A stretch of DNA of 52,014 nt, taken from Treponema sp. (GTDB lineage: Bacteria; Spirochaetota; Spirochaetia; Treponematales; Treponemataceae). Where the stretch lies: positions 1-52,014 of the forward strand of contig DUOS01000165.1 in NCBI GenBank assembly GCA_012838745.1. The letters are read 5' to 3'. The notes below the pieces were generated by a model. That model made no database searches, was not told the origin of the DNA, and saw nothing but the letters and a program-made list of their open reading frames with translations. Both the position numbers and the translations under genes were made by a program. Shown here piece by piece: positions 1 through 52,014 of the stretch; the stretch's first letter is position 1, and the number at the start of each line of letters is the position of its first letter.

Positions 1-2615
1 CCGCTGGGTATGAGTATTTTTTTAGTTGGCTCCGCCCTAATGATGAAGCCGAAAAGGTAAATAGACAAACTATAGAAGATGAGGGAACAAGTCTTGAGCG
101 TCTCTTACATGGTATTTTCCCAAAAGAGAGACTGCTTAATTATATAGAAAACTTTATTTTGTATTATAAAGATAGTACAAAAATTATAGCCCAAAATCAT
201 CAATTTATTGGGGTAAACAAAGCAATAGAATCGTTTGAGTACCGCAAGGAAAGAAAAGGGAAACTGGGGGTTTTTTGGCATACCCAAGGTTCCGGTAAAA
301 GCTTTTCTATGATTTTTATATCTCGAAAGATATTTCGTAAATTTAAAGGGAATTTTACCTTTGTAATAATTACAGACCGTGAAGATTTGGATGGACAGAT
401 ATATAGAAACTTTCTAGATACTAATACTGTTAGTAAAAGTGAAGCTGCACGGCCTCGAAATTCAGCAGAGATGAGAGATTTTCTCGGTACAAATAAGAAG
501 TTTATCTTTACCTTAATCCACAAGTTTCGCTTTGATATTGGTAAAGAATACCCTCTTCTTTCTCCTCGGGATGACATTATAGTTATTGTAGATGAAGCTC
601 ACCGTACCCAATATGCGTCTTTGGCAGAAAATATGAGGAATGGATTACCCAACGCTCAATATTTTGCATTTACTGGAACGCCAATTTTAGGAAAGGGTGA
701 CCAACTATATCAAGGTAAAACCTATGACTGGTTTGGTGGCTATGTGAGCCAATATAATTTTGTGCAATCTATTGATGATGGCGCAACGGTTCCTCTTTAT
801 TATCAAAAACGTGTTCCCGAAGTATTAATCCAAAACGATAATTTGAGTGAAGAGTTTTATGAAATATTAGAAGATGAAAACCTTAATGAAAAAGCTAAAG
901 AGAAACTAGAAAAAGAGTTTTCTACTGAGTTGCACATTATTAAAAGAGATGACAGGCTCGAAACTATTGCTAAAGATATTATTTCTCATTTTCCTAGCCG
1001 TGGATACTTAGGGAAAGGAATGGTAATTTGTGTAGATAAATTTACAGCGGTAAAAATGTATGACAAGGTAGAGGCTCAACGAAAGTTAGAATTAAAAAAA
1101 ATAGTTGGTGAAATTAGTAAGACTTCTAGTGAAGTGCAAAAAAGCAGGCTCACTAAAAAACGTGATTTTTTAAGATCACTTGAGATGGCTGTTGTTATTA
1201 GTGAAGATGCCGGAGAAGATGAGAAATTTACGAATCAAGGATTAGATATTAAGCCACATAGAAAAAAACTGAATACAGCTGATGCAAATGGGCACGATAT
1301 TGAATATCGGTTTAAAGATCCAGAAGATAAATTACAGTTAGTTTTTGTCTGTGCTATGTGGTTAACAGGATTTGACGCTCCTACTGTTTCTACTCTTTAT
1401 TTAGACAAGCCAATGAAAGACCATACGTTAATGCAAACTATAGCTCGTGCAAACCGGGTTTCTTCTTTTACTATCAATGGCGTCTCAAAAACTAATGGTG
1501 AGATTGTTGATTATTACAATGTATTTCGTAATATGAAAAAAGCTCTTTCTGATTATGCCTTAGGCGATGAGGACGGAGGTGAAACCCCAGTTCATGATAA
1601 GTCTGAATTATTTGAACTTCTTGATGAAGCTATTACGCTAACAAAAAATTATTGTGAAAAATTATCGATTAATTTAGAGAAACCGTTGCAGAAAAAAGAA
1701 ACTTTTAGGAAGATCAATTTATTTAAATCATGGGCAGATACTCTTCTTTCGAAAGATGAATATTGGAAGGAATATAAGGTGTATGAAAATACTGTTTCTT
1801 CTCTCTATGAAGCATGTAAACCTGAAATTTTGGAAGGTCAGTTTAGGCCTCTCGTTCCTGTAGTTCAATATTTACGCGGAATAATAGATGGTATTATTAA
1901 ACAAGAACCAATTGATGAAAAAAGATTAAAAATTGAAGAATTACTTGATGAAAGCATTGTTACTTCTAGCGGCGCTTTATTTTTAGAAGAAGGAGAACCT
2001 AAATATGGAAGTCTCAAAAAAGGAAATCTTCTTGATTTAAGTAAAATAAATTTTGGTAAACTAAAAGAAGATTTTAAACAAAAGACTTTCAAGCATATAG
2101 AAATAACAAACCTGCGAGAATTCTTAAAGCAGAAACTTGAAATTATGCTTACAGAAAATAGCACACGTACAGATTTTGCAGATAAACTTCAAGATATAAT
2201 CAATACATACAATTCAGGTGGAATGTCGACAGAAAACTACTTTGAAGACCTTGTAAAATTTGCAGAAGAAATGAAAACTGAAGACGAGCGCTGGGTTAGA
2301 GAAGGCTTAAGTAAAGATGAACTGGAAATATTTGATGTCTTAAAAAAAGAAAAACTTACAAAAGATGAAGAAATAAAAGTCAAAAACGCAGCAAAGCATT
2401 TGTTAAAACGCTTAGTTGAAGAACAGCCAAAGGTCTTAATACAAGATTGGTTTAAAGATTCTCAAAGCCAAATTAAAGTTAAAAGTGCGATTGAAGAAGT
2501 TTTAGATGCTGATTTACCCAAAACGTATAATAAATCTGTGTTTCAAGAAAAGAGCAAAAAATTGTATGAATTAGTCTACGAATACGCTTCGAGAGGTCTC
2601 AAATGGGCATCGTAA
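1..2615 (+). CDS. hsdR: Type I restriction enzyme R subunit (HsdR), 5' partial
   Basis: The frame is open from base 3, so the gene begins before the window; the first Met-type codon (TTG at 159) is not the real start. The 870 visible residues carry the SF2 translocase core of HsdR: Walker A FWHTQGSGKSFSM, the DEAH box VDEAHRTQY, motif III FTGTP, and late motifs LTGFDAP and ARANR. The PD-(D/E)xK nuclease domain expected at the N-terminus lies outside. HsdR is the ATP-driven DNA translocase and endonuclease of type I restriction-modification; it needs HsdM and HsdS, neither of which is in view. The ending, YEYASRGLKWAS, looks natural. The DNA is visibly more AT-rich than the flagellar region, fitting an acquired island. 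Confidence 0.95.
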   Translation, partial: AGYEYFFSWLRPNDEAEKVNRQTIEDEGTSLERLLHGIFPKERLLNYIENFILYYKDSTKIIAQNHQFIGVNKAIESFEYRKERKGKLGVFWHTQGSGKSFSMIFISRKIFRKFKGNFTFVIITDREDLDGQIYRNFLDTNTVSKSEAARPRNSAEMRDFLGTNKKFIFTLIHKFRFDIGKEYPLLSPRDDIIVIVDEAHRTQYASLAENMRNGLPNAQYFAFTGTPILGKGDQLYQGKTYDWFGGYVSQYNFVQSIDDGATVPLYYQKRVPEVLIQNDNLSEEFYEILEDENLNEKAKEKLEKEFSTELHIIKRDDRLETIAKDIISHFPSRGYLGKGMVICVDKFTAVKMYDKVEAQRKLELKKIVGEISKTSSEVQKSRLTKKRDFLRSLEMAVVISEDAGEDEKFTNQGLDIKPHRKKLNTADANGHDIEYRFKDPEDKLQLVFVCAMWLTGFDAPTVSTLYLDKPMKDHTLMQTIARANRVSSFTINGVSKTNGEIVDYYNVFRNMKKALSDYALGDEDGGETPVHDKSELFELLDEAITLTKNYCEKLSINLEKPLQKKETFRKINLFKSWADTLLSKDEYWKEYKVYENTVSSLYEACKPEILEGQFRPLVPVVQYLRGIIDGIIKQEPIDEKRLKIEELLDESIVTSSGALFLEEGEPKYGSLKKGNLLDLSKINFGKLKEDFKQKTFKHIEITNLREFLKQKLEIMLTENSTRTDFADKLQDIINTYNSGGMSTENYFEDLVKFAEEMKTEDERWVREGLSKDELEIFDVLKKEKLTKDEEIKVKNAAKHLLKRLVEEQPKVLIQDWFKDSQSQIKVKSAIEEVLDADLPKTYNKSVFQEKSKKLYELVYEYASRGLKWAS

Positions 2616-2636
2616 TGTAAATGAACTTTAGGGTTA

Positions 2637-2807
2637 CTACTTGCCCTTTCCACAATTGGTATTTTCAATTCTATTTTTCATTTTAGCGATGTACCAATCG
2701 CGATCAATCGAGAGTTCTTGTGTAATTTCTCGTATCGCTTGCAAGTCTGTTCCTGCTAATGCTGTTTCATATTTTTTTAGTCTCTCTTCTATAATTTTTA
2801 GTTTCAT
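2637..2807 (-). pseudogene. 56-residue stub, probable truncated AbiEii-like toxin
   Basis: This short frame starts at an ATG that overlaps the TGA stop of the upstream AbiEi-like gene (ATGA), the coupling typical of AbiEi-AbiEii toxin-antitoxin pairs. Its first part, MKLKIIEERLKKYETAL followed by a QAIREITQEL stretch, resembles from memory the N-terminal lead-in of nucleotidyltransferase toxins of the AbiEii group. Those toxins normally run to about 250-300 residues; here the frame ends after 56, and the GGT...D nucleotidyltransferase motif is absent. The likely reading is a toxin gene reduced by deletion to its first 35 or so codons plus unrelated tail. A genuine small protein cannot be excluded. 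It converges on hsdR with only 21 bp between the stops. Confidence 0.5.
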
Positions 2808-3439
2808 ACGTTTAAATCCTTTTTGAGGCCAGCAAGAAATTTTTCAACATTTGGAGCGGTTGCATAATTACCTTGGATACTCTCGAAGTCGTCGGCTGTA
2901 AGTGTTGCGAGATCTTCTTCTTCAATTCGAAGTGATTCAATAAGAGGCTCCCTATTCATCCAGTGTAATTTATTGACGTAGATGTAGTCTGCCAGCGCTT
3001 TTAGGGGGAGGGCTTGAAGTTGTGACCCATCGTTGGAATCGACTACTTCGACGCCGTTAAAAAATAGAACCTGTGGAACGCGTTTGTAGCTGAACAGGCC
3101 AACTGCAGTATCGAATTCTGCGGGGTTTTTTGATGTTGCGCAGGTGAGTGCGATGACACTTTCAGGAATCCACCCGTGAGCACTTAGAGCATATTCAAAA
3201 CTTACGTAAGACGGATAATAGAGGCGGTTTGAGAGGGCAGGGAGATTGAGTGGTTGTTTTCTCAAAACAGAACTGAGAGTATACAACCCGCGTTTTAACT
3301 GGATTACATCTCCACTTTCCATGGCTCTTTTTACTAGACCGTAGCGAATATTATCATTTGGCTCGATATTTTTAATATCAGCGACCGAAAAAACGTGATG
3401 TTCAAATGTTTCAAAAAGTGTGCGTACAAGTTTATTCAT
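2804..3439 (-). CDS. AbiEi-like antitoxin / transcriptional regulator
   Basis: A 211-residue protein starting at MNKLVRTLFETF. The N-terminal 60 residues look like the winged-helix domain of AbiEi antitoxins: a helix pair, then VKRAMESGDVIQLKRGLYTL, the hallmark 'G.i..l.rGlY' strand. The rest (YYPSYVSFEYALSAHGWIPE) matches the usual continuation of this family. AbiEi proteins are antitoxins of type IV toxin-antitoxin systems and repress their own operon by binding inverted repeats. A longer frame to 3580 exists, but its extra 47 codons run through three hairpins and are unlikely to be coding. No good ribosome-binding site precedes the ATG. The partner toxin appears truncated, so this may be an orphan regulator. 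The family call rests on motif memory. Confidence 0.75.
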   Translation of the reverse strand: MNKLVRTLFETFEHHVFSVADIKNIEPNDNIRYGLVKRAMESGDVIQLKRGLYTLSSVLRKQPLNLPALSNRLYYPSYVSFEYALSAHGWIPESVIALTCATSKNPAEFDTAVGLFSYKRVPQVLFFNGVEVVDSNDGSQLQALPLKALADYIYVNKLHWMNREPLIESLRIEEEDLATLTADDFESIQGNYATAPNVEKFLAGLKKDLNV

Positions 3440-3448
3440 ACTAGTGAG

Positions 3449-3481
3449 GATCTTGCAAAACTCAGGAAGTTTTGCAAGATC
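3449..3481. repeat. Hairpin 1: perfect 14-bp inverted repeat
   Basis: The arms GATCTTGCAAAACT (3449-3462) and AGTTTTGCAAGATC (3468-3481) are perfectly complementary around a 5-nt loop. The repeat lies 10 bp upstream of the AbiEi-like start codon on the minus strand, where an autoregulatory operator or a leader-RNA hairpin would sit. Confidence 0.9.
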
Positions 3482-3497
3482 TACCAATAATGTAGGT

Positions 3498-3546
3498 GGA
3501 GAATTTCGGTAAATCTTTGTATTCCAAAGGCTTACCGAAATTCTCC
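3498..3546. repeat. Hairpin 2: perfect 15-bp inverted repeat with inner stem
   Basis: The arms GGAGAATTTCGGTAA (3498-3512) and TTACCGAAATTCTCC (3532-3546) match perfectly. The 19-nt interior holds a second 5-bp stem, CTTTG/CAAAG, so the whole element can fold into one long hairpin. It abuts hairpin 3, sharing one base. Confidence 0.9.
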
Positions 3547-3590
3547 GAGAGGTAATTGTAAAAGTAACCGACTTTTGCAATTACCTCTCG
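3546..3590. repeat. Hairpin 3: 20-bp inverted repeat
   Basis: The arms at 3546-3565 and 3571-3590 are complementary over 20 bp with a single T-G mismatch, around the 5-nt loop AACCG. It is the longest stem in the window and lies farthest upstream of the AbiEi-like gene. No T-run follows on either strand, so it does not look like an intrinsic terminator. Confidence 0.9.
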
Positions 3591-3669
3591 TTACTGTCAT
3601 TATCTGACTGTTACTAGTATGAATGAGGTTTGGTCAAAAAGCAAGTAATTTCCACCATTTACAGGGCGG

Positions 3670-3705
3670 GATTGTCCTTTCTACCGCCCCCGCCCCTGGA
3701 CAATC
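3670..3705. repeat. GC-rich inverted repeat
   Basis: GATTGTCC (3670-3677) and GGACAATC (3698-3705) are perfect inverted arms flanking a pyrimidine-rich core with CCGCCCCCGCCCC. GC-rich sequence (CGCGGCGCCTCCGCGC) continues to the right. It could be the end of a mobile or repetitive element, but no transposase or target duplication is visible. Confidence 0.5.
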
Positions 3706-3797
3706 TCGCACACGCGGCGCCTCCGCGCTACGACTTTCTCCCACCTTTGCGCCTTCTGGCTCAGTCTTAAATTCCTAAAAGAGCATAGAAAAAGCTC

Positions 3798-4031
3798 CTA
3801 ACACAGAAGTGTCACGGTTTCAATTCCTTCATACGGTGAATCAATTATGACATTATAATCAGATGCACAGATATACGTAAAATGCCCTGTGACTTCCGTA
3901 CCATCACACGTTACAGTACTGCATAATGGTTCAGGTAAATAATCACACAGATTAGCGCGATGGTGATTCCGTGGATACTGCGGTCCTGCCGCGCATGAAT
4001 TCGCAGGGGCGAAATATATAGAAATACACCC
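3798..4031 (-). pseudogene. 77-codon coding remnant without a start
   Basis: The minus-strand frame reads from GCISIYFAPANSC through HHRANLCDYLPEPLC to YEGIETVTLLC and a TAG stop. It has a protein-like composition but no ATG, GTG or TTG early in the frame and an in-frame TGA immediately upstream. I do not recognise the family. It looks like the 3' end of a gene whose front has been lost or frameshifted; a chance open frame is possible. Confidence 0.35.
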
Positions 4032-4165
4032 TCATTTTCCAATACCTAGTTCTGGCGGAGCCGATCCGTTGGATCATTCTGTTCTTTTTCAAAGTAGCGA
4101 TGCCATATTTAACTGCTCGTTCTGTTTCCGCCTAAATCGTATCGAAGTTTAGATTCAATTTTCAT
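4032..4165 (-). pseudogene. Remnant of a winged-helix C-terminus, frameshifted
   Basis: Directly after the RhuM/Fic gene, an ATG overlapping its TAA stop (TAATG) opens MKIESKLRYDLGG and soon stops. A shift of frame near 4131 then gives ETERAVKYGIATLKKN and RMIQRIGSARTRYWKM. The second piece resembles the terminal winged helix that closes many Fic or AlbA_2-type ATP-binding regulators (a '..L+..G.I.RIGS.R.GYW' ending). The two pieces are most simply one decayed gene end. Identification is by pattern memory only. Confidence 0.45.
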
Positions 4166-5130
4166 TACCTGGTTTCCGTTTGGTTCGTCAGAAAGTGCAT
4201 AACCAAATTGATCATTAGTTCTTTTTCTTGGGGTTTTGATTCTGCAATCATAATGGTGATTGCAACAAGGGTTGTGTCTGGAATTATTTTTACACCGTCT
4301 TTAAAAAGAAATCCTGTTTTATCAAGAAAATATAAAAAAAGAGCAGCAGCGATACGTTTGTTTCCATCATGAAAAGAATGGTTTTTTACTACAAGATATA
4401 GAACGTTTGCAGCTTTTTCCTGTACGGTGGGATAGAGATCTTTTCCTCCAAAGGTCTGATATATAGCCCCAAGGCTCCCTTGGAACGATTCATCTTTCTG
4501 TCTACCAAAAAGGTCGCTTTCACAAGTAAAGCGCATGGAGTTTATAAGTTCTATACATTCTTCATATTGCAATTGATATTTTGATATGGATCCATCGGGC
4601 TTTTCTATTTTTTGGTGGTCATAATCGTCGAGCATATCGAGAGCATATGTGTATTGTTCTATAACTGATAATATTTGTTTTGCTTCTAGAGTGTTTCCTG
4701 TTCGTTTGAGAATTTCTACAACTTTTCCTAGAGTGCTAAGTCTTTTTTCGTTGACGGCTATTCCGTTAAATATATACTCTTTTAGAACTTTATTTGCCCA
4801 TCGTCGAAATTCTATTCCATGAGTCGATTTTACACGATACCCTACCGAAAGAATAATATCCATGCTGTAGTGTTCAGTCTGATACTTTTTGCCGTCTGCG
4901 GCAGTTGTCGCAAATTTTGCGACAACTGAATTATCTGTACTGTTTGAAAGGGTGGATAGTTCCTCAGCAAGTGCGTTATTTATATGTTTTCCAATTGTTT
5001 TTACGTCTCTGTCGAAGAGAAGTGCGAGTTGGTTCCTATTTAACCAGACTGTTTCATTTTCAAGGGGTACATCGAGTGTTGTTTTGCCGTCTTGTGTGGT
5101 AAATAGTATTAGTCTGGTTTGTTGTTTCAT
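4165..5130 (-). CDS. RhuM-like protein with C-terminal Fic/Doc domain
   Basis: A 321-residue protein. Residues about 15-125 match the RhuM virulence-protein module (VWLNRNQLALLFDRDVKTI, then HYSMDIILSVGYRVKST and GIEFRRWANKVLKEYI). Residues about 215-300 form a Fic/Doc fold with the active-site loop H251-SFHDGNKR-259. The loop has Lys where AMPylating Fic enzymes usually have Gly, as in Doc, so phosphotransfer rather than AMPylation is possible. RhuM-Fic fusions are common in bacterial accessory islands; their biochemical role is not settled. The ATG overlaps the stop of the truncated helicase fragment upstream, so both are probably read from the promoter at 5369-5397. No antitoxin for the Fic domain is evident nearby. 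Confidence 0.88.
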   Translation of the reverse strand: MKQQTRLILFTTQDGKTTLDVPLENETVWLNRNQLALLFDRDVKTIGKHINNALAEELSTLSNSTDNSVVAKFATTAADGKKYQTEHYSMDIILSVGYRVKSTHGIEFRRWANKVLKEYIFNGIAVNEKRLSTLGKVVEILKRTGNTLEAKQILSVIEQYTYALDMLDDYDHQKIEKPDGSISKYQLQYEECIELINSMRFTCESDLFGRQKDESFQGSLGAIYQTFGGKDLYPTVQEKAANVLYLVVKNHSFHDGNKRIAAALFLYFLDKTGFLFKDGVKIIPDTTLVAITIMIAESKPQEKELMINLVMHFLTNQTETR

Positions 5131-5333
5131 TTTTCCTTTTGTGTTTTTTCAGCTATAAATGTAGGGGAAGTAAAAACAAAGCGAAGTTCTTCTATCTGCT
5201 TTAGTTCATCTTTTAACTCTTGAAAGGCATACATGGAAAAACAAGCTGCGGCAATTGATAACGTACTGCCTGATTTAAGTTCGATTTTTAAATCATTCTT
5301 GACAGTTTTTGAAATATTGTCAAAAACATCCAC
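5127..5333 (-). pseudogene. N-terminal fragment of a PLD-like/DEAD helicase-type protein
   Basis: This 68-codon frame begins at GTG 5333, eight bases after the ribosome-binding site AAGGA. MDVFDNISKTVKNDLK, SIAAACFSMYAFQELK and ELRFVFTSPTF match, from memory, the extreme N-terminus of large accessory helicases with a phospholipase D-like first domain. Those proteins continue for several hundred residues, whereas here the frame stops right after the conserved EKTQKEK and the next gene starts inside the stop (ATGA). Promoter and ribosome-binding site are intact, so the fragment is probably still translated and couples translation into the RhuM/Fic gene. It most likely records a recombination that replaced the helicase body. 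Confidence 0.6.
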
Positions 5334-5368
5334 CGTTTTGGTCCTTTTTACTTACTTTATTAGCTTTA

Positions 5369-5397
5369 AGTATACCACGCAAAAACAGTACTGCCAA
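5369..5397 (-). promoter_or_regulatory. Sigma70-type promoter for the RhuM/Fic unit
   Basis: On the minus strand, TTGGCA (5397-5392) and TATACT (5374-5369) are separated by exactly 17 bp, close to consensus. The expected start site lies about 30 bp upstream of the GTG at 5333. Confidence 0.65.
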
Positions 5398-5432
5398 AGA
5401 TTTCAAATTTCTCCCTAACCAACCTCATAACC

Positions 5433-7427
5433 TCACGAAAACCGTTCTTTCATCTTTGCTAAAATATCTATTGCTGCGTCTGTTTCCACTGGTAAACTCG
5501 GTTCGTGGTATTCAACGAGGGCGGCGGGTATTTCTTGTAAAAAACGTGAGGGGGAACATTCTACAATACCGCCCATTTTTCTGCGGCGGTGGCAACTAGA
5601 GATAAAGAGTTTGTCTCGGGCTCGAGTTATTGCAACATAAAATAGTCGGCGTTCTTCTTCTACGTTACCGTCACCTTCTTCCAAGCTTCGAGCGTGGGGA
5701 ATTATTCCATCTTCGGCTCCGATAATAAATACTATGGGAAACTCGAGGCCCTTTGCTGCATGGATGGTCATAAGGTTAACTTTTCCTTTATCAGCGTCAT
5801 CATCCATATCATCGCGGGTAATAAGGGTTATTCGATTTAAGTAATCGTAGAGAGAGTTTTTGTAGTTATCAGGATCTTTTTCCCAAGTAGACATTGAATT
5901 AATTAAGCTGTCTATGTTAAGAAACTTATATCGGGCGGCTTTTTCATTTTTTTGGTATTCTTGAACGAGATAGCTCCAGTAGTCTAATTCGTCTACCATC
6001 TTTTTCACCTTCTTAGAAAGGTCTTTTCCAGAAAGCATCGTTGAACGCTGTTCTCCTATAAATGTTACGAACTCGTCTAAGTCTCCTTTTGCTTTTTCTT
6101 TAAAAACTATTTCGTTATCTTTTAGTAATAGGTCTATAGCTGCCCAAATAGAGCAGGCTCGTTCGGTTGCTATGGCAGAAATTTGTTCTATTGTTTTTCT
6201 TCCAATACCACGGCGGGGTGTATTTATTATACGTAATAAATTTATGTCGTCATCGGGATTTGCTATTACTCGAAGATAACTGATTATGTCTTTTATTTCT
6301 TTCCGTTGGAAAAAACTGGTTCCTCCAGACATGAGATACGGTATGTTATATTCGAGAAATGCTTCTTCAACTGCTCGGCTCAGGGTATTTGCTCGAATAA
6401 GAACGCCAAAGTCGTCATACTTTCTTTGCTCATTCATTCTAATACTCTGTATCATGTCTGCAACAAAATCAGCTTCTTCAGTTTCATTTTCTGGAATGCA
6501 AATTTCGATTGGTTTTCCTGAATCATTTCCCGACCAAAGTGCTTTTACTTTGCGGTTTGTGTTGTTGCCAATTACACCGTTTGCTGCGGCTAAAATTGTT
6601 CCGGTAGAACGGTAGTTTTGTTCAAGTTTTATTTCGAGTAATCCGGGGAAATCTTTTTCAAACATATGGATGTTTTCAATACTTGCTCCGCGCCATGAGT
6701 AAATAGATTGATCATCGTCGCCAACAACACAAACGTTTTGATCAGTTAAGGCTTTCATAAAAACATACTGTTGAATGCTCGTGTCTTGGAACTCGTCTAC
6801 CATAATATATTTATATCGATTTCGATATTTTTCGAGTACGTCGGGATGTTCTTGAAATAAACGGATTGGTAATAGAATAAGATCGTCAAAATCTACGGCA
6901 TTAAAGAGTTTTAATCCATTTTGGTATTCTTGATAGAGAGTACGATACTGGTCATTTGCGCTTTCCCAGTCCCATCGTCCCATTTTAATATTAGAAAAAA
7001 GCCCACCAATTTTATATACATCTAGGGCGTCTTGGGTAAATCCAAGTTCACGACCAGTATCTTTAATGAGTTGATTTCTGTCTACTTCATCATAAATACT
7101 AAAATTGGTTCGCCATCCGAGTTTATCTATATCGTCACGGAGTATACGAACTCCAAATGCATGAAACGTGCTCACGGTAAGCATTTGAAGTTTTTTCCCT
7201 GTGCGTTCTTTAACTCGTGCCGCCATTTCTTTAGAAGCTTTATTAGTAAAAGTGAGGGCAAGGATTTGTGATTGGGGTATTCCAGATTCGAGCATGTGCG
7301 CTATACGGTAGGTAATTACCCGTGTTTTACCCGAACCAGCACCAGCGATAATGAGTACTGGCCCATCTATTGCTGTCACCGCGGCATGTTGTTCATCATT
7401 GAGTTCTAAGCGGTAGTCGTTGTTCAT
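5433..7427 (-). CDS. pcrA: UvrD/PcrA/Rep-type SF1A DNA helicase
   Basis: A 664-residue, full-length 3'-5' helicase. All SF1A motifs are visible: Q motif LNDEQHAAV, Walker A GAGSGKT (Lys34), motif Ia LTFTNKAS, Walker B VDEFQD, motif III DDDQSIYSWRGA, motif IV QNYRST, motif V TIHAAKGLEF and motif VI VAITRARD. Enzymes of this family unwind DNA in repair and clear replication forks. The C-terminus lacks the long basic tail of Gram-positive PcrA, so UvrD, Rep and PcrA cannot be told apart by length alone. The gene is divergent from the flagellar operon with 79 bp between starts. No strong ribosome-binding site precedes the ATG. Confidence 0.95.
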   Translation of the reverse strand: MNNDYRLELNDEQHAAVTAIDGPVLIIAGAGSGKTRVITYRIAHMLESGIPQSQILALTFTNKASKEMAARVKERTGKKLQMLTVSTFHAFGVRILRDDIDKLGWRTNFSIYDEVDRNQLIKDTGRELGFTQDALDVYKIGGLFSNIKMGRWDWESANDQYRTLYQEYQNGLKLFNAVDFDDLILLPIRLFQEHPDVLEKYRNRYKYIMVDEFQDTSIQQYVFMKALTDQNVCVVGDDDQSIYSWRGASIENIHMFEKDFPGLLEIKLEQNYRSTGTILAAANGVIGNNTNRKVKALWSGNDSGKPIEICIPENETEEADFVADMIQSIRMNEQRKYDDFGVLIRANTLSRAVEEAFLEYNIPYLMSGGTSFFQRKEIKDIISYLRVIANPDDDINLLRIINTPRRGIGRKTIEQISAIATERACSIWAAIDLLLKDNEIVFKEKAKGDLDEFVTFIGEQRSTMLSGKDLSKKVKKMVDELDYWSYLVQEYQKNEKAARYKFLNIDSLINSMSTWEKDPDNYKNSLYDYLNRITLITRDDMDDDADKGKVNLMTIHAAKGLEFPIVFIIGAEDGIIPHARSLEEGDGNVEEERRLFYVAITRARDKLFISSCHRRRKMGGIVECSPSRFLQEIPAALVEYHEPSLPVETDAAIDILAKMKERFS

Positions 7428-7458
7428 GTGTTACACACTATATTGTAGAAAAAGACAC

Positions 7459-7487
7459 TTGTACAGACGCTTGTACTACGGTTATAC
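7459..7487 (+). promoter_or_regulatory. Candidate sigma70 promoter of the flagellar operon
   Basis: TTGTAC (7459-7464), a 17-bp spacer and TTATAC (7482-7487) lie in the divergent gap with pcrA. The predicted start falls at about 7494, just before the AAAGGAG ribosome-binding site (7494-7500) of flbB, which would leave a very short leader. Confidence 0.45.
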
Positions 7488-7506
7488 TGCTATAAAGGAG
7501 AAAATA

Positions 7507-8130
7507 GTGGCTGCACGCGGTACCATTGGCAGAGTTATTGTTCTACTCATCTTGATAGCCTTGCTTTCTGCCGGAGGGGTCCTCTGGTTTGACTATTTAG
7601 GTATTATTGAATCGCGACAGGTTTTTTCTCCGCTATACTCCTTATTAAATATTAAGACGCGCACTGGTGTTTCTACCTTGCCTGGTGAACCAGGAGATCT
7701 AGACTCAGATCGTTTAGCTAAACGTCTTGAATCGGTTGAGCTGCGTTCTCAGGAACTAACTGCTCGCGAAGAGCAACTTGATCGTAAAGAAGGCGAAATT
7801 TTACAAATGTCTCAAGAACTCGAAGATAGGTTAGTATCGGTAGAAGAGAGAGAGAGAACTTTTTCTGAAATTATGCGTCAAACCGATGACCGTACTGCTA
7901 ATGTTCGAAAAATTGCTGAATATATTAATGGTATGCCGCCAAAAAATGCAGTAGAAAATCTCATTGCTATGGATGATCAAGATGTAATAGACATTCTTCG
8001 CATGGCGGATATCGTAGCGGCAGAGGCTGGCCGAGGTTCGTCTGTAGCCTATTGGTTTTCTCTCATGCCTCCTGAGCGCGCAGCAGAAATTCAACGTAAG
8101 ATGGCAAATAAACCCATTACACTGCAATAA
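7507..8130 (+). CDS. flbB: Periplasmic flagellar collar protein FlbB
   Basis: A 207-residue protein starting at GTG 7507, seven bases after a good AAAGGAG site; a frame reaching back to 7420 would overlap pcrA and lacks a site. It has one N-terminal membrane helix (about residues 9-28). A charged coiled coil follows (about 65-120, with RLESVELRSQELTAREEQLD), then a MotE/MgtE-N-like helical tail (YINGMPPKNAVENLIAMDD, WFSLMPPERAAEI). This is the layout of spirochaete FlbB, which builds the periplasmic collar around the motor and helps recruit stators. It heads the operon, as flbB does before fliK in Borrelia. Confidence 0.85.
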   Translation: MAARGTIGRVIVLLILIALLSAGGVLWFDYLGIIESRQVFSPLYSLLNIKTRTGVSTLPGEPGDLDSDRLAKRLESVELRSQELTAREEQLDRKEGEILQMSQELEDRLVSVEERERTFSEIMRQTDDRTANVRKIAEYINGMPPKNAVENLIAMDDQDVIDILRMADIVAAEAGRGSSVAYWFSLMPPERAAEIQRKMANKPITLQ

Positions 8131-8265
8131 AATCACGAAACATTAATATTTCCTTCAACTTCACACCCTTTTGTCTCGACAATTGAAAGGCAGGATCAGC
8201 TGATTTTTGGAATCTTCCTAAATCGCTAATTCTGACGCCTTTTATTTTTTGGGGGTACGTAGGTG

Positions 8266-9576
8266 ATGCAATCGCTCGACGTTCAAGTGCAAAAGTCTTC
8301 TGGAGGTCCTGATGCCGCTGGCATTAAAGGACAGCCGGGAGTAGATTTTGCTACTAAGAACGGTAAAAAGGGAGCGGAAACTGCACGAAACGGAACTTCA
8401 TTCCTCGCAATTATTGAAAAAATGATTGCCGGTTCCATGGAAGGAATAGACGAGCGAATCCAAGCTGCGTCTATACGAAACACCGGAAGAGGAGCAGGGA
8501 ACCCATTGGTTCCGGGTGAAGGTGACACCCTAATAAAACCAGGATCTGACGGTATTAAGACAGCCGGCAGTAAAAAGAAAATTCCCAAGGGGTTAGTCGC
8601 GGATAGTATTTCTGCGGTTTCTTTAGAAGATCCCACGGCTGAAGCTCTTATTCAGCCAGATGGGGTAGAGGCCCTTGTTGTTGATGCTGTTCAACAAAAG
8701 TTTGATACGCTTGAATTGGAATTGGACGACAGTGAAAAATCTTCTGATTTTTCAGATGAAATTGTTTCGAGTATCGCAGGGCAGTCTATTGCTTTGGCAG
8801 AAAAGAAAGACGCGGCTATTCCTGCCGTCGCTATTCGAAAGGACGAAGTAGAAAAAGACGAGCCGGGTGACGAGAAGGATGAACCTAAAATCCGTAAAGC
8901 AGACCGACATTCACGCGATCTAAAAATTTCTGTTCGAGATGAGCGGATACAGCAAGAGCAGATCCGTGAACGTACAGAGGTTCCTCTTGCGGAAAAGACA
9001 CTGAAAGACAATGGCGACGGCACTGCGGATATGAGCATTTCTTTTCGTTCAGACAATACGGCTGTTCCAACCGGTGAAACTACAACGAGTCTATATACAG
9101 ATCGTGCTGCAGACGGTGAGAGTTTTTCGGCAATGTTGGCAAAGGAAGTGCGCGAAGGTGCACAGGATTTTGTAAAAGCAGGTAAAATAATTCTGCGAAA
9201 CAATAATACCGGCACAATTAGATTAACTTTGCATCCCGAAACGCTCGGGAATGTTCGCATAAGTCTTGAACTTTCTTCGGGTAAAAAGATTTCAGGTAAA
9301 ATCGTTGTTTCTTCAAAAGAAGCCTATGACGCATTTAAGGAAAATCTTGATGGTTTTTCTGATGCATTTGTTGCAGGTGGATTTGAAAGCGCTGGATTCG
9401 ATTTGTCTTGGTCAGGACCAGATACATCAGGATTTGCGACTCACGAAGGTAAGAATGCGTTAAGCGCTCCCTTTTACTCAGAATCCATACCCGATGTAAT
9501 GTCACAAGAAGAAACAGCCGATAGGCTACATAGTGCGTACGGAGAAAGTATGTACGCCGTGAATTTTTTCGCGTAA
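8266..9576 (+). CDS. fliK: Flagellar hook-length control protein FliK
   Basis: A 436-residue protein (ATG 8266; an adjacent GTG at 8263 is an alternative start). The first 290 residues are low in conserved structure and rich in charged residues and Gly, as expected for the ruler part of FliK. The C-terminal part (about 295-395) is a hook-control domain, with GKIILRNNNTGTIRLTLHPE, LGNVRISLEL and an alternating strand pattern after it. FliK is exported during hook growth and switches FlhB from rod/hook to filament substrates. Its place directly before flgD and flgE fits. T. pallidum calls the equivalent gene tap1. Confidence 0.8.
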   Translation: MQSLDVQVQKSSGGPDAAGIKGQPGVDFATKNGKKGAETARNGTSFLAIIEKMIAGSMEGIDERIQAASIRNTGRGAGNPLVPGEGDTLIKPGSDGIKTAGSKKKIPKGLVADSISAVSLEDPTAEALIQPDGVEALVVDAVQQKFDTLELELDDSEKSSDFSDEIVSSIAGQSIALAEKKDAAIPAVAIRKDEVEKDEPGDEKDEPKIRKADRHSRDLKISVRDERIQQEQIRERTEVPLAEKTLKDNGDGTADMSISFRSDNTAVPTGETTTSLYTDRAADGESFSAMLAKEVREGAQDFVKAGKIILRNNNTGTIRLTLHPETLGNVRISLELSSGKKISGKIVVSSKEAYDAFKENLDGFSDAFVAGGFESAGFDLSWSGPDTSGFATHEGKNALSAPFYSESIPDVMSQEETADRLHSAYGESMYAVNFFA

Positions 9577-9586
9577 TTATAGAATG

Positions 9587-9602
9587 AGACCCTAACGGGT
9601 CT
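9587..9602 (+). promoter_or_regulatory. Small hairpin before the flgD ribosome-binding site
   Basis: AGACCC (9587-9592) and GGGTCT (9597-9602) form a perfect 6-bp stem around TAAC. The stem ends one base before the GGAGG ribosome-binding site of flgD. No T-run follows, so termination is unlikely; an effect on translation initiation is possible. Confidence 0.5.
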
Positions 9603-9618
9603 TGGAGGTAAGGCAAGA

Positions 9619-10089
9619 ATGGATATAGGATCAATGTTAGGAAGCTCAATGAGCACACAAGAACAAACCCTAACCCAACTTCAGGTTGATTCGTTCAACA
9701 AAACGCTTGCGGTCAACGGAAGGACCCCCAAGACAGAACTAGGCAAGGATGATTTTTTACAACTTCTTATCGCGCAGTTGTCCCATCAGGATCCAACTTC
9801 GCCGATGGAAGATACCCAGTTTATCGCCCAGATGGCGCAGTTTTCGAGTTTAGAACAAATGACGAATATGAGCAGTAGCTTTTCAAAAATGACGTCCTTA
9901 CTCGGAAGTTCTGAAGCGTCCTCAGCGGTTGGTAAACCGGTGGATATTGAAGTAGGTGATTCAACTGTTTCAGGTACGGTAATGGCCGCATCCCGCGGTG
10001 ATTTTCCTCAAGTACTGGTAAATGGCACCTGGCACGACTGGTCGTCGGTAAAGACTATATATGCTAACAACGGGGGTGAACTACAATGA
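9619..10089 (+). CDS. flgD: Flagellar hook cap / assembly protein FlgD
   Basis: A 156-residue protein with the core FlgD signature [20 protein letters not shown], followed by [20 protein letters not shown]. FlgD caps the growing hook and helps FlgE subunits fold in; it is removed when the hook is complete. The protein is shorter than enteric FlgD (about 230 residues), lacking most of the Ig/tudor-like C-terminus. Short FlgD is usual in spirochaetes. A GGAGG site precedes the ATG, and the end overlaps the flgE start by four bases, so the two are translationally coupled. Confidence 0.93.
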
Positions 10090-11477
10090 TGAGATCTTTA
10101 TATTCCGGTGTTTCCGGAATGCAAAACCACCAGACACGTATGGACGTGATTGGTAATAATATTTCTAACGTTAATACAACTGGGTTTAAGCGCGGGCGTG
10201 TTAACTTTCAAGATTTGCTGTCGCAGCAAATGTCTGGCGCAGCAAAGCCAACCGATGAGCTCGGTGGCGTGAATCCAAAGGAAGTTGGGCTCGGTATGAA
10301 TATTGCCAGTATTGATACCATTCATACACAGGGTTCTCTCCAGACCACCGGTGTTCAAACTGATGTTGCCATCCAAGGCAATGGTTTCTTTACCATGAAA
10401 GCGGGCGAAAAGTCGTTTTATACTCGTGCAGGAACTTTTGGTCTCGACAATGAAGGTACCTTGGTTAATCCTGCAAATGGTATGCGTGTTCAGGGTTGGA
10501 TGGCACAGGATGTTGATGGTCAGTTAATTCTGAACACTTCATCACAGCCGGAAGATTTAATTATTCCCGTTGGATCAAAGATTGAAGCGCGGGCTACAAC
10601 GAGCGTAAATTATGCTTGTAACCTTGATAAACGACTTCCTGAAATTGCAGAAGGTGCGTCTCAAGCCGACACTATGCGGGCAACATGGGAAACTGATTTC
10701 AAAGTTTACGATAGCTTTGGACAGGAACACACCTTAAATGTTTCTTTCACTCGGGTTCCGGGGACTAACAACGATTGGCAGGCTACTGTCAATGTAAATC
10801 CCGAAGATGCAGAAGCCGGTGCAACACGGGTTGGTGTAAATACAACCGACGGTACCGGAAACTCATTTATAGTTCGATTTGACAATAATGGTACACTAGA
10901 AGGAGCCACTGATACCGCAGGCAATGTGAGCCCTGATGTGGGTCAGGTAGTTATTCAGACTTCCTTCAATGTTCCTGGTGCCGATCCTGATGAAACAGGC
11001 GCGCCTACACGTCAGACTTTTGATATAAATCTGGGCGAAATAGGTAGTGTAAGAAATACTATCACCCAGTTTAGCGAAAAAAGTTCAACCAAGGCGTATG
11101 AGCAAGATGGTTTTACCATGGGATATCTTGAAAACTTTAAGATTGATCAAAGTGGTATAGTTACCGGTGTGTATTCAAACGGTGCAAACAGGACTCTCGG
11201 TCAAATGGCTCTTGCGACTTTCGCAAACCAAGGTGGTCTTGAAAAAGCTGGTGAAAACACCTACGCACAATCTAACAACTCGGGTATTGCCAACATTGGT
11301 GTATCGGGTGTTGCGGGAAAGGGTAAGCTTATAGCTGGAGCGCTTGAGATGAGTAATGTTGATTTAACCGAACAGTTTACCGACATGATCATTACCCAGC
11401 GCGGCTTCCAGGCAAGCTCAAAGACTATTCAGACATCTGATACGATGCTTGATACGATATTGAATCTGAAACGATAA
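10086..11477 (+). CDS. flgE: Flagellar hook protein FlgE
   Basis: A 463-residue hook subunit. The N-terminus has the rod/hook-type D0 helix and motif ([20 protein letters not shown] then [19 protein letters not shown]). The C-terminus has [20 protein letters not shown], the matching D0 coil. Lys165 (in PVGSK) and Cys178 (in NYACNLDKR) occupy the same numbers as the residues that form the lysinoalanine cross-link between subunits in T. denticola FlgE. That self-catalysed link stiffens the hook of spirochaete periplasmic flagella and is needed for motility. The start chosen is the first of two consecutive ATGs, inside the end of flgD. Confidence 0.96.
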
Positions 11478-11488
11478 TAGGCAATGGT

Positions 11489-11526
11489 GGACGGAGTAGG
11501 TAACGGTATGGTAAAATACTCCGTCC
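11489..11526 (+). promoter_or_regulatory. Intercistronic stem-loop between flgE and flbD
   Basis: GGACGGAGTA (11489-11498) and TACTCCGTCC (11517-11526) are perfect 10-bp arms with an 18-nt loop. The stem lies 11 bp after the flgE stop and 16 bp before flbD. There is no T-run, so it looks more like an mRNA end-protecting or processing element than a terminator. It would let abundant hook protein be made relative to downstream motor genes. Confidence 0.6.
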
Positions 11527-11542
11527 CTTCTGAAAGGAAAAA

Positions 11543-11740
11543 ATGATAGCGGTAACACAGCTGAACGGCAAACAATACTGGATCAATCCTCATCAAATCG
11601 AAGCAATCGAAAAAAATCCGGATGTAACGTTGATAATGCTTTCTGGAAAACGCGTTATAATTCGTGAAAAGCCCGAGGAACTAATTGAAAGTATTGTTGC
11701 ATACCGCCGCCAGATTGGCGCGTTCAAGAACGAGGAGTAA
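11543..11740 (+). CDS. flbD: Flagellar protein FlbD
   Basis: A 65-residue protein matching the small FlbD family: MIAVTQLNGKQYWINPHQIE, then ITLMLSGKR-type strands (VTLIMLSGKRVIIREKPEEL). The function is not firmly known. The gene sits between flgE and motA in spirochaetes and many Firmicutes, and a role in hook or motor assembly is assumed from that context. It should not be confused with the Caulobacter sigma54 regulator of the same name. An AAAGG site is four to five bases from the ATG. Confidence 0.9.
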   Translation: MIAVTQLNGKQYWINPHQIEAIEKNPDVTLIMLSGKRVIIREKPEELIESIVAYRRQIGAFKNEE

Positions 11741-11746
11741 GATTCT

Positions 11747-12526
11747 ATGGATATTGCATCATGGATAGGTTTATTCGGTGGACTGTTTATTGTTATGTTC
11801 GGTGCATTTCTCAACGGGTCCCTCGGAGGTCTTGTTCACATTCCATCGCTATTTATAACAGCTGGTGGATCTTATTTGTGTTTGTTTTTGACCTATCCGC
11901 TTTCCTATGTAATTGGAATATTCGGCATTATTGCCCGTTGTTTTAAAACGTATGATTTTGGTGAAAAAGCACTGGTTCAAAAGTTGGTGTCCTTTTCTGA
12001 AAAGGCACGTCGTGAGGGTATCTTGGCCCTGGAAGAAGAAATACAAGATCTAGACGAAGAATTTATGCGCAACGGGCTCCGGCTTGTTGTAGATGGAACC
12101 GATGGTGAAGTAATTCGAGCTCTTATGGAAAACGAGTTAAATCAGATGGAAGGCCGGCATAATAACTGGATCACCCTTATTAACTCTTGGGCAACTCTTG
12201 CACCGGGTTTTGGAATGTTGGGAACAGTTATTGGTTTGATTGGTATGCTTACGAACCTTGAAGATAAGAGTTCTCTTGGTCCAAACATGGCTGTTGCTCT
12301 TGTTACCACCTTGTATGGGTCGATGATGCAGAACTGGTTGTTTATCCCTATGGCTGGTAAGCTTACCTTCCATAATAATATGGAAGCAAAAGCTCGAGAA
12401 ATGATTATAGAAGGTGTTCTTTCGATACAAGCGGGAGACAATCCACGTATTCTTGCTCAAAAGATGCTTACATACTTGTCTCCTAAGGATCGACGCATCA
12501 TAGAATCCGATGTTATGAAGGATTAG
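11747..12526 (+). CDS. motA: Flagellar stator protein MotA
   Basis: A 259-residue inner-membrane protein with four predicted helices: two near residues 5-60 and two near 145-205. Between them is a large cytoplasmic loop that contacts the rotor ([20 protein letters not shown]). The third helix carries [20 protein letters not shown] with the conserved proline of MotA. The last helix ([20 protein letters not shown]) ends in a basic cytoplasmic tail. With MotB it forms the ion-driven torque generator. It lies six bases after flbD and ten bases before motB. Confidence 0.95.
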
Positions 12527-12536
12527 GCTGGTAGTT

Positions 12537-13268
12537 ATGGCTAAGAAAAAAAGGGAACCGACCGAAGCGAAAACACTGTGGCTCAACACGTACGCGGACA
12601 TGATTACGCTGTGTTTGTGCTTTTTTGTTATGTTGTATGATCCTTCCGAAGCCGATGTTACCCAACTTGCTACTATGACCGCATCAATAAGCAATGAAGC
12701 GTCTGGCGGCGGTCAGTCTCTTGCTGCTGGCCGGCTTTCTGATCTCGGTAATAATATTAACTCACTCCCTTCTACGGTTAAAGGAAAGTCTCTTGGCCTT
12801 GCAGTAAAACGAGCGGTGAGTCTTTTTGCCCCAGAAGTAAAAACCAATAAAATAAGTATTACCAGCGATGAGCGTGGTTTAGTTATCACTCTTGCAGCTG
12901 ATGCTTTTTTTCAAACGGCCAGTGCCGAACTTAATATAAATGACACAAGGGAAACCCTTTTAAAGATAAGTCAGTTTCTTGCGGATCCGGCTCTTAAAGA
13001 TAAAGAAGGGCGACCTCATCGCTTCCGCATTGAAGGACATACTGATTCAGGCGATACAGATCCCTCGCAATGGCCGAGCAATTGGGAGCTTTCAACCGCG
13101 CGGGCTGTGAATGTACTCCATTATTTAACAGATTTTGGAGCAGACGAAAAACGTTTTTCTGTAGCTGGATATGCCGATACACGGCCATTTTTCACCAATG
13201 AAACTGCGGAAGGGCAGGCTTACAATCGTCGTGTGGATATTATTATTCTGGACGAAGGGCATTTTTAA
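12537..13268 (+). CDS. motB: Flagellar stator protein MotB
   Basis: A 243-residue protein with a short basic N-terminus and a single membrane helix. Asp21 ([19 protein letters not shown]) is the ion-carrying residue equivalent to E. coli MotB Asp32. After a linker and plug region, residues about 110-240 form an OmpA-like peptidoglycan-binding domain ([36 protein letters not shown]). It anchors the MotA-MotB stator to the cell wall in the periplasm, where the flagella of spirochaetes turn. Confidence 0.95.
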
Positions 13269-13301
13269 TGGTATCATTTGACCTAAAAAAAGGACTAACG
13301 T

Positions 13302-13844
13302 ATGAGTGATCAAGACGACATCAATCTAGAAGGCGGAGACGTTGGTACAACTGAAACCAGCGGGCGTAAAATAAGCGGGCTCATCCCACAGTTACTCAAA
13401 TGGGTTGCCATAGTCTTAAGTGCCTTAATTTTTATTGTTACCGTTGTTGTTATTACGGTAAATATCATCGGTGGCGCTGGAAAAAACATGTCCACACTTC
13501 CCGTTTCGGAAGAATATACTGGAGTTCGAGAGATTCTTCAGTGGTACCGAGATCCTATTGGGGTTATTCAGACTCGAACTAACGATGAAATACCCGCTTC
13601 TGTTGTTGCAGAGGTCGCACTCGGCTATACTGCAGACGATAAGACTACACCGGCAGAGCTTAGTGCTCGAATTGTAGAAATAAAAGATTTTCTTCGTTCT
13701 TTTCTTCAAAGTAAGACCGCAATGGAATTAAAAAATGAAGAAAAGATAAAGATAGAAATACGTAATCAAATAAATGACAACATTCTGTCTAAATCTAAAA
13801 TAAAGGATGTTCGTTTTACCAAGTATGAGATAGTTGAACAATAA
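13302..13844 (+). CDS. fliL: Flagellar basal-body protein FliL
   Basis: A 180-residue single-pass membrane protein. A 30-residue polar N-terminus precedes a hydrophobic helix (LLKWVAIVLSALIFIVTVVV), followed by a periplasmic domain with the FliL-type ending, in which short charged helices lead to IKDVRFTKYEIVEQ. FliL rings enclose stator units and stabilise them; in spirochaetes loss of FliL changes the tilt of the periplasmic flagella. The family is weakly conserved, and the position between motB and fliM supports the call. Confidence 0.85.
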   Translation: MSDQDDINLEGGDVGTTETSGRKISGLIPQLLKWVAIVLSALIFIVTVVVITVNIIGGAGKNMSTLPVSEEYTGVREILQWYRDPIGVIQTRTNDEIPASVVAEVALGYTADDKTTPAELSARIVEIKDFLRSFLQSKTAMELKNEEKIKIEIRNQINDNILSKSKIKDVRFTKYEIVEQ

Positions 13845-13853
13845 AAGGATGCC

Positions 13854-14888
13854 ATGACTGAAGTTCTTTCACAGGATGAGATTGATCAGTTACTCACCGC
13901 AATAAGCGCTGGAGATACGGATACAGATGATTATCGTCCTATAAATGATACTCGTAAAATAAAGATTTACGATTTCAAACGTCCTGATAAATTCTCGAAA
14001 GAACAAATTCGTACTGTTTCAATAATGCATGAAACCTTTGCGCGTCTTACTACAACAGCACTTTCTGCTCAGCTTCGTAGTATGGCCCATGTTCATGTAG
14101 CATCCGTTGATCAGTTAACCTACGAAGAATTTATACGCTCGATACCAACACCAACAACGCTCGCGGTAATAAACATGGATCCCCTCAAGGGAAACGCAAT
14201 CTTGGAAATAGATCCCTCAGTTACTTTTTCCATTATTGATCGTCTTTTTGGTGGAACCGGAAAGGGAACAAAAGTCCAGCGAGATTTAACTGATATTGAG
14301 CAATCTGTTATGGAAGGAATCATCGTTCGTATTCTTGCAAATATGCGGGAAGCGTGGACACAGGTTATTGATTTGCGTCCAAGGTTAGGTCAAATTGAAA
14401 CTAATCCTCAGTTTGCACAAATCGTACCGCCTTCTGAAATGGTTGTTTTGGTTACCCTTGAAACTAAGGTAGGGGATGAAGAAGGAATGATGAACTTCTG
14501 TATTCCCTATATAACTATCGAACCAATTATATCAAAATTATCTAGTCAGTTTTGGTTTTCTTCTGTTCGCAGAAGTTCAACAACTCAGTATATGGGTGTT
14601 TTAAAAGAAAAACTATCTACTGTTGATATGGATGTTGTTGCTGAAATTGGCACAATAAACATACCGGTACGCGAAGTTTTAAACCTGCGAGTTGGAGACG
14701 TTGTCCGGCTTTCAAATGTTAGAGTAGGAGATCCGTTTACCCTTAGTATTGGTAACAAGAAGAAGTTTCTGTGCCAAGCTGGTGTTATAGGCAAAAAGGT
14801 AGCGGTTCAGGTACTTAAAAAAATTGCCGATATTGAACAAGAAGACTTCGAAGAATTATCGGCAGAAGGAGATGATACATATGAGTGA
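13854..14888 (+). CDS. fliM: Flagellar motor switch protein FliM
   Basis: A 344-residue C-ring protein. The N-terminal peptide LSQDEIDQLLTAI is the CheY-phosphate binding motif. The middle domain has the CheC-like signature with the conserved glycine motif FGGTGKG. The C-terminal domain (LNLRVGDVVRLSNVRVGDPF) is the SpoA-type fold that contacts FliN/FliY. FliM changes the direction of rotation when bound by CheY-P. The stop lies eight bases inside the start of the next gene, so the two switch proteins are coupled. Confidence 0.96.
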   Translation: MTEVLSQDEIDQLLTAISAGDTDTDDYRPINDTRKIKIYDFKRPDKFSKEQIRTVSIMHETFARLTTTALSAQLRSMAHVHVASVDQLTYEEFIRSIPTPTTLAVINMDPLKGNAILEIDPSVTFSIIDRLFGGTGKGTKVQRDLTDIEQSVMEGIIVRILANMREAWTQVIDLRPRLGQIETNPQFAQIVPPSEMVVLVTLETKVGDEEGMMNFCIPYITIEPIISKLSSQFWFSSVRRSSTTQYMGVLKEKLSTVDMDVVAEIGTINIPVREVLNLRVGDVVRLSNVRVGDPFTLSIGNKKKFLCQAGVIGKKVAVQVLKKIADIEQEDFEELSAEGDDTYE

Positions 14889-16020
14889 TGGTTCCATATC
14901 TCAAGACGAGATTGATGCCCTGTTGGCAGGTGTCGACATGGGAGGAATGGGCGCCGCTCCTTCCGCTCAATTAAAAGACAATCAAGTCGAAGCGCTAACT
15001 TCGTACATTAAAGCAAATTTACCCGCACTTAAGTCTAATCTTGAGTCTATGACTGGAGAAACATTAGGTTTTGAATCGCCAGCTATTGAAATAATGCAGC
15101 GGGATGATTTCCTTAGAAAAATTCCTGAAATGGTTGTAGCTACTGTAATCGATTTCAACGAAACCCTTGTTGGTGATCATATTTTTATAATGACACAGGA
15201 ATTAGCTCAGAAAATTGTCAGTCTCGTGAATCATGAAGAAAATGCTGACTTAGATGAGATGTCTCTTTCTGTTATTAGTGAAACTATTTCACAGCATGTG
15301 GGTATTGAACTTACCGCGCTTGAAAAGGCTGGTTTTTCAGGAGTTACAAATAATCCTGCTGAAACGGTTAATGCACCCAAGGCAATGATACGTTTTCCTC
15401 AGCAAGATTTTGTGGTCTTTACCTTTCCGGTTACTATTGGAGAGGCAGCTTTTTCTATCTGGGAGATTATGTCGTATCAAATAGCTATGGAAATTGCTAA
15501 GGCATATGGCGCAGTAGATGAAGTTCCTAATGCTGGAATGGGCCAGATGGATATGACTGGCATGCAAGGGATGCAGCAGGGCATGGGTGGTATGCAACAG
15601 GGTATGCCAGGGATGCAACAGGGCATGGGTGGCATGCAACAACAGGGTATGCCTGGGATGCAACAGGGTATGGGTGGTATGCAAGGGCAAGTAATGGGTA
15701 TGAACCAGAACGTTCAATCCGTACAATTTCCTAATTTACAAATGAACACCCTCTCTGGCGAGCAAGGTAATATCGGGTTAATCATGGATGTGTTCATGGA
15801 AATGACCGTTGAACTCGGTCGAACCCGCAAAGTTATAAAAGAAATACTCGGTATGGGCGAAGGCACTATTATCGAGCTTGATAAACTGGCCGGAGAACCC
15901 GTTGATATTTTAGTTAATCATAAACCAATTGCCAAAGGTGAGGTTGTGGTTATCGACGAAAACTTCGGTGTTCGTGTTACAGAAATACTTTCGCCTATTG
16001 AACGGGTATCTGAAATGTAA
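14881..16020 (+). CDS. fliY: Flagellar motor switch protein FliY/FliN
   Basis: A 379-residue protein starting at ATG 14881; a longer TTG frame from 14824 would lie inside fliM. It has three parts. An N-terminal SISQDEIDALLAG peptide resembles that of FliM and may bind CheY-P. A CheC-like domain follows (about residues 35-215, with DEMSLSVISETISQHVGIEL). The C-terminal FliN/SpoA domain (about 290-379) contains VELGRTRKVIKEILGMGEGT. The middle linker is a Met/Gln/Gly repeat. FliY forms the lower C-ring and may dephosphorylate CheY-P, although the CheC-type active-site residues were not checked in detail. Confidence 0.93.
   Translation: MSDGSISQDEIDALLAGVDMGGMGAAPSAQLKDNQVEALTSYIKANLPALKSNLESMTGETLGFESPAIEIMQRDDFLRKIPEMVVATVIDFNETLVGDHIFIMTQELAQKIVSLVNHEENADLDEMSLSVISETISQHVGIELTALEKAGFSGVTNNPAETVNAPKAMIRFPQQDFVVFTFPVTIGEAAFSIWEIMSYQIAMEIAKAYGAVDEVPNAGMGQMDMTGMQGMQQGMGGMQQGMPGMQQGMGGMQQQGMPGMQQGMGGMQGQVMGMNQNVQSVQFPNLQMNTLSGEQGNIGLIMDVFMEMTVELGRTRKVIKEILGMGEGTIIELDKLAGEPVDILVNHKPIAKGEVVVIDENFGVRVTEILSPIERVSEM
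15561..15690 (+). repeat. In-frame tandem repeat encoding a Met/Gln/Gly linker in FliY
   Basis: A unit of 42 bp, then 45 bp with one extra CAA codon, repeats about two and a half times. It encodes MGGMQQGMPGMQQG-type units at residues about 228-270. The linker joins the CheC-like and FliN domains. Direct repeats like this can gain or lose units by slippage without breaking the frame, so linker length may vary among strains. Confidence 0.9.
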
Positions 16021-16042
16021 CGTTACTTTAAGGGGTGGGGTC

Positions 16043-16732
16043 ATGAACTTTTCAATTCGCTCGAAAACCTTTGCCGCTACGGTAGCGTGTATGCTACTGT
16101 TTGTGGCAACAATTGTTTCCCAAGAAACAACAGTAAACACAGTGGGAACGGAAGAGTCGGCCATCGTTCTTGATGATTCCGCCACTGTTGTACCGCAGGA
16201 AGATTTTTCCAATGAGTCCCCGAATAATATTTGGGTTCTTGTACGTATTGTAGCGGTCCTCTTGCTTGTTTGTGCAGGTATTTATGGGGTTGTTTACTTA
16301 CTTAAAAAAAGTACTGGTGTGAATGCTGCTAGTGATCCGTATTTGCGTGTTGTTTCCCAATTACTACTCGCTCCTGGAAAATCTATACAAGTTGTAACTA
16401 TTGGATCACAAGCCTTTATCGTGGGCGTTTCGGAAAACGGGATACAGTATTTAACAGAACTATCGGATAAAGACCTCATAGATGCCATGAACTTTGAAGC
16501 CGACCGTAATAATAACGAACCTATTACTAGTTTTTCATCTGTTTTTTCACGATTTTTTCCTGGTGGAAGTGCCCGTGCCTCAAAAAGCGCAGAACCCACT
16601 CCTTCAGACACTAAGGATTCTAACCCGCTTTCTGCTGCGGGAACCGCCGATTTTATTAAACGCCAGCGGGAAAGGCTTCAAAATGCTGGTCGTGATACGA
16701 AAGATACGCAGAACACCGGTCGGTTCGAATGA
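16043..16732 (+). CDS. fliO: Flagellar export protein FliO (spirochaete FliZ)
   Basis: A 229-residue protein starting at ATG 16043 after an AAGGGG site; the frame further upstream overlaps fliY. It has an N-terminal signal-like helix (about residues 8-27), a second membrane helix (IWVLVRIVAVLLLVCAGIYG), and then the FliO core LRVVSQLLLAPGKSIQVVTI. The tail is polar and basic. FliO assists folding of the FliP ring of the flagellar export gate. The stop overlaps the fliP start by four bases. Confidence 0.88.
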   Translation: MNFSIRSKTFAATVACMLLFVATIVSQETTVNTVGTEESAIVLDDSATVVPQEDFSNESPNNIWVLVRIVAVLLLVCAGIYGVVYLLKKSTGVNAASDPYLRVVSQLLLAPGKSIQVVTIGSQAFIVGVSENGIQYLTELSDKDLIDAMNFEADRNNNEPITSFSSVFSRFFPGGSARASKSAEPTPSDTKDSNPLSAAGTADFIKRQRERLQNAGRDTKDTQNTGRFE

Positions 16733-17556
16733 GAAAACGACGGTTAGCTTCACTCCTACCACTTTTGTGTTTTATCGTTTTTTTAACCCTTCCCCTTGCT
16801 GTTTTTAGCCAGGAAGCATTTCCTACAGGCTCTGCTACGGGAACAACCGAAATAAATCCTTTACGTAATGCTGGTCAGATTCCTTTTATAGATTTACAAA
16901 TACGGGATCCTCAATCTAATAAAGAAGTCGCTTTTTCTGTACAATTGCTGTTACTGCTCACGCTGCTTTCTCTTGCGCCGAGCATTCTCATACTTACAAC
17001 AAGTTTTCTCCGAATTTCTATAGTTCTTGATTTCGTTAAACGGGCGCTTTCACTGCAACAAGTTCCACCAACACAAGTTCTTAACGGTATAGCGCTTTTT
17101 TTAACTATCTTTATTATGTGGCCAACTTTTCTGGCTGTATATGATGGAGCCTATAAACCACTAGCAGACGGTCAGGCCACCATTACAGAGGCGTTTTCTG
17201 CAGCTGAAAAACCTATCCGAATGTTTATGTATCGTCAAATGTCAAATGATACTTCATCAATAGGTACTTTTATGGTTATGGCCAAACTTCCTAAGCCTCG
17301 TACCCTTGCAGACGTTCCTACGCGTGTTTTAGTTCCCGCGTATATACTCCATGAACTTACTGTCGCTTTTAAAATCGGTATTCTTCTCTATATACCGTTT
17401 ATAATAATAGATATGGTTGTTGCTAGTATTCTCATGTCCATGGGGATGATTATGCTTCCGCCCGTTCAAATATCTATGCCGTTTAAACTTATTCTTTTCA
17501 TATTAATAGATGGTTGGGGGTTGCTTACTCAGCAACTATTTAATTCTTTTTTATAG
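16729..17556 (+). CDS. fliP: Flagellar export gate protein FliP
   Basis: A 275-residue integral membrane protein with a signal peptide (about residues 1-28, ending FSQEA) and four later helices. Family signatures are clear: SFLRISIVLDFVKRALSLQQ, VPPTQVLNGIALFLTIFIMW, and the C-terminal FIIIDMVVASILMSMGMIML followed by PPVQISMPFKL. FliP forms the fivefold core of the export gate with FliQ and FliR. Confidence 0.96.
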   Translation: MRKRRLASLLPLLCFIVFLTLPLAVFSQEAFPTGSATGTTEINPLRNAGQIPFIDLQIRDPQSNKEVAFSVQLLLLLTLLSLAPSILILTTSFLRISIVLDFVKRALSLQQVPPTQVLNGIALFLTIFIMWPTFLAVYDGAYKPLADGQATITEAFSAAEKPIRMFMYRQMSNDTSSIGTFMVMAKLPKPRTLADVPTRVLVPAYILHELTVAFKIGILLYIPFIIIDMVVASILMSMGMIMLPPVQISMPFKLILFILIDGWGLLTQQLFNSFL

Positions 17557-17565
17557 GGGGTGCCT

Positions 17566-17835
17566 GTGTCGTTAGGAATGGTTATAGCTTTAATGCGTAG
17601 CGGTATTTTTCAAATACTTACTCTTGCCGCTCCAATTTTACTTGCGGCCTTAACGGTGGGCCTTGTTGTGGCTATATTTCAAGCAACAACATCCATACAA
17701 GAACAAACCCTTACCTTCGTACCTAAAATCATGACTATTTTAGCTATGTTAGCGCTTTTGAGCGGCTGGATGTTTTCCTCTCTTGTGGATTACACCGTTA
17801 CATTGTTTAAAATGATACCTCAAATGGTTCGCTAG
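17566..17835 (+). CDS. fliQ: Flagellar export gate protein FliQ
   Basis: An 89-residue protein with two membrane helices joined by FQATTSIQEQTLTFVPKI, the typical FliQ loop. GTG 17566 is preferred as start because the AGGGGG ribosome-binding site lies six to seven bases before it. A GTG at 17560 is in frame but sits in that site. Nine bases separate this start from the fliP stop. Confidence 0.93.
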   Translation: MSLGMVIALMRSGIFQILTLAAPILLAALTVGLVVAIFQATTSIQEQTLTFVPKIMTILAMLALLSGWMFSSLVDYTVTLFKMIPQMVR

Positions 17836-17838
17836 ACT

Positions 17839-18636
17839 ATGAGTTCTTTAGATCCGATTTTACAAAGTGCTCCCTATTTTTTTCTCATAGCAGTACGTAT
17901 TTTTGCAATGATACTAACCACTCCACTGTTGTCTATACAATCAGTTCCTCGTATTGTAAAAGTTGCTCTTGCAGGTTCTGTCGCCTATTTAATACTTCCT
18001 CAGGCATATACCGTTGGCTGGAATGTAGATCCCTTTAGTCTTCATTATGTACTGCTGTTAGTTGGAGAAGGGTTGTTAGGTATTATTACCGGTTTTTTTA
18101 TCAGTGTTTTGTTTTCGACCTTTAGTTCAGCCGGTCAGTTCTTTTCATTTCAAATGGGATTTGGTGCATCCTCTGTTTTTGATGCTCTTGCTCAAATAGA
18201 AAATCCGCTTATGGGTCAGTATCTAAACCTTTTAGCTATGATTGTTTTCCTTCAGATTCGAGGCTTTCAAACACTTTTTCTTGGAGGTGTTTTGCGGAGC
18301 TTTCAGTCTTTAAATTGTTTTGCATTAATTACGAATCAAGAATATTTTTTAACCTTTTTCCTCAAAGGGCTTACAACCTTATTTCTCAATGCAATGATTC
18401 TTGCTTTTCCTATTTTTGGGACACTCTTTTTGATTCACGTTTGTATGGGGCTTTTGTCTAAAGCTGCCCCGCAAATGAACTTGCTTTCAGAAGGATTTCC
18501 TATAACTATACTCGTAAGCTTTTTCCTGCTTGTCGTTGCTCTTCCCTTTATGACCAACACTTTTGTTTCAATAATGCAGCAGGGGTTTACCGCACTCGAA
18601 CAATTATTTGCTCAGGCTGGTAGGGCTATTCCATGA
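17839..18636 (+). CDS. fliR: Flagellar export gate protein FliR
   Basis: A 265-residue, very hydrophobic protein with about six membrane helices. Recognisable FliR parts are [35 protein letters not shown] (the conserved G..S.....P-type loop leading to [10 protein letters not shown]) and the C-terminal [19 protein letters not shown]. It completes the FliP5-FliQ4-FliR1 export channel. Three bases separate it from fliQ, and its stop overlaps the flhB ATG. Confidence 0.95.
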
Positions 18637-19772
18637 TTTCTGCAGAAGTTTACGAGAAAAACTTTCTTTGGATCGACTTACAGTGGTTTGCTGCCGAAGA
18701 CGAAGGCCGTACCGAAGATCCCACCGAATTTAAACTAAAACAAGCTCGTGAAGAAGGCCGTGTTGCTAAGAGCCAAGAACTTAACGGAAGTATCGTTTTA
18801 CTTATTCCAGCACTGGTGCTCGTGGCCTTTGCTCCTAGAATGTTTAATACTTGTACAGAGATGCTTCGCTTTTTTTTATTGCGATCTACTACATCAGAAA
18901 TAAACGACCCTGCTTTAATGAAGGCTTTTTTTCATTATTTTATACGCCTTGTCTTACCTGTTGCCATTTCTGCAGTTGTTTCTGGAGTTACTGCTAATCT
19001 TTTACAAAATGGCGGGTTTATTTTTAGCCTAAAACCAATATCTATAAAGATGAGTAAGGTATCACCAAACTTTCTAAAATATTTTCAACGAACACTGTTT
19101 TCCGCGGAGGGTTTATTTAATCTTGCTAAATCCTTGTTTAAAGTTGGTGTGGTTGCATTCGTAGCGTATTTGACCATTCGAAACGAGGTTCCAAAACTTA
19201 TTTCCATGCTTTCAACGAGCCTTTGGCAATCTATTGTTTTTATAGCTTCTTTAGCAGCGCGTCTTATACTCACTTCTGCTGTTATTTTTATCGCGATATC
19301 AATCCCCGACTATATTTTCCAGCGTCGTCAGTTTATTGAGTCTTTAAAAATGTCTCACCAAGAAGTAAAAGATGAATATAAACAAATGGAAGGAGATCCA
19401 CAGCTAAAAGGACGCCTACGCCAAAGAATGCGCGAAATTTTAAGTCAAAACATGATGGTTAATGTTCCTAAGGCAGATGTGGTTATTACGAACCCGACGC
19501 ATTTTGCAATCGCAATGCAATGGAATCGTGCTACTATGCGTGCACCAACACTTACTGCAAAGGGAGCGGATTTAGTAGCACAAAAAATTAAAGAAATTGC
19601 GCGCGAAAACGAAATTCCTATTATTGAAAACAAGCCGCTTGCTCGTGCACTCTATGCGGAAGTAGAAATCGGTGATATGATACCAGACGAGTATTACCAA
19701 GCCCTAGCGGTAATTCTTGCCAAAGTTTATGCGCTCGATTCCCGTAAACAAACCATTCTCAAGGAAATGTAA
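18633..19772 (+). CDS. flhB: Flagellar export switch protein FlhB
   Basis: A 379-residue protein with four membrane helices and a cytoplasmic C-terminal domain. The N-terminal [19 protein letters not shown] is a family hallmark. The autocleavage site NPTH is at residues 287-290 ([16 protein letters not shown]); cleavage between Asn and Pro allows the hook-to-filament substrate switch with FliK. The N-terminus has an extra stretch of about 15 residues before the conserved part ([20 protein letters not shown]). The ATG overlaps the fliR stop (ATGA). Confidence 0.96.
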
Positions 19773-19780
19773 CAAAATAA

Positions 19781-21859
19781 ATGGCTGAAAAGGGACTATC
19801 AATACAAAATAGCGATCTCTTTGTTGCTGCTGGTGCGGTTATTATCGTACTGACTCTTATTATTCCGCTTCCCACTATAATTTTAGACTTGTTTATGGCT
19901 ATTAATCTTGTTATGAACCTTCTTATTCTCCTCATTGTATTATTTACACAACGAGCAATTGATTTTTCTGTATTCCCTGCAATGCTTTTGGTGAGTACAC
20001 TTTTTGGTCTCGGTTTGAACGTTTCCTCTACTCGGTTGATTCTCTCTCTTGGTACCAAATTTGATGGAAAAATGGTTCGTGCTTTTAGTACATTTGTAAT
20101 TGGTACCAAGGGCTCTGAAGGTCTTGTTATTGGATTTGTAATATTTATTATGTTAATTGCTGTTCAAGCTTTTGTAATTACCAAGGGATCTACCCGGGTT
20201 GCCGAAGTTGCAGCTCGGTTTACTCTTGAAGCTATGCCTACTAAAAACATGGCGATAGAGGCAGAAGTTAATTCTGGAGCTATCACAGATCAAGAAGCTC
20301 GTCAGCGTAAAGTAGAAGTACAGCGAGAAGCAGATTTTTATGGTGCTATGGATGGAGCGAGTAAATTCGTTTCTGGAAACGTAAAGATTGGTATTTTTAT
20401 TACAGTAATCAACCTTATTGCTGGGCTTATTTTAGGTATGACTTTTCGTGGTGAACCTTTTGCCGTTGCCATTCAAACCTATGCCTCTCTAACTATTGGA
20501 GATGGTCTTTTGGCCCAACTTCCGTCGCTCTTTGTATCTGTAGCCACCGGTATTATTGTAACTCGTTCAGTTTCAGATGGGACTTTTGGAAGCGACGTTA
20601 AGACCCAGTTTTCTCGCAATGCGTGGGTATATTTTGTGGGCGGGGGAACGCTTGCTTTTATTTCATTCCTTCCAGGATTTCCTTGGTACGTTCTCATGCC
20701 TCTTGCTGCATTTCTTATATACATTGGAGTGCGACTCCGAAAGACTCATATTAAAGACTTTAATCAATCTCTTAGATCAGAAGAAGATCGGCAAAAGCAA
20801 AAGACTGGTGAAAGCCCTGCTGATATAAGCCCTGTGGTCCCATTGGATCCTCTTTCTCTTGAACTGGGATATGGACTCATTCCACTGGTAGACAAGGACA
20901 AGGGTGCAGAGCTTCTAGAACGAGTTACCCGCATTCGCCGTGAATCGGCACTTGATTTGGGATTGGTTGTTCCTCGTATACGGATAATGGACAACATGCG
21001 CCTCGAGCCGAGTGAATACTGCTTTAAAATAAAAGGTGTTGAGGTAGCACGAGGTAAAATTCGCATGGGGTGGTATTTAGGAATAAACCCCGGTGGGGCA
21101 CTCGAAGATATTCCAGGTGAAAAAACCACTGATCCTACTTTTGGTTTGCCTGCGATATGGATTTCTAACGAAAACAGAGAACGAGCGGAGCGAGCAGGGT
21201 ATACTGTCGTGGACCCTCCATCGATAATTGCAACTCATTTAACTGAGATAATTAAACGACATGCTTCTGAAATCCTCGGACGTCAAGAAGTTCAGTCCAT
21301 TGTTGATGCAATGAAGAAGGACTATCCTTCTGTAGTTGATGAAGTTACAAAAATCTGTTCTATTGGAGAAATTCAAAAGGTTCTACAGGGCCTTCTTGTT
21401 GAACAGGTGTCTATAAGAAACATGGTAGTTATTTTGGAAACTATAGCAGACTATCGCCCTATTACTAAGGACATAACTATTCTTGTCGAAAAGGTTCGCC
21501 AATCCTTGTCTCGTCAAATAAGTCTTCAATATGTTGATGATACAAACACCTTGCGTGTCCTTACTGTTGAGCCTTCTCTCGTCCAGAAAATTGTTGATAG
21601 CCGAGTTGACACCGTAAATGGACCGCTTGCAGCCCTTGAGCCTGCGGTACAGCGGTCATGGATACGCTCTGTTTCTCATGCAGTTTCTTCATCGCAACAG
21701 GCGGGTTTCATTCCTGTTATTCTCTGTCCAGAAGAGGCGAGAATACTCATAAAAAAATCGACTGAACGAGAAATACCTGATTTAGTTATTCTTTCTGTTC
21801 CCGAGATAGCGAATGATATACGGGTCGAAGCAATTGGTGAAATCAGGCAAGACGAGTAA
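19781..21859 (+). CDS. flhA: Flagellar export apparatus protein FlhA
   Basis: A 692-residue protein with about eight N-terminal membrane helices (to about residue 315) and a large cytoplasmic domain that docks chaperone-substrate complexes. The FHIPEP-type region is visible as FSVFPAMLLVSTLFGLGLNV and ARFTLEAMPTKNMAIEAEVN. The glycine-rich stretch with DGASKFVSGNVKIGIFIT follows. It is full length. FlhA rings feed export substrates and couple export to the proton motive force. It is eight bases downstream of flhB. Confidence 0.97.
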   Translation: MAEKGLSIQNSDLFVAAGAVIIVLTLIIPLPTIILDLFMAINLVMNLLILLIVLFTQRAIDFSVFPAMLLVSTLFGLGLNVSSTRLILSLGTKFDGKMVRAFSTFVIGTKGSEGLVIGFVIFIMLIAVQAFVITKGSTRVAEVAARFTLEAMPTKNMAIEAEVNSGAITDQEARQRKVEVQREADFYGAMDGASKFVSGNVKIGIFITVINLIAGLILGMTFRGEPFAVAIQTYASLTIGDGLLAQLPSLFVSVATGIIVTRSVSDGTFGSDVKTQFSRNAWVYFVGGGTLAFISFLPGFPWYVLMPLAAFLIYIGVRLRKTHIKDFNQSLRSEEDRQKQKTGESPADISPVVPLDPLSLELGYGLIPLVDKDKGAELLERVTRIRRESALDLGLVVPRIRIMDNMRLEPSEYCFKIKGVEVARGKIRMGWYLGINPGGALEDIPGEKTTDPTFGLPAIWISNENRERAERAGYTVVDPPSIIATHLTEIIKRHASEILGRQEVQSIVDAMKKDYPSVVDEVTKICSIGEIQKVLQGLLVEQVSIRNMVVILETIADYRPITKDITILVEKVRQSLSRQISLQYVDDTNTLRVLTVEPSLVQKIVDSRVDTVNGPLAALEPAVQRSWIRSVSHAVSSSQQAGFIPVILCPEEARILIKKSTEREIPDLVILSVPEIANDIRVEAIGEIRQDE

Positions 21860-21873
21860 GTAGGGTAGTAACT

Positions 21874-23166
21874 ATGGATATATTAAGTGAACAAGGCTCA
21901 ACATACGATGAATGCATGGCACGAATACGTGATAAATTCGGGCAAGATATTCACATCTTGCGTCAAAAAAAAGTAAAGCTTGGGGGTATATTGGGCTTTT
22001 TTGAGAAAGATGGCGTTGAATTACATTTTATGCTTTCAAAAAATCCATATCGAACTTCGGTTCAACCTCAACGACCTCCGGTAAATTTTGATGATGAACG
22101 CAAAAAAATCCTCCAACAAGCGGTTAAATCTGCGCCAGCCCTTGCTTCGCGCATTCCAACAATAACAGAAAAAACACCTTCACATTCTACAGAACACGTT
22201 TCTGTTTCGCCGGGACAAGAACAACTTGAGTCTATTTTGAGAACAGTGAAAAAACTCGAGGCAAGACTTGATGGTAATAATTCAAATGAAAAGGATAAGA
22301 CCACTGAACATGAAACAATAAAAATAATGGAACAATTGTTAGAAAATAATGATTTTTCTTCTTCATATATACGCCAGCTGATAACTCGAATCCGAAATGA
22401 ATTTACCCTAGAAGATCTAGGAGATTGCGACCGGGTTCAGCATGCAGTTGTAAATTGGATTGGGGAATCTGTGGCGATAGCAGATACCAACAGTAGTGTT
22501 CGCCCTCGAGTTATGGCTCTTGTGGGGCCAACCGGTGTTGGTAAAACGACAACGGTTGCAAAGCTTGCTGCTGCATATTCCTTGGCTGCGGTAAAGGGAT
22601 CACGGCCCTTACGTGTGCGGGTTATTACTATTGATAACTACCGTATTGGTGCAAAACAGCAAATAGAAATTTATGGAAATATTATGAATATTCCCGTTTC
22701 CTGTGCGGAAACACCCTCGGATTTACAGACCCTTATCGCCATGTATCAGGACGTTGATGTTATTTTAATAGATACTATTGGAAAAAGTCCGAAGGATTTT
22801 TCTCGAATAGCGGAAATGCGACACTTTTTAGAAGCTGCAGGTCAACTTACTGATGTGCATTTAGCCATTAGTGCGACTACCAAAGCCAGCGACATGCGTG
22901 AAATTATGCAACAATATGAAACATTCGGGTATGGTTCTGTTATTGTTACGAAGTTTGACGAAACAACTCGAGTTGGTAACATTATTAGTGCATTAAATGA
23001 GCGAAAAAAATCGGTTGCTTATATTACCACCGGGCAACGGGTTCCTCAGGATTTTGAGCAGGCATCTGTTGTGCGTTTTTTAACAAACTTGGATGGATTT
23101 AAGATAAATCGTGCGCGAATAGAAGAACGATTCCCCATGAGGGAATCTATGTTTGAATGGAGATAA
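21874..23166 (+). CDS. flhF: Flagellar placement GTPase FlhF
   Basis: A 430-residue SRP-type GTPase. The N-terminal region (YDECMARIRDKFGQDIHILR) is the usual B domain start, followed by a variable linker and an N domain. The G domain at about 205-430 has P-loop ALVGPTGVGKTTTVAKLAAA, switch region VRVITIDNYRIGAKQQIEIY, DTIGKSPKD in place of the commoner DTAGRS, and TKFDET. FlhF marks the cell pole for flagellar assembly, which in spirochaetes sets the subpolar position of periplasmic flagella. Confidence 0.95.
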   Translation: MDILSEQGSTYDECMARIRDKFGQDIHILRQKKVKLGGILGFFEKDGVELHFMLSKNPYRTSVQPQRPPVNFDDERKKILQQAVKSAPALASRIPTITEKTPSHSTEHVSVSPGQEQLESILRTVKKLEARLDGNNSNEKDKTTEHETIKIMEQLLENNDFSSSYIRQLITRIRNEFTLEDLGDCDRVQHAVVNWIGESVAIADTNSSVRPRVMALVGPTGVGKTTTVAKLAAAYSLAAVKGSRPLRVRVITIDNYRIGAKQQIEIYGNIMNIPVSCAETPSDLQTLIAMYQDVDVILIDTIGKSPKDFSRIAEMRHFLEAAGQLTDVHLAISATTKASDMREIMQQYETFGYGSVIVTKFDETTRVGNIISALNERKKSVAYITTGQRVPQDFEQASVVRFLTNLDGFKINRARIEERFPMRESMFEWR

Positions 23167-23167
23167 T

Positions 23168-24088
23168 ATGGAAGACCAAGCTGAAAATCTACGTGCGCTT
23201 ATGAAAGAAAAGTCAAATCAACAAAATGAGCCATTAGTAAATGAAATAGATACAACCCCAAAAAGCATGAGAAAAACTCGAATTATTACTGTTACAAGCG
23301 GAAAAGGTGGCGTAGGAAAAACTAATATTGCTACTAATATGGGGATAGCTTACGCGCAAATGGGGAAAAAAGTAATTGTAATAGATGCTGATCTTGGTAT
23401 GGCAAACGTCAATGTTATGATGAATCTTATTCCGCAGTATAATCTCTATCACGTTATGCGTAAGCAAAAACGTATGTCTGAGATAATTTTAGACACAGAC
23501 TATGGGATAAAACTTATTGCTGGGGCTTCTGGTTTTTCAAAAATTGCCAACATGAACGAAGACGAACGGAACTCCTTTATCAATGAACTGTATACGCTTT
23601 CTAATACCGATATAATTATAATAGATACTAGTGCTGGTGTTTCTAGAAACGTATTAGGCTTTGTAGCCGCTGCAGATGAAGTGGTAATAATTACTACCCC
23701 CGAGCCCACATCTATTACAGATGCTTACGGAATAATTAAAATTATAGCAACAGAAGTTGATAATCTGAACATCAATTTAAAAATGATAGTCAACAGGGTA
23801 GGATCAGCTCTGGAGGGCAAACGGGTAGCTGAACGTATGATTCAGATTGCAGGCCAGTTTTTGAATCTTAAAGTTGAATATTTAGGATTCATTTACGAAG
23901 ATCCTTCGGTTCAACAGTCAGTATTAAAGCAAAAGCCTTTTATTATAAACGACCCCAGAAGCAAGGCCTCTGTATGTCTTAAACACATTGTTTCCAGAAT
24001 CGAAAAAACTGAGCTTCTAGATAATGAAGGAATTGGTCGATTTATTAAAAAACTTTTTTCCCGAGAATGGAATGATCCATATCAGTAA
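23168..24088 (+). CDS. flhG: MinD-like ATPase FlhG (FleN/YlxH)
   Basis: A 306-residue ParA/MinD-family ATPase. The deviant Walker A motif VTSGKGGVGKTNIATNMG, the switch region DADLGMANVNVMMN and DTSAGVSRNVLGF are clear. The start is taken at ATG 23168, six bases after GGAG; an upstream in-frame ATG at 23153 lies within flhF. FlhG works with FlhF to limit flagellar number and probably binds the membrane through its C-terminal helix. The chromosomal pairing flhF-flhG is conserved across polar flagellates. Confidence 0.94.
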   Translation: MEDQAENLRALMKEKSNQQNEPLVNEIDTTPKSMRKTRIITVTSGKGGVGKTNIATNMGIAYAQMGKKVIVIDADLGMANVNVMMNLIPQYNLYHVMRKQKRMSEIILDTDYGIKLIAGASGFSKIANMNEDERNSFINELYTLSNTDIIIIDTSAGVSRNVLGFVAAADEVVIITTPEPTSITDAYGIIKIIATEVDNLNINLKMIVNRVGSALEGKRVAERMIQIAGQFLNLKVEYLGFIYEDPSVQQSVLKQKPFIINDPRSKASVCLKHIVSRIEKTELLDNEGIGRFIKKLFSREWNDPYQ

Positions 24089-24156
24089 AAGGCTTGTGTG
24101 AAAAAAACCTTGACCAGCAACACTTTTTCGCATAGTCTAGTAAGGGGAGGGGTGTA

Positions 24157-24870
24157 ATGTTCGAACCGAAAATACCGTTGATTGCAGCAGGAGTCGGTTT
24201 CGTACTTTCCTTCCTTATTGGTGTTTTTAGTGGAGCCGCATTTCCTGTTTTTTTACTTCGTGCTGTGGGCATGGCTATTTTTTTTGCAATTGGTGCTTTA
24301 GCGGTTTATTCCCTTATTAAGAAGTTCTTACCAGAACTACTAGAAAATACTGGGGTACCTGAAAGTTCTGATCAGCAGCCAGATTTTGGTTCGATGATAG
24401 ACATGACCATCGGTGATGAAGAAGAAATCCCTTTTGGTCCAACATCAGAAATCGATGCGGATTCTTCAGAATCAGAAAATGAGGGTGGCTTTCTTGAACA
24501 GGAAGTAGAAAATGACGAGTCTGTAGATTTTAGTCAGACAGAATCAGAGGAGCCTGCTAGTCCTGTAATAAAGACAGCGCAAGCAGTGCCAACGTCTTCC
24601 TTACAAGATACTCTGGCAACAAACGGGTCTAAGGTACCAGACTCTCCTGTTACTAACCCTAAAAAAATTGGGGCTACGGGGCTGGATGTATTACCAGACT
24701 TGCAAGATTTTTTGCCGGAAGAAAAAAATGGTAGTGATGACGCTGATGAAAGCGAAATATCAATTGAATCGTCCGGTACAGGGTTTTCGGTTCCTGATGT
24801 ATCAGGTGACGCAGTAGAAACCGAAACGATGGCAAGGGCTATCCGTACTATCTTGTTGAAAGACGATTAG
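24157..24870 (+). CDS. Membrane protein with acidic cytoplasmic tail, unknown function
   Basis: A 237-residue protein with a strong AGGGGAGGGG ribosome-binding site. Two hydrophobic helices (about residues 8-30 and 32-55) are followed by a long acidic, Ser/Glu-rich tail with no recognisable domain. A short conserved-looking amphipathic end (AVETETMARAIRTILLKDD) closes it. I do not recognise the family. The position between flhG and the flagellar sigma gene, as in other treponemes as far as I recall, suggests a flagellar or regulatory link. The acidic tail could be a docking region. Confidence 0.85.
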   Translation: MFEPKIPLIAAGVGFVLSFLIGVFSGAAFPVFLLRAVGMAIFFAIGALAVYSLIKKFLPELLENTGVPESSDQQPDFGSMIDMTIGDEEEIPFGPTSEIDADSSESENEGGFLEQEVENDESVDFSQTESEEPASPVIKTAQAVPTSSLQDTLATNGSKVPDSPVTNPKKIGATGLDVLPDLQDFLPEEKNGSDDADESEISIESSGTGFSVPDVSGDAVETETMARAIRTILLKDD

Positions 24871-24898
24871 AAGTACTTAATGATAAAAGGGTGTGTAC

Positions 24899-25687
24899 AT
24901 GGGGAATGCGCTTTTGGAGCAAAAAACCGAGGAAGAACTGTGGGCTGACTATAAAAAGACCCGAGATCCTGCAATACGTGAGTTTTTTATAAAACAGTAT
25001 GCTCCACTGGTCAAATATGTGGCTGGTAAAGTCGCAGTTGGAATGCCGAGTAATGTAGAATTTGACGATCTTGTTGGATTTGGCGTTTTCGGCCTCATAG
25101 ACGCTATAGATAAATATGATTTAGACAAAAAAGTTAAATTTAAAACCTATGCGGTTACTCGAATTAGGGGTTCAATATTTGATGAGCTTCGCTCTATAGA
25201 TTGGGTTCCTCGTTCTGTCCGCCAAAAAACCCGTGAAATAGAAAGTACTATCGTTCAACTTGAATCAAAACTGGGCAGAATGGTAACTGATTCAGAAATA
25301 GCAGATTCCATGGGAGTTTCCGAAAAAGATTATCATAAAACACTTTTTAAGATTTCGGGAACAAGCATAATGTCTATCAACGATGTTTGGTATGCCAGCG
25401 ATGATTCTGAAAATATTACAATTGGAGATAGCATTGAATCTCCTTCCTCACTTAATCCCGATGTAATCGTTGAAAGAGAAGAAATTAAACGGGTAATTGT
25501 AGATGCGATTAATGAACTTCCCGAAAAAGAAAAAATGGTTCTTGTTCTGTATTACTACGAAGATCTTACTCTTAAGGAAATTGGTAAAGTACTCCATGTT
25601 ACTGAATCGCGGGTTTCCCAGCTGCACACCAAAGCAAATTTACGTTTACGTGCAAAACTCACGAACATCCGTAAAGGAATAATCTAA
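24899..25687 (+). CDS. fliA: Flagellar-type alternative sigma factor (WhiG/FliA family)
   Basis: A 262-residue group 3 sigma factor (ATG 24899, seven to eight bases after AAAGGG; an in-frame GTG at 24893 is an alternative). Region 2 includes EFDDLVGFGVFGLIDAIDKY and KFKTYAVTRIRGSIFDELRS, then DWVPRSVRQK. Region 3 follows, and region 4 has LTLKEIGKVLHVTESRVSQL. Length and motifs match FliA, SigD and WhiG, which direct late flagellar and chemotaxis genes. No FlgM anti-sigma gene is evident in the window. Spirochaetes often label this gene whiG or rpoF. Confidence 0.93.
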   Translation: MGNALLEQKTEEELWADYKKTRDPAIREFFIKQYAPLVKYVAGKVAVGMPSNVEFDDLVGFGVFGLIDAIDKYDLDKKVKFKTYAVTRIRGSIFDELRSIDWVPRSVRQKTREIESTIVQLESKLGRMVTDSEIADSMGVSEKDYHKTLFKISGTSIMSINDVWYASDDSENITIGDSIESPSSLNPDVIVEREEIKRVIVDAINELPEKEKMVLVLYYYEDLTLKEIGKVLHVTESRVSQLHTKANLRLRAKLTNIRKGII

Positions 25688-25704
25688 CAAGGAGAGCCCG
25701 TTAA

Positions 25705-27675
25705 ATGGTCAATCTTGAAAAAATTAAAGAAGCTATGGCTCTTCATTATGAAGAAGATCAATCTCGGGTTTTTATAGAAGTCGAAGCACCAACTCTTGAT
25801 GAAGCTCTGATAGATGCTGCAATTCAGCTTGATGCTTCGAGCAGAGACATAAATTATGAAGTTATCCAAAGAGGTACAACCAGTTTTTTAAGCTTAAACA
25901 AGCGTAACTGGATAATTCGTGCTTATGAAATACAAAAAAAGAGTCGAAAGAAAAAACGAGGTGCTGCAGATGCGGGGGGCGATGGAAGTGCGGCAAGCAG
26001 TGTTCCAATTATCGAAGATAAAAATGGAGACGCCTTTGTATTTTGTTCTCCGGATGGTGTTTATCTTAAAGTAATTCCTCCAGTAGGCAACGGTTCTCAT
26101 GCAACGGTCAAAGAGGCTATAGATCGTATACGTGAACGAGGATTAACTGGTATATCAGAAGAGATGATAGCACCGGTTGTAGATAAAGAATCTGGTACCC
26201 TTACTAAAATCACGTCATTTATACATAATCCTGCACAAGACGCCCTTATGGCTGTAGACATTACCGATCAAGAAATGAAAGCCTCATTGTATGTAACACC
26301 TCCAGGAAATAACGGTGCGGATTTGTCGGTTGACATGATAGTTGCATTCCTTAAAAACAATCGGGTAGTTGCTGGAATTGATGAAAAACGTATTCAGGAA
26401 TTTGTTGATAGACCTATTTATAAACAAAACTACCTTGTAGCTGAAGGAATAAAACCTCAGGACGGTGCAGATGCTCATATTTTGTATAACTTTGAAACAG
26501 ATCGTTCTAAAATTCATCTTAAAGAAACTGCTTCTGGTAACGTCGACTTTAAAGAATTGAATATTGTACAAAATGTTGTAGAGAGTCAGCCTCTAGCTCA
26601 AAAAATTCTTGCAGAACGCGGAAAAGCTGGTAAAACTGTTACTGGTAAGTATTTAGAAGCAAAAAATGGTCATGATATACCTCTTCCTGTTGGAAAAAAC
26701 ACTCGTGTAGCTGAAGACGGCCTTACAATCATTGCTGAAACCAATGGGCAAGTATTAATACTCAACAACAAAATAAACGTTGAACCCATTTTAACCATCG
26801 ACGGAGATGTTTCTCTTAAAACTGGAAATATCATGTTCCTAGGAACTGTGTTTATTTCTGGTAATGTTGAAGACGGATTTTCAGTTAAAGCTTCAGGGAA
26901 TATTGAGGTTAAAGGAACTGTTGGAAAGTCTGAACTAGACGCCGAAGGCGATATCGTGGTGAGTCAAGGAATCGCAGGGAAGGGTGAAGGATATATCCGT
27001 TCTGGGAAAACTATCTGGGCTAAGTTTATTGAAAACACCCGTGTAGAAGCTGGCGAGTTTGTAATTGTATCCGATGGTATTATTAATTCTCAAGTTAGCG
27101 CTAACAGAAAAATTCTTTGCCAGGGAAAGCGTGCTGCAATAATTGGTGGCTCGTTGAGTGCATCAGAAGAGATACATGCAAAAACGTTTGGAAGTTACGG
27201 TGGAGCGAGCGAAACAGTATTGAATGTTGGCTTTGATCCCCACAGTAAGGAACGCCTTGATATACTTGTAAACCACAAACAAACAGCTCAGCGTGAGCTT
27301 GATGATGTTCAGTTAAATTTTAATACCCTTATGACTCAAAAAAAGCAAAAGAAAGATCTATCAGATGAAAAGGAAGCTTCTCTTAAAAAACTTGGCGAGC
27401 GTCAGTATATTCTCCAAACTGAACTAGAAGAAATAGAAGGGGAAATTATTCAAATTCAAACTTATTTGAATACTCTTAAAACAAAAGGTAGAGTTTCTGC
27501 TTCGGTAAAAGTTTTTGCTGGTGTCAAAATTGTTATTCGGGATGTGACTGAAGAAGTACGCACAGATTGTAAGGCAACCACGTTTTATCTGGAAAATGGT
27601 CTAATACGGTATGGAAAATATCAAGGACTGGATGATGATATGAAGAGGGTTCCTAGTGGGTATGCAACCAATTGA
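25705..27675 (+). CDS. fapA: FapA-family (DUF342) polymer-assembly-like protein
   Basis: A 656-residue protein. Residues about 1-60 resemble the Jag N-terminal domain (EVEAPTLDEALIDAAIQLDA). A middle region leads into a Gly/Val-rich repeated beta-helix (about 375-500, with DGDVSLKTGNIMFLGTVFIS and SVKASGNIEVKGTV) typical of DUF342/FapA. A coiled coil follows at about 530-605. The family is tied to flagellar operons in spirochaetes and Firmicutes, but its biochemical role is unsettled; names such as FapA come from weak links to polymer assembly. It is 17 bases downstream of the sigma gene. Confidence 0.85.
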   Translation: MVNLEKIKEAMALHYEEDQSRVFIEVEAPTLDEALIDAAIQLDASSRDINYEVIQRGTTSFLSLNKRNWIIRAYEIQKKSRKKKRGAADAGGDGSAASSVPIIEDKNGDAFVFCSPDGVYLKVIPPVGNGSHATVKEAIDRIRERGLTGISEEMIAPVVDKESGTLTKITSFIHNPAQDALMAVDITDQEMKASLYVTPPGNNGADLSVDMIVAFLKNNRVVAGIDEKRIQEFVDRPIYKQNYLVAEGIKPQDGADAHILYNFETDRSKIHLKETASGNVDFKELNIVQNVVESQPLAQKILAERGKAGKTVTGKYLEAKNGHDIPLPVGKNTRVAEDGLTIIAETNGQVLILNNKINVEPILTIDGDVSLKTGNIMFLGTVFISGNVEDGFSVKASGNIEVKGTVGKSELDAEGDIVVSQGIAGKGEGYIRSGKTIWAKFIENTRVEAGEFVIVSDGIINSQVSANRKILCQGKRAAIIGGSLSASEEIHAKTFGSYGGASETVLNVGFDPHSKERLDILVNHKQTAQRELDDVQLNFNTLMTQKKQKKDLSDEKEASLKKLGERQYILQTELEEIEGEIIQIQTYLNTLKTKGRVSASVKVFAGVKIVIRDVTEEVRTDCKATTFYLENGLIRYGKYQGLDDDMKRVPSGYATN

Positions 27676-27994
27676 TTTACAAACTTTATATTCTCAAATG
27701 GAAAAGGTGGGTAAGGCGCAGGGACAGCAGCAAGCTGCGGTACAAAATGCAAGAGATGCAGAGCTAGTAAAAAACCGTGAAGAAGCAGAGAAGCGAGTAA
27801 AAACTGTACAAGAAACAGATGCTGGTGAAGAAGTTGCTGGGATACGTCGCGGGCATCAAGATAAAGCTGGTGAAGCTTTACAAGACGGCACTGAACAACA
27901 AGATGAAAATAACGAGACTGAAACAACAGAAACTCATTCTCAAGAAATAATTCGTGATCCCGATTTAGGATCTAAAATTGATATTTCAGGATAA
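27656..27994 (+). CDS. Small charged protein of the flagellar operon, unknown function
   Basis: A 112-residue protein with an N-terminal MGMQPIDLQTLYSQMEKVGK and a hydrophilic, Gln/Glu-rich remainder that probably forms a helix (AEKRVKTVQETDAGEEVAGI). It starts at GTG 27656, six bases after AAGAGGG, and overlaps the fapA-like stop by 20 bases. An ATG six bases later is a weaker alternative. I do not recognise a domain. The overlap and tight packing suggest it is co-translated with its neighbours. Confidence 0.75.
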   Translation: MGMQPIDLQTLYSQMEKVGKAQGQQQAAVQNARDAELVKNREEAEKRVKTVQETDAGEEVAGIRRGHQDKAGEALQDGTEQQDENNETETTETHSQEIIRDPDLGSKIDISG

Positions 27995-27997
27995 AAA

Positions 27998-28579
27998 ATG
28001 AACGCTTGGTTTTATTTTGCGCTTTTTCTCATGTCTGCAAATCTAGTTATTATGTTTATTTTATATCTCCGTATAAAAGAACGTTTTTCTGAAAAACGTA
28101 TTCTCTCTGATATACGTTTTGAGATTGATAAGCTCATAATAGATTTAGGGCGAGAAACAGACCGCTCCGTTGCTATTTTGGAAGACCGAATACTTGCTAC
28201 TCAACAACTCATAGACAAAGCAGATAAAAGAATTTTACTTGCAGATCAAGAAACAACAAAACGCATGAATCAGCCACAAATACCTCCCCACAAAACAGTT
28301 CAAGAATCTTCGATTCAAATAGAAAAACCGAGTGTTATTCCAAATAAGATACAGGTTAACGAAAATGTACCGATCGAAAACCGAGCAGAACCAGTAACCA
28401 TCTATACGCGCCCGATGATTACGCGTAGAGAAATACAGATTGAGCAGGAAGTGCCGATAAAAGAGCGGGTTATGGAAATGGCTCGCAAGGATATTTCCCA
28501 GCAAATGATTGCAACAACCCTTTCTGTTTCACTGGGTGAGGTTGAGCTTATATTAAACATGAATAATTCAAGTCTTTAG
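27998..28579 (+). CDS. Membrane-anchored coiled-coil protein, DUF6115-like
   Basis: A 193-residue protein. It has one N-terminal membrane helix (about residues 4-24), a coiled coil (about 30-90) and a polar linker. A small C-terminal helical domain follows (IKERVMEMARKDISQQMIAT then LSVSLGEVELILNM), which looks like a helix-turn-helix of the DUF6115 type seen near flagellar genes in Firmicutes. The function is unknown. It may be a motor-associated scaffold rather than a DNA binder, given the membrane anchor. It is three bases after the previous gene. Confidence 0.75.
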   Translation: MNAWFYFALFLMSANLVIMFILYLRIKERFSEKRILSDIRFEIDKLIIDLGRETDRSVAILEDRILATQQLIDKADKRILLADQETTKRMNQPQIPPHKTVQESSIQIEKPSVIPNKIQVNENVPIENRAEPVTIYTRPMITRREIQIEQEVPIKERVMEMARKDISQQMIATTLSVSLGEVELILNMNNSSL

Positions 28580-28602
28580 TGGGAATGTCGATATTTGTAT
28601 AG

Positions 28603-29421
28603 ATGGTATCGACAGAAAAATGTTACGAAACAAATAATTTTTCCGTTCTCGAATGTGTTAAAGATAGTGGCGAGTGGTTTTATCGTGTATGCATATATGC
28701 CCAGCGAGCCCCGTATCTATCTGCTGACGCAGGTATTATACGTATGCGCGTATTATTGGGTTTTATCGAATCACGGTCTGTGGTTATTGATGCAACAATC
28801 AAGTCTGAAGGAACTCTTCAGTATCTTTCTATAATTTGTGCTTCAGGAGCGGATCCCGTACTGTTTTCTCGAATAATGTCTAAGACTGCGCCGGGAGCTA
28901 TACTTGAAGAACTTTCTCCGGAAAAAACAAGTGAATATGTAACCGCATCAGCTTTGCGAAAAGAAAATAGTATTCCCATTCCGCGCTCCAGTTCCATGCA
29001 AAGTGTAATGGAATCTCGCACAGTCCTCCTTTCTCTTTTGATAGAATATCGTGCTTTGATTGCAGAATGCAAATCATTTATTGAATCAGATAGGGTAAGC
29101 TTTCAAAATGATGGCCTTTCTGAAACAAGTTCAAATTTAACAATTCCGTTTTTATTTTTTGAAGTTGACGGTATCGTTCATGGAATCCCAGAATTCCAGA
29201 TTGAATCTATGAGCCTCGGGGGCGGAGGTCAACATATTATTCATGTGGCCTATATTTTTGGCCCCAGAGTTGTTTTGTGCGACGATATCCTAACCGTTCA
29301 GGATGTAGATATAGTTCATTGTCAAATCCAGAAAAAAATTAAAAAAGGCTATTACGAGGCTCGAGTAAAAAACACTAGAGAAGCAGAAAAGTTTGTACTT
29401 GTAGTACCTTCATTTCTATAA
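28603..29421 (+). CDS. Uncharacterised protein, possible divergent CheW-like C-terminus
   Basis: A 272-residue soluble protein without signal or membrane helix. Residues about 1-110 are mixed alpha/beta (LLGFIESRSVVIDATIKSEG). A Ser-rich linker leads to residues about 180-255 (LFFEVDGIVHGIPEFQIESM, then HIIHVAYIFGPRVVLCDDIL). The strand pattern and the 'f.vdg..ygIp...i.si' opening recall a CheW-like fold, but the evidence is thin. The ribosome-binding site is weak. As the last protein gene of the flagellar run it may link motor and signalling; I cannot assign a function. Confidence 0.7.
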   Translation: MVSTEKCYETNNFSVLECVKDSGEWFYRVCIYAQRAPYLSADAGIIRMRVLLGFIESRSVVIDATIKSEGTLQYLSIICASGADPVLFSRIMSKTAPGAILEELSPEKTSEYVTASALRKENSIPIPRSSSMQSVMESRTVLLSLLIEYRALIAECKSFIESDRVSFQNDGLSETSSNLTIPFLFFEVDGIVHGIPEFQIESMSLGGGGQHIIHVAYIFGPRVVLCDDILTVQDVDIVHCQIQKKIKKGYYEARVKNTREAEKFVLVVPSFL

Positions 29422-29425
29422 GCAC

Positions 29426-29455
29426 TTGACTATTTTCATCGAAAAATGGTATAAA
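29426..29455 (+). promoter_or_regulatory. Promoter of tRNA-Phe
   Basis: TTGACT (29426-29431), an 18-bp spacer and TATAAA (29450-29455) end 11 bp before the mature tRNA. It is close to the sigma70 consensus. Confidence 0.65.
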
Positions 29456-29466
29456 ACTCCTGCAAC

Positions 29467-29539
29467 GCCGTTGTAGCTCAGTTGGTAGAGCAATGGACTG
29501 AAAATCCATGTGTCGACAGTTCAATTCTGTCCGACGGCA
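29467..29539 (+). tRNA. tRNA-Phe (GAA)
   Basis: The 73-nt cloverleaf folds without bulges. The acceptor stem GCCGTTG pairs with CGACGGC with one G-U, and the D arm is GCTC/GAGC. The anticodon arm ATGGA-CTGAAAA-TCCAT has anticodon GAA, and the T arm is GACAG-TTCAATT-CTGTC, followed by discriminator A. The 3' CCA is not encoded and must be added after transcription. Confidence 0.97.
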
Positions 29540-29549
29540 TCATTGCGAA

Positions 29550-29580
29550 GGCTTCCGGATATTCCGGGAGCCTTTTTTTT
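29550..29580 (+). terminator. Intrinsic terminator after tRNA-Phe
   Basis: A 10-bp stem, GGCTTCCGGA/TCCGGGAGCC with one G-U and a 3-nt loop, is followed by eight T residues. It probably also ends readthrough from the flagellar operon, for which no earlier terminator was seen. Confidence 0.9.
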
Positions 29581-29643
29581 GGCTTGTTAGGTTTTTTCAA
29601 ATTCTAGCCGAAACTAATGATATACTAATTAAGAGGGACTAGA

Positions 29644-30549
29644 ATGACTATTGCATTGTTTTATACAGAAAAGAACGCAGAGATTGCTCGAAGCCTCGGC
29701 GCTATCATGGAAAAATATGATTTTCCTGTACACTACTTTAATACTTCAGGCAGCCAAGATTCTAATGAGGATCCCGCAGTCCATATTGTTCTTCCTTCGG
29801 ATATAAGTCATGTCCTTTTTATATACTCTACTGATGAAGCTTCCCGTAGGTATTATTATTTTTATTCTGGGTTTTGTTTGGGTAAGGGGTTGCGTTTTTT
29901 ACTTTTAGATACTGAGAACATTAAAGATAAAAATGATCCATTTATTCATCTAGGAACGATGCTTACTGCAGACACCTTTGAGGAATTCATCTTATCGGAA
30001 AAAATTCGTTTTGGTCAGGAAGAAAAAGTTCGACGAGCTAAAGAGCGGTTGTTAGAACGAGGTATTAGCTGTTTCCCAGAAAGCTTTATTACCGTTGTTC
30101 TTTCTGGTGATGTATCCTCAGCTCGTATTTTTCTAGAGGCTGGTTTTAGCTCCTCCCTTCGGGATGTTCGTGGTGTTTCAATTCTTTCGCTTGCTGTTCG
30201 AGCCCAATATCCAGACATGGTACGACTCCTTTTAGATTCGGGTGCCAATGTAAACGATATAGCCTTAGACCGTGGATATTCACCGCTTATGGATGCCGCA
30301 CAAAAAAGCGATGAGGTTATGTGCCGTCTCCTCCTTGAATATGGGGCTAATGTAAACTTGATAAGCAAAGATGAACAAACTGCACTTATTCTTTGTGCGG
30401 GCAGAGGCGATGAGAAAATATCAACCCTTCTTTTTGATCACGGTGCAGATCCTACAGTAAAAGATGCGCTTGGCATGTCTGCTCAGGGCTATGCCGCCTT
30501 GTTTAAAAATGAAAAACTTACGGAGCTTTTCAATACCCCGCGCCCATGA
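29644..30549 (+). CDS. Ankyrin-repeat protein with alpha/beta N-terminal domain
   Basis: A 301-residue protein. Residues about 1-120 form an alternating alpha/beta region (MTIALFYTEKNAEIARSLGA, HVLFIYSTDEASRRYYYFYS, LRFLLLD) that loosely recalls a TIR-like or flavodoxin-like fold; this is inference. From about 150 to the end are four ankyrin repeats (SILSLAVRAQYPDMVRLLLD, YSPLMDAAQKSDEVMCRLLL and so on). There is no signal peptide, so it is probably cytoplasmic. It leads the murG cluster with an AAGAGGG site and only 12 bp to murG. The repeats suggest protein binding. Confidence 0.85.
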   Translation: MTIALFYTEKNAEIARSLGAIMEKYDFPVHYFNTSGSQDSNEDPAVHIVLPSDISHVLFIYSTDEASRRYYYFYSGFCLGKGLRFLLLDTENIKDKNDPFIHLGTMLTADTFEEFILSEKIRFGQEEKVRRAKERLLERGISCFPESFITVVLSGDVSSARIFLEAGFSSSLRDVRGVSILSLAVRAQYPDMVRLLLDSGANVNDIALDRGYSPLMDAAQKSDEVMCRLLLEYGANVNLISKDEQTALILCAGRGDEKISTLLFDHGADPTVKDALGMSAQGYAALFKNEKLTELFNTPRP

Positions 30550-30561
30550 TACACTCGGTTT

Positions 30562-31692
30562 ATGAACAGTTTGGTTTTTGTAGGTGGCGGCACTGGTGGG
30601 CATATTTTCCCTGGTCTTGCGGTCATAGAAGCATTAAAAGAAATAACCCCTGATAGCAATATAGTTTGGCTTGGTTCTTCCCGCGGTATGGATCGTTCTA
30701 TCGTTGAATCCGCTGGTGTATCATTTTATGGGATTCCCTCTGGAAAATTTAGACGTTATTTCAGTTTTAAAAATATTACCGATCTTTTTAGAATTTTCGT
30801 TGGTTTTTTTGTGGCTCTGTACCATCTTAAAAAACTAAAACCTCTCGTAGTTTTTTCTAAAGGCGGGTTTGTTAGTGTTCCTCCCTGCTACGCTGCGGCC
30901 TTGCTCGGTATTCCTGTTTTAACTCACGAGTGTGATTTTACACCGGGGCTTGCAACGCGTCTTAATGCTCGCGTTGCTAAGAAAATTTTTATATCTTATG
31001 AAGAAACTGTTTCTTATCTTGCTCAACGGTATCAGTCTTTAGCCGAATATACCGGTAACCCCGTTCGTTCCGCTTTTTACCATACTAATCCCGCAAAGGG
31101 TCGCCAATTCCTTGGTTTTTCCGATAAAAATACTCCGGTTGTTTTTGTCCAGGGAGGTAGTCTTGGTGCACGCCAGATAAATGAACTTACTGTTTCTATT
31201 GCTCGTAGATTGAGTGAACATTGTTTTATTGTGCATCAAACTGGTGCGGGAAACAGAGATGCAGCGCTAGAGGAAGAACAGCATAGTACTTCTGGGAAAT
31301 ATCGATCTTTTGAGTTTATTAGGGAAGAAATGCCCCATGTCCTTTCCTGTGCCGACCTCGTGGTTTCTCGTGCAGGAGCCAATAGTGTTTGGGAATGCGC
31401 AACTGCAGGGAAGCCCATGGTTCTCATTCCTCTCGAGGCATCAGGTTCTCGGGGTGATCAAATTGATAATGCTCGTTTTTATGAAGAACGTGGTGCTGCA
31501 ACTGTGCTTGGTGGTAGCCATTCTACCGCGGAAAATCTCTATGTGACTATTAAAGAATTGCTTGATAATTCTGAAAAACTTGCAACAATGGCAGAAAAAT
31601 CAGCTCAACTCGGTAAGATCCAAGCGTCCCATGTTCTTGCAAAGAAAATCCTCGAAACTGCGGGGTTATCTGTGAGCGGAGAAGCTCAGTGA
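30562..31692 (+). CDS. murG: UDP-GlcNAc transferase MurG (lipid II synthesis)
   Basis: A 376-residue glycosyltransferase that adds GlcNAc to lipid I on the inner face of the membrane, making lipid II for peptidoglycan. The first glycine loop FVGGGTGGHIFPGLAVIEAL is diagnostic. VFSKGGFVSVPPCYAAALLG (membrane side) and VQGGSLGARQIN open the C-terminal half. The donor-binding segment (VVSRAGANSVWECATAGKP, then PLEASGSRGDQIDNARFY) is intact. Its stop overlaps the GTG of the next gene. Confidence 0.97.
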   Translation: MNSLVFVGGGTGGHIFPGLAVIEALKEITPDSNIVWLGSSRGMDRSIVESAGVSFYGIPSGKFRRYFSFKNITDLFRIFVGFFVALYHLKKLKPLVVFSKGGFVSVPPCYAAALLGIPVLTHECDFTPGLATRLNARVAKKIFISYEETVSYLAQRYQSLAEYTGNPVRSAFYHTNPAKGRQFLGFSDKNTPVVFVQGGSLGARQINELTVSIARRLSEHCFIVHQTGAGNRDAALEEEQHSTSGKYRSFEFIREEMPHVLSCADLVVSRAGANSVWECATAGKPMVLIPLEASGSRGDQIDNARFYEERGAATVLGGSHSTAENLYVTIKELLDNSEKLATMAEKSAQLGKIQASHVLAKKILETAGLSVSGEAQ

Positions 31693-32177
31693 ATATTACC
31701 GCATTTGATATTGTGCTTCTGTTGGTTATTTTTTTCTTTATAATAAAGGTTACTCTATCGGGTTTCGTAGCCGAGTTTTTTTCAAAAGCTGCAGTAGTAC
31801 TCGGCGGTATCTCGGCTGTTGTTTTTTACCATACTCTCTCAACTCATATCGAACCGATTATTGGTCCACATGCCTATCCAGGGCTTGTTTCTTTTTTAAT
31901 TATTTTTCTAGTAGTATATTTATTAGTTAAGATAATACAGCGTATTGTAGGTAGCGCGTTTCAGGGGGATTCCATGGTAAACCTAGACCGTTCCCTTGGG
32001 TTTTTCTTAGGTATTGCCGAGGGACTACTTGTGGTAGCGCTTATAATTATCATTTTAAATGATCAGCCGTGGTTTAACATAACCAACCTAACCGAGGGAA
32101 GTTTTTTTTACCGGATTTTTAGACCCTTCGCGTTTAGCAGTACTGCCTTAATTCCGGTGCTCATACCCGGATATTAA
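31689..32177 (+). CDS. cvpA: CvpA-family membrane protein
   Basis: A 162-residue protein with four hydrophobic helices and the family pattern: an N-terminal FDIVLLLVIFFFIIKVTLSG, a middle segment around YLLVKIIQRIVGS, and LDRSLGFFLGIAEGLLVVAL. CvpA was first linked to colicin V production. In other bacteria it affects envelope stability and bile or stress resistance; the mechanism is unknown. It starts at a GTG overlapping the murG stop, so translation is coupled. Confidence 0.85.
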   Translation: MNITAFDIVLLLVIFFFIIKVTLSGFVAEFFSKAAVVLGGISAVVFYHTLSTHIEPIIGPHAYPGLVSFLIIFLVVYLLVKIIQRIVGSAFQGDSMVNLDRSLGFFLGIAEGLLVVALIIIILNDQPWFNITNLTEGSFFYRIFRPFAFSSTALIPVLIPGY

Positions 32178-32204
32178 ACCTGTAGGGAGGATTCTTAAAA
32201 TATC

Positions 32205-33458
32205 ATGTTTGAAAACTTACTGGCACAGCCAGCCGCAACCTTACTTATAAACGATATCAAAACAAAAAAGCTTCCTCAGTCCATACTGTTTTCAGGAGAA
32301 GGTGCCTCAGGTAAACTTACTGCTGCTCTTGAGCTTGCACGAACACTTTCTTGTTTAGAAGGCACTGCTTTATGGGCTTGTTCTTGTTCTTCTTGTCAAA
32401 AACATCGTCAGCTTATACATCCTGATCTTTTGCTTGCAGGCCCTAAAGATTGTCTACCAGAAATAAGATCAGCAGCTGCGGCGTTTTTACGAAATGGCCA
32501 ATCAGCATCCCGATTTCTTTTTATTCGTTCTATTAGAAAACTTATTCTCCGTTTTGATCCAGTTCTTTATCAAGGGGATGAAGCTCGCTATTCCAAGGCG
32601 TTTGCTTCATTGAGCAATCTCGGAGAAGACATGGAAGATTTTGAACGAATGAGCTATCAGGAAACAGACAGGGATAAACTAGAAAAGAAAGTTGCATCTC
32701 TCGTTTCCGAAGCGGAAAAGTTAGAAACAACCGCCATGTACGAAACAATTCCTGTTTCTATGATTCGAAAAATTTCAACGTGGACACATCTTGCCCCCTA
32801 TGGTAAAAAAAAGACTGTAATTATTGAACGAGCCGACCGCATGCAAGATTCAGCTCGAAATGCCTTTTTAAAGATTCTCGAAGAACCTCCTAAAGATGTT
32901 GTATTTATATTAACAACTTCTCGTCGTGGGGCTATCTTGCCAACTATTTTATCTCGAGTACGAACCTACGGTTTTATTCGTAGATCCTTAGATATACAGC
33001 ATTCTGTTATTACTCGGGTGTTTCATGATACCCCCCAAGAGGGAGAAACGCTTTCTCACTACTTTAATCGTTTCTTACCAGTTTCACCTGAACACATTAC
33101 TTCTTCCGCCGTTAACTTTTTATCACTTGTTTTTAGTGATGCTGTTTTAGAAGGCAAGGAACCTCCAACGAGTTTGAAATCAATCCTTCCAGAGACTGAA
33201 TACGATGATAGTATTTCTTCTCTTGTTAAAGGTCTCAATAAGTGCAAGCCCGATGTTATATGGCGGAACTTCCTTGTGGCTCTTAATGAATGCCTTAGAA
33301 GCTCTCTGCGAAGTGATTCGGTATCTACTCGCGATATAAAAATCTTTACCCTTTGGACCGATAGGATCCGCGAGTTATTTGCTCTCGTTGATATTTATAA
33401 TCTTACTCCTGTTGCGGCACTAGAACGCCTTTCTGTGGAGATGCGCAACGCCCTATGA
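32205..33458 (+). CDS. holB: DNA polymerase III clamp-loader subunit (delta'/gamma type)
   Basis: A 417-residue AAA+ clamp-loader protein. The N-terminal part has a P-loop-like SGEGASGKLTAALELARTL and a four-Cys zinc module (SCLEG through ACSCSSCQKH, then HPDLLLAGP). VIIERADRMQDSARNAFLKI and LEEPPKDVVFILTTS with LPTILSRVR are the usual delta'/gamma core. The lysine in the P-loop is retained, which is not typical of enteric delta', so the protein could bind ATP. An insert at about residues 105-175 is charged and unusual. Its end overlaps the kinase start by four bases. Confidence 0.85.
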   Translation: MFENLLAQPAATLLINDIKTKKLPQSILFSGEGASGKLTAALELARTLSCLEGTALWACSCSSCQKHRQLIHPDLLLAGPKDCLPEIRSAAAAFLRNGQSASRFLFIRSIRKLILRFDPVLYQGDEARYSKAFASLSNLGEDMEDFERMSYQETDRDKLEKKVASLVSEAEKLETTAMYETIPVSMIRKISTWTHLAPYGKKKTVIIERADRMQDSARNAFLKILEEPPKDVVFILTTSRRGAILPTILSRVRTYGFIRRSLDIQHSVITRVFHDTPQEGETLSHYFNRFLPVSPEHITSSAVNFLSLVFSDAVLEGKEPPTSLKSILPETEYDDSISSLVKGLNKCKPDVIWRNFLVALNECLRSSLRSDSVSTRDIKIFTLWTDRIRELFALVDIYNLTPVAALERLSVEMRNAL

Positions 33459-34624
33459 GAGAATTTATTCGCCGTGCATTGCAAAAAACCTCACGTATGA
33501 ATGTAGAACAAGTACAGAGCTTACTATCTCTTGTTACCGAAGAATACGAGATGTTAGATGCGGTGCTCGATTCCTTGAGCACTGGATTGCTCATTTGCGA
33601 TTCTTTTCATGTTATTGTTCAAAATAATAAGGCAGCTACACGAATTCTTCCCTTAGAATACCACGATATGCAGGAGAAACCTGTTTGGACATGTATTAAG
33701 GATGTGGATATTGCAACTTTTGTTGAAGAAACCATAGAACAAAAAGAAACAGTAACTACGCGTGAGTTTCTCCTAACTGGTGACAATAATCCTCGAATAT
33801 TGAGTATCAGTGTTATGCCCTTAGTTAAGAGTAAACGTGTACGCGGCACTATCGTATCCATAGAAGATGTTACCAGTAAGAAAAAAGAAGAATTAAAAAA
33901 TCGAAGGTTAGAAAGTCTTGCAAGTTTAACGAGTTTAGCGGCGAACGTAGCCCATGAAATAAAAAATCCACTTGGTTCGATTAGTATTCATGTTCAATTA
34001 GTGCGAAAGACAATTCAAAAGCTTTTTGATGGCGATACAGGTTCAATTTATAAGTATCTTGATGTAGTAGACGAAGAAATGGAACGATTAAACAAGATAG
34101 TCGTTGATTTTCTTTTTGCTGTAAGGCCTTTAACCTTTGAGTTTACTGCACTCGATGTAAATGAGCTTGCTGCAGATCTTGCTGAATTTTTAACGGAAGA
34201 ATTTTCCCAAGCATCAATCAAACTTGATTGTGATCTTGCAAAAGACATTCCTAATATCCAAGGAGATGAACGTTTCCTTCGTCAGATGCTTTTAAATCTT
34301 CTAAATAACGCCAAGGCAGCCATACCCGAAGGTGGCGTTGTGCGTCTTGCGACGGAGAGTGATGATGATTTTGTAAGTATCATCATAGAAGATTCAGGCA
34401 AGGGTATTCCTGACGATCTAGTTAACAAGATTTTTGAGCCGTATTTTACCACTAAAATAGATGGGACAGGTCTTGGATTGACCATGGTTTACAAGGTAAT
34501 AAAAGGGCACGGTGGCGATATCAATGTACAATCTCAGCTAGGCGTGGGCACTCGTTTTACTGTTCTGTTGCCTATTCTCCGGCGAGCTCAAAGAATGCTT
34601 GAGTATGAGGAGTTCCAGGAATAA
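33455..34624 (+). CDS. atoS: PAS-domain sensor histidine kinase (NtrB/AtoS-like)
   Basis: A 389-residue soluble kinase with no membrane helix. A PAS domain (about residues 25-135) holds VLDSLSTGLLICDSFHVIVQ. The phosphoacceptor His167 is in VAHEIKNPLGSISIHVQLVR. The ATPase domain shows the N box LLNLLNNAKAAIPEGG, G1 DSGKGIPDDL, F box IFEPYFTTK and G2 GTGLGLTMVYKVIKGHGG. It should phosphorylate the regulator encoded by the next gene, whose ATG shares its last base. The signal is unknown and probably cytoplasmic. The symbol follows the T. pallidum name, as I recall it. Confidence 0.92.
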   Translation: MREFIRRALQKTSRMNVEQVQSLLSLVTEEYEMLDAVLDSLSTGLLICDSFHVIVQNNKAATRILPLEYHDMQEKPVWTCIKDVDIATFVEETIEQKETVTTREFLLTGDNNPRILSISVMPLVKSKRVRGTIVSIEDVTSKKKEELKNRRLESLASLTSLAANVAHEIKNPLGSISIHVQLVRKTIQKLFDGDTGSIYKYLDVVDEEMERLNKIVVDFLFAVRPLTFEFTALDVNELAADLAEFLTEEFSQASIKLDCDLAKDIPNIQGDERFLRQMLLNLLNNAKAAIPEGGVVRLATESDDDFVSIIIEDSGKGIPDDLVNKIFEPYFTTKIDGTGLGLTMVYKVIKGHGGDINVQSQLGVGTRFTVLLPILRRAQRMLEYEEFQE

Positions 34625-35985
34625 TGAAATTTACCATTTTAGTAATTGATGATGAAAAAAATATTAGAGCTGGTCTGCAAGCTGCCTTGGAAATGGATGG
34701 CTATGATGTTCTTTTGGCAGAAGACGGAACTACGGGGCTTTCTATAGCCCTCAATAATGAAATCGATTTGGTTATTACCGATTTGCGTATGCCCGGTGTG
34801 AGCGGTGAAGAAGTTCTCCGGCGTATTACTACAGAAACGCCCGGCATTCCAGTTATTGTGCTTACTGGTCATGGTACAGTTGAAAGCGCAGTGGATGCTA
34901 TGCGTGCTGGTGCCTACGACTTTCTTACAAAGCCTCTGAATCTTGACCGACTTTCTCTATTAGTAAAACGAGCCCTCCAAAATCGCGAACTAGTCTTGCA
35001 TAACCGTGAGCTAGAACAAGAAGCAGCAAAGCGTAAAAGTTTTGAACATATTATTGGTAAGAGCCCGGTAATGCTCAAACTCTTTGAGGTTGTACGGCGA
35101 GTAGCTCCCACTAAGGCCTCGGTGCTTATAACTGGTGAAAGTGGGGTAGGTAAGGAGCTTATAGCTAATGCTCTCCATAACCTCTCTACACGAAAAGATA
35201 AACCATTTATAAAGGTACACTGCGCAGCTCTTGCAGAAACTTTGTTGGAAAGCGAACTCTTTGGCCATGAAAAAGGTGCTTTTACAGGTGCCGTAATGCG
35301 TAAACGCGGTCGGTTTGAATTAGCACACGGAGGAAGTATTTTTCTCGATGAGATTGGCGAAATAAATCAATCTGTACAAATTAAAATACTACGAGTTCTT
35401 CAAGAAAAAAGGTTTGAACGTGTTGGTGGTGAAGAAACTATTGAAGTAGAGGTGCGGGTAATTACCGCAACCAATCGGGATCTCGAAAAAGAAATTGAAG
35501 AAGGCCGTTTTCGAGAAGATCTTTTTTATCGGCTTAATGTAGTGCAAATTCATGTACCACCCTTACGGGAACGAAAAGACGATCTTCCGCTAATGATTAG
35601 TGCGTTCGTTAAGGAAATAGCTGAAGAAAATGGAAAGATCATTGAAAGTATTGATTCCAAGGCTCGTTCGGCACTCTATGCCTATGACTGGCCAGGAAAT
35701 GTGCGCCAGTTACGCAACTGTATTGAAAGTGCCGTTGTAATGTCTACTGGGCCTATAATAACCCTAGATGAATTGCCACCGTCAATACGAGATATGGACG
35801 AGGTTCCTGCGATAACAATTCCTGTGGGTGCTACTATGTTTGACGCAGAACGCGAAATAATAATACAAACTCTTGCGGCGCAAAACGGTAATAAGAGCAA
35901 AACGGCCGAAGTTCTTGGTATTGGTAGAAAGACACTGCATCGTAAGCTAGATGATTACAATACAATCGAAAAAATACCGACCTAA
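34624..35985 (+). CDS. atoC: NtrC-family sigma54-dependent response regulator
   Basis: A 453-residue activator. The receiver domain (1-120) has DD9-10, phosphoacceptor Asp53 (DLVITDLRMPG), the Thr of LTGHGT and Lys of LTKPLN. The AAA+ domain (about 140-380) has Walker A GESGVGKE, the sigma54-contact loop GAFTGA, Walker B GGSIFLDEIGE and ATNRDLEKEI. The C-terminal Fis-type helix-turn-helix is NGNKSKTAEVLGIGRKTLHR. It turns phosphorylation by the upstream kinase into activation of RpoN promoters. Its stop overlaps that of the convergent J-domain gene. Confidence 0.95.
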   Translation: MKFTILVIDDEKNIRAGLQAALEMDGYDVLLAEDGTTGLSIALNNEIDLVITDLRMPGVSGEEVLRRITTETPGIPVIVLTGHGTVESAVDAMRAGAYDFLTKPLNLDRLSLLVKRALQNRELVLHNRELEQEAAKRKSFEHIIGKSPVMLKLFEVVRRVAPTKASVLITGESGVGKELIANALHNLSTRKDKPFIKVHCAALAETLLESELFGHEKGAFTGAVMRKRGRFELAHGGSIFLDEIGEINQSVQIKILRVLQEKRFERVGGEETIEVEVRVITATNRDLEKEIEEGRFREDLFYRLNVVQIHVPPLRERKDDLPLMISAFVKEIAEENGKIIESIDSKARSALYAYDWPGNVRQLRNCIESAVVMSTGPIITLDELPPSIRDMDEVPAITIPVGATMFDAEREIIIQTLAAQNGNKSKTAEVLGIGRKTLHRKLDDYNTIEKIPT

Positions 35986-36359
35986 ATTAAATCCCCTGTC
36001 TTGTACCAGTGTTTTATGCGGTTATAGGAATTGTTGATACGGGTCGAAATGCGCGTTGCTTCATCGCTTTGATTATTGCGGTCAGGGTGATGTTTTTTCA
36101 TAAGCATTTTCCAAGCATCACGGCATTCAGTAATACTGACGCCGGGAAGCAATCCGAGTACTCTGAAATCTTCAACTAACTCCGATGGAACTGTAACTCG
36201 TTCAGGAGCAGTTGATCGGATAGGTGGTGGTTTGCGTTGTTTAGTGTTTCCAGCACGGCGTTCACTGCCACTGTGTGGCTCCCAGGAATCGAAAGTATCA
36301 TCGTCGTTTGCGAGTCGATCCCGTAATAAATCACCGAGCCGGTTGTATATACTGTCCAC
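35982..36359 (-). CDS. Small J-domain (DnaJ-like) protein
   Basis: About 125 residues. The front (to about residue 65) is polar and basic. The C-terminal 60 residues form a J domain (LGLLPGVSITECRDAWKMLM, then KKHHPDRNNQSDEA with the HPD motif). J domains stimulate DnaK ATPase; here the domain is C-terminal and there is no G/F or zinc region, so it is a class III J protein with a specialised client. GTG 36359 is preferred because GGAG lies eight bases upstream; a GTG at 36365 is also in frame but too close. Confidence 0.85.
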   Translation of the reverse strand: MDSIYNRLGDLLRDRLANDDDTFDSWEPHSGSERRAGNTKQRKPPPIRSTAPERVTVPSELVEDFRVLGLLPGVSITECRDAWKMLMKKHHPDRNNQSDEATRISTRINNSYNRIKHWYKTGDLI

Positions 36360-36379
36360 AGACACGTCTCCTTAGGGGT

Positions 36380-36409
36380 ACTATACTCATAAAATCGGCT
36401 TAATGGCAA
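36380..36409 (-). promoter_or_regulatory. Promoter of the J-domain gene
   Basis: On the minus strand, TTGCCA (36409-36404) and TATAGT (36385-36380) are spaced by 18 bp. The predicted start is about 10 bp before the AAGGAG site. Confidence 0.55.
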
Positions 36410-36478
36410 CAATGTGTACTTGCAAATACAGGTAGTCTCAGCTAAACTTGCCTTATAGCTTTTCTTCAGGAGTTCTGC

Positions 36479-37510
36479 ATGAAAATCAAGAAAAAAACTT
36501 TTGGTGTGCTTTCAAGCGGCCAAAAAGTGTCTCTATACACAATTTCAAATAAGCAAATGTCCTTTTCTGTAACCAATTATGGCTGTTGTATCACTAGCAT
36601 CATGCTACCTTCGGAACAAGGCGAGGAAGACGATGTAGTCCTTGGTTATTCAACACTGGAAGGGTATATAAAAAACCCCGTGTTTTTTGGCTGTCTTGTA
36701 GGTCGGTTTGCAAATCGTATTGCTGGCGGTACTTTTAACCTAGCAGGCAACCAGTACGATCTTACAAAAAACGACAGTGGGAATTGTCTTCATTCAGGAA
36801 ATCCTGGGTATCACAAGATGCTATGGAAGGCTAAACCTTTTTGTAATTTGAAGGAAGCGGGAATTGTTTTTTCACGGATCAGCCCAGATGGAGAACAAGG
36901 GTTTCCGGGTGAACTTGATATATCAGTTACCTATAGCCTAACCGTGAACAATGATATTGCTATTACCTATTCAGCTAAAACAGACACACCAACACCAATT
37001 AACTTTACCAATCATACTTATTTTAATTTAGGTGGGCACGATTCAGGCACGATTCTTGACCATACCGTACAGCTTTTTGCCGACCGCTATGTTCCAGTAG
37101 ATAGTCAATCTATTCCTTTGGGAGATATTGCAGACGTTGTTGGTACTCCTTTCGATTTTACATCTCCTAAGAAAATTGCTCGAGATATTGAAGCCGTTCC
37201 TGGAGGATTCGATCATACTTGGGAAGTTAATAATTCAGGAAACTTGCCAAACCCTGTCGCCAATGTCTATGATTCTGCTTCAAATCGTTCTCTTACGGTG
37301 TTTTCTACCCAACCAGGTGTTCAGTTTTATACTGGTAACCATCTTGTAAAAGAAGAAGGTAAAAACGGTTTTATTTACGAAAAACAAACCGGGCTTTGTT
37401 TAGAAACGCAACATTTTCCAGATTCGCCGAATCAATCAGAATTTCCGGACTCTATTTTGTTTCCTGGAGATCACTATCGGCAACAAACTATTTGGCATTT
37501 TGATTTTTAA
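36479..37510 (+). CDS. galM: Galactose mutarotase (aldose 1-epimerase)
   Basis: A 343-residue cytoplasmic enzyme that interconverts alpha- and beta-D-galactose or glucose. Signatures are GRFANRIAGGTFNLAGNQYD (substrate-binding Asn/Arg), NCLHSGNPGYHKMLW, the catalytic His region FTNHTYFNLGGHDSGTILDH and the catalytic Glu near the end (KQTGLCLETQHFPDSPNQ). The length is normal for the family. It stands alone between the J-domain gene and the ATPase operon; no other galactose gene is nearby. A GGAG site precedes the ATG. Confidence 0.95.
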   Translation: MKIKKKTFGVLSSGQKVSLYTISNKQMSFSVTNYGCCITSIMLPSEQGEEDDVVLGYSTLEGYIKNPVFFGCLVGRFANRIAGGTFNLAGNQYDLTKNDSGNCLHSGNPGYHKMLWKAKPFCNLKEAGIVFSRISPDGEQGFPGELDISVTYSLTVNNDIAITYSAKTDTPTPINFTNHTYFNLGGHDSGTILDHTVQLFADRYVPVDSQSIPLGDIADVVGTPFDFTSPKKIARDIEAVPGGFDHTWEVNNSGNLPNPVANVYDSASNRSLTVFSTQPGVQFYTGNHLVKEEGKNGFIYEKQTGLCLETQHFPDSPNQSEFPDSILFPGDHYRQQTIWHFDF

Positions 37511-37530
37511 TCGAAAAATCACTATATAAT
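37500..37530 (+). promoter_or_regulatory. Candidate promoter of the V-ATPase operon
   Basis: A perfect TATAAT (37525-37530) lies 22 bp before the ATG. The best upstream match is TTGATT (37500-37505), with a long 19-bp spacer, so the -35 is uncertain. A 7-bp AT-rich inverted repeat (GATTTTT/AAAAATC) overlaps it. Confidence 0.45.
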
Positions 37531-37552
37531 TATTGTTATTTAAGAGGTGAAT

Positions 37553-38170
37553 ATGGACGTTCAGTTACAGGAACTAGTCGACAAGATTAAAAAAGACGGG
37601 GTTGAATCTGCCGAATTTATGGCTGCGGATATCATAAAAGGCGCGAAAGATGAGGCAAAAAGTATTGTCGAATCAGCAAAAAAAGATGCTGAAAATTTCG
37701 TGTCCCGCGCAACAGAAGAAGCTGATCGCCTCGAAAAGGCTGCTGAAGCAGCAATTCGCCAAGCAGGGCGCAATCTTCTTATTACTTTTCGCGATAGCAT
37801 TGAAGCAGAACTTTCTGCCCTCGTAAAAAAAGAAACTGCTGCGGTATATTCATCCGACGTGCTCAAAGGTCTTATTCCATCTGCAGTAACTGCATGGATT
37901 AAGACTACTGGTACCAGTGATCTTACCGTTATACTTAACGAATCTGATAGAAACGCGCTGGAAGATTCCTTGCTTAAGGCTCTCAAGGATACCCTACCAG
38001 GTGGACTGGAACTTCACACAGACGATTCTCTTTCTGGTGGATTTAGGATTGGTACTCGAGATGGTGCTGCATACTATGATTTTTCAGCAGAAGCGGTTGC
38101 AGATCTTTTTTCTGCATATTTGAATCCACGTGTATCGGCTATTCTGGCGTCTGCCGCCAAGGAGAGCTAG
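37553..38170 (+). CDS. atpE: V-type ATPase subunit E
   Basis: A 205-residue protein, first of the V-ATPase operon. The N-terminal half is a charged helix (GAKDEAKSIVESAKKDAENF, RATEEADRLEKAAEAAIRQA), the peripheral-stalk coil. The C-terminal half (ELHTDDSLSGGFRIGTRDGA) is the globular head that binds the A3B3 ring. The ATG at 37553 is chosen because AAGAGG lies five to six bases upstream; a GTG at 37547 overlaps that site. Subunit E links the catalytic head to subunit I. Confidence 0.88.
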   Translation: MDVQLQELVDKIKKDGVESAEFMAADIIKGAKDEAKSIVESAKKDAENFVSRATEEADRLEKAAEAAIRQAGRNLLITFRDSIEAELSALVKKETAAVYSSDVLKGLIPSAVTAWIKTTGTSDLTVILNESDRNALEDSLLKALKDTLPGGLELHTDDSLSGGFRIGTRDGAAYYDFSAEAVADLFSAYLNPRVSAILASAAKES

Positions 38171-38173
38171 TTC

Positions 38174-38725
38174 GTGGCCTATTACTATTACCTTATGGCC
38201 CAGCTTCCGGCAATCTTGCCCGGAACACCCTTGGCCTGTGGTTTTGATGAATTTTATGAATTGGCTTCGCGTTATCTTTCCCGCCGAGATCAAAAAATTC
38301 TCGATAGGTTAACCCTTGAGGCTCCTCGGGATACTATCCCTACCGGTTCTCAGTTAGCCGATGAATGGCTTGCTCGTGAGCGGTCGCTTAGACTTGCTCT
38401 TGCAAAAATACGAGCGACAAAAAAAAATCGTTCACAGATGTTAACAATGGATGAAACGGAATCACTCGGTACTCGAATTTCTATTTCTCGAGCAGCGAGT
38501 ACCGCCGCCTCAAACGAGAATCCGCTAGAGGCAGAGCAGTATTTGATTGCCGTGCGCATGTCTTGGTTGGAAGAACTCCGTGGAAATCATTTTTTCGATT
38601 CAGAAGCAGTTTTTATATATGGCATTTCCTTGCTCCTCCGTGAACGCAGTGACTTATTTACCGTTGAGACGGGGCGCGATGCATATTCAACAATTTATAC
38701 CCAAATCCTTGGAGAAGAAGCATGA
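38174..38725 (+). CDS. DUF2764-like V-ATPase operon protein
   Basis: A 183-residue protein, MAYYYYLMAQLPAILPGTPL, with a helical, polar body (RMSWLEELRGNHFFDSEAVF). The YYYL.A.LP opening resembles the DUF2764 family, which accompanies V-type ATPase genes in spirochaetes and Bacteroidetes. No function is proven. It occupies the position where other operons have subunit C (the collar that links A/B to the membrane ring), and no C, F or G gene is seen here. It starts at GTG 38174, three bases after atpE, with AAGGAGAG upstream. Confidence 0.8.
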   Translation: MAYYYYLMAQLPAILPGTPLACGFDEFYELASRYLSRRDQKILDRLTLEAPRDTIPTGSQLADEWLARERSLRLALAKIRATKKNRSQMLTMDETESLGTRISISRAASTAASNENPLEAEQYLIAVRMSWLEELRGNHFFDSEAVFIYGISLLLRERSDLFTVETGRDAYSTIYTQILGEEA

Positions 38726-40509
38726 CGGATACAAAAGGAACGGTAGTCGCCGTTAATGGTAACATGATCAGCGTCAAATTTGACGGTAATGTTACTCTCA
38801 ACGAAGTAGGCTATGTACTAGTGGACGGTAAAAAACTGAAAAGCGAGATTATCCGCATACGTGGAGATCGTGCGCAGTTTCAGGTTTTTGAAATAACCAA
38901 GGGCATTCAAGTAGGTGATCCCGTAGAGTTTTCTGGCGAAATGTTATCTGTTGAACTTGGTCCAGGGTTGCTTGGTCAAGTATATGATGGATTACAGAAC
39001 CCGCTTCCGGAACTTGCACGACAAGCCGGATACTTTCTGGAAAGAGGTGTTTATTTGGATCCTCTTCCGGATGATACTCGGTGGGATTTTACCCCAGTAG
39101 CAAAAGAAGGGGATACTGTCGTTCGTGCTGATACACTTGGAACGGTACCTGAGGGGCGTTTTACTCACCGAATTATGGTCCCCTTTACCCTCAATGATTC
39201 CTACACGGTGGTTTCTGTTAAGCCTGCTGGAAACTATGAACTTAAGGAAACTATTGCTCAGATAAAAGATTCTGCAGGAACTATAATCCCTATTACTATG
39301 AGTTTTACTTGGCCAGTTAAACGAGCGATCGACTGTTATGCCGAACGACTCAAACCAGTTGAAACTTTAATTACTCAGACGCGCACCACAGATACTTTTT
39401 TTCCTGTTGCTAAGGGCGGAACCTATTGTATTCCTGGTCCTTTCGGCGCAGGTAAAACGGTATTACAGCATACTACGAGCCGTAATGCTGATGTTGATAT
39501 CGTCATCATTGCCGCTTGCGGTGAACGTGCTGGTGAGGTTGTTGAAACACTTAAAGAGTTCCCCGAACTCATTGATCCTAAAACAGGGCGTTCTCTCATG
39601 GAACGAACTATTATTATTTGTAATACATCATCCATGCCAGTTGCGGCACGAGAAGCCTCGGTGTACACCGGTGTTACCTTAGCCGAATATTATCGTCAAA
39701 TGGGTTTACACGTTCTCCTGTTGGCAGATTCTACTAGCCGTTGGGCTCAGGCTCTCCGTGAAATGTCTGGCCGGCTTGAAGAAATACCTGGAGAAGAAGC
39801 ATTCCCGGCTTATCTTGAATCGTATATTGCAGCTTTTTATGAAAGAGCTGGAATTGTTCGCCTGCGAGACGGTACAAAAGGTTCCGTAACTATTGGTGGA
39901 ACAGTTTCTCCTGCTGGTGGAAACTTTGAAGAACCGGTAACACAGGCAACCCTCAAAGTAGTTGGCGCATTCCACGGATTATCTCGTGAGCGTTCAGACG
40001 CGCGTAAATATCCTGCGATAGATCCACTAGAATCATGGTCAAAATATCCGAGCGTGATTGATTCACAGGCTGTAGAATATGCGCGTAACTTTCTCAGGAG
40101 TGGTAACGAAGTTGAACAAATGATGAAGGTTGTTGGAGAAGAAGGTACAAGTCTGGAAGACTTTATCGTCTATTTAAAGGGCGATTATTTAGATGCCGTT
40201 TACATGCAACAAAACTCCTTCGATGATATCGACGCATCTGCCTCTATTGAGCGGCAGCGGCATACGTTCAAAATCATCCTGGAAACCTTGGGTACCAATT
40301 TTGTTTTCGAAAATAAGGGCGATGCACGTAGCTGGTTTAATGCATCCCGACTTATGTTTATTGATTACAACTATTCTGAATGGATGTCCGACGGGTTTAA
40401 AAAACTCGAAGTGGAAATTCACGCTGCGCTTGAAGAAAAGTCAGACGGAATTGATCCGCGTGCGGAGAAAATGATTGCTAGAATAAAATCTGTCGAGACA
40501 GCGGAGTAA
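38722..40509 (+). CDS. atpA: V-type ATPase catalytic subunit A
   Basis: A 595-residue catalytic subunit. Walker A is PGPFGAGKTVLQH near residue 240, followed by IIAACGERAGEVVETLKEFP, the Walker B region LLLADSTSRWAQALREMSGR, and LEEIPGEEAFPAYLES. The long 'non-homologous' insert before the P-loop typical of A subunits is present (GRFTHRIMVPFTLNDSYTVV). It forms the A3B3 head that couples ATP hydrolysis or synthesis to ion transport. The ATG overlaps the stop of the DUF2764-like gene. Confidence 0.97.
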   Translation: MTDTKGTVVAVNGNMISVKFDGNVTLNEVGYVLVDGKKLKSEIIRIRGDRAQFQVFEITKGIQVGDPVEFSGEMLSVELGPGLLGQVYDGLQNPLPELARQAGYFLERGVYLDPLPDDTRWDFTPVAKEGDTVVRADTLGTVPEGRFTHRIMVPFTLNDSYTVVSVKPAGNYELKETIAQIKDSAGTIIPITMSFTWPVKRAIDCYAERLKPVETLITQTRTTDTFFPVAKGGTYCIPGPFGAGKTVLQHTTSRNADVDIVIIAACGERAGEVVETLKEFPELIDPKTGRSLMERTIIICNTSSMPVAAREASVYTGVTLAEYYRQMGLHVLLLADSTSRWAQALREMSGRLEEIPGEEAFPAYLESYIAAFYERAGIVRLRDGTKGSVTIGGTVSPAGGNFEEPVTQATLKVVGAFHGLSRERSDARKYPAIDPLESWSKYPSVIDSQAVEYARNFLRSGNEVEQMMKVVGEEGTSLEDFIVYLKGDYLDAVYMQQNSFDDIDASASIERQRHTFKIILETLGTNFVFENKGDARSWFNASRLMFIDYNYSEWMSDGFKKLEVEIHAALEEKSDGIDPRAEKMIARIKSVETAE

Positions 40510-40512
40510 ACC

Positions 40513-41808
40513 ATGAAAAAGATATATAGCAAAATTGAGTCAATTAATGGTTCCGTAATTACCGTTAAAGCAGATAACGTTACATACGGAGAACTTGCCG
40601 AAATTGAAACTGCGTTTGGAATATCCCGTGCCGAGGTTAATAAGCTCGACGGAGATACTGTTTCCTTACAAGTTTTCGCCGGTGGTCGAGGTGTATCAAC
40701 GGGAGATAAAATTCGCTTTTTGGGAACAGAAATGCGGGTAAGTTTTTCAGATAACCTCATGGGTCGAATTTTTAATGGCTCAGGAGATCCTCGCGACAAA
40801 GGTCCGGCTCTCAAGGAGAACATGGTTCCACTTGGTGGTCCGTCTGTTAATCCTGCGAAACGAATAATTGCTAAGCGGATGATACGTACCGGTATCCCTA
40901 TGATTGATGTGTTTAATACCCTCGTGGTATCTCAAAAACTCCCTATATTCTCTATATCTGGGGAGCCCTATAACGAGTTATTAGCTCGTATTGCTATGCA
41001 AGCAGAAGTAGATGTGATTGTCCTCGGTGGTATGGGTTTAAAATACGATGACTATCTATTCTTTAAGGAAACTCTTGAAGACGCGGGTGCTATGAGCCGT
41101 ACAGCAATGTTTATTCATACTGCTGCAGATCCCACGGTTGAATGTCTTATGATTCCAGATATGTGCCTTGCTGTTGCTGAACAATTTGCAATAGAGGGTA
41201 AGGACGTTCTTGTTCTGCTTTCCGACATGACTAACTTTGCAGACTCACTCAAGGAAATAGCAATTACTCAGGAACAAGTTCCGTCTAACCGCGGATATCC
41301 TGGCGACTTATACAGTCAACTTGCTGCACGGTATGAAAAGGCCGTTGACTTTGATGACGCCGGTTCTGTTACCATCCTCGCGGTAACTACCATGCCTGGA
41401 GATGACGTAACGCATCCTGTTCCTGATAATACTGGATACATTACCGAAGGTCAGTTTTATTTGAAGAACGGCCGTATCGAACCGTTTGGAAGCCTTTCTC
41501 GTCTTAAACAAAATGTTAATGGTAAAACACGAGATGATCATCGGGCCCTCATGGATAATATGATAAAGCTCTATTCTGCATACAAAGATACTTTAGAGAA
41601 GAAATCTATGGGATTCATGATGAGTGATTGGGACAATAAGCTTCTTAAATACGGAATTTTATTTGAAGATCAAATGATGGACTTGACGGTCAATATTCCT
41701 CTTGAAGGTGCCTTGGATGCTGGCTGGAAGATTCTTGCAGAATGTTTCAAACCAGTAGAAACTGGTATCAAGAGTGATTTGATTAATCAGTATTGGCCAA
41801 AACAATAA
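40513..41808 (+). CDS. atpB: V-type ATPase subunit B
   Basis: A 431-residue subunit that alternates with A in the head. It has the non-catalytic features of B: no Walker A lysine motif, [20 protein letters not shown] in that place, and conserved [20 protein letters not shown] and [19 protein letters not shown]. It is normal in length or slightly short for the family (about 430-460). Three bases separate it from subunit A. Confidence 0.97.
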
Positions 41809-41820
41809 GGGACGCGTGTA

Positions 41821-42432
41821 ATGTCTATAAAGCTGACGAAAAATGAACTAAAGTCGCAAAAAGATAGTCTCAAGCGTTTTTTGCGCTATTTGCCTACGCT
41901 TCAGCTGAAAAAACAGCAGCTTCAAACGGAAATTCGTACCATAGAAGTGCGTGCTTCACAGTTGCGTACCGAACGGGACAGCTTGAATAAAGCTTTTAAC
42001 GTATGGATTGCAGTTTTTGGCGAAGTAGATGCTTTTGACCCTGATACCGTGCAGATTCGTGAAATTCGCCGATCAACCGGAAATATTGCCGGTGTTTCTA
42101 TCCCAATATACGAAACTACTGAGTTTACTCATGCAGACTATGATTTATATCGGAAGCCTCTTTGGCTCGATACTGCTGCAGAAAAAATAGAGCAGGTGCT
42201 TGCCCTTGATCTTGAGGCTCGCATTCTAGATGAACAGGTGAGGCTCTTGCAAACCGAATTGAGAATTACAACTCAGCGCGTAAACCTTTTTGAAAAGGTT
42301 AAAATCCCAGAAGCACAGAATAATATTAAAAAGATTTCGGTATACTTGGGGGATCAGCAGGTCGCTGCAGTAGTTCGAGGGAAAATTTCCAAGAAGAATT
42401 TGGAACGGGTGGTTCAGGAGGACAGAGAATGA
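41821..42432 (+). CDS. atpD: V-type ATPase subunit D (central rotor stalk)
   Basis: A 203-residue mostly helical protein. The N-terminal LTKNELKSQKDSLKRFLRYL and LPTLQLKKQQL coil and the C-terminal LQTELRITTQRVNLFEKVKI with PEAQNNIKKISVYLGDQQVA are the paired helices of the D family. D rotates inside the A3B3 head. A partner subunit F gene is not visible in the operon. Its stop overlaps the atpI ATG. Confidence 0.92.
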   Translation: MSIKLTKNELKSQKDSLKRFLRYLPTLQLKKQQLQTEIRTIEVRASQLRTERDSLNKAFNVWIAVFGEVDAFDPDTVQIREIRRSTGNIAGVSIPIYETTEFTHADYDLYRKPLWLDTAAEKIEQVLALDLEARILDEQVRLLQTELRITTQRVNLFEKVKIPEAQNNIKKISVYLGDQQVAAVVRGKISKKNLERVVQEDRE

Positions 42433-44282
42433 TTGTACCCATGAAGAAAGTCACCCTCGTGGTCCTTGACCGAGAACGAGAGGCGGCACTCACCGCACTC
42501 AGGAAAACAGGAGTGCTACACGTAGAAAAGCAACCGTCATATTCTGATGCCTTAGATGATATTTCTGAAACATTAGCAAAAACGGATCAGGCAATGGCTA
42601 TTCTTTCTGAATTTGCGAATGTAAAGGCGGAGCGTTCTGTACCAAGCGGAAGTGATTCCGTTATGGACTATGTAAATACAGTCCTTTCTCTTCGCGATGA
42701 AAAAAAAGAAGCACAGGATCATTTTACGCGAATTTCGCGTGAATTGGATCGTCTTCAGCTTTGGGGTGAAATTGATCCAGAAGATTTTGATTATTTTGCA
42801 GAACGTGGATTGTATTTTTTCCCCTTTGAGATGTCTACAGACGATTACGCTAATCTTCCAGAGTCAGTTCGTTCTGTTTTGGTAAATCGAGACAAGAAAA
42901 CTATACGAACGCTTATTTGGGGAGAAAACGATCTTCTACATGCAGATATGCCTCGTGGGGCAACTGAGCTTGTTCTTCCTCAAATTGCAACAAAGGACCT
43001 TCGTTATCAACGTGAACAAGCAGAAAAACGGATACCCGAAATTGATGCAGAATTGCTTAACTATTCTTCTGTTTTACCAACAATAGAATCCTTTCGGATA
43101 AAACTCTTAGCCGAAAAAGAATTTGAAACTATACGGGCTGGTATGGATTTGGTTTCTGTAAATGAAGAAGAGATACACACCGCTGATCTTGCCTGTCTTA
43201 CTGGGTATCTTCCCGAAGAAAAATCCTCTGTAATTAAAAAGGCTGCAGCACATAACAGCTGGGCTTGTCTTCTTACTGATCCTTCTGATGAAGATGCTGT
43301 ACCAACCGAATTAAAGAACAACAAATTTGTAAATTTAATTACCCCCCTTACGGACTTTTTGGGCACAGTTCCAGGATATCGAGAAGTGGACATATCATTG
43401 TGGTTTTTACTCTTCTTTGGTATTTTCTTTGCTATGATATTTGGTGATGCAGGATACGGTTTTTTGCTCGGTGTTGTTGCTACCGGCGGTATTATTTCTG
43501 CCCGTAGAAAAGGTGTTGCTCCACCTCAAGCACTGTACATGCTAAATTATTTAGCCATTATGACTATCGCTTGGGGGACAATTACCTGTACATGGTTTGG
43601 AATCCCTGTCGAAAGCCTACCTAATGTGTTCCATCGTATTGCGTTACCGGCTTTTTCAAATCAAAACTCCTTAGCGCCTGAAAACATCAAGGTGTTTTGT
43701 TTTACCCTTGGCCTCATTCAAATTTCTCTAGCTCATTTAATTGGCGTAGTTCGTAATCGCAAGTCTTTCAAGGCTTTGGGCGAGATTGGCGCTCTAATGA
43801 TGACTTTTGGTATGTACTTTGTGGTGCTAAACCTTGTTGTTTCTGCAGAAAAATACCCGCTTTCAACATTCGTGCTTGGTATGATCGGAGCAGGATTTCT
43901 TATTAATTTTATTTTTATAAATTATGAGAAGTCAATTGGCTCTGGAATACTTGAAAGTCTTAAAAATATTATTACCATGTGTCTTGGTGTGGTAAATATG
44001 TTTGCTGATATTATGAGTTATATTCGTTTATGGGCGGTTGGACTTGCAGGTGCTGCCATTAGTGCTACGGTGAATCAAATGGCAGGCCCTTTCTTAGGTG
44101 GGTTCCTTATTTTTGCCGGCATTATGCTTTTGTTTTTTGGTCATGGGCTCAATTTAGTAATGAACGCTCTTTCTGTCATAGTTCATGGAGTTAGGTTAAA
44201 TACCCTTGAATTTTCGAATCACCTGGGTCTGACATGGTCAGGCTTTAAATATGAGCCGTTTTCGGAAACGGTTAAAAAATAG
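42429..44282 (+). CDS. atpI: V-type ATPase subunit I (membrane a-subunit)
   Basis: A 617-residue protein. The first half is soluble and helical (MKKVTLVVLDREREAALTAL). The second half, from about residue 320, has about seven membrane helices starting with WFLLFFGIFFAMIFGDAGYG. SYIRLWAVGLAGAAISATVN contains the Arg that is essential for ion passage in this family. Subunit I carries the two half-channels against the K ring and anchors the stalks. The length is normal. Ten bases separate it from atpK. Confidence 0.95.
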   Translation: MIVPMKKVTLVVLDREREAALTALRKTGVLHVEKQPSYSDALDDISETLAKTDQAMAILSEFANVKAERSVPSGSDSVMDYVNTVLSLRDEKKEAQDHFTRISRELDRLQLWGEIDPEDFDYFAERGLYFFPFEMSTDDYANLPESVRSVLVNRDKKTIRTLIWGENDLLHADMPRGATELVLPQIATKDLRYQREQAEKRIPEIDAELLNYSSVLPTIESFRIKLLAEKEFETIRAGMDLVSVNEEEIHTADLACLTGYLPEEKSSVIKKAAAHNSWACLLTDPSDEDAVPTELKNNKFVNLITPLTDFLGTVPGYREVDISLWFLLFFGIFFAMIFGDAGYGFLLGVVATGGIISARRKGVAPPQALYMLNYLAIMTIAWGTITCTWFGIPVESLPNVFHRIALPAFSNQNSLAPENIKVFCFTLGLIQISLAHLIGVVRNRKSFKALGEIGALMMTFGMYFVVLNLVVSAEKYPLSTFVLGMIGAGFLINFIFINYEKSIGSGILESLKNIITMCLGVVNMFADIMSYIRLWAVGLAGAAISATVNQMAGPFLGGFLIFAGIMLLFFGHGLNLVMNALSVIVHGVRLNTLEFSNHLGLTWSGFKYEPFSETVKK

Positions 44283-44292
44283 GAGCTAGAAT

Positions 44293-44715
44293 ATGAATTT
44301 TGGTATGTTTGGTGCTGCTGCTGCATTGGGTATTTCTGCGATCGGTTCCGCTATTGGTCTAGCGATTGCTGGACAGGCAACAATAGGTGCTTGGAAACGT
44401 TGTTATATGAACAATAAGCCAGCTCCCTTTATTCTCGTTGCATTTGCCGGTGCCCCTTTGACCCAGACAATTTATGGGTTTTTGCTTATGAACGCAATGC
44501 TTGCATCTGCCAAGGATTCTTGGTTTTTGCTTGGTGTCGGTGTTGTCTGTGGTTTGGCCATAGCCGCTTCTGCCATGGCCCAAGGTTCTGCAAGTGCCGC
44601 TGGTTCTGATGCGTTAGCAGAAACCGGAAAAGGGTTTTCACAGTACATTACCATCGTTGGTTTGTGTGAAACAGTTGCTTTGTTCGTTATGGTTTTCGGA
44701 CTTATTTCGGTATAA
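44293..44715 (+). CDS. atpK: V-type ATPase subunit K (rotor ring proteolipid)
   Basis: A 140-residue protein with four membrane helices in two related hairpins, each starting with a Gly-rich segment (AIGSAIGLAIAGQATIGAWK; GVGVVCGLAIAASAMAQGSA). Glu126 in helix 4 (VGLCETVALFVMV) is the ion-binding carboxylate; helix 2 has no such acid. Thr57-Gln58 and Gln97 line up with residues that bind Na+ with the Glu in E. hirae NtpK. The ring turns with subunit D. A strong terminator follows. Confidence 0.95.
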   Translation: MNFGMFGAAAALGISAIGSAIGLAIAGQATIGAWKRCYMNNKPAPFILVAFAGAPLTQTIYGFLLMNAMLASAKDSWFLLGVGVVCGLAIAASAMAQGSASAAGSDALAETGKGFSQYITIVGLCETVALFVMVFGLISV

Positions 44716-44730
44716 GGCCAGTTTATTGAT

Positions 44731-44762
44731 AAAACGGAATCCTTAGGGGTTCCGTTTTTTTT
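44731..44762 (+). terminator. Intrinsic terminator of the V-ATPase operon
   Basis: A 12-bp stem, AAAACGGAATCC/GGGTTCCGTTTT with one G-U and a TTAG loop, runs into eight T residues. It sits 15 bp after the atpK stop. Confidence 0.93.
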
Positions 44763-44799
44763 ATCCTCTGTACAAGACTCCTTTTGGCCGATACTATTT

Positions 44800-45924
44800 A
44801 TGACTATGAATACATTTAAACAACCGAGAGCCGTGCAAATTGGTGGATCAGGAAGAACCCGAACCCTTACTATCGGAGGATCCGCCCCCGTTTCAATACA
44901 AACCATGTGGAAAGCGCCTCTTTCCGCAGACTCACTCAATACTGTAGCAAAGACTTTAACTGAGTTAGAAATGCTTGGCTGCGATATTGTTAGATTTGCC
45001 GTACCAGATCATCACAGTGCAGATTTATTGGTTGCTCTTGCTAAAATGACTGATATGCCTCTCGTTGCTGATATTCATTTTGATCATACCCTTGCTTTGC
45101 GTTGCTTAGATGGAAATATTGCTAAGATTCGTATTAATCCCGGCAACATAGGTAGTACGAGTAATGTGCGGGCTGTGGTAGAAAAGGCACAGGACACCAA
45201 CGTGGCAATCCGTATTGGTGTAAATACCGGGTCTTTACCAGCCGATTTGCGTGCCCGCGTTGAATCAGTTCCAGCTGATGATCCACAGCATACTACTGTT
45301 CGAGCAGATGCACTTGTAGAAGCTGCTGCTCGTGAAGTTGCTGTATTTGATTCACTTGGTTTTAAGCCAGTAGTAGTTTCAATGAAGGCTTCTTCCGTAA
45401 AGGAAACTGTTTTTTGTAATGAACGATTTGCACAAAAATATGACATACCTCTGCATTTAGGTGTTACCGAAGCCGGACCCTTGATAGCTGGTGTGGTTAA
45501 AAGCACTCTTGCTTTTAGTCAGCTATTTTCTCTTGGTATAGGATCAACGGTTCGGGTTAGTTTATCTGATACGATAGAAAACGAAGTGCTAGCCGCTCGA
45601 GCAATTTTGTCGGAATGCGGAAAAAGACCTGGTGGCGTTACAATCGTTTCCTGTCCTCGTTGCGGCCGGGATGGATTTGATGTACATGGGTTTGTTTCCC
45701 GCTGGCAAAAAGAACTACTATCCCTTGATAAAACAATTACGGTTGCGGTTATGGGCTGTGTTGTAAACGGTCCTGGCGAAGGAAAACATGCCGATATTGG
45801 TATTACAGGTGCAGGGGATTCCATTCTTATTTTTAGACATGGAAAGATAGTACGCAAGGAAATCATTGGAAGCGATACAGCAGCCACTGATCGTGCCTTT
45901 CGTGAGGAGTTGCAAAAGCTGTGA
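44800..45924 (+). CDS. ispG: 4-hydroxy-3-methylbut-2-enyl diphosphate synthase IspG
   Basis: A 374-residue enzyme of the methylerythritol phosphate (non-mevalonate) isoprenoid pathway; it converts MEcPP to HMBPP with a [4Fe-4S] cluster. The TIM-barrel half contains QTMWKAPLSAD, DIVRFAVPD, PLVADIHFDH and KIRINPGNIGS. The C-terminal cluster domain has ISxCPxCGR-type SCPRCGRDGFD and AVMGCVVNGPGEGKHADIG. No ribosome-binding site is seen before either ATG (44800 or 44806), and a weak promoter match sits so close that the message could be leaderless. Confidence 0.95.
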   Translation: MTMNTFKQPRAVQIGGSGRTRTLTIGGSAPVSIQTMWKAPLSADSLNTVAKTLTELEMLGCDIVRFAVPDHHSADLLVALAKMTDMPLVADIHFDHTLALRCLDGNIAKIRINPGNIGSTSNVRAVVEKAQDTNVAIRIGVNTGSLPADLRARVESVPADDPQHTTVRADALVEAAAREVAVFDSLGFKPVVVSMKASSVKETVFCNERFAQKYDIPLHLGVTEAGPLIAGVVKSTLAFSQLFSLGIGSTVRVSLSDTIENEVLAARAILSECGKRPGGVTIVSCPRCGRDGFDVHGFVSRWQKELLSLDKTITVAVMGCVVNGPGEGKHADIGITGAGDSILIFRHGKIVRKEIIGSDTAATDRAFREELQKL

Positions 45925-47051
45925 AAACAAATCGATTATTCCTATTTGGTTCTTTTATATTTGTATTTTTAAATGTTTCTGTGTTTCTAACCGCTGAAGA
46001 AATACAAGCAAATCCTGCTTGGCAAACTATTGATCAAGCTTATATTGCTTTTGAACGCGGTGAACTTGGGCTTTCTTTTTCTTTGTGTGAAAAAGCCCGA
46101 AAAATTCATATTGAAACTATGCAAGACTATGCAAAAAAATTAAGTTCAGCTATTTCTTCACCTGCAATTCTTAAAGTTGGTGAGGACATAAATTTAGTTC
46201 GTTTAAAGCTAGTTGAGCGCAAAGAAGTCGAAGCGGCTTCTATAATCGATATGGTTTTACGAGTACGGGACGAGTCTTTTTTTAACAAGAAAATTCAAAA
46301 TTTATACTCTTGGCTTGTAAAACGTGCTTCCTATCCCGAGGCAGATATGCTTTGTGGGGATATTTATTCTGCAGAAGGTGAATATGTTCTTGCCATGGAT
46401 CATTACATGAAAGCATGGCAGCAGAATGATTTATTAACTGTTCCCGGAGAGCGCTTTTCGCTGTGCTATCGTATGGCAGATATCTCTCGCATAACCGGAG
46501 ATTATGGCGCTCAAGAGCAATTTTTATTGCTGGTTCTCACAGAAGACCCTGTTTTTGGCAAGCCTGGAAAGGAAAGTTCAACTCTTCTTGGTATGAAGCG
46601 CACTTTGGAAAGTACAACAGACGGTGAAAAGTTCTATTCCTTATACCGACATCGAAACTCTGTGGCATTAAAAGCGTATCAGGATTTATCCGTTTATTAC
46701 TATGTACGTTCAGGGAAACGGCTGGATAGCGCACTATCTGTAGCAACTCTTGCAGCGGTTATTTCAATAACAATGCTTGATGATTTTCTTTTACAAAAAA
46801 ATATTGACTATGAATATGCCTCTTTCACTGATACTCTTACGCAGAGTGCGAAATTTCCAGATATTCTTGAAGAGGCTTCACGGTTAAAATTCTGGGATTC
46901 CTTTATTATATTTGCTGAGATACTCTATGATCAAGGTAAAACAACGATAGCAGAAGGAATGATTAGTGATCTTGTATATTCTTGTCCTGATAGTTCAAAG
47001 ACCGTAAAAGCCCAAGGGTTACTAAAGAGAATGATGACTGAAACTAGATAA
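45921..47051 (+). CDS. Exported protein with probable helical (TPR-like) repeats
   Basis: A 376-residue protein with a signal peptide (MKTNRLFLFGSFIFVFLNVS, then VFLTAEEIQA). The mature part is all-helical, with segments such as AYIAFERGELGLSFSLCEKA and YPEADMLCGDIYSAEGEYVL that resemble TPR helix pairs. There is no lipobox, so it is probably periplasmic. The specific family is not recognised. The start is a GTG overlapping the ispG stop (GTGA), with GAGGAG about 11 bases upstream, so it is probably co-transcribed with ispG. Confidence 0.8.
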   Translation: MKTNRLFLFGSFIFVFLNVSVFLTAEEIQANPAWQTIDQAYIAFERGELGLSFSLCEKARKIHIETMQDYAKKLSSAISSPAILKVGEDINLVRLKLVERKEVEAASIIDMVLRVRDESFFNKKIQNLYSWLVKRASYPEADMLCGDIYSAEGEYVLAMDHYMKAWQQNDLLTVPGERFSLCYRMADISRITGDYGAQEQFLLLVLTEDPVFGKPGKESSTLLGMKRTLESTTDGEKFYSLYRHRNSVALKAYQDLSVYYYVRSGKRLDSALSVATLAAVISITMLDDFLLQKNIDYEYASFTDTLTQSAKFPDILEEASRLKFWDSFIIFAEILYDQGKTTIAEGMISDLVYSCPDSSKTVKAQGLLKRMMTETR

Positions 47052-47101
47052 AAATTATTGGATTATTGCAAAATATATAGACATAGTATACAGTAGGTAT
47101 A

Positions 47102-47129
47102 TTGATAATTATGTTTTCTGCGCTAAAAT
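47102..47129 (+). promoter_or_regulatory. Promoter of the small barrel protein gene
   Basis: TTGATA (47102-47107), a 16-bp spacer and TAAAAT (47124-47129) lie about 36 bp before the ATG, within the AT-rich 114-bp gap. Confidence 0.5.
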
Positions 47130-47165
47130 GTAGAATTAACTAGAATATATTTTTAGGAGTTATGT

Positions 47166-47660
47166 ATGAAGTTAAAGGTTATGATTCTTTCGGCTTTACT
47201 ACTGTTTGTTACTACAACCGGAGTTTTTGCTCTTGGTATTGGTCTTCAATATAATGGCAATGCAGGTAAGGTCTTTACTAGCGGCGTTGCTCTTACCTTT
47301 AAAATTGACAGTGTCCCGCTTATTTTTGCTACAAACTGGGTTTTTGATGATGACTACTCTCAATTTGGCTTTACTGGAGACTACTGGCTTGTTAATAAAA
47401 AATTAACTAATATTGGTAGCGCAAATCTTAACTGGTTTGCGGGTATTGGTGGTTTTGCTAATTTTATCTTCCCCAAAGATGATTTTATCTTTGTTGGTGG
47501 TTTACGCGTGCCTATTGGATTAAATATGTTTATTGCAAAAGGCGCCTTTGAACCATTTTTGCAGGTAGCACCCTCGTTTGGTGTTCGCCTTATTCCAAAA
47601 CTAGATGCGGAAGCTTTTTTCTTTCCAATTTCGATTGGATTCCGGTTCTGGTTTAAATAA
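47166..47660 (+). CDS. Predicted small outer-membrane beta-barrel protein
   Basis: A 164-residue protein with a signal peptide (about residues 1-22, ending GVFA). The mature part consists of alternating short strands (GIGLQYNGNAGKVFTSGVAL, SVPLIFATNWVF, FGFTGDYWLV, NLNWFAGIGGFANFIFP), about eight in number. It ends in aromatic FRFWFK, the pattern of eight-stranded barrels such as the spirochaete DUF3996/OmpW-like proteins. The last residue is Lys rather than Phe, so recognition by the BAM complex is not assured. It has its own promoter and terminator. AGGAG precedes the ATG. Confidence 0.75.
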   Translation: MKLKVMILSALLLFVTTTGVFALGIGLQYNGNAGKVFTSGVALTFKIDSVPLIFATNWVFDDDYSQFGFTGDYWLVNKKLTNIGSANLNWFAGIGGFANFIFPKDDFIFVGGLRVPIGLNMFIAKGAFEPFLQVAPSFGVRLIPKLDAEAFFFPISIGFRFWFK

Positions 47661-47674
47661 CGTAAACATGTGAT

Positions 47675-47701
47675 ACCGTCCCTATTGGGACGGTTTTTTT
47701 T
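47675..47701 (+). terminator. Intrinsic terminator after the barrel gene
   Basis: ACCGTCCC/GGGACGGT form an 8-bp perfect stem with a TATT loop, followed by eight T residues. Confidence 0.93.
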
Positions 47702-47729
47702 AATCTTTACACCTGCTGGAGGAAAATTT

Positions 47730-48797
47730 ATGAGCAAAGTGGTTCTCGGAGCGGATTCCCTTGATGGATATTTAACAGAAAAAGACCAAAATTATCTTAC
47801 ACGAATGGATATTCTATATGCCCGAGCGATGGACTCTTTTAAAGTTCTTGCAGCAGGCGGATTTAGTTCAACACTCGCAAATGAAGAAAAAAAAGTTATT
47901 GAAGTTTTTAATGAGATGGGGCACGTTATGCAGGATATCTGTCGCGAAGCCCCCGGAATTAAGGTTTATTCCTTTGATACTGAAGAGCAAAGCCATGCAG
48001 AGGCATCTCGTGTAATTGCTAAATTACGTGACATAAGAACTGGGCACAACGAATTTGTATATTATACCCAAAGAGCCTACGAAATGCTTTTTAGGTTGGC
48101 CTATAACCGAAACCACTCTGACAATAAAAACTTTTTAGTTGTAAAAACACCGGTAACTGCGCCAGTTCAAAACTATGCAGTTCATAAAATACCCGATATT
48201 GATTATAAAATTGAAAATTCTGTAATGTGTGTAATGTTACGAGGTGCACTTCTCCCTTCTATGATTGTTTCAAAAGAGATAGAAGAGTATTCGTCTCATG
48301 GGTATGTTACACCTTTTGCTCTTTTTAAGATAAAAAGAGACGATTCAAAAAAAGAAAATAACATGGAGTACATCCTAGATTTAGAAAAATCATTTTTCAA
48401 TATTGAAGAGATGAACGGAAAAGATCTTATTTTTGCTGATCCCATGAATGCAACTGGTGGAAGCTTGGTAACCGTTGTTAAATATTTGATTGATAATGGT
48501 GTAAAACCAAAGTCAATTAGTTTCTTTAATGTAATTTCAGCGTTAAAGGGTGCATTGCGTGTTGTTCGTGCACTTGATAACTGTACGGTTTACACACTCT
48601 GGATGGATCCGGTCTTAAATAAATCTGCATTTATAATGCCTGGTCTTGGAGATGCAGGAGATAGAATAAACGGAATAGATACAGAAGATACTCCTAGAAA
48701 CATTATTCAGCTCATAGCAGATTATGGCTCAGAAATTGCGGGGCTATATCGATCTCAATTACGAGAAATTGAGCGTATTGTTCTCGGTAGTCATTGA
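47730..48797 (+). CDS. upp: Uracil phosphoribosyltransferase with N-terminal extension
   Basis: A 355-residue protein; ATG 47730 follows GGAGG, and the frame upstream lies in the terminator. The C-terminal 210 residues are a UPRTase: [20 protein letters not shown], the PRPP loop [17 protein letters not shown] (Asp237) and the uracil-binding [16 protein letters not shown] (from Met303). It makes UMP from uracil and PRPP for pyrimidine salvage. The N-terminal 145 residues are an extra helical region ([20 protein letters not shown]) absent from the usual 209-residue enzyme; its role is unknown. Its stop overlaps the next ATG. Confidence 0.9.
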
Positions 48798-49444
48798 TGC
48801 TCTATAGGTCAGGTTGCGTTATTCTTATTATTTTCTTTTTTTCGTCCTGTGCCATTATTAGTGGCGGAGCTGTAAAAAAGGAGATGGCATCAGAATATCT
48901 TGAGCTTGGTAATGCCTATGCTAATGTGGGTCGTTATGAAAAAGCTATTACTTTTTATGAAAAAGCTGCAAAACATGAACCATATACTAATATTACTCAG
49001 TATTCACTCGCCCGTATGTATGCCTTAACGGGGAAATGGGGCAAGGCTTGTGCTATGCTTGAGCCTCTTTATGTACAAGATCCTAATAATCTCATGATTT
49101 CTAACGCATATGCCTATGCCCTTGTTTCGGCAGGAGAAATGGATACGGCTCAAGAAATTTATAGTAAAAACTATTATGAAAATTCTAAGGACCCGGTAGC
49201 TGCACGAAACTATGCGGAAATTCTTTTTCTAGCTGAGCGCTACGATGATGCCTTGGCACATATTGCGGTACTGCGCGAACAATTTGTGGATGTAGAGCCT
49301 CTTGTGGATATAGATGATTTAGAAAAAAAGATTATTGAAGCGAAAGAGAAAAAGGCAAAAGAAGAAGAAAAAAAAGCAATTAAAAATGATGACGAAAAAG
49401 CTGATATCGAAGCTGGTTCAGAACAATTAGAATCTACTGAATAA
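48797..49444 (+). CDS. TPR-containing lipoprotein
   Basis: A 215-residue protein with a lipoprotein signal (hydrophobic run ending FFFSSC; Cys18 the likely lipidated residue, a relaxed spirochaete lipobox). Three to four TPR motifs follow: ASEYLELGNAYANVGRYEKA, QYSLARMYALTGKWGKACAM and AARNYAEILFLAERYDDALA. The tail is Lys/Glu-rich (AKEKKAKEEEKKAIKNDDEK). It probably sits in the periplasm on the inner or outer membrane as a scaffold. It is translationally coupled to upp through TGATG. The specific partner is unknown. Confidence 0.83.
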   Translation: MLYRSGCVILIIFFFSSCAIISGGAVKKEMASEYLELGNAYANVGRYEKAITFYEKAAKHEPYTNITQYSLARMYALTGKWGKACAMLEPLYVQDPNNLMISNAYAYALVSAGEMDTAQEIYSKNYYENSKDPVAARNYAEILFLAERYDDALAHIAVLREQFVDVEPLVDIDDLEKKIIEAKEKKAKEEEKKAIKNDDEKADIEAGSEQLESTE

Positions 49445-49475
49445 AATTTTTACCCGTAACTATTCCTAAGTGTTA

Positions 49476-50270
49476 TTACACACGCAAGAGGAGCTGGTCG
49501 TTGACTAGCTCTTTCTTTTTTATATCACGGAATCGTTGGACTACACCGTCAATTGTAAGTTTCGATTTTTCTTCACTTCCCACATCGAGTACAATTTGGC
49601 CGGAATCCATCATAAGAAGGCGGTTTCCATATTGCAGAGCCTGCTGCATGTTATGGGTAATCATCATAACGGTTAATTTGTATCGTTCAGCAAATTGCTG
49701 GGTGAGCTTCATTACGATTTCTGCATTTCGCGGATCAAGGGCTGCTGTATGTTCGTCTAAGAGAAGAATGGCTGGTTCCGAAAGGACTGCCATAAGGAGG
49801 GTTAGTGCCTGTCGCTGTCCGCCTGAAAAAAGTTCTACATTATCTTTAAGCCGGTTTTCAAGACCCATATCTAGCTCTCTGAGGCGATCGCGAAAATAAT
49901 CTCGTAGCTTATTGTTTAGGCTAATTTTGAGGGACTTATATCCGGTTTTATGGCAAATTACCATGTTGTCTTCGAGGCTCATTTTACCAGCGGTACCTAA
50001 GAGAGGATTTTGAAAAATACGACCGATATATCGTGCTCGCCGATATTCTGGAGAGTTTGTAACATCCTTGTCGCGTATGAGAATGCGCCCTTCGGTGGGA
50101 ACATAGGTGCCCGCAATTATGTTGTAGAGGGTTGTTTTACCTGCTCCATTGGAACCGATTACGGTAACAAAGTCTCCTGCATGAACATCGAGACTAACAC
50201 CGTCAAGTGCGCAGTTTTCGTCGGGAGTACCTATCCCAAAGGTCATTGAGACCTGATCAATTTTCATCAT
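49476..50270 (-). CDS. ABC transporter ATP-binding protein (TrpZ-like)
   Basis: A 264-residue ATPase. It shows Walker A GSNGAGKTTLYN, the Q loop in IGRIFQNPLLGT, signature LFSGGQRQALTLLM, Walker B ILLLDEHTAALDP and H-loop MMITHNMQQAL. The unusual 'DEHTAALDP' form is typical of the ATPases paired with TrpX/TrpY-type transporters. With the next two genes it would form an importer, perhaps for tryptophan, tyrosine or a related solute; substrate is not shown. It overlaps the permease by four bases. It converges on the TPR lipoprotein gene with 31 bp and no obvious terminator. Confidence 0.92.
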   Translation of the reverse strand: MMKIDQVSMTFGIGTPDENCALDGVSLDVHAGDFVTVIGSNGAGKTTLYNIIAGTYVPTEGRILIRDKDVTNSPEYRRARYIGRIFQNPLLGTAGKMSLEDNMVICHKTGYKSLKISLNNKLRDYFRDRLRELDMGLENRLKDNVELFSGGQRQALTLLMAVLSEPAILLLDEHTAALDPRNAEIVMKLTQQFAERYKLTVMMITHNMQQALQYGNRLLMMDSGQIVLDVGSEEKSKLTIDGVVQRFRDIKKKELVNDQLLLRV

Positions 50271-51169
50271 GATTTTTTCCTCTTCCAGTTGAATAATCTA
50301 CCGCTACCATATTTTGAAATTACCAAACAAGAGATAATTAATAGTCCGGTAATAAGCTTGAGGTCGTTGGCGGTTAGCTTGACAAGGTATCCGTACTGAC
50401 GCCCAGCGAACATAATAGCGCGGTAGAGTATTGAGCCGAGAATAACACGCAATGTTAAAAGTTCTATTTTGTTGGATCGAAGGAGAAACTCTCCAATCAT
50501 TACTGATGCAAGACCGGCGACCACAGTACCGGTTCCTGCGTTAATATCGGCAAATCCTTGGTACATTGCTGCTAGGGCCCCTGAAATAGCTACGAGCCCG
50601 TTAGAGAGGCTGATGCCGAGCAGTTTTATCACCTCGGGATTCATCCCTTGGGAGGTGATCATTTGCTGGTTTGATCCGAGTGCGCCCATCGTGATACCAA
50701 AGTCAGTATGAAAAAATATATTGGTGAAAAAGAGAACAATGCCGGTAAAAAGTACTAGAAACAAAAGAATTGCATATTCGCTCGGCATCCACGGTGCAGC
50801 GAGTTCCGATATTTGTCGGAACAAGGTATCCACACGAAGGAGCGAAATATTCGCCCTATTTCCCATGATACGCAAGTTTATTGAATAGAGCATGGTCATC
50901 GTGAGAATGCCGGCAAGAAGCCCTGGTATCTTTAGTTTTGAATGGATAACGGCAGTTACTGCACCAGCAAGGCTACCCGCTAAAAAAGCAGCACCTATGG
51001 CAAAAAATGGATTAACTCCAGCAGTTAGGAGCATTGCCATAACTGCCGAACCAAGAGGAAAAGAACCATCAACGGTTAGATCCGCAAAATCAAGTACCCG
51101 AAAGGTAATAAAAACAGCGAGGGCCATGATACCGTAGACCAGGCCCTCTAAAATAATTCCCTGTATCAT
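50267..51169 (-). CDS. ABC transporter permease (TrpY-like)
   Basis: A 300-residue membrane protein with eight to ten helices, of the branched-chain amino acid/ribose-type permease fold. Family parts: LVYGIMALAVFITFRVLDFA, DLTVDGSFPLGSAV and GLSNGLVAISGALAAMYQGF. The last helices end in a basic cytoplasmic tail (FNWKRKKS). It forms the pore of the importer with the neighbouring ATPase and binding protein. The gap to the binding-protein gene is 18 bp. Confidence 0.92.
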   Translation of the reverse strand: MIQGIILEGLVYGIMALAVFITFRVLDFADLTVDGSFPLGSAVMAMLLTAGVNPFFAIGAAFLAGSLAGAVTAVIHSKLKIPGLLAGILTMTMLYSINLRIMGNRANISLLRVDTLFRQISELAAPWMPSEYAILLFLVLFTGIVLFFTNIFFHTDFGITMGALGSNQQMITSQGMNPEVIKLLGISLSNGLVAISGALAAMYQGFADINAGTGTVVAGLASVMIGEFLLRSNKIELLTLRVILGSILYRAIMFAGRQYGYLVKLTANDLKLITGLLIISCLVISKYGSGRLFNWKRKKS

Positions 51170-51187
51170 GTGAAAGAGTATAACCGG

Positions 51188-52014
51188 TTACTTTCTTGTG
51201 GTCAATTTACCATTTTCAATCACCTTGTTTGCACTTTTTACTAGATCACTAGGCAATGTAATTCCGCAGATGCGTGCTGCATCGAGATCTATAAGCATAT
51301 CAAGTTCCGAAGGATCGGTAAGATACTTAACCGGCATCGATTCGGGGTTTTTTCCACCAAGAATATCTGCAACCATAACGCCGGTTGCACGCCCTGCCTT
51401 ATAGTAATCGAAACCGCTGGCAATAAGGCAGCCTCCTTCAGATGCACTCGTAGTGTCGGAAGAAAATACCGGTTTTTTGTTAGCAAGGGCAACTTCAACC
51501 AGTGAGGGGAGGGCGGAATACACGGTGTTATCGGTAGTTAGGTAAATACCGTCAACACGTTTTATTATTGCTTCTGTGGCTTGTTTTACTTCTGACGAAT
51601 TTGTGATGGACTGTACAACAAGCTTTATAGAAAGCTTATTACATGCTTTTTCAAGTTCTTCAAGAGATGCTGCTGAATTTGCCTCTGAACTGGTATAAAT
51701 ATGGCCGAGGGTAGAAATCCCAGCTACCTTTTTAAACAATTCAAGATGTGCATAAATATCAGTTTTATCTGAAAGTCCGGTAACATTGCCCTCACCTTTG
51801 GATATGTTGGTTACCAAGCCTGCCGCGATAGGATCGGTTACGACAGAAAAAACTATCGGAATGTCTCGAACACTGTTCGCAGCAGCTACGGCCATTGGCG
51901 TTGCTATAGCTACGATTACAGAAACTTTGTCTCGTTTGAACTTTGTCGCAATCTGTGTAGCGGTGTTTACGTCGCCATTTGCGTTTTGCAGATCATAGTC
52001 TGCAAAAATACCGC
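51188..52014 (-). CDS. ABC transporter substrate-binding protein (TrpX/ABC_sub_bind type), 5' partial
   Basis: At least 275 residues are visible and the frame continues past the right edge without a stop, so the ATG at 51895 is internal. The visible part reads GIFADYDLQNANGDVNTATQ, then IPIVFSVVTDPIAAGLV, GNVTGLSDKTD, VDGIYLTTDNTVYSALPSLV and KKPVFSSDTTSASEGGCLIA. These are hallmarks of the ABC_sub_bind (PF04392-type) family, whose members include TrpX. The missing N-terminus should hold a signal or lipoprotein peptide. It is first in a three-gene import operon on the minus strand; its substrate is not determined. Confidence 0.92.
   Translation of the reverse strand, partial: GIFADYDLQNANGDVNTATQIATKFKRDKVSVIVAIATPMAVAAANSVRDIPIVFSVVTDPIAAGLVTNISKGEGNVTGLSDKTDIYAHLELFKKVAGISTLGHIYTSSEANSAASLEELEKACNKLSIKLVVQSITNSSEVKQATEAIIKRVDGIYLTTDNTVYSALPSLVEVALANKKPVFSSDTTSASEGGCLIASGFDYYKAGRATGVMVADILGGKNPESMPVKYLTDPSELDMLIDLDAARICGITLPSDLVKSANKVIENGKLTTRK

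Follow-up and report, generated by a model that had tools for sequence, protein, structure and literature searches.

The start codon of an orphan abiEi-like gene in a Treponema sp. genome is closely preceded by three strong hairpins of differing sequence, which raises the question of whether they serve that gene, as a compound operator or an RNA leader, or whether a palindromic repeat element has been inserted there. The three hairpins, which a preliminary description had placed at 3449-3590 of the window (the whole stretch of 52,014 nucleotides that was analysed), were recovered at those positions when their arms were re-found by an inverted-repeat search. In window order, the first arm pair (3449-3462/3468-3481) consists of 14 perfectly matched bp around a 5-nt loop, the second (3498-3519/3525-3546) of 22 nt matching at 91%, equivalent to 15 bp plus an inner helix, and the third (3546-3565/3571-3590) of 20 nt matching at 95%. 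The last of these stems gains 3 flanking bases by chance, and the element proper stops at 3587. The minimum free energy of positions 3430-3620 is -91.3 kcal/mol versus -36.6 +/- 3.8 kcal/mol for dinucleotide shuffles (z = -14.4; 0 of 200 shuffles). The distance of 10 bp between position 3449 and the abiEi ATG (3439-3437, minus strand) was also confirmed, as was the orphan status of the gene: its neighbor abiEii is an internally deleted remnant, and abiEi is therefore an orphan. A fourth feature, absent from the preliminary description, lies further out: ATTCATACTAGT, an inverted repeat of 12 bp without mismatches (3434-3445 and 3613-3624). A search of Rfam with the unit returned chance-like matches only, all under the gathering score, and scans of the window for promoters and terminators yielded no signal exceeding that of shuffles.

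Table. Features of the abiEi locus, with positions in the window; hairpins are numbered from the 5' end of the element.
Feature	Position	Strand	Remarks
Three-hairpin mobile element, GAGGTAATTGC...GCAAGATCCTC	3446..3587	-	142 bp; R1 positions 1-142, 144.8 bits, E 1.6e-26
Hairpin 1 (element 5' end, palindromic terminal repeat)	3546..3590	-	Element part 3549-3587
Hairpin 2 (middle)	3498..3546	-	Always paired; sequence unrelated between lineages
Hairpin 3 (element 3' end)	3449..3481	-	Similar to hairpin 1 when reverse-complemented (23/34 identical)
Target-site duplication, abiEi-side copy, ACTA	3442..3445	-	GAG-type copies as a rule have a 4-bp duplication
Target-site duplication, second copy, ACGA	3588..3591	-	One change from ACTA
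Candidate AbiE operator palindrome: left arm, loop, part of right arm	3588..3624	-	Cut off by the element
Rest of candidate operator right arm	3434..3441	-	Overlaps abiEi start codon (ATG 3439-3437)
abiEi-like antitoxin/repressor gene, 211 aa	2804..3439	-	PADLOC AbiEi E 3e-54; C105 paralogue 86% identical
abiEii remnant, 56 codons	2637..2807	-	Intact-paralogue residues 1-32 fused to about 225-251

The unit is not confined to this locus. In its own genome (2.2 Mb, 225 contigs), a second copy (C1:7736-7878, 92% over 143 bp) sits between a small upstream gene and the DNA polymerase I gene (polA), with no AbiE beside it, while a third (C22:8045-8144, 93%), which has lost one hairpin, adjoins a nitronate-monooxygenase-like gene, with no AbiE nearby; a degenerate relative on contig C101 is likewise not beside AbiE. 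About 27 near-complete copies are carried by a sister species of the same genus, G026. Across the family, the core pattern of hairpin 1, with at most one mismatch, has matches in 34 of 274 genomes, and the reversed control pattern matched none among the genomes listed. A covariance model, R1, which was built from 18 copies of the genus, found full-length matches in 43 of the 274 family genomes, distributed over 9 of 20 genera, and phylum-wide in 33 of 393 genomes, every one inside the order; the model is usable for annotating such repeats in treponeme genomes. Most copies are extragenic, 71 of 87 sites interrupting no reading frame of at least 120 residues. Dispersed copies are thus many, in the own genome and in relatives, and their lack of linkage to AbiE refutes, by the criterion set in the preliminary description, a compound operator. 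A second type of palindromic repeat, GGGCACCTC(T/G)AAAAA...TTTTTAGAGGTGCCC, was also observed in G026 (L094:4706-4744 and L171, about 1670-1705), and at L158 of the same genome a related sequence lies within the middle hairpin of the element.

The flanks of the copies reveal how they were inserted. Identical 4-bp direct repeats flank 34 of 60 copies with GAG-type ends, drawn from several families, versus 0.58 expected (binomial tail about 1e-52), and 17 of the 31 such copies outside G026; a 5-bp match was seen in 4 of the 60. For near-full copies from G026 and its genus the corresponding counts are 18 of 30 at 4 bp, versus 0.48 expected from re-paired flanks, and 0 of 30 at 5 bp. Identity at 4 bp lies far above expectation, and the element therefore transposes with a 4-bp target duplication. 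At L039 the first-hairpin loop of one copy contains a second, nested copy with GGTT on either side; this insertion, together with the pattern of flank identity, sets the boundaries at GAG...CTC, that is, at 3446-3587 in the window. The window copy's own duplication is imperfect (ACGA/ACTA, 3 of 4 positions). A preference for palindromic targets, a possibility prompted by the window site, was not supported over 58 GAG-type sites (p = 0.35). Single-hairpin forms of about 38-40 bp also occur with apparent 4-bp duplications (L041, L042 and L300), which suggests that an end palindrome may suffice for movement.

A subset of copies ends in GGGGCTGTC and shows the 4-bp duplication in 0 of 16 cases. 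Such copies (L255-L266 and L276-L279, in G053, G057 and G094) are often flanked by an A-run and a T-run, without a 4-bp duplication, and possibly have a mode of insertion different from that of the GAG-ended copies. Their inverted A/T flanks were considered as a signal and rejected, being mostly a matter of composition.

What is mainly maintained among the copies is their fold. The predicted structures of 89 extracted copies share the same layout in all cases, with exactly three terminal hairpins in 79 copies and four in the other 10. A first hairpin of 17 bp, closed by a 5-nt loop, is followed by the middle hairpin, by some 15 nt of linker (frequently ACATCTAAGG-like) and by a third hairpin of 12-15 bp, which stops 1-3 nt short of the 3' end of the element. 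Total length is about 128-145 bp, mostly near 138-143 bp. The consensus of the 18 copies from the genus likewise folds into three hairpins, 14 of its 48 pairs being supported by double compensatory changes. Compared with each other as inverted repeats, the end hairpins match imperfectly, at 23/34 positions in the window and 25/34 in the G026 consensus. The sequences of the middle stem, on the other hand, are unrelated across lineages, as in GTAGTTTCGTCTATTTTCATGC (G573), GCGATTGCTTGCGGTTGC (G556) and AAAGAAAAATCTATTTC (G004). Its pairing may reflect either selection for pairing itself or hairpin-templated repair that matches the arms. A family of miniature elements that spans an order and conserves chiefly its folded layout makes testable both the recognition of structure by a transposase and the persistence of a central hairpin whose sequence turns over.

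The three hairpins very probably represent a single copy of a mobile element, non-autonomous and conserved in structure, that has spread through the host's order and landed in the likely abiEi operator. At the level of sequence, this reading is carried by the dispersed copies, the 4-bp duplication, the nested insertion, the covariation of the stems and the element-free AbiE sites described below, and the option of an inserted palindromic repeat, one of those in the preliminary description, is accordingly borne out. The end hairpins with their GAG...CTC termini, as imperfect inverted repeats of each other, are probably the sites recognised and cut by a transposase acting in trans, possibly on extruded DNA hairpins. 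The middle hairpin, in turn, may stay paired because folding belongs to the mobile or transcribed form. A broader proposal, which we advance tentatively and consider somewhat less probable than its opposite, is that these repeats constitute an undescribed, order-wide class of elements defined by the three-hairpin fold, and not by sequence, with a middle hairpin selected for pairing alone and a mobilising enzyme that reads DNA (or RNA) structure and produces the 4-bp duplication.

By anatomy, the unit is a MITE-like element with a resemblance to REPINs, in a variant not previously described in the literature searched: no treponeme MITE or palindromic repeat of this sort was found there, subscription papers and ISfinder being outside the scope of the search. 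It shares with bacterial MITEs its short length, lack of genes, inverted-repeat ends (here the end hairpins), multiple copies dispersed in its own genome and in relatives, target duplication of a fixed 4 bp and mostly extragenic position. It is unlike them in that each terminal repeat is itself a palindrome, with a further hairpin between the two, in that the order as a whole retains the layout despite full replacement of the middle sequence, and in that its parent insertion sequence was not found.

The search for such a parent, or for a transposase, bears on the alternative that fares best, in which IS1182-family insertion sequences, with their palindromic ends, gave rise to the element as a MITE and supply the transposase that moves it. 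Palindromic ends are common to IS1182-type elements and the unit, and in one genus, g16, the GGGGCTGTC-type elements share their first 17 nt exactly with the IS1182-type end in L183, and 15 nt at their other end match L086. No ends identical to those of an IS1182 element of the same genome were found outside g16, the own genome and G026 being without PF13751 and PF05598. The element contains no transposase gene, and none was found to accompany it consistently: PF01609, PF13751 and PF05598 are all missing from the own genome, G026, G023, G042 and G119, and the latter two families also from G004, whose single contig holds many copies of the element. A gene-bearing form with GAG ends was found neither among genes of the three Pfam families nor among the partial copies of G026, which look like ordinary deletions, nor among the single hairpins of G004. 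IS1182-type genes are thus missing from most element-rich genomes, including the own genome, G026 and the near-closed G004 and G057, and their co-occurrence with the element (6 shared genomes, 5.6 expected) shows no correlation. The modes of insertion also differ: IS1272, a member of the IS1182 family, replaces stem-loops without duplication (PMC5678879), whereas GAG-type elements duplicate 4 bp and, unlike the targets of IS1272, their sites are not enriched in palindromes; the GGGGCTGTC-type copies, whose ends match IS1182-type elements, show no 4-bp duplication. An IS1182 origin is consequently rather unlikely, although the g16 ends lend it some substance. The IS1182-type insertion sequences at L086, L183, L184 and L185 bear hairpins at their ends, and several of them have inverted A/T-rich or palindromic sequence on their flanks, as though they had inserted into terminators. 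Another locus with an IS1182-type gene, L201 (G163), has GAGGCCACTGAAAAAG ends and GTTTATTC on both sides as an 8-bp direct repeat, and is possibly a GAG-ended relative of the element's parent.

A REPIN/RAYT-like nature, in which a Y1 tyrosine transposase (RAYT, or TnpA-REP) would mobilise the palindromic ends and the two inverted end hairpins would flank a spacer hairpin, is improbable. The anatomy does recall that of REPINs (PMC3116915), with its inverted pair of palindromic repeats, single-hairpin forms, compensatory changes and largely extragenic position; unlike them, the unit possesses a discrete central hairpin. Its clean 4-bp target duplication also argues against this reading, since, to our knowledge, such a duplication is not expected of Y1 transposases. 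Moreover, the two described super-families of REP sequences are tagged GTAG or CGTC (PMC3733652), whereas the element ends in GAG(G/C)...(G/C)CTC or GGGG...CCCC. Other repeat classes were compared by anatomy. ERIC/IRU, BOX, bcr1 and other small structured repeats are mobile, intergenic elements of 100-170 bp. RU elements share all of these properties, the size range included (PMC2759123). The unit has three independent hairpins, in contrast to the one long imperfect palindrome of such repeats.

The remaining evidence comes from the AbiE operons themselves. Contig C105 of the own genome carries an intact AbiEi-AbiEii operon (AbiEi 86% identical to that of the window, AbiEii Pfam E 3e-32) without the hairpin unit. 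Counting this one, the genus yielded five AbiE operons besides that of the window (C105, G019, G021, G026 and Spirochaetes bacterium bin_251), none of them with the unit, which is thus not conserved with abiEi across relatives. Instead, the abiEi start codon of these five is spanned by an inverted repeat of 35-43 bp, whose 17-19-bp arms differ between operons but match each other; such repeats, with covarying arms, are seen at L012 (332-372) and upstream of abiEi at L207, L208, L209 and L053. By analogy with S. agalactiae, in which AbiEi binds two promoter inverted repeats of 23 bp each, 3 bp apart (PMC7319586), the start-codon repeat is likely to be the true AbiE operator. When the element and one target copy are removed in silico from the window, a 45-bp palindrome is regained (18 of 20 pairs); the element thus landed in the right arm of this candidate operator, and the outer repeat ATTCATACTAGT is what remains of it. 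The interrupted palindrome is similar in position and size to the AbiE promoter inverted repeats of S. agalactiae and M. tuberculosis (Rv2827c), to which the three-hairpin unit itself is unrelated. Hence, that the hairpins form a compound operator or an RNA leader dedicated to AbiEi autoregulation is highly improbable: they do lie close (10 bp) to the start of abiEi, and promoter inverted repeats are indeed bound by repressors of the AbiEi type, yet the operator option fails, and the leader is unsupported, in the face of five AbiE operons without hairpins, copies at many AbiE-unrelated loci and a separate, better-conserved palindrome suited to the operator role.

The insertion of the mobile element, in contrast, accounts for an odd leader otherwise mistakable for a regulatory RNA, and would constitute a natural disruption of an operator at a toxin-antitoxin operon. 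Insertion into the target ACTA, part of the right arm of the candidate operator palindrome that overlaps the abiEi start codon, would have displaced the upstream operator part to 146 bp from that codon and placed three hairpins in the leader, within which the element would fall if transcription begins upstream. The most likely consequence is that abiEi autoregulation is weakened and its translation lowered: autorepression would suffer because the candidate operator is split, and translation would be hindered, if the native promoter lies upstream, because the three hairpins end beside the start codon. Loss of abiEi control would be tolerated, and may be neutral, because the adjacent toxin gene is already a remnant. 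The AbiE remnant and a type I restriction subunit are accompanied by a RhuM/Fic (PDC-S23-like) gene (window 4165-5130, minus strand), forming a small defence cluster, and within this gene lies a 12-bp perfect hairpin, CAGTTGTCGCAAATTTTGCGACAACTG, at 4902-4928.

Follow-up and report, generated by a model that had tools for sequence, protein, structure and literature searches.

Introduction

The ion-binding site of NtpK, the rotor subunit of the Enterococcus hirae V-type ATPase, is reported to consist of L61, T64, Q65, Y68, Q110 and E139, with Y68 coordinating E139 and not the ion itself (PMC10382590). The assignment of V-ATPases to Na+ or H+ from this kind of ligand set was published in 2008 by Mulkidjanian et al. 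(PMC2359735), whose table includes the enzymes of Treponema and Borrelia and whose tree is coloured by predicted ion. A ligand-based sodium assignment for a spirochaete rotor is thus not categorically new.

In anaerobic spirochaetes, which include relatives of the agents of syphilis and Lyme disease, it depends on the coupling ion which pumps are able to power ATP synthesis. In T. pallidum an Rnf-type pump feeding an ATP synthase has been proposed (PMC7512555), a review of Borrelia presumes a proton gradient (PMC4033020), and two termite-gut spirochaetes are described as combining a Na+-linked Rnf and an F-type ATP synthase (PMC13067680), unlike the scheme considered below. Searches of open-licence papers turned up no experimental determination of the coupling ion, Na+ or H+, of a spirochaete V-ATPase. 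Here we analyse the rotor subunit K encoded in a window of 52,014 nucleotides (the whole stretch of DNA under study) from a Treponema sp., and argue from its residues that it is likely to be the rotor of an NtpK-like, Na+-coupled V-type ATPase.

Results

Subunit K and its gene context

The original prediction had placed a rotor subunit K at 44293-44715, and both the open reading frame and its coordinates proved right, the 140-residue product matching NCBIfam NF005174 (V-type ATP synthase subunit K) over residues 1-139 with 217.3 bits against a cut-off of 127. K is gene 7 of a run in the order E-DUF2764-A-B-D-I-K on one strand, the other six genes of the run lying directly upstream, and ispG follows at 44800. 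The features of the locus are as follows.

37547..38170, + strand: V-type ATPase subunit E (peripheral stalk); NCBIfam NF002424, 237 bits, just below the cut-off of 241
38174..38725, + strand: DUF2764 protein, between E and A; Pfam PF10962, 43.9 bits, cut-off 24.1
38722..40509, + strand: V-type ATPase catalytic subunit A; NCBIfam NF003220, 783 bits, cut-off 470
40513..41808, + strand: V-type ATPase subunit B; NCBIfam NF002555, 757 bits, cut-off 431
41821..42432, + strand: V-type ATPase subunit D (central stalk); NCBIfam NF002565, 245 bits, cut-off 189
42429..44282, + strand: V-type ATPase subunit I (a subunit, stator); Pfam V_ATPase_I, 58.5 bits, over cut-off
44293..44715, + strand: V-type ATPase subunit K (rotor), 140 aa; NCBIfam NF005174 and translation
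44461..44466, + strand: codons for Thr57-Gln58 (NtpK Thr64-Gln65); translation and three alignments
44473..44475, + strand: codon for Tyr61 (NtpK Tyr68); translation and MAFFT, role of Tyr68 from PMC10382590
44581..44583, + strand: codon for Gln97 (NtpK Gln110); translation and three alignments
44668..44673, + strand: codons for Glu126-Thr127 (NtpK Glu139-Thr140); translation and three alignments
44731..44758, + strand: intrinsic-terminator-like hairpin (12 pairs) with T run, just after K; consensus scan

The DUF2764 protein, of 183 residues, matched PF10962 only at profile positions 202-263 of 271, that is, in the last quarter. Subunit I gave 591 bits with NCBIfam NF004429, below its cut-off of 799, and its best match in the PDB was the E. 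hirae V-type sodium ATPase subunit I, NtpI (E 1.4e-25, 93 bits), the alignment placing Arg533 and Arg589 opposite Arg573 and Arg629 of NtpI. Subunits C, F and G were not recognised with Pfam or NCBIfam among the eight proteins scanned around K. The hairpin and T run downstream suggest that K is the last gene of the operon. Terminator-like sites in 37200-45000 are about twice as frequent as in shuffled sequence (15 against a mean of 7.2).

The nearest named matches of K were found in environmental spirochaete bins, at 96 and 92% identity; the closest one from a cultured species was that of Treponema vincentii (87% identity). K genes 69-71% identical were also observed in metagenome bins titled Eubacterium, Clostridia, Clostridiales or Lachnospiraceae (L108, L127, L130, L138, L145, L149 and L157), which may reflect either wrong labels or gene transfer.

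Predicted structure

A model of the K monomer was obtained with a mean pLDDT of 93.7 and a pTM of 0.85, comprising four long helices and one short one, and on this confident model K is predicted to have the rotor (K-subunit) fold. It superposed on NtpK (2bl2) with a Z score of 17.2 and an rmsd of 2.2 over 136 aligned residues, and on eukaryotic H+ c subunits with Z scores of up to 18.5 (rat, 6vq6_g). The fold was accordingly rejected as evidence for Na+, as eukaryotic proton rings fit the model equally well or better. Since the rotor fold is common to proton rings, the case for sodium rests on the residues.

Alignment with NtpK

The sequence of NtpK used here is identical to that of PDB 2bl2_A over all 156 residues. 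The original prediction had named Thr57, Gln58, Gln97 and Glu126, all present in the translation of K at those numbers, and had called for an alignment with NtpK, which was run by MAFFT, hhalign and hmmsearch. All three methods placed every pocket residue in register and gave the same equivalences that had been proposed, Thr57 with Thr64, Gln58 with Gln65, Gln97 with Gln110 and Glu126 with Glu139, with the Gln-Glu spacing of 29 shared by the two proteins. Furthermore, Thr127 pairs with Thr140, and Tyr61 pairs with NtpK Tyr68, a match absent from the original prediction; as Y68 of NtpK contacts E139, it lends further support to the site. The NtpK-type features, namely Glu in helix 4, Gln in helix 3, Thr and a polar Gln in helix 2, and the helper Tyr, are therefore all present in K.

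The two proteins are distant, with 30% identity in the MAFFT pair alignment (40 of 140 residues identical). When the K sequence alone was used as a phmmer query, NtpK appeared as a weak match, ranked seventh of seven (E 0.13), and thus a family profile was needed. A 37-member profile aligned to NtpK by hhalign with an E-value of 6.8e-7 and a probability of 91.9, and hmmsearch of the family profile against the PDB returned NtpK as the best of three matches (E 4.2e-4, 23.7 bits). K of the Thermus proton enzyme scored just 0.2 bits lower in the same search, at 23.5 bits, and the rank of NtpK was consequently kept for the alignment only and not as evidence for Na+. The chance that T57, Q58, Y61 and Q97 would all fall among the 40 identities is about 0.006, a crude figure which assumes independent columns; conservation of the pocket across the phylum is stronger evidence.

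Conservation of the ligands among spirochaetes

Among 156 distinct sequences of this rotor type (K1) from Spirochaetota relatives, Gln97, Glu126 and Tyr61 were each kept in all 156, and Gln58 in 154, with one Asn and one unreadable residue (154 of 155 readable). Position 57 was Thr in 144, Ser in 11 and unreadable in one, so that with Ser allowed at this position the full ligand set was found in 154 of the 155 readable distinct relatives. These 156 include 78 distinct sequences from a named scan of 80 loci that is biased, as one of its two search patterns (FAGAPLTQT) itself held Thr57-Gln58. The 80 pattern-selected loci were therefore set aside as evidence for conservation, which left the result unchanged: across the three remaining sets (51, 25 and 39 distinct sequences, some of them shared) Gln97, Glu126 and Tyr61 occurred in 115 of 115, and Gln58 in 113 of 115, the exceptions being an Asn (L196) and an incomplete row (L194).

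The search of the phylum gave a K match in 193 of 296 genomes, from which the best 30 of 193 (the window's own included) and a further 40 chosen for breadth were read. Even the most distant of these rows (L228-L232, 59-65 bits) retain Gln58, Tyr61, Gln97 and Glu126. L196 (G223:C6), the sole K1 of the 156 with Asn for Gln58, also has Ser for Thr57, and offers a natural test of the importance of the fifth ligand. Two rotors of family f6, from genomes of 0.9-1.9 Mb (L204 and L205), carry the full ligand set with Ser following the Glu.

Comparison with proton-type rotors

The c subunit of the Citrus H+ enzyme has Ile at the position of NtpK Gln110 and Ala following the Glu, while its helix-2 positions fall in an alignment gap. 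A H+-coupled c subunit of the eukaryotic kind would be expected to have lost the Na+ ligands apart from the Glu, a description that K does not fit, as all of its ligands are present. K of the Thermus thermophilus V/A-ATPase, a proton enzyme, has the Gln and the Glu-Thr of one hairpin at positions equivalent to those of the window's K. It differs in matching over a single hairpin and in having Leu following the Glu-Thr in place of a polar residue. The residue equivalent to Gln65 is reported to be polar in all predicted Na+ enzymes (Mulkidjanian et al. 2008, PMC2359735); at this position K has Gln58 and the Thermus protein Leu.

A second V-ATPase in the same genome

A second V-ATPase operon was found elsewhere in the genome (L236, G000:C156:28500-37986), in the order C-I-K-F-E-A-B-D and followed by a universal stress protein. 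Its C, I, F, A, B and D were assigned by Pfam and its E by place alone, the latter having no Pfam match at 1e-3 and no NCBIfam match at 1e-10. As the subunit I of this operon, searched as a control, also has NtpI for its best PDB match (90 bits), subunit I was dropped as evidence for Na+.

The second rotor, K2, exceeded the cut-off of Pfam ATP-synt_C, and its best NCBIfam match reached 56 bits against a cut-off of 101. Like the window's K it is a V-type rotor with the essential Glu, but it consists of one hairpin only, in which Val replaces Gln97 and Gly replaces Thr127, and it thus looks to be of the proton type, devoid of the Na+ ligands. In 42 K2 rows, which represent 41 family genomes (the window's own being counted twice), the Gln position was Val in all 40 that could be read by script and, by eye, in L042, with L253 incomplete, and Glu-Gly-Ile was found in 42 of 42. 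The absence of the ligands from K2 indicates that the Na+ site is not the default of every V-type rotor.

Across 60 family genomes, K1 was present in 56, K2 in 41 and both in 40. Of the 16 genomes that had K1 alone, five are assembled as a single contig and 99% complete; K2 occurred alone in one (85% complete), and neither was found in three (59, 63 and 74% complete). The Na+-type rotor is thus near-constant in the family and the proton-type rotor optional. In the window's genome the predicted Na+-type rotor belongs to the reduced, DUF2764-type operon and the apparent proton-type rotor to a complete V/A-type operon; operon make-up is known from this genome, and the other genomes contributed rotors only. 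Two genomes of the same genus carry a third ATP-synt_C match (L005/L255, G034:C100, and L004/L254, G058:C234), and that of G034 reads like an F-type c subunit, which would perhaps bring the rotary ATPases there to three.

Candidate sodium pumps

The window's genome contains an Rnf locus with rnfC (432 bits) and rnfD (274 bits), both over their cut-offs, and an rnfG-like gene below its own. It also encodes the beta subunit of a Na+-pumping decarboxylase (554 bits, over cut-off), adjoining an oadA-like gene that is below its cut-off. The genome carries two Rnf-type loci in all (L233 on C183 and L234 on C175), of which one is canonical and the other divergent, the rnfC- and rnfD-like genes of the divergent locus being below the curated cut-offs. 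As Rnf moves H+ or Na+ depending on the organism (PMC4511686), its presence here is context and not proof of Na+ coupling.

Discussion

The proposal that K is coupled to Na+ rather than H+ is supported, since all NtpK side-chain ligands occupy equivalent positions and the proton-type controls differ. Based on residues, alignment and conservation, Na+ coupling is our best prediction. From it we infer the occupancy of the site, the half-channels, the direction of transport and the partner pumps as follows. Glu126 in helix 4 would be the principal Na+ ligand, and the ion cage would be completed by Thr57 and Gln58 of helix 2, Gln97 of helix 3 and a main-chain carbonyl close to Ala54, with Tyr61 steadying Glu126. 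Na+ would enter through one half-channel of subunit I, in which Arg533 and Arg589 are the putative stator arginines, ride the ring and leave through the other half-channel. ATP hydrolysis would set the direction for Na+ export, or a Na+ gradient, for which Rnf and the Na+-pumping decarboxylase are the probable sources, would drive ATP synthesis.

The Gln and Glu-Thr that Thermus K keeps prove nothing on their own. A ring that binds either ion has to be considered, in which an ancestral and mildly Na+-favouring pocket would serve a mixed Na+/H+ or mainly H+ machine. Precedents for such a ring have been reported: that of E. hirae is itself described as almost non-selective, running on Na+ because Na+ is in excess (PMC3692424), the Methanosarcina acetivorans enzyme as coupled to both ions (PMC3692424), and some Na+ ligands persist in H+ enzymes (Mulkidjanian et al. 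2008, PMC2359735). However, with this very lack of marked selectivity NtpK works as a Na+ pump when Na+ is at physiological levels (PMC3692424), and retention of the full set in 154 of 155 readable relatives suggests selection for Na+ binding; we therefore regard a mixed or mainly proton-driven ring as rather unlikely.

If the enzyme were simply a proton V-ATPase, like the one presumed in Borrelia, the ligand match would be without functional meaning, and the fold of K, which fits eukaryotic H+ rings as well as it fits NtpK, would allow for it. Yet the Gln that is replaced by Ile in Citrus c and by Val in the second rotor is kept in 156 of 156 distinct K1 sequences, and the proton statement for Borrelia is a presumption in a review (PMC4033020), which makes this reading very improbable. 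That the pocket match is an accident of aligning proteins at 30% identity could be argued from the weakness of NtpK as a phmmer match to K alone, but the concurrence of MAFFT, hhalign and hmmsearch, together with the rank of four of the five pocket positions within the ten most conserved of 140 columns, reduces the chance of this to a negligible one. The fifth, position 57, ranks 47th of 140, yet is Thr or Ser wherever it is readable.

With Na+ coupling of the window's K as the preferred reading, the occurrence of a Na+-type and a proton-type V-ATPase side by side in the genome deserves to be followed up, and is more interesting than the K pocket itself. It is about an even chance, judging from the rotors, that most family members run Na+ and H+ V-ATPases in one membrane. 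If so, the paired enzymes would allow sodium-motive and proton-motive force to be converted into each other by way of the ATP pool: a Na+ gradient built up by Rnf or the decarboxylase could, for example, yield ATP while protons are pumped, or the other way round. With a conserved Na+ pocket in 56 of 60 family genomes, beside a pocketless second rotor in 41 of 60, the ideas put forward for T. pallidum and Borrelia become directly testable.

Compared with known rotors, the window's K agrees with NCBIfam NF005174 over the whole length of the match, and no difference from this family was seen. Its likeness to E. hirae NtpK lies in the equivalent Thr, Gln, Gln, Glu and helper Tyr, in the Gln-Glu spacing and in the same predicted fold. 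It differs from NtpK in sequence, with roughly 30% identity, in a longer loop between helices 1 and 2 and a shorter one between helices 2 and 3 (the offset in numbering being 11, then 7, then 13), and in belonging to a gene run of the order E-DUF2764-A-B-D-I-K.
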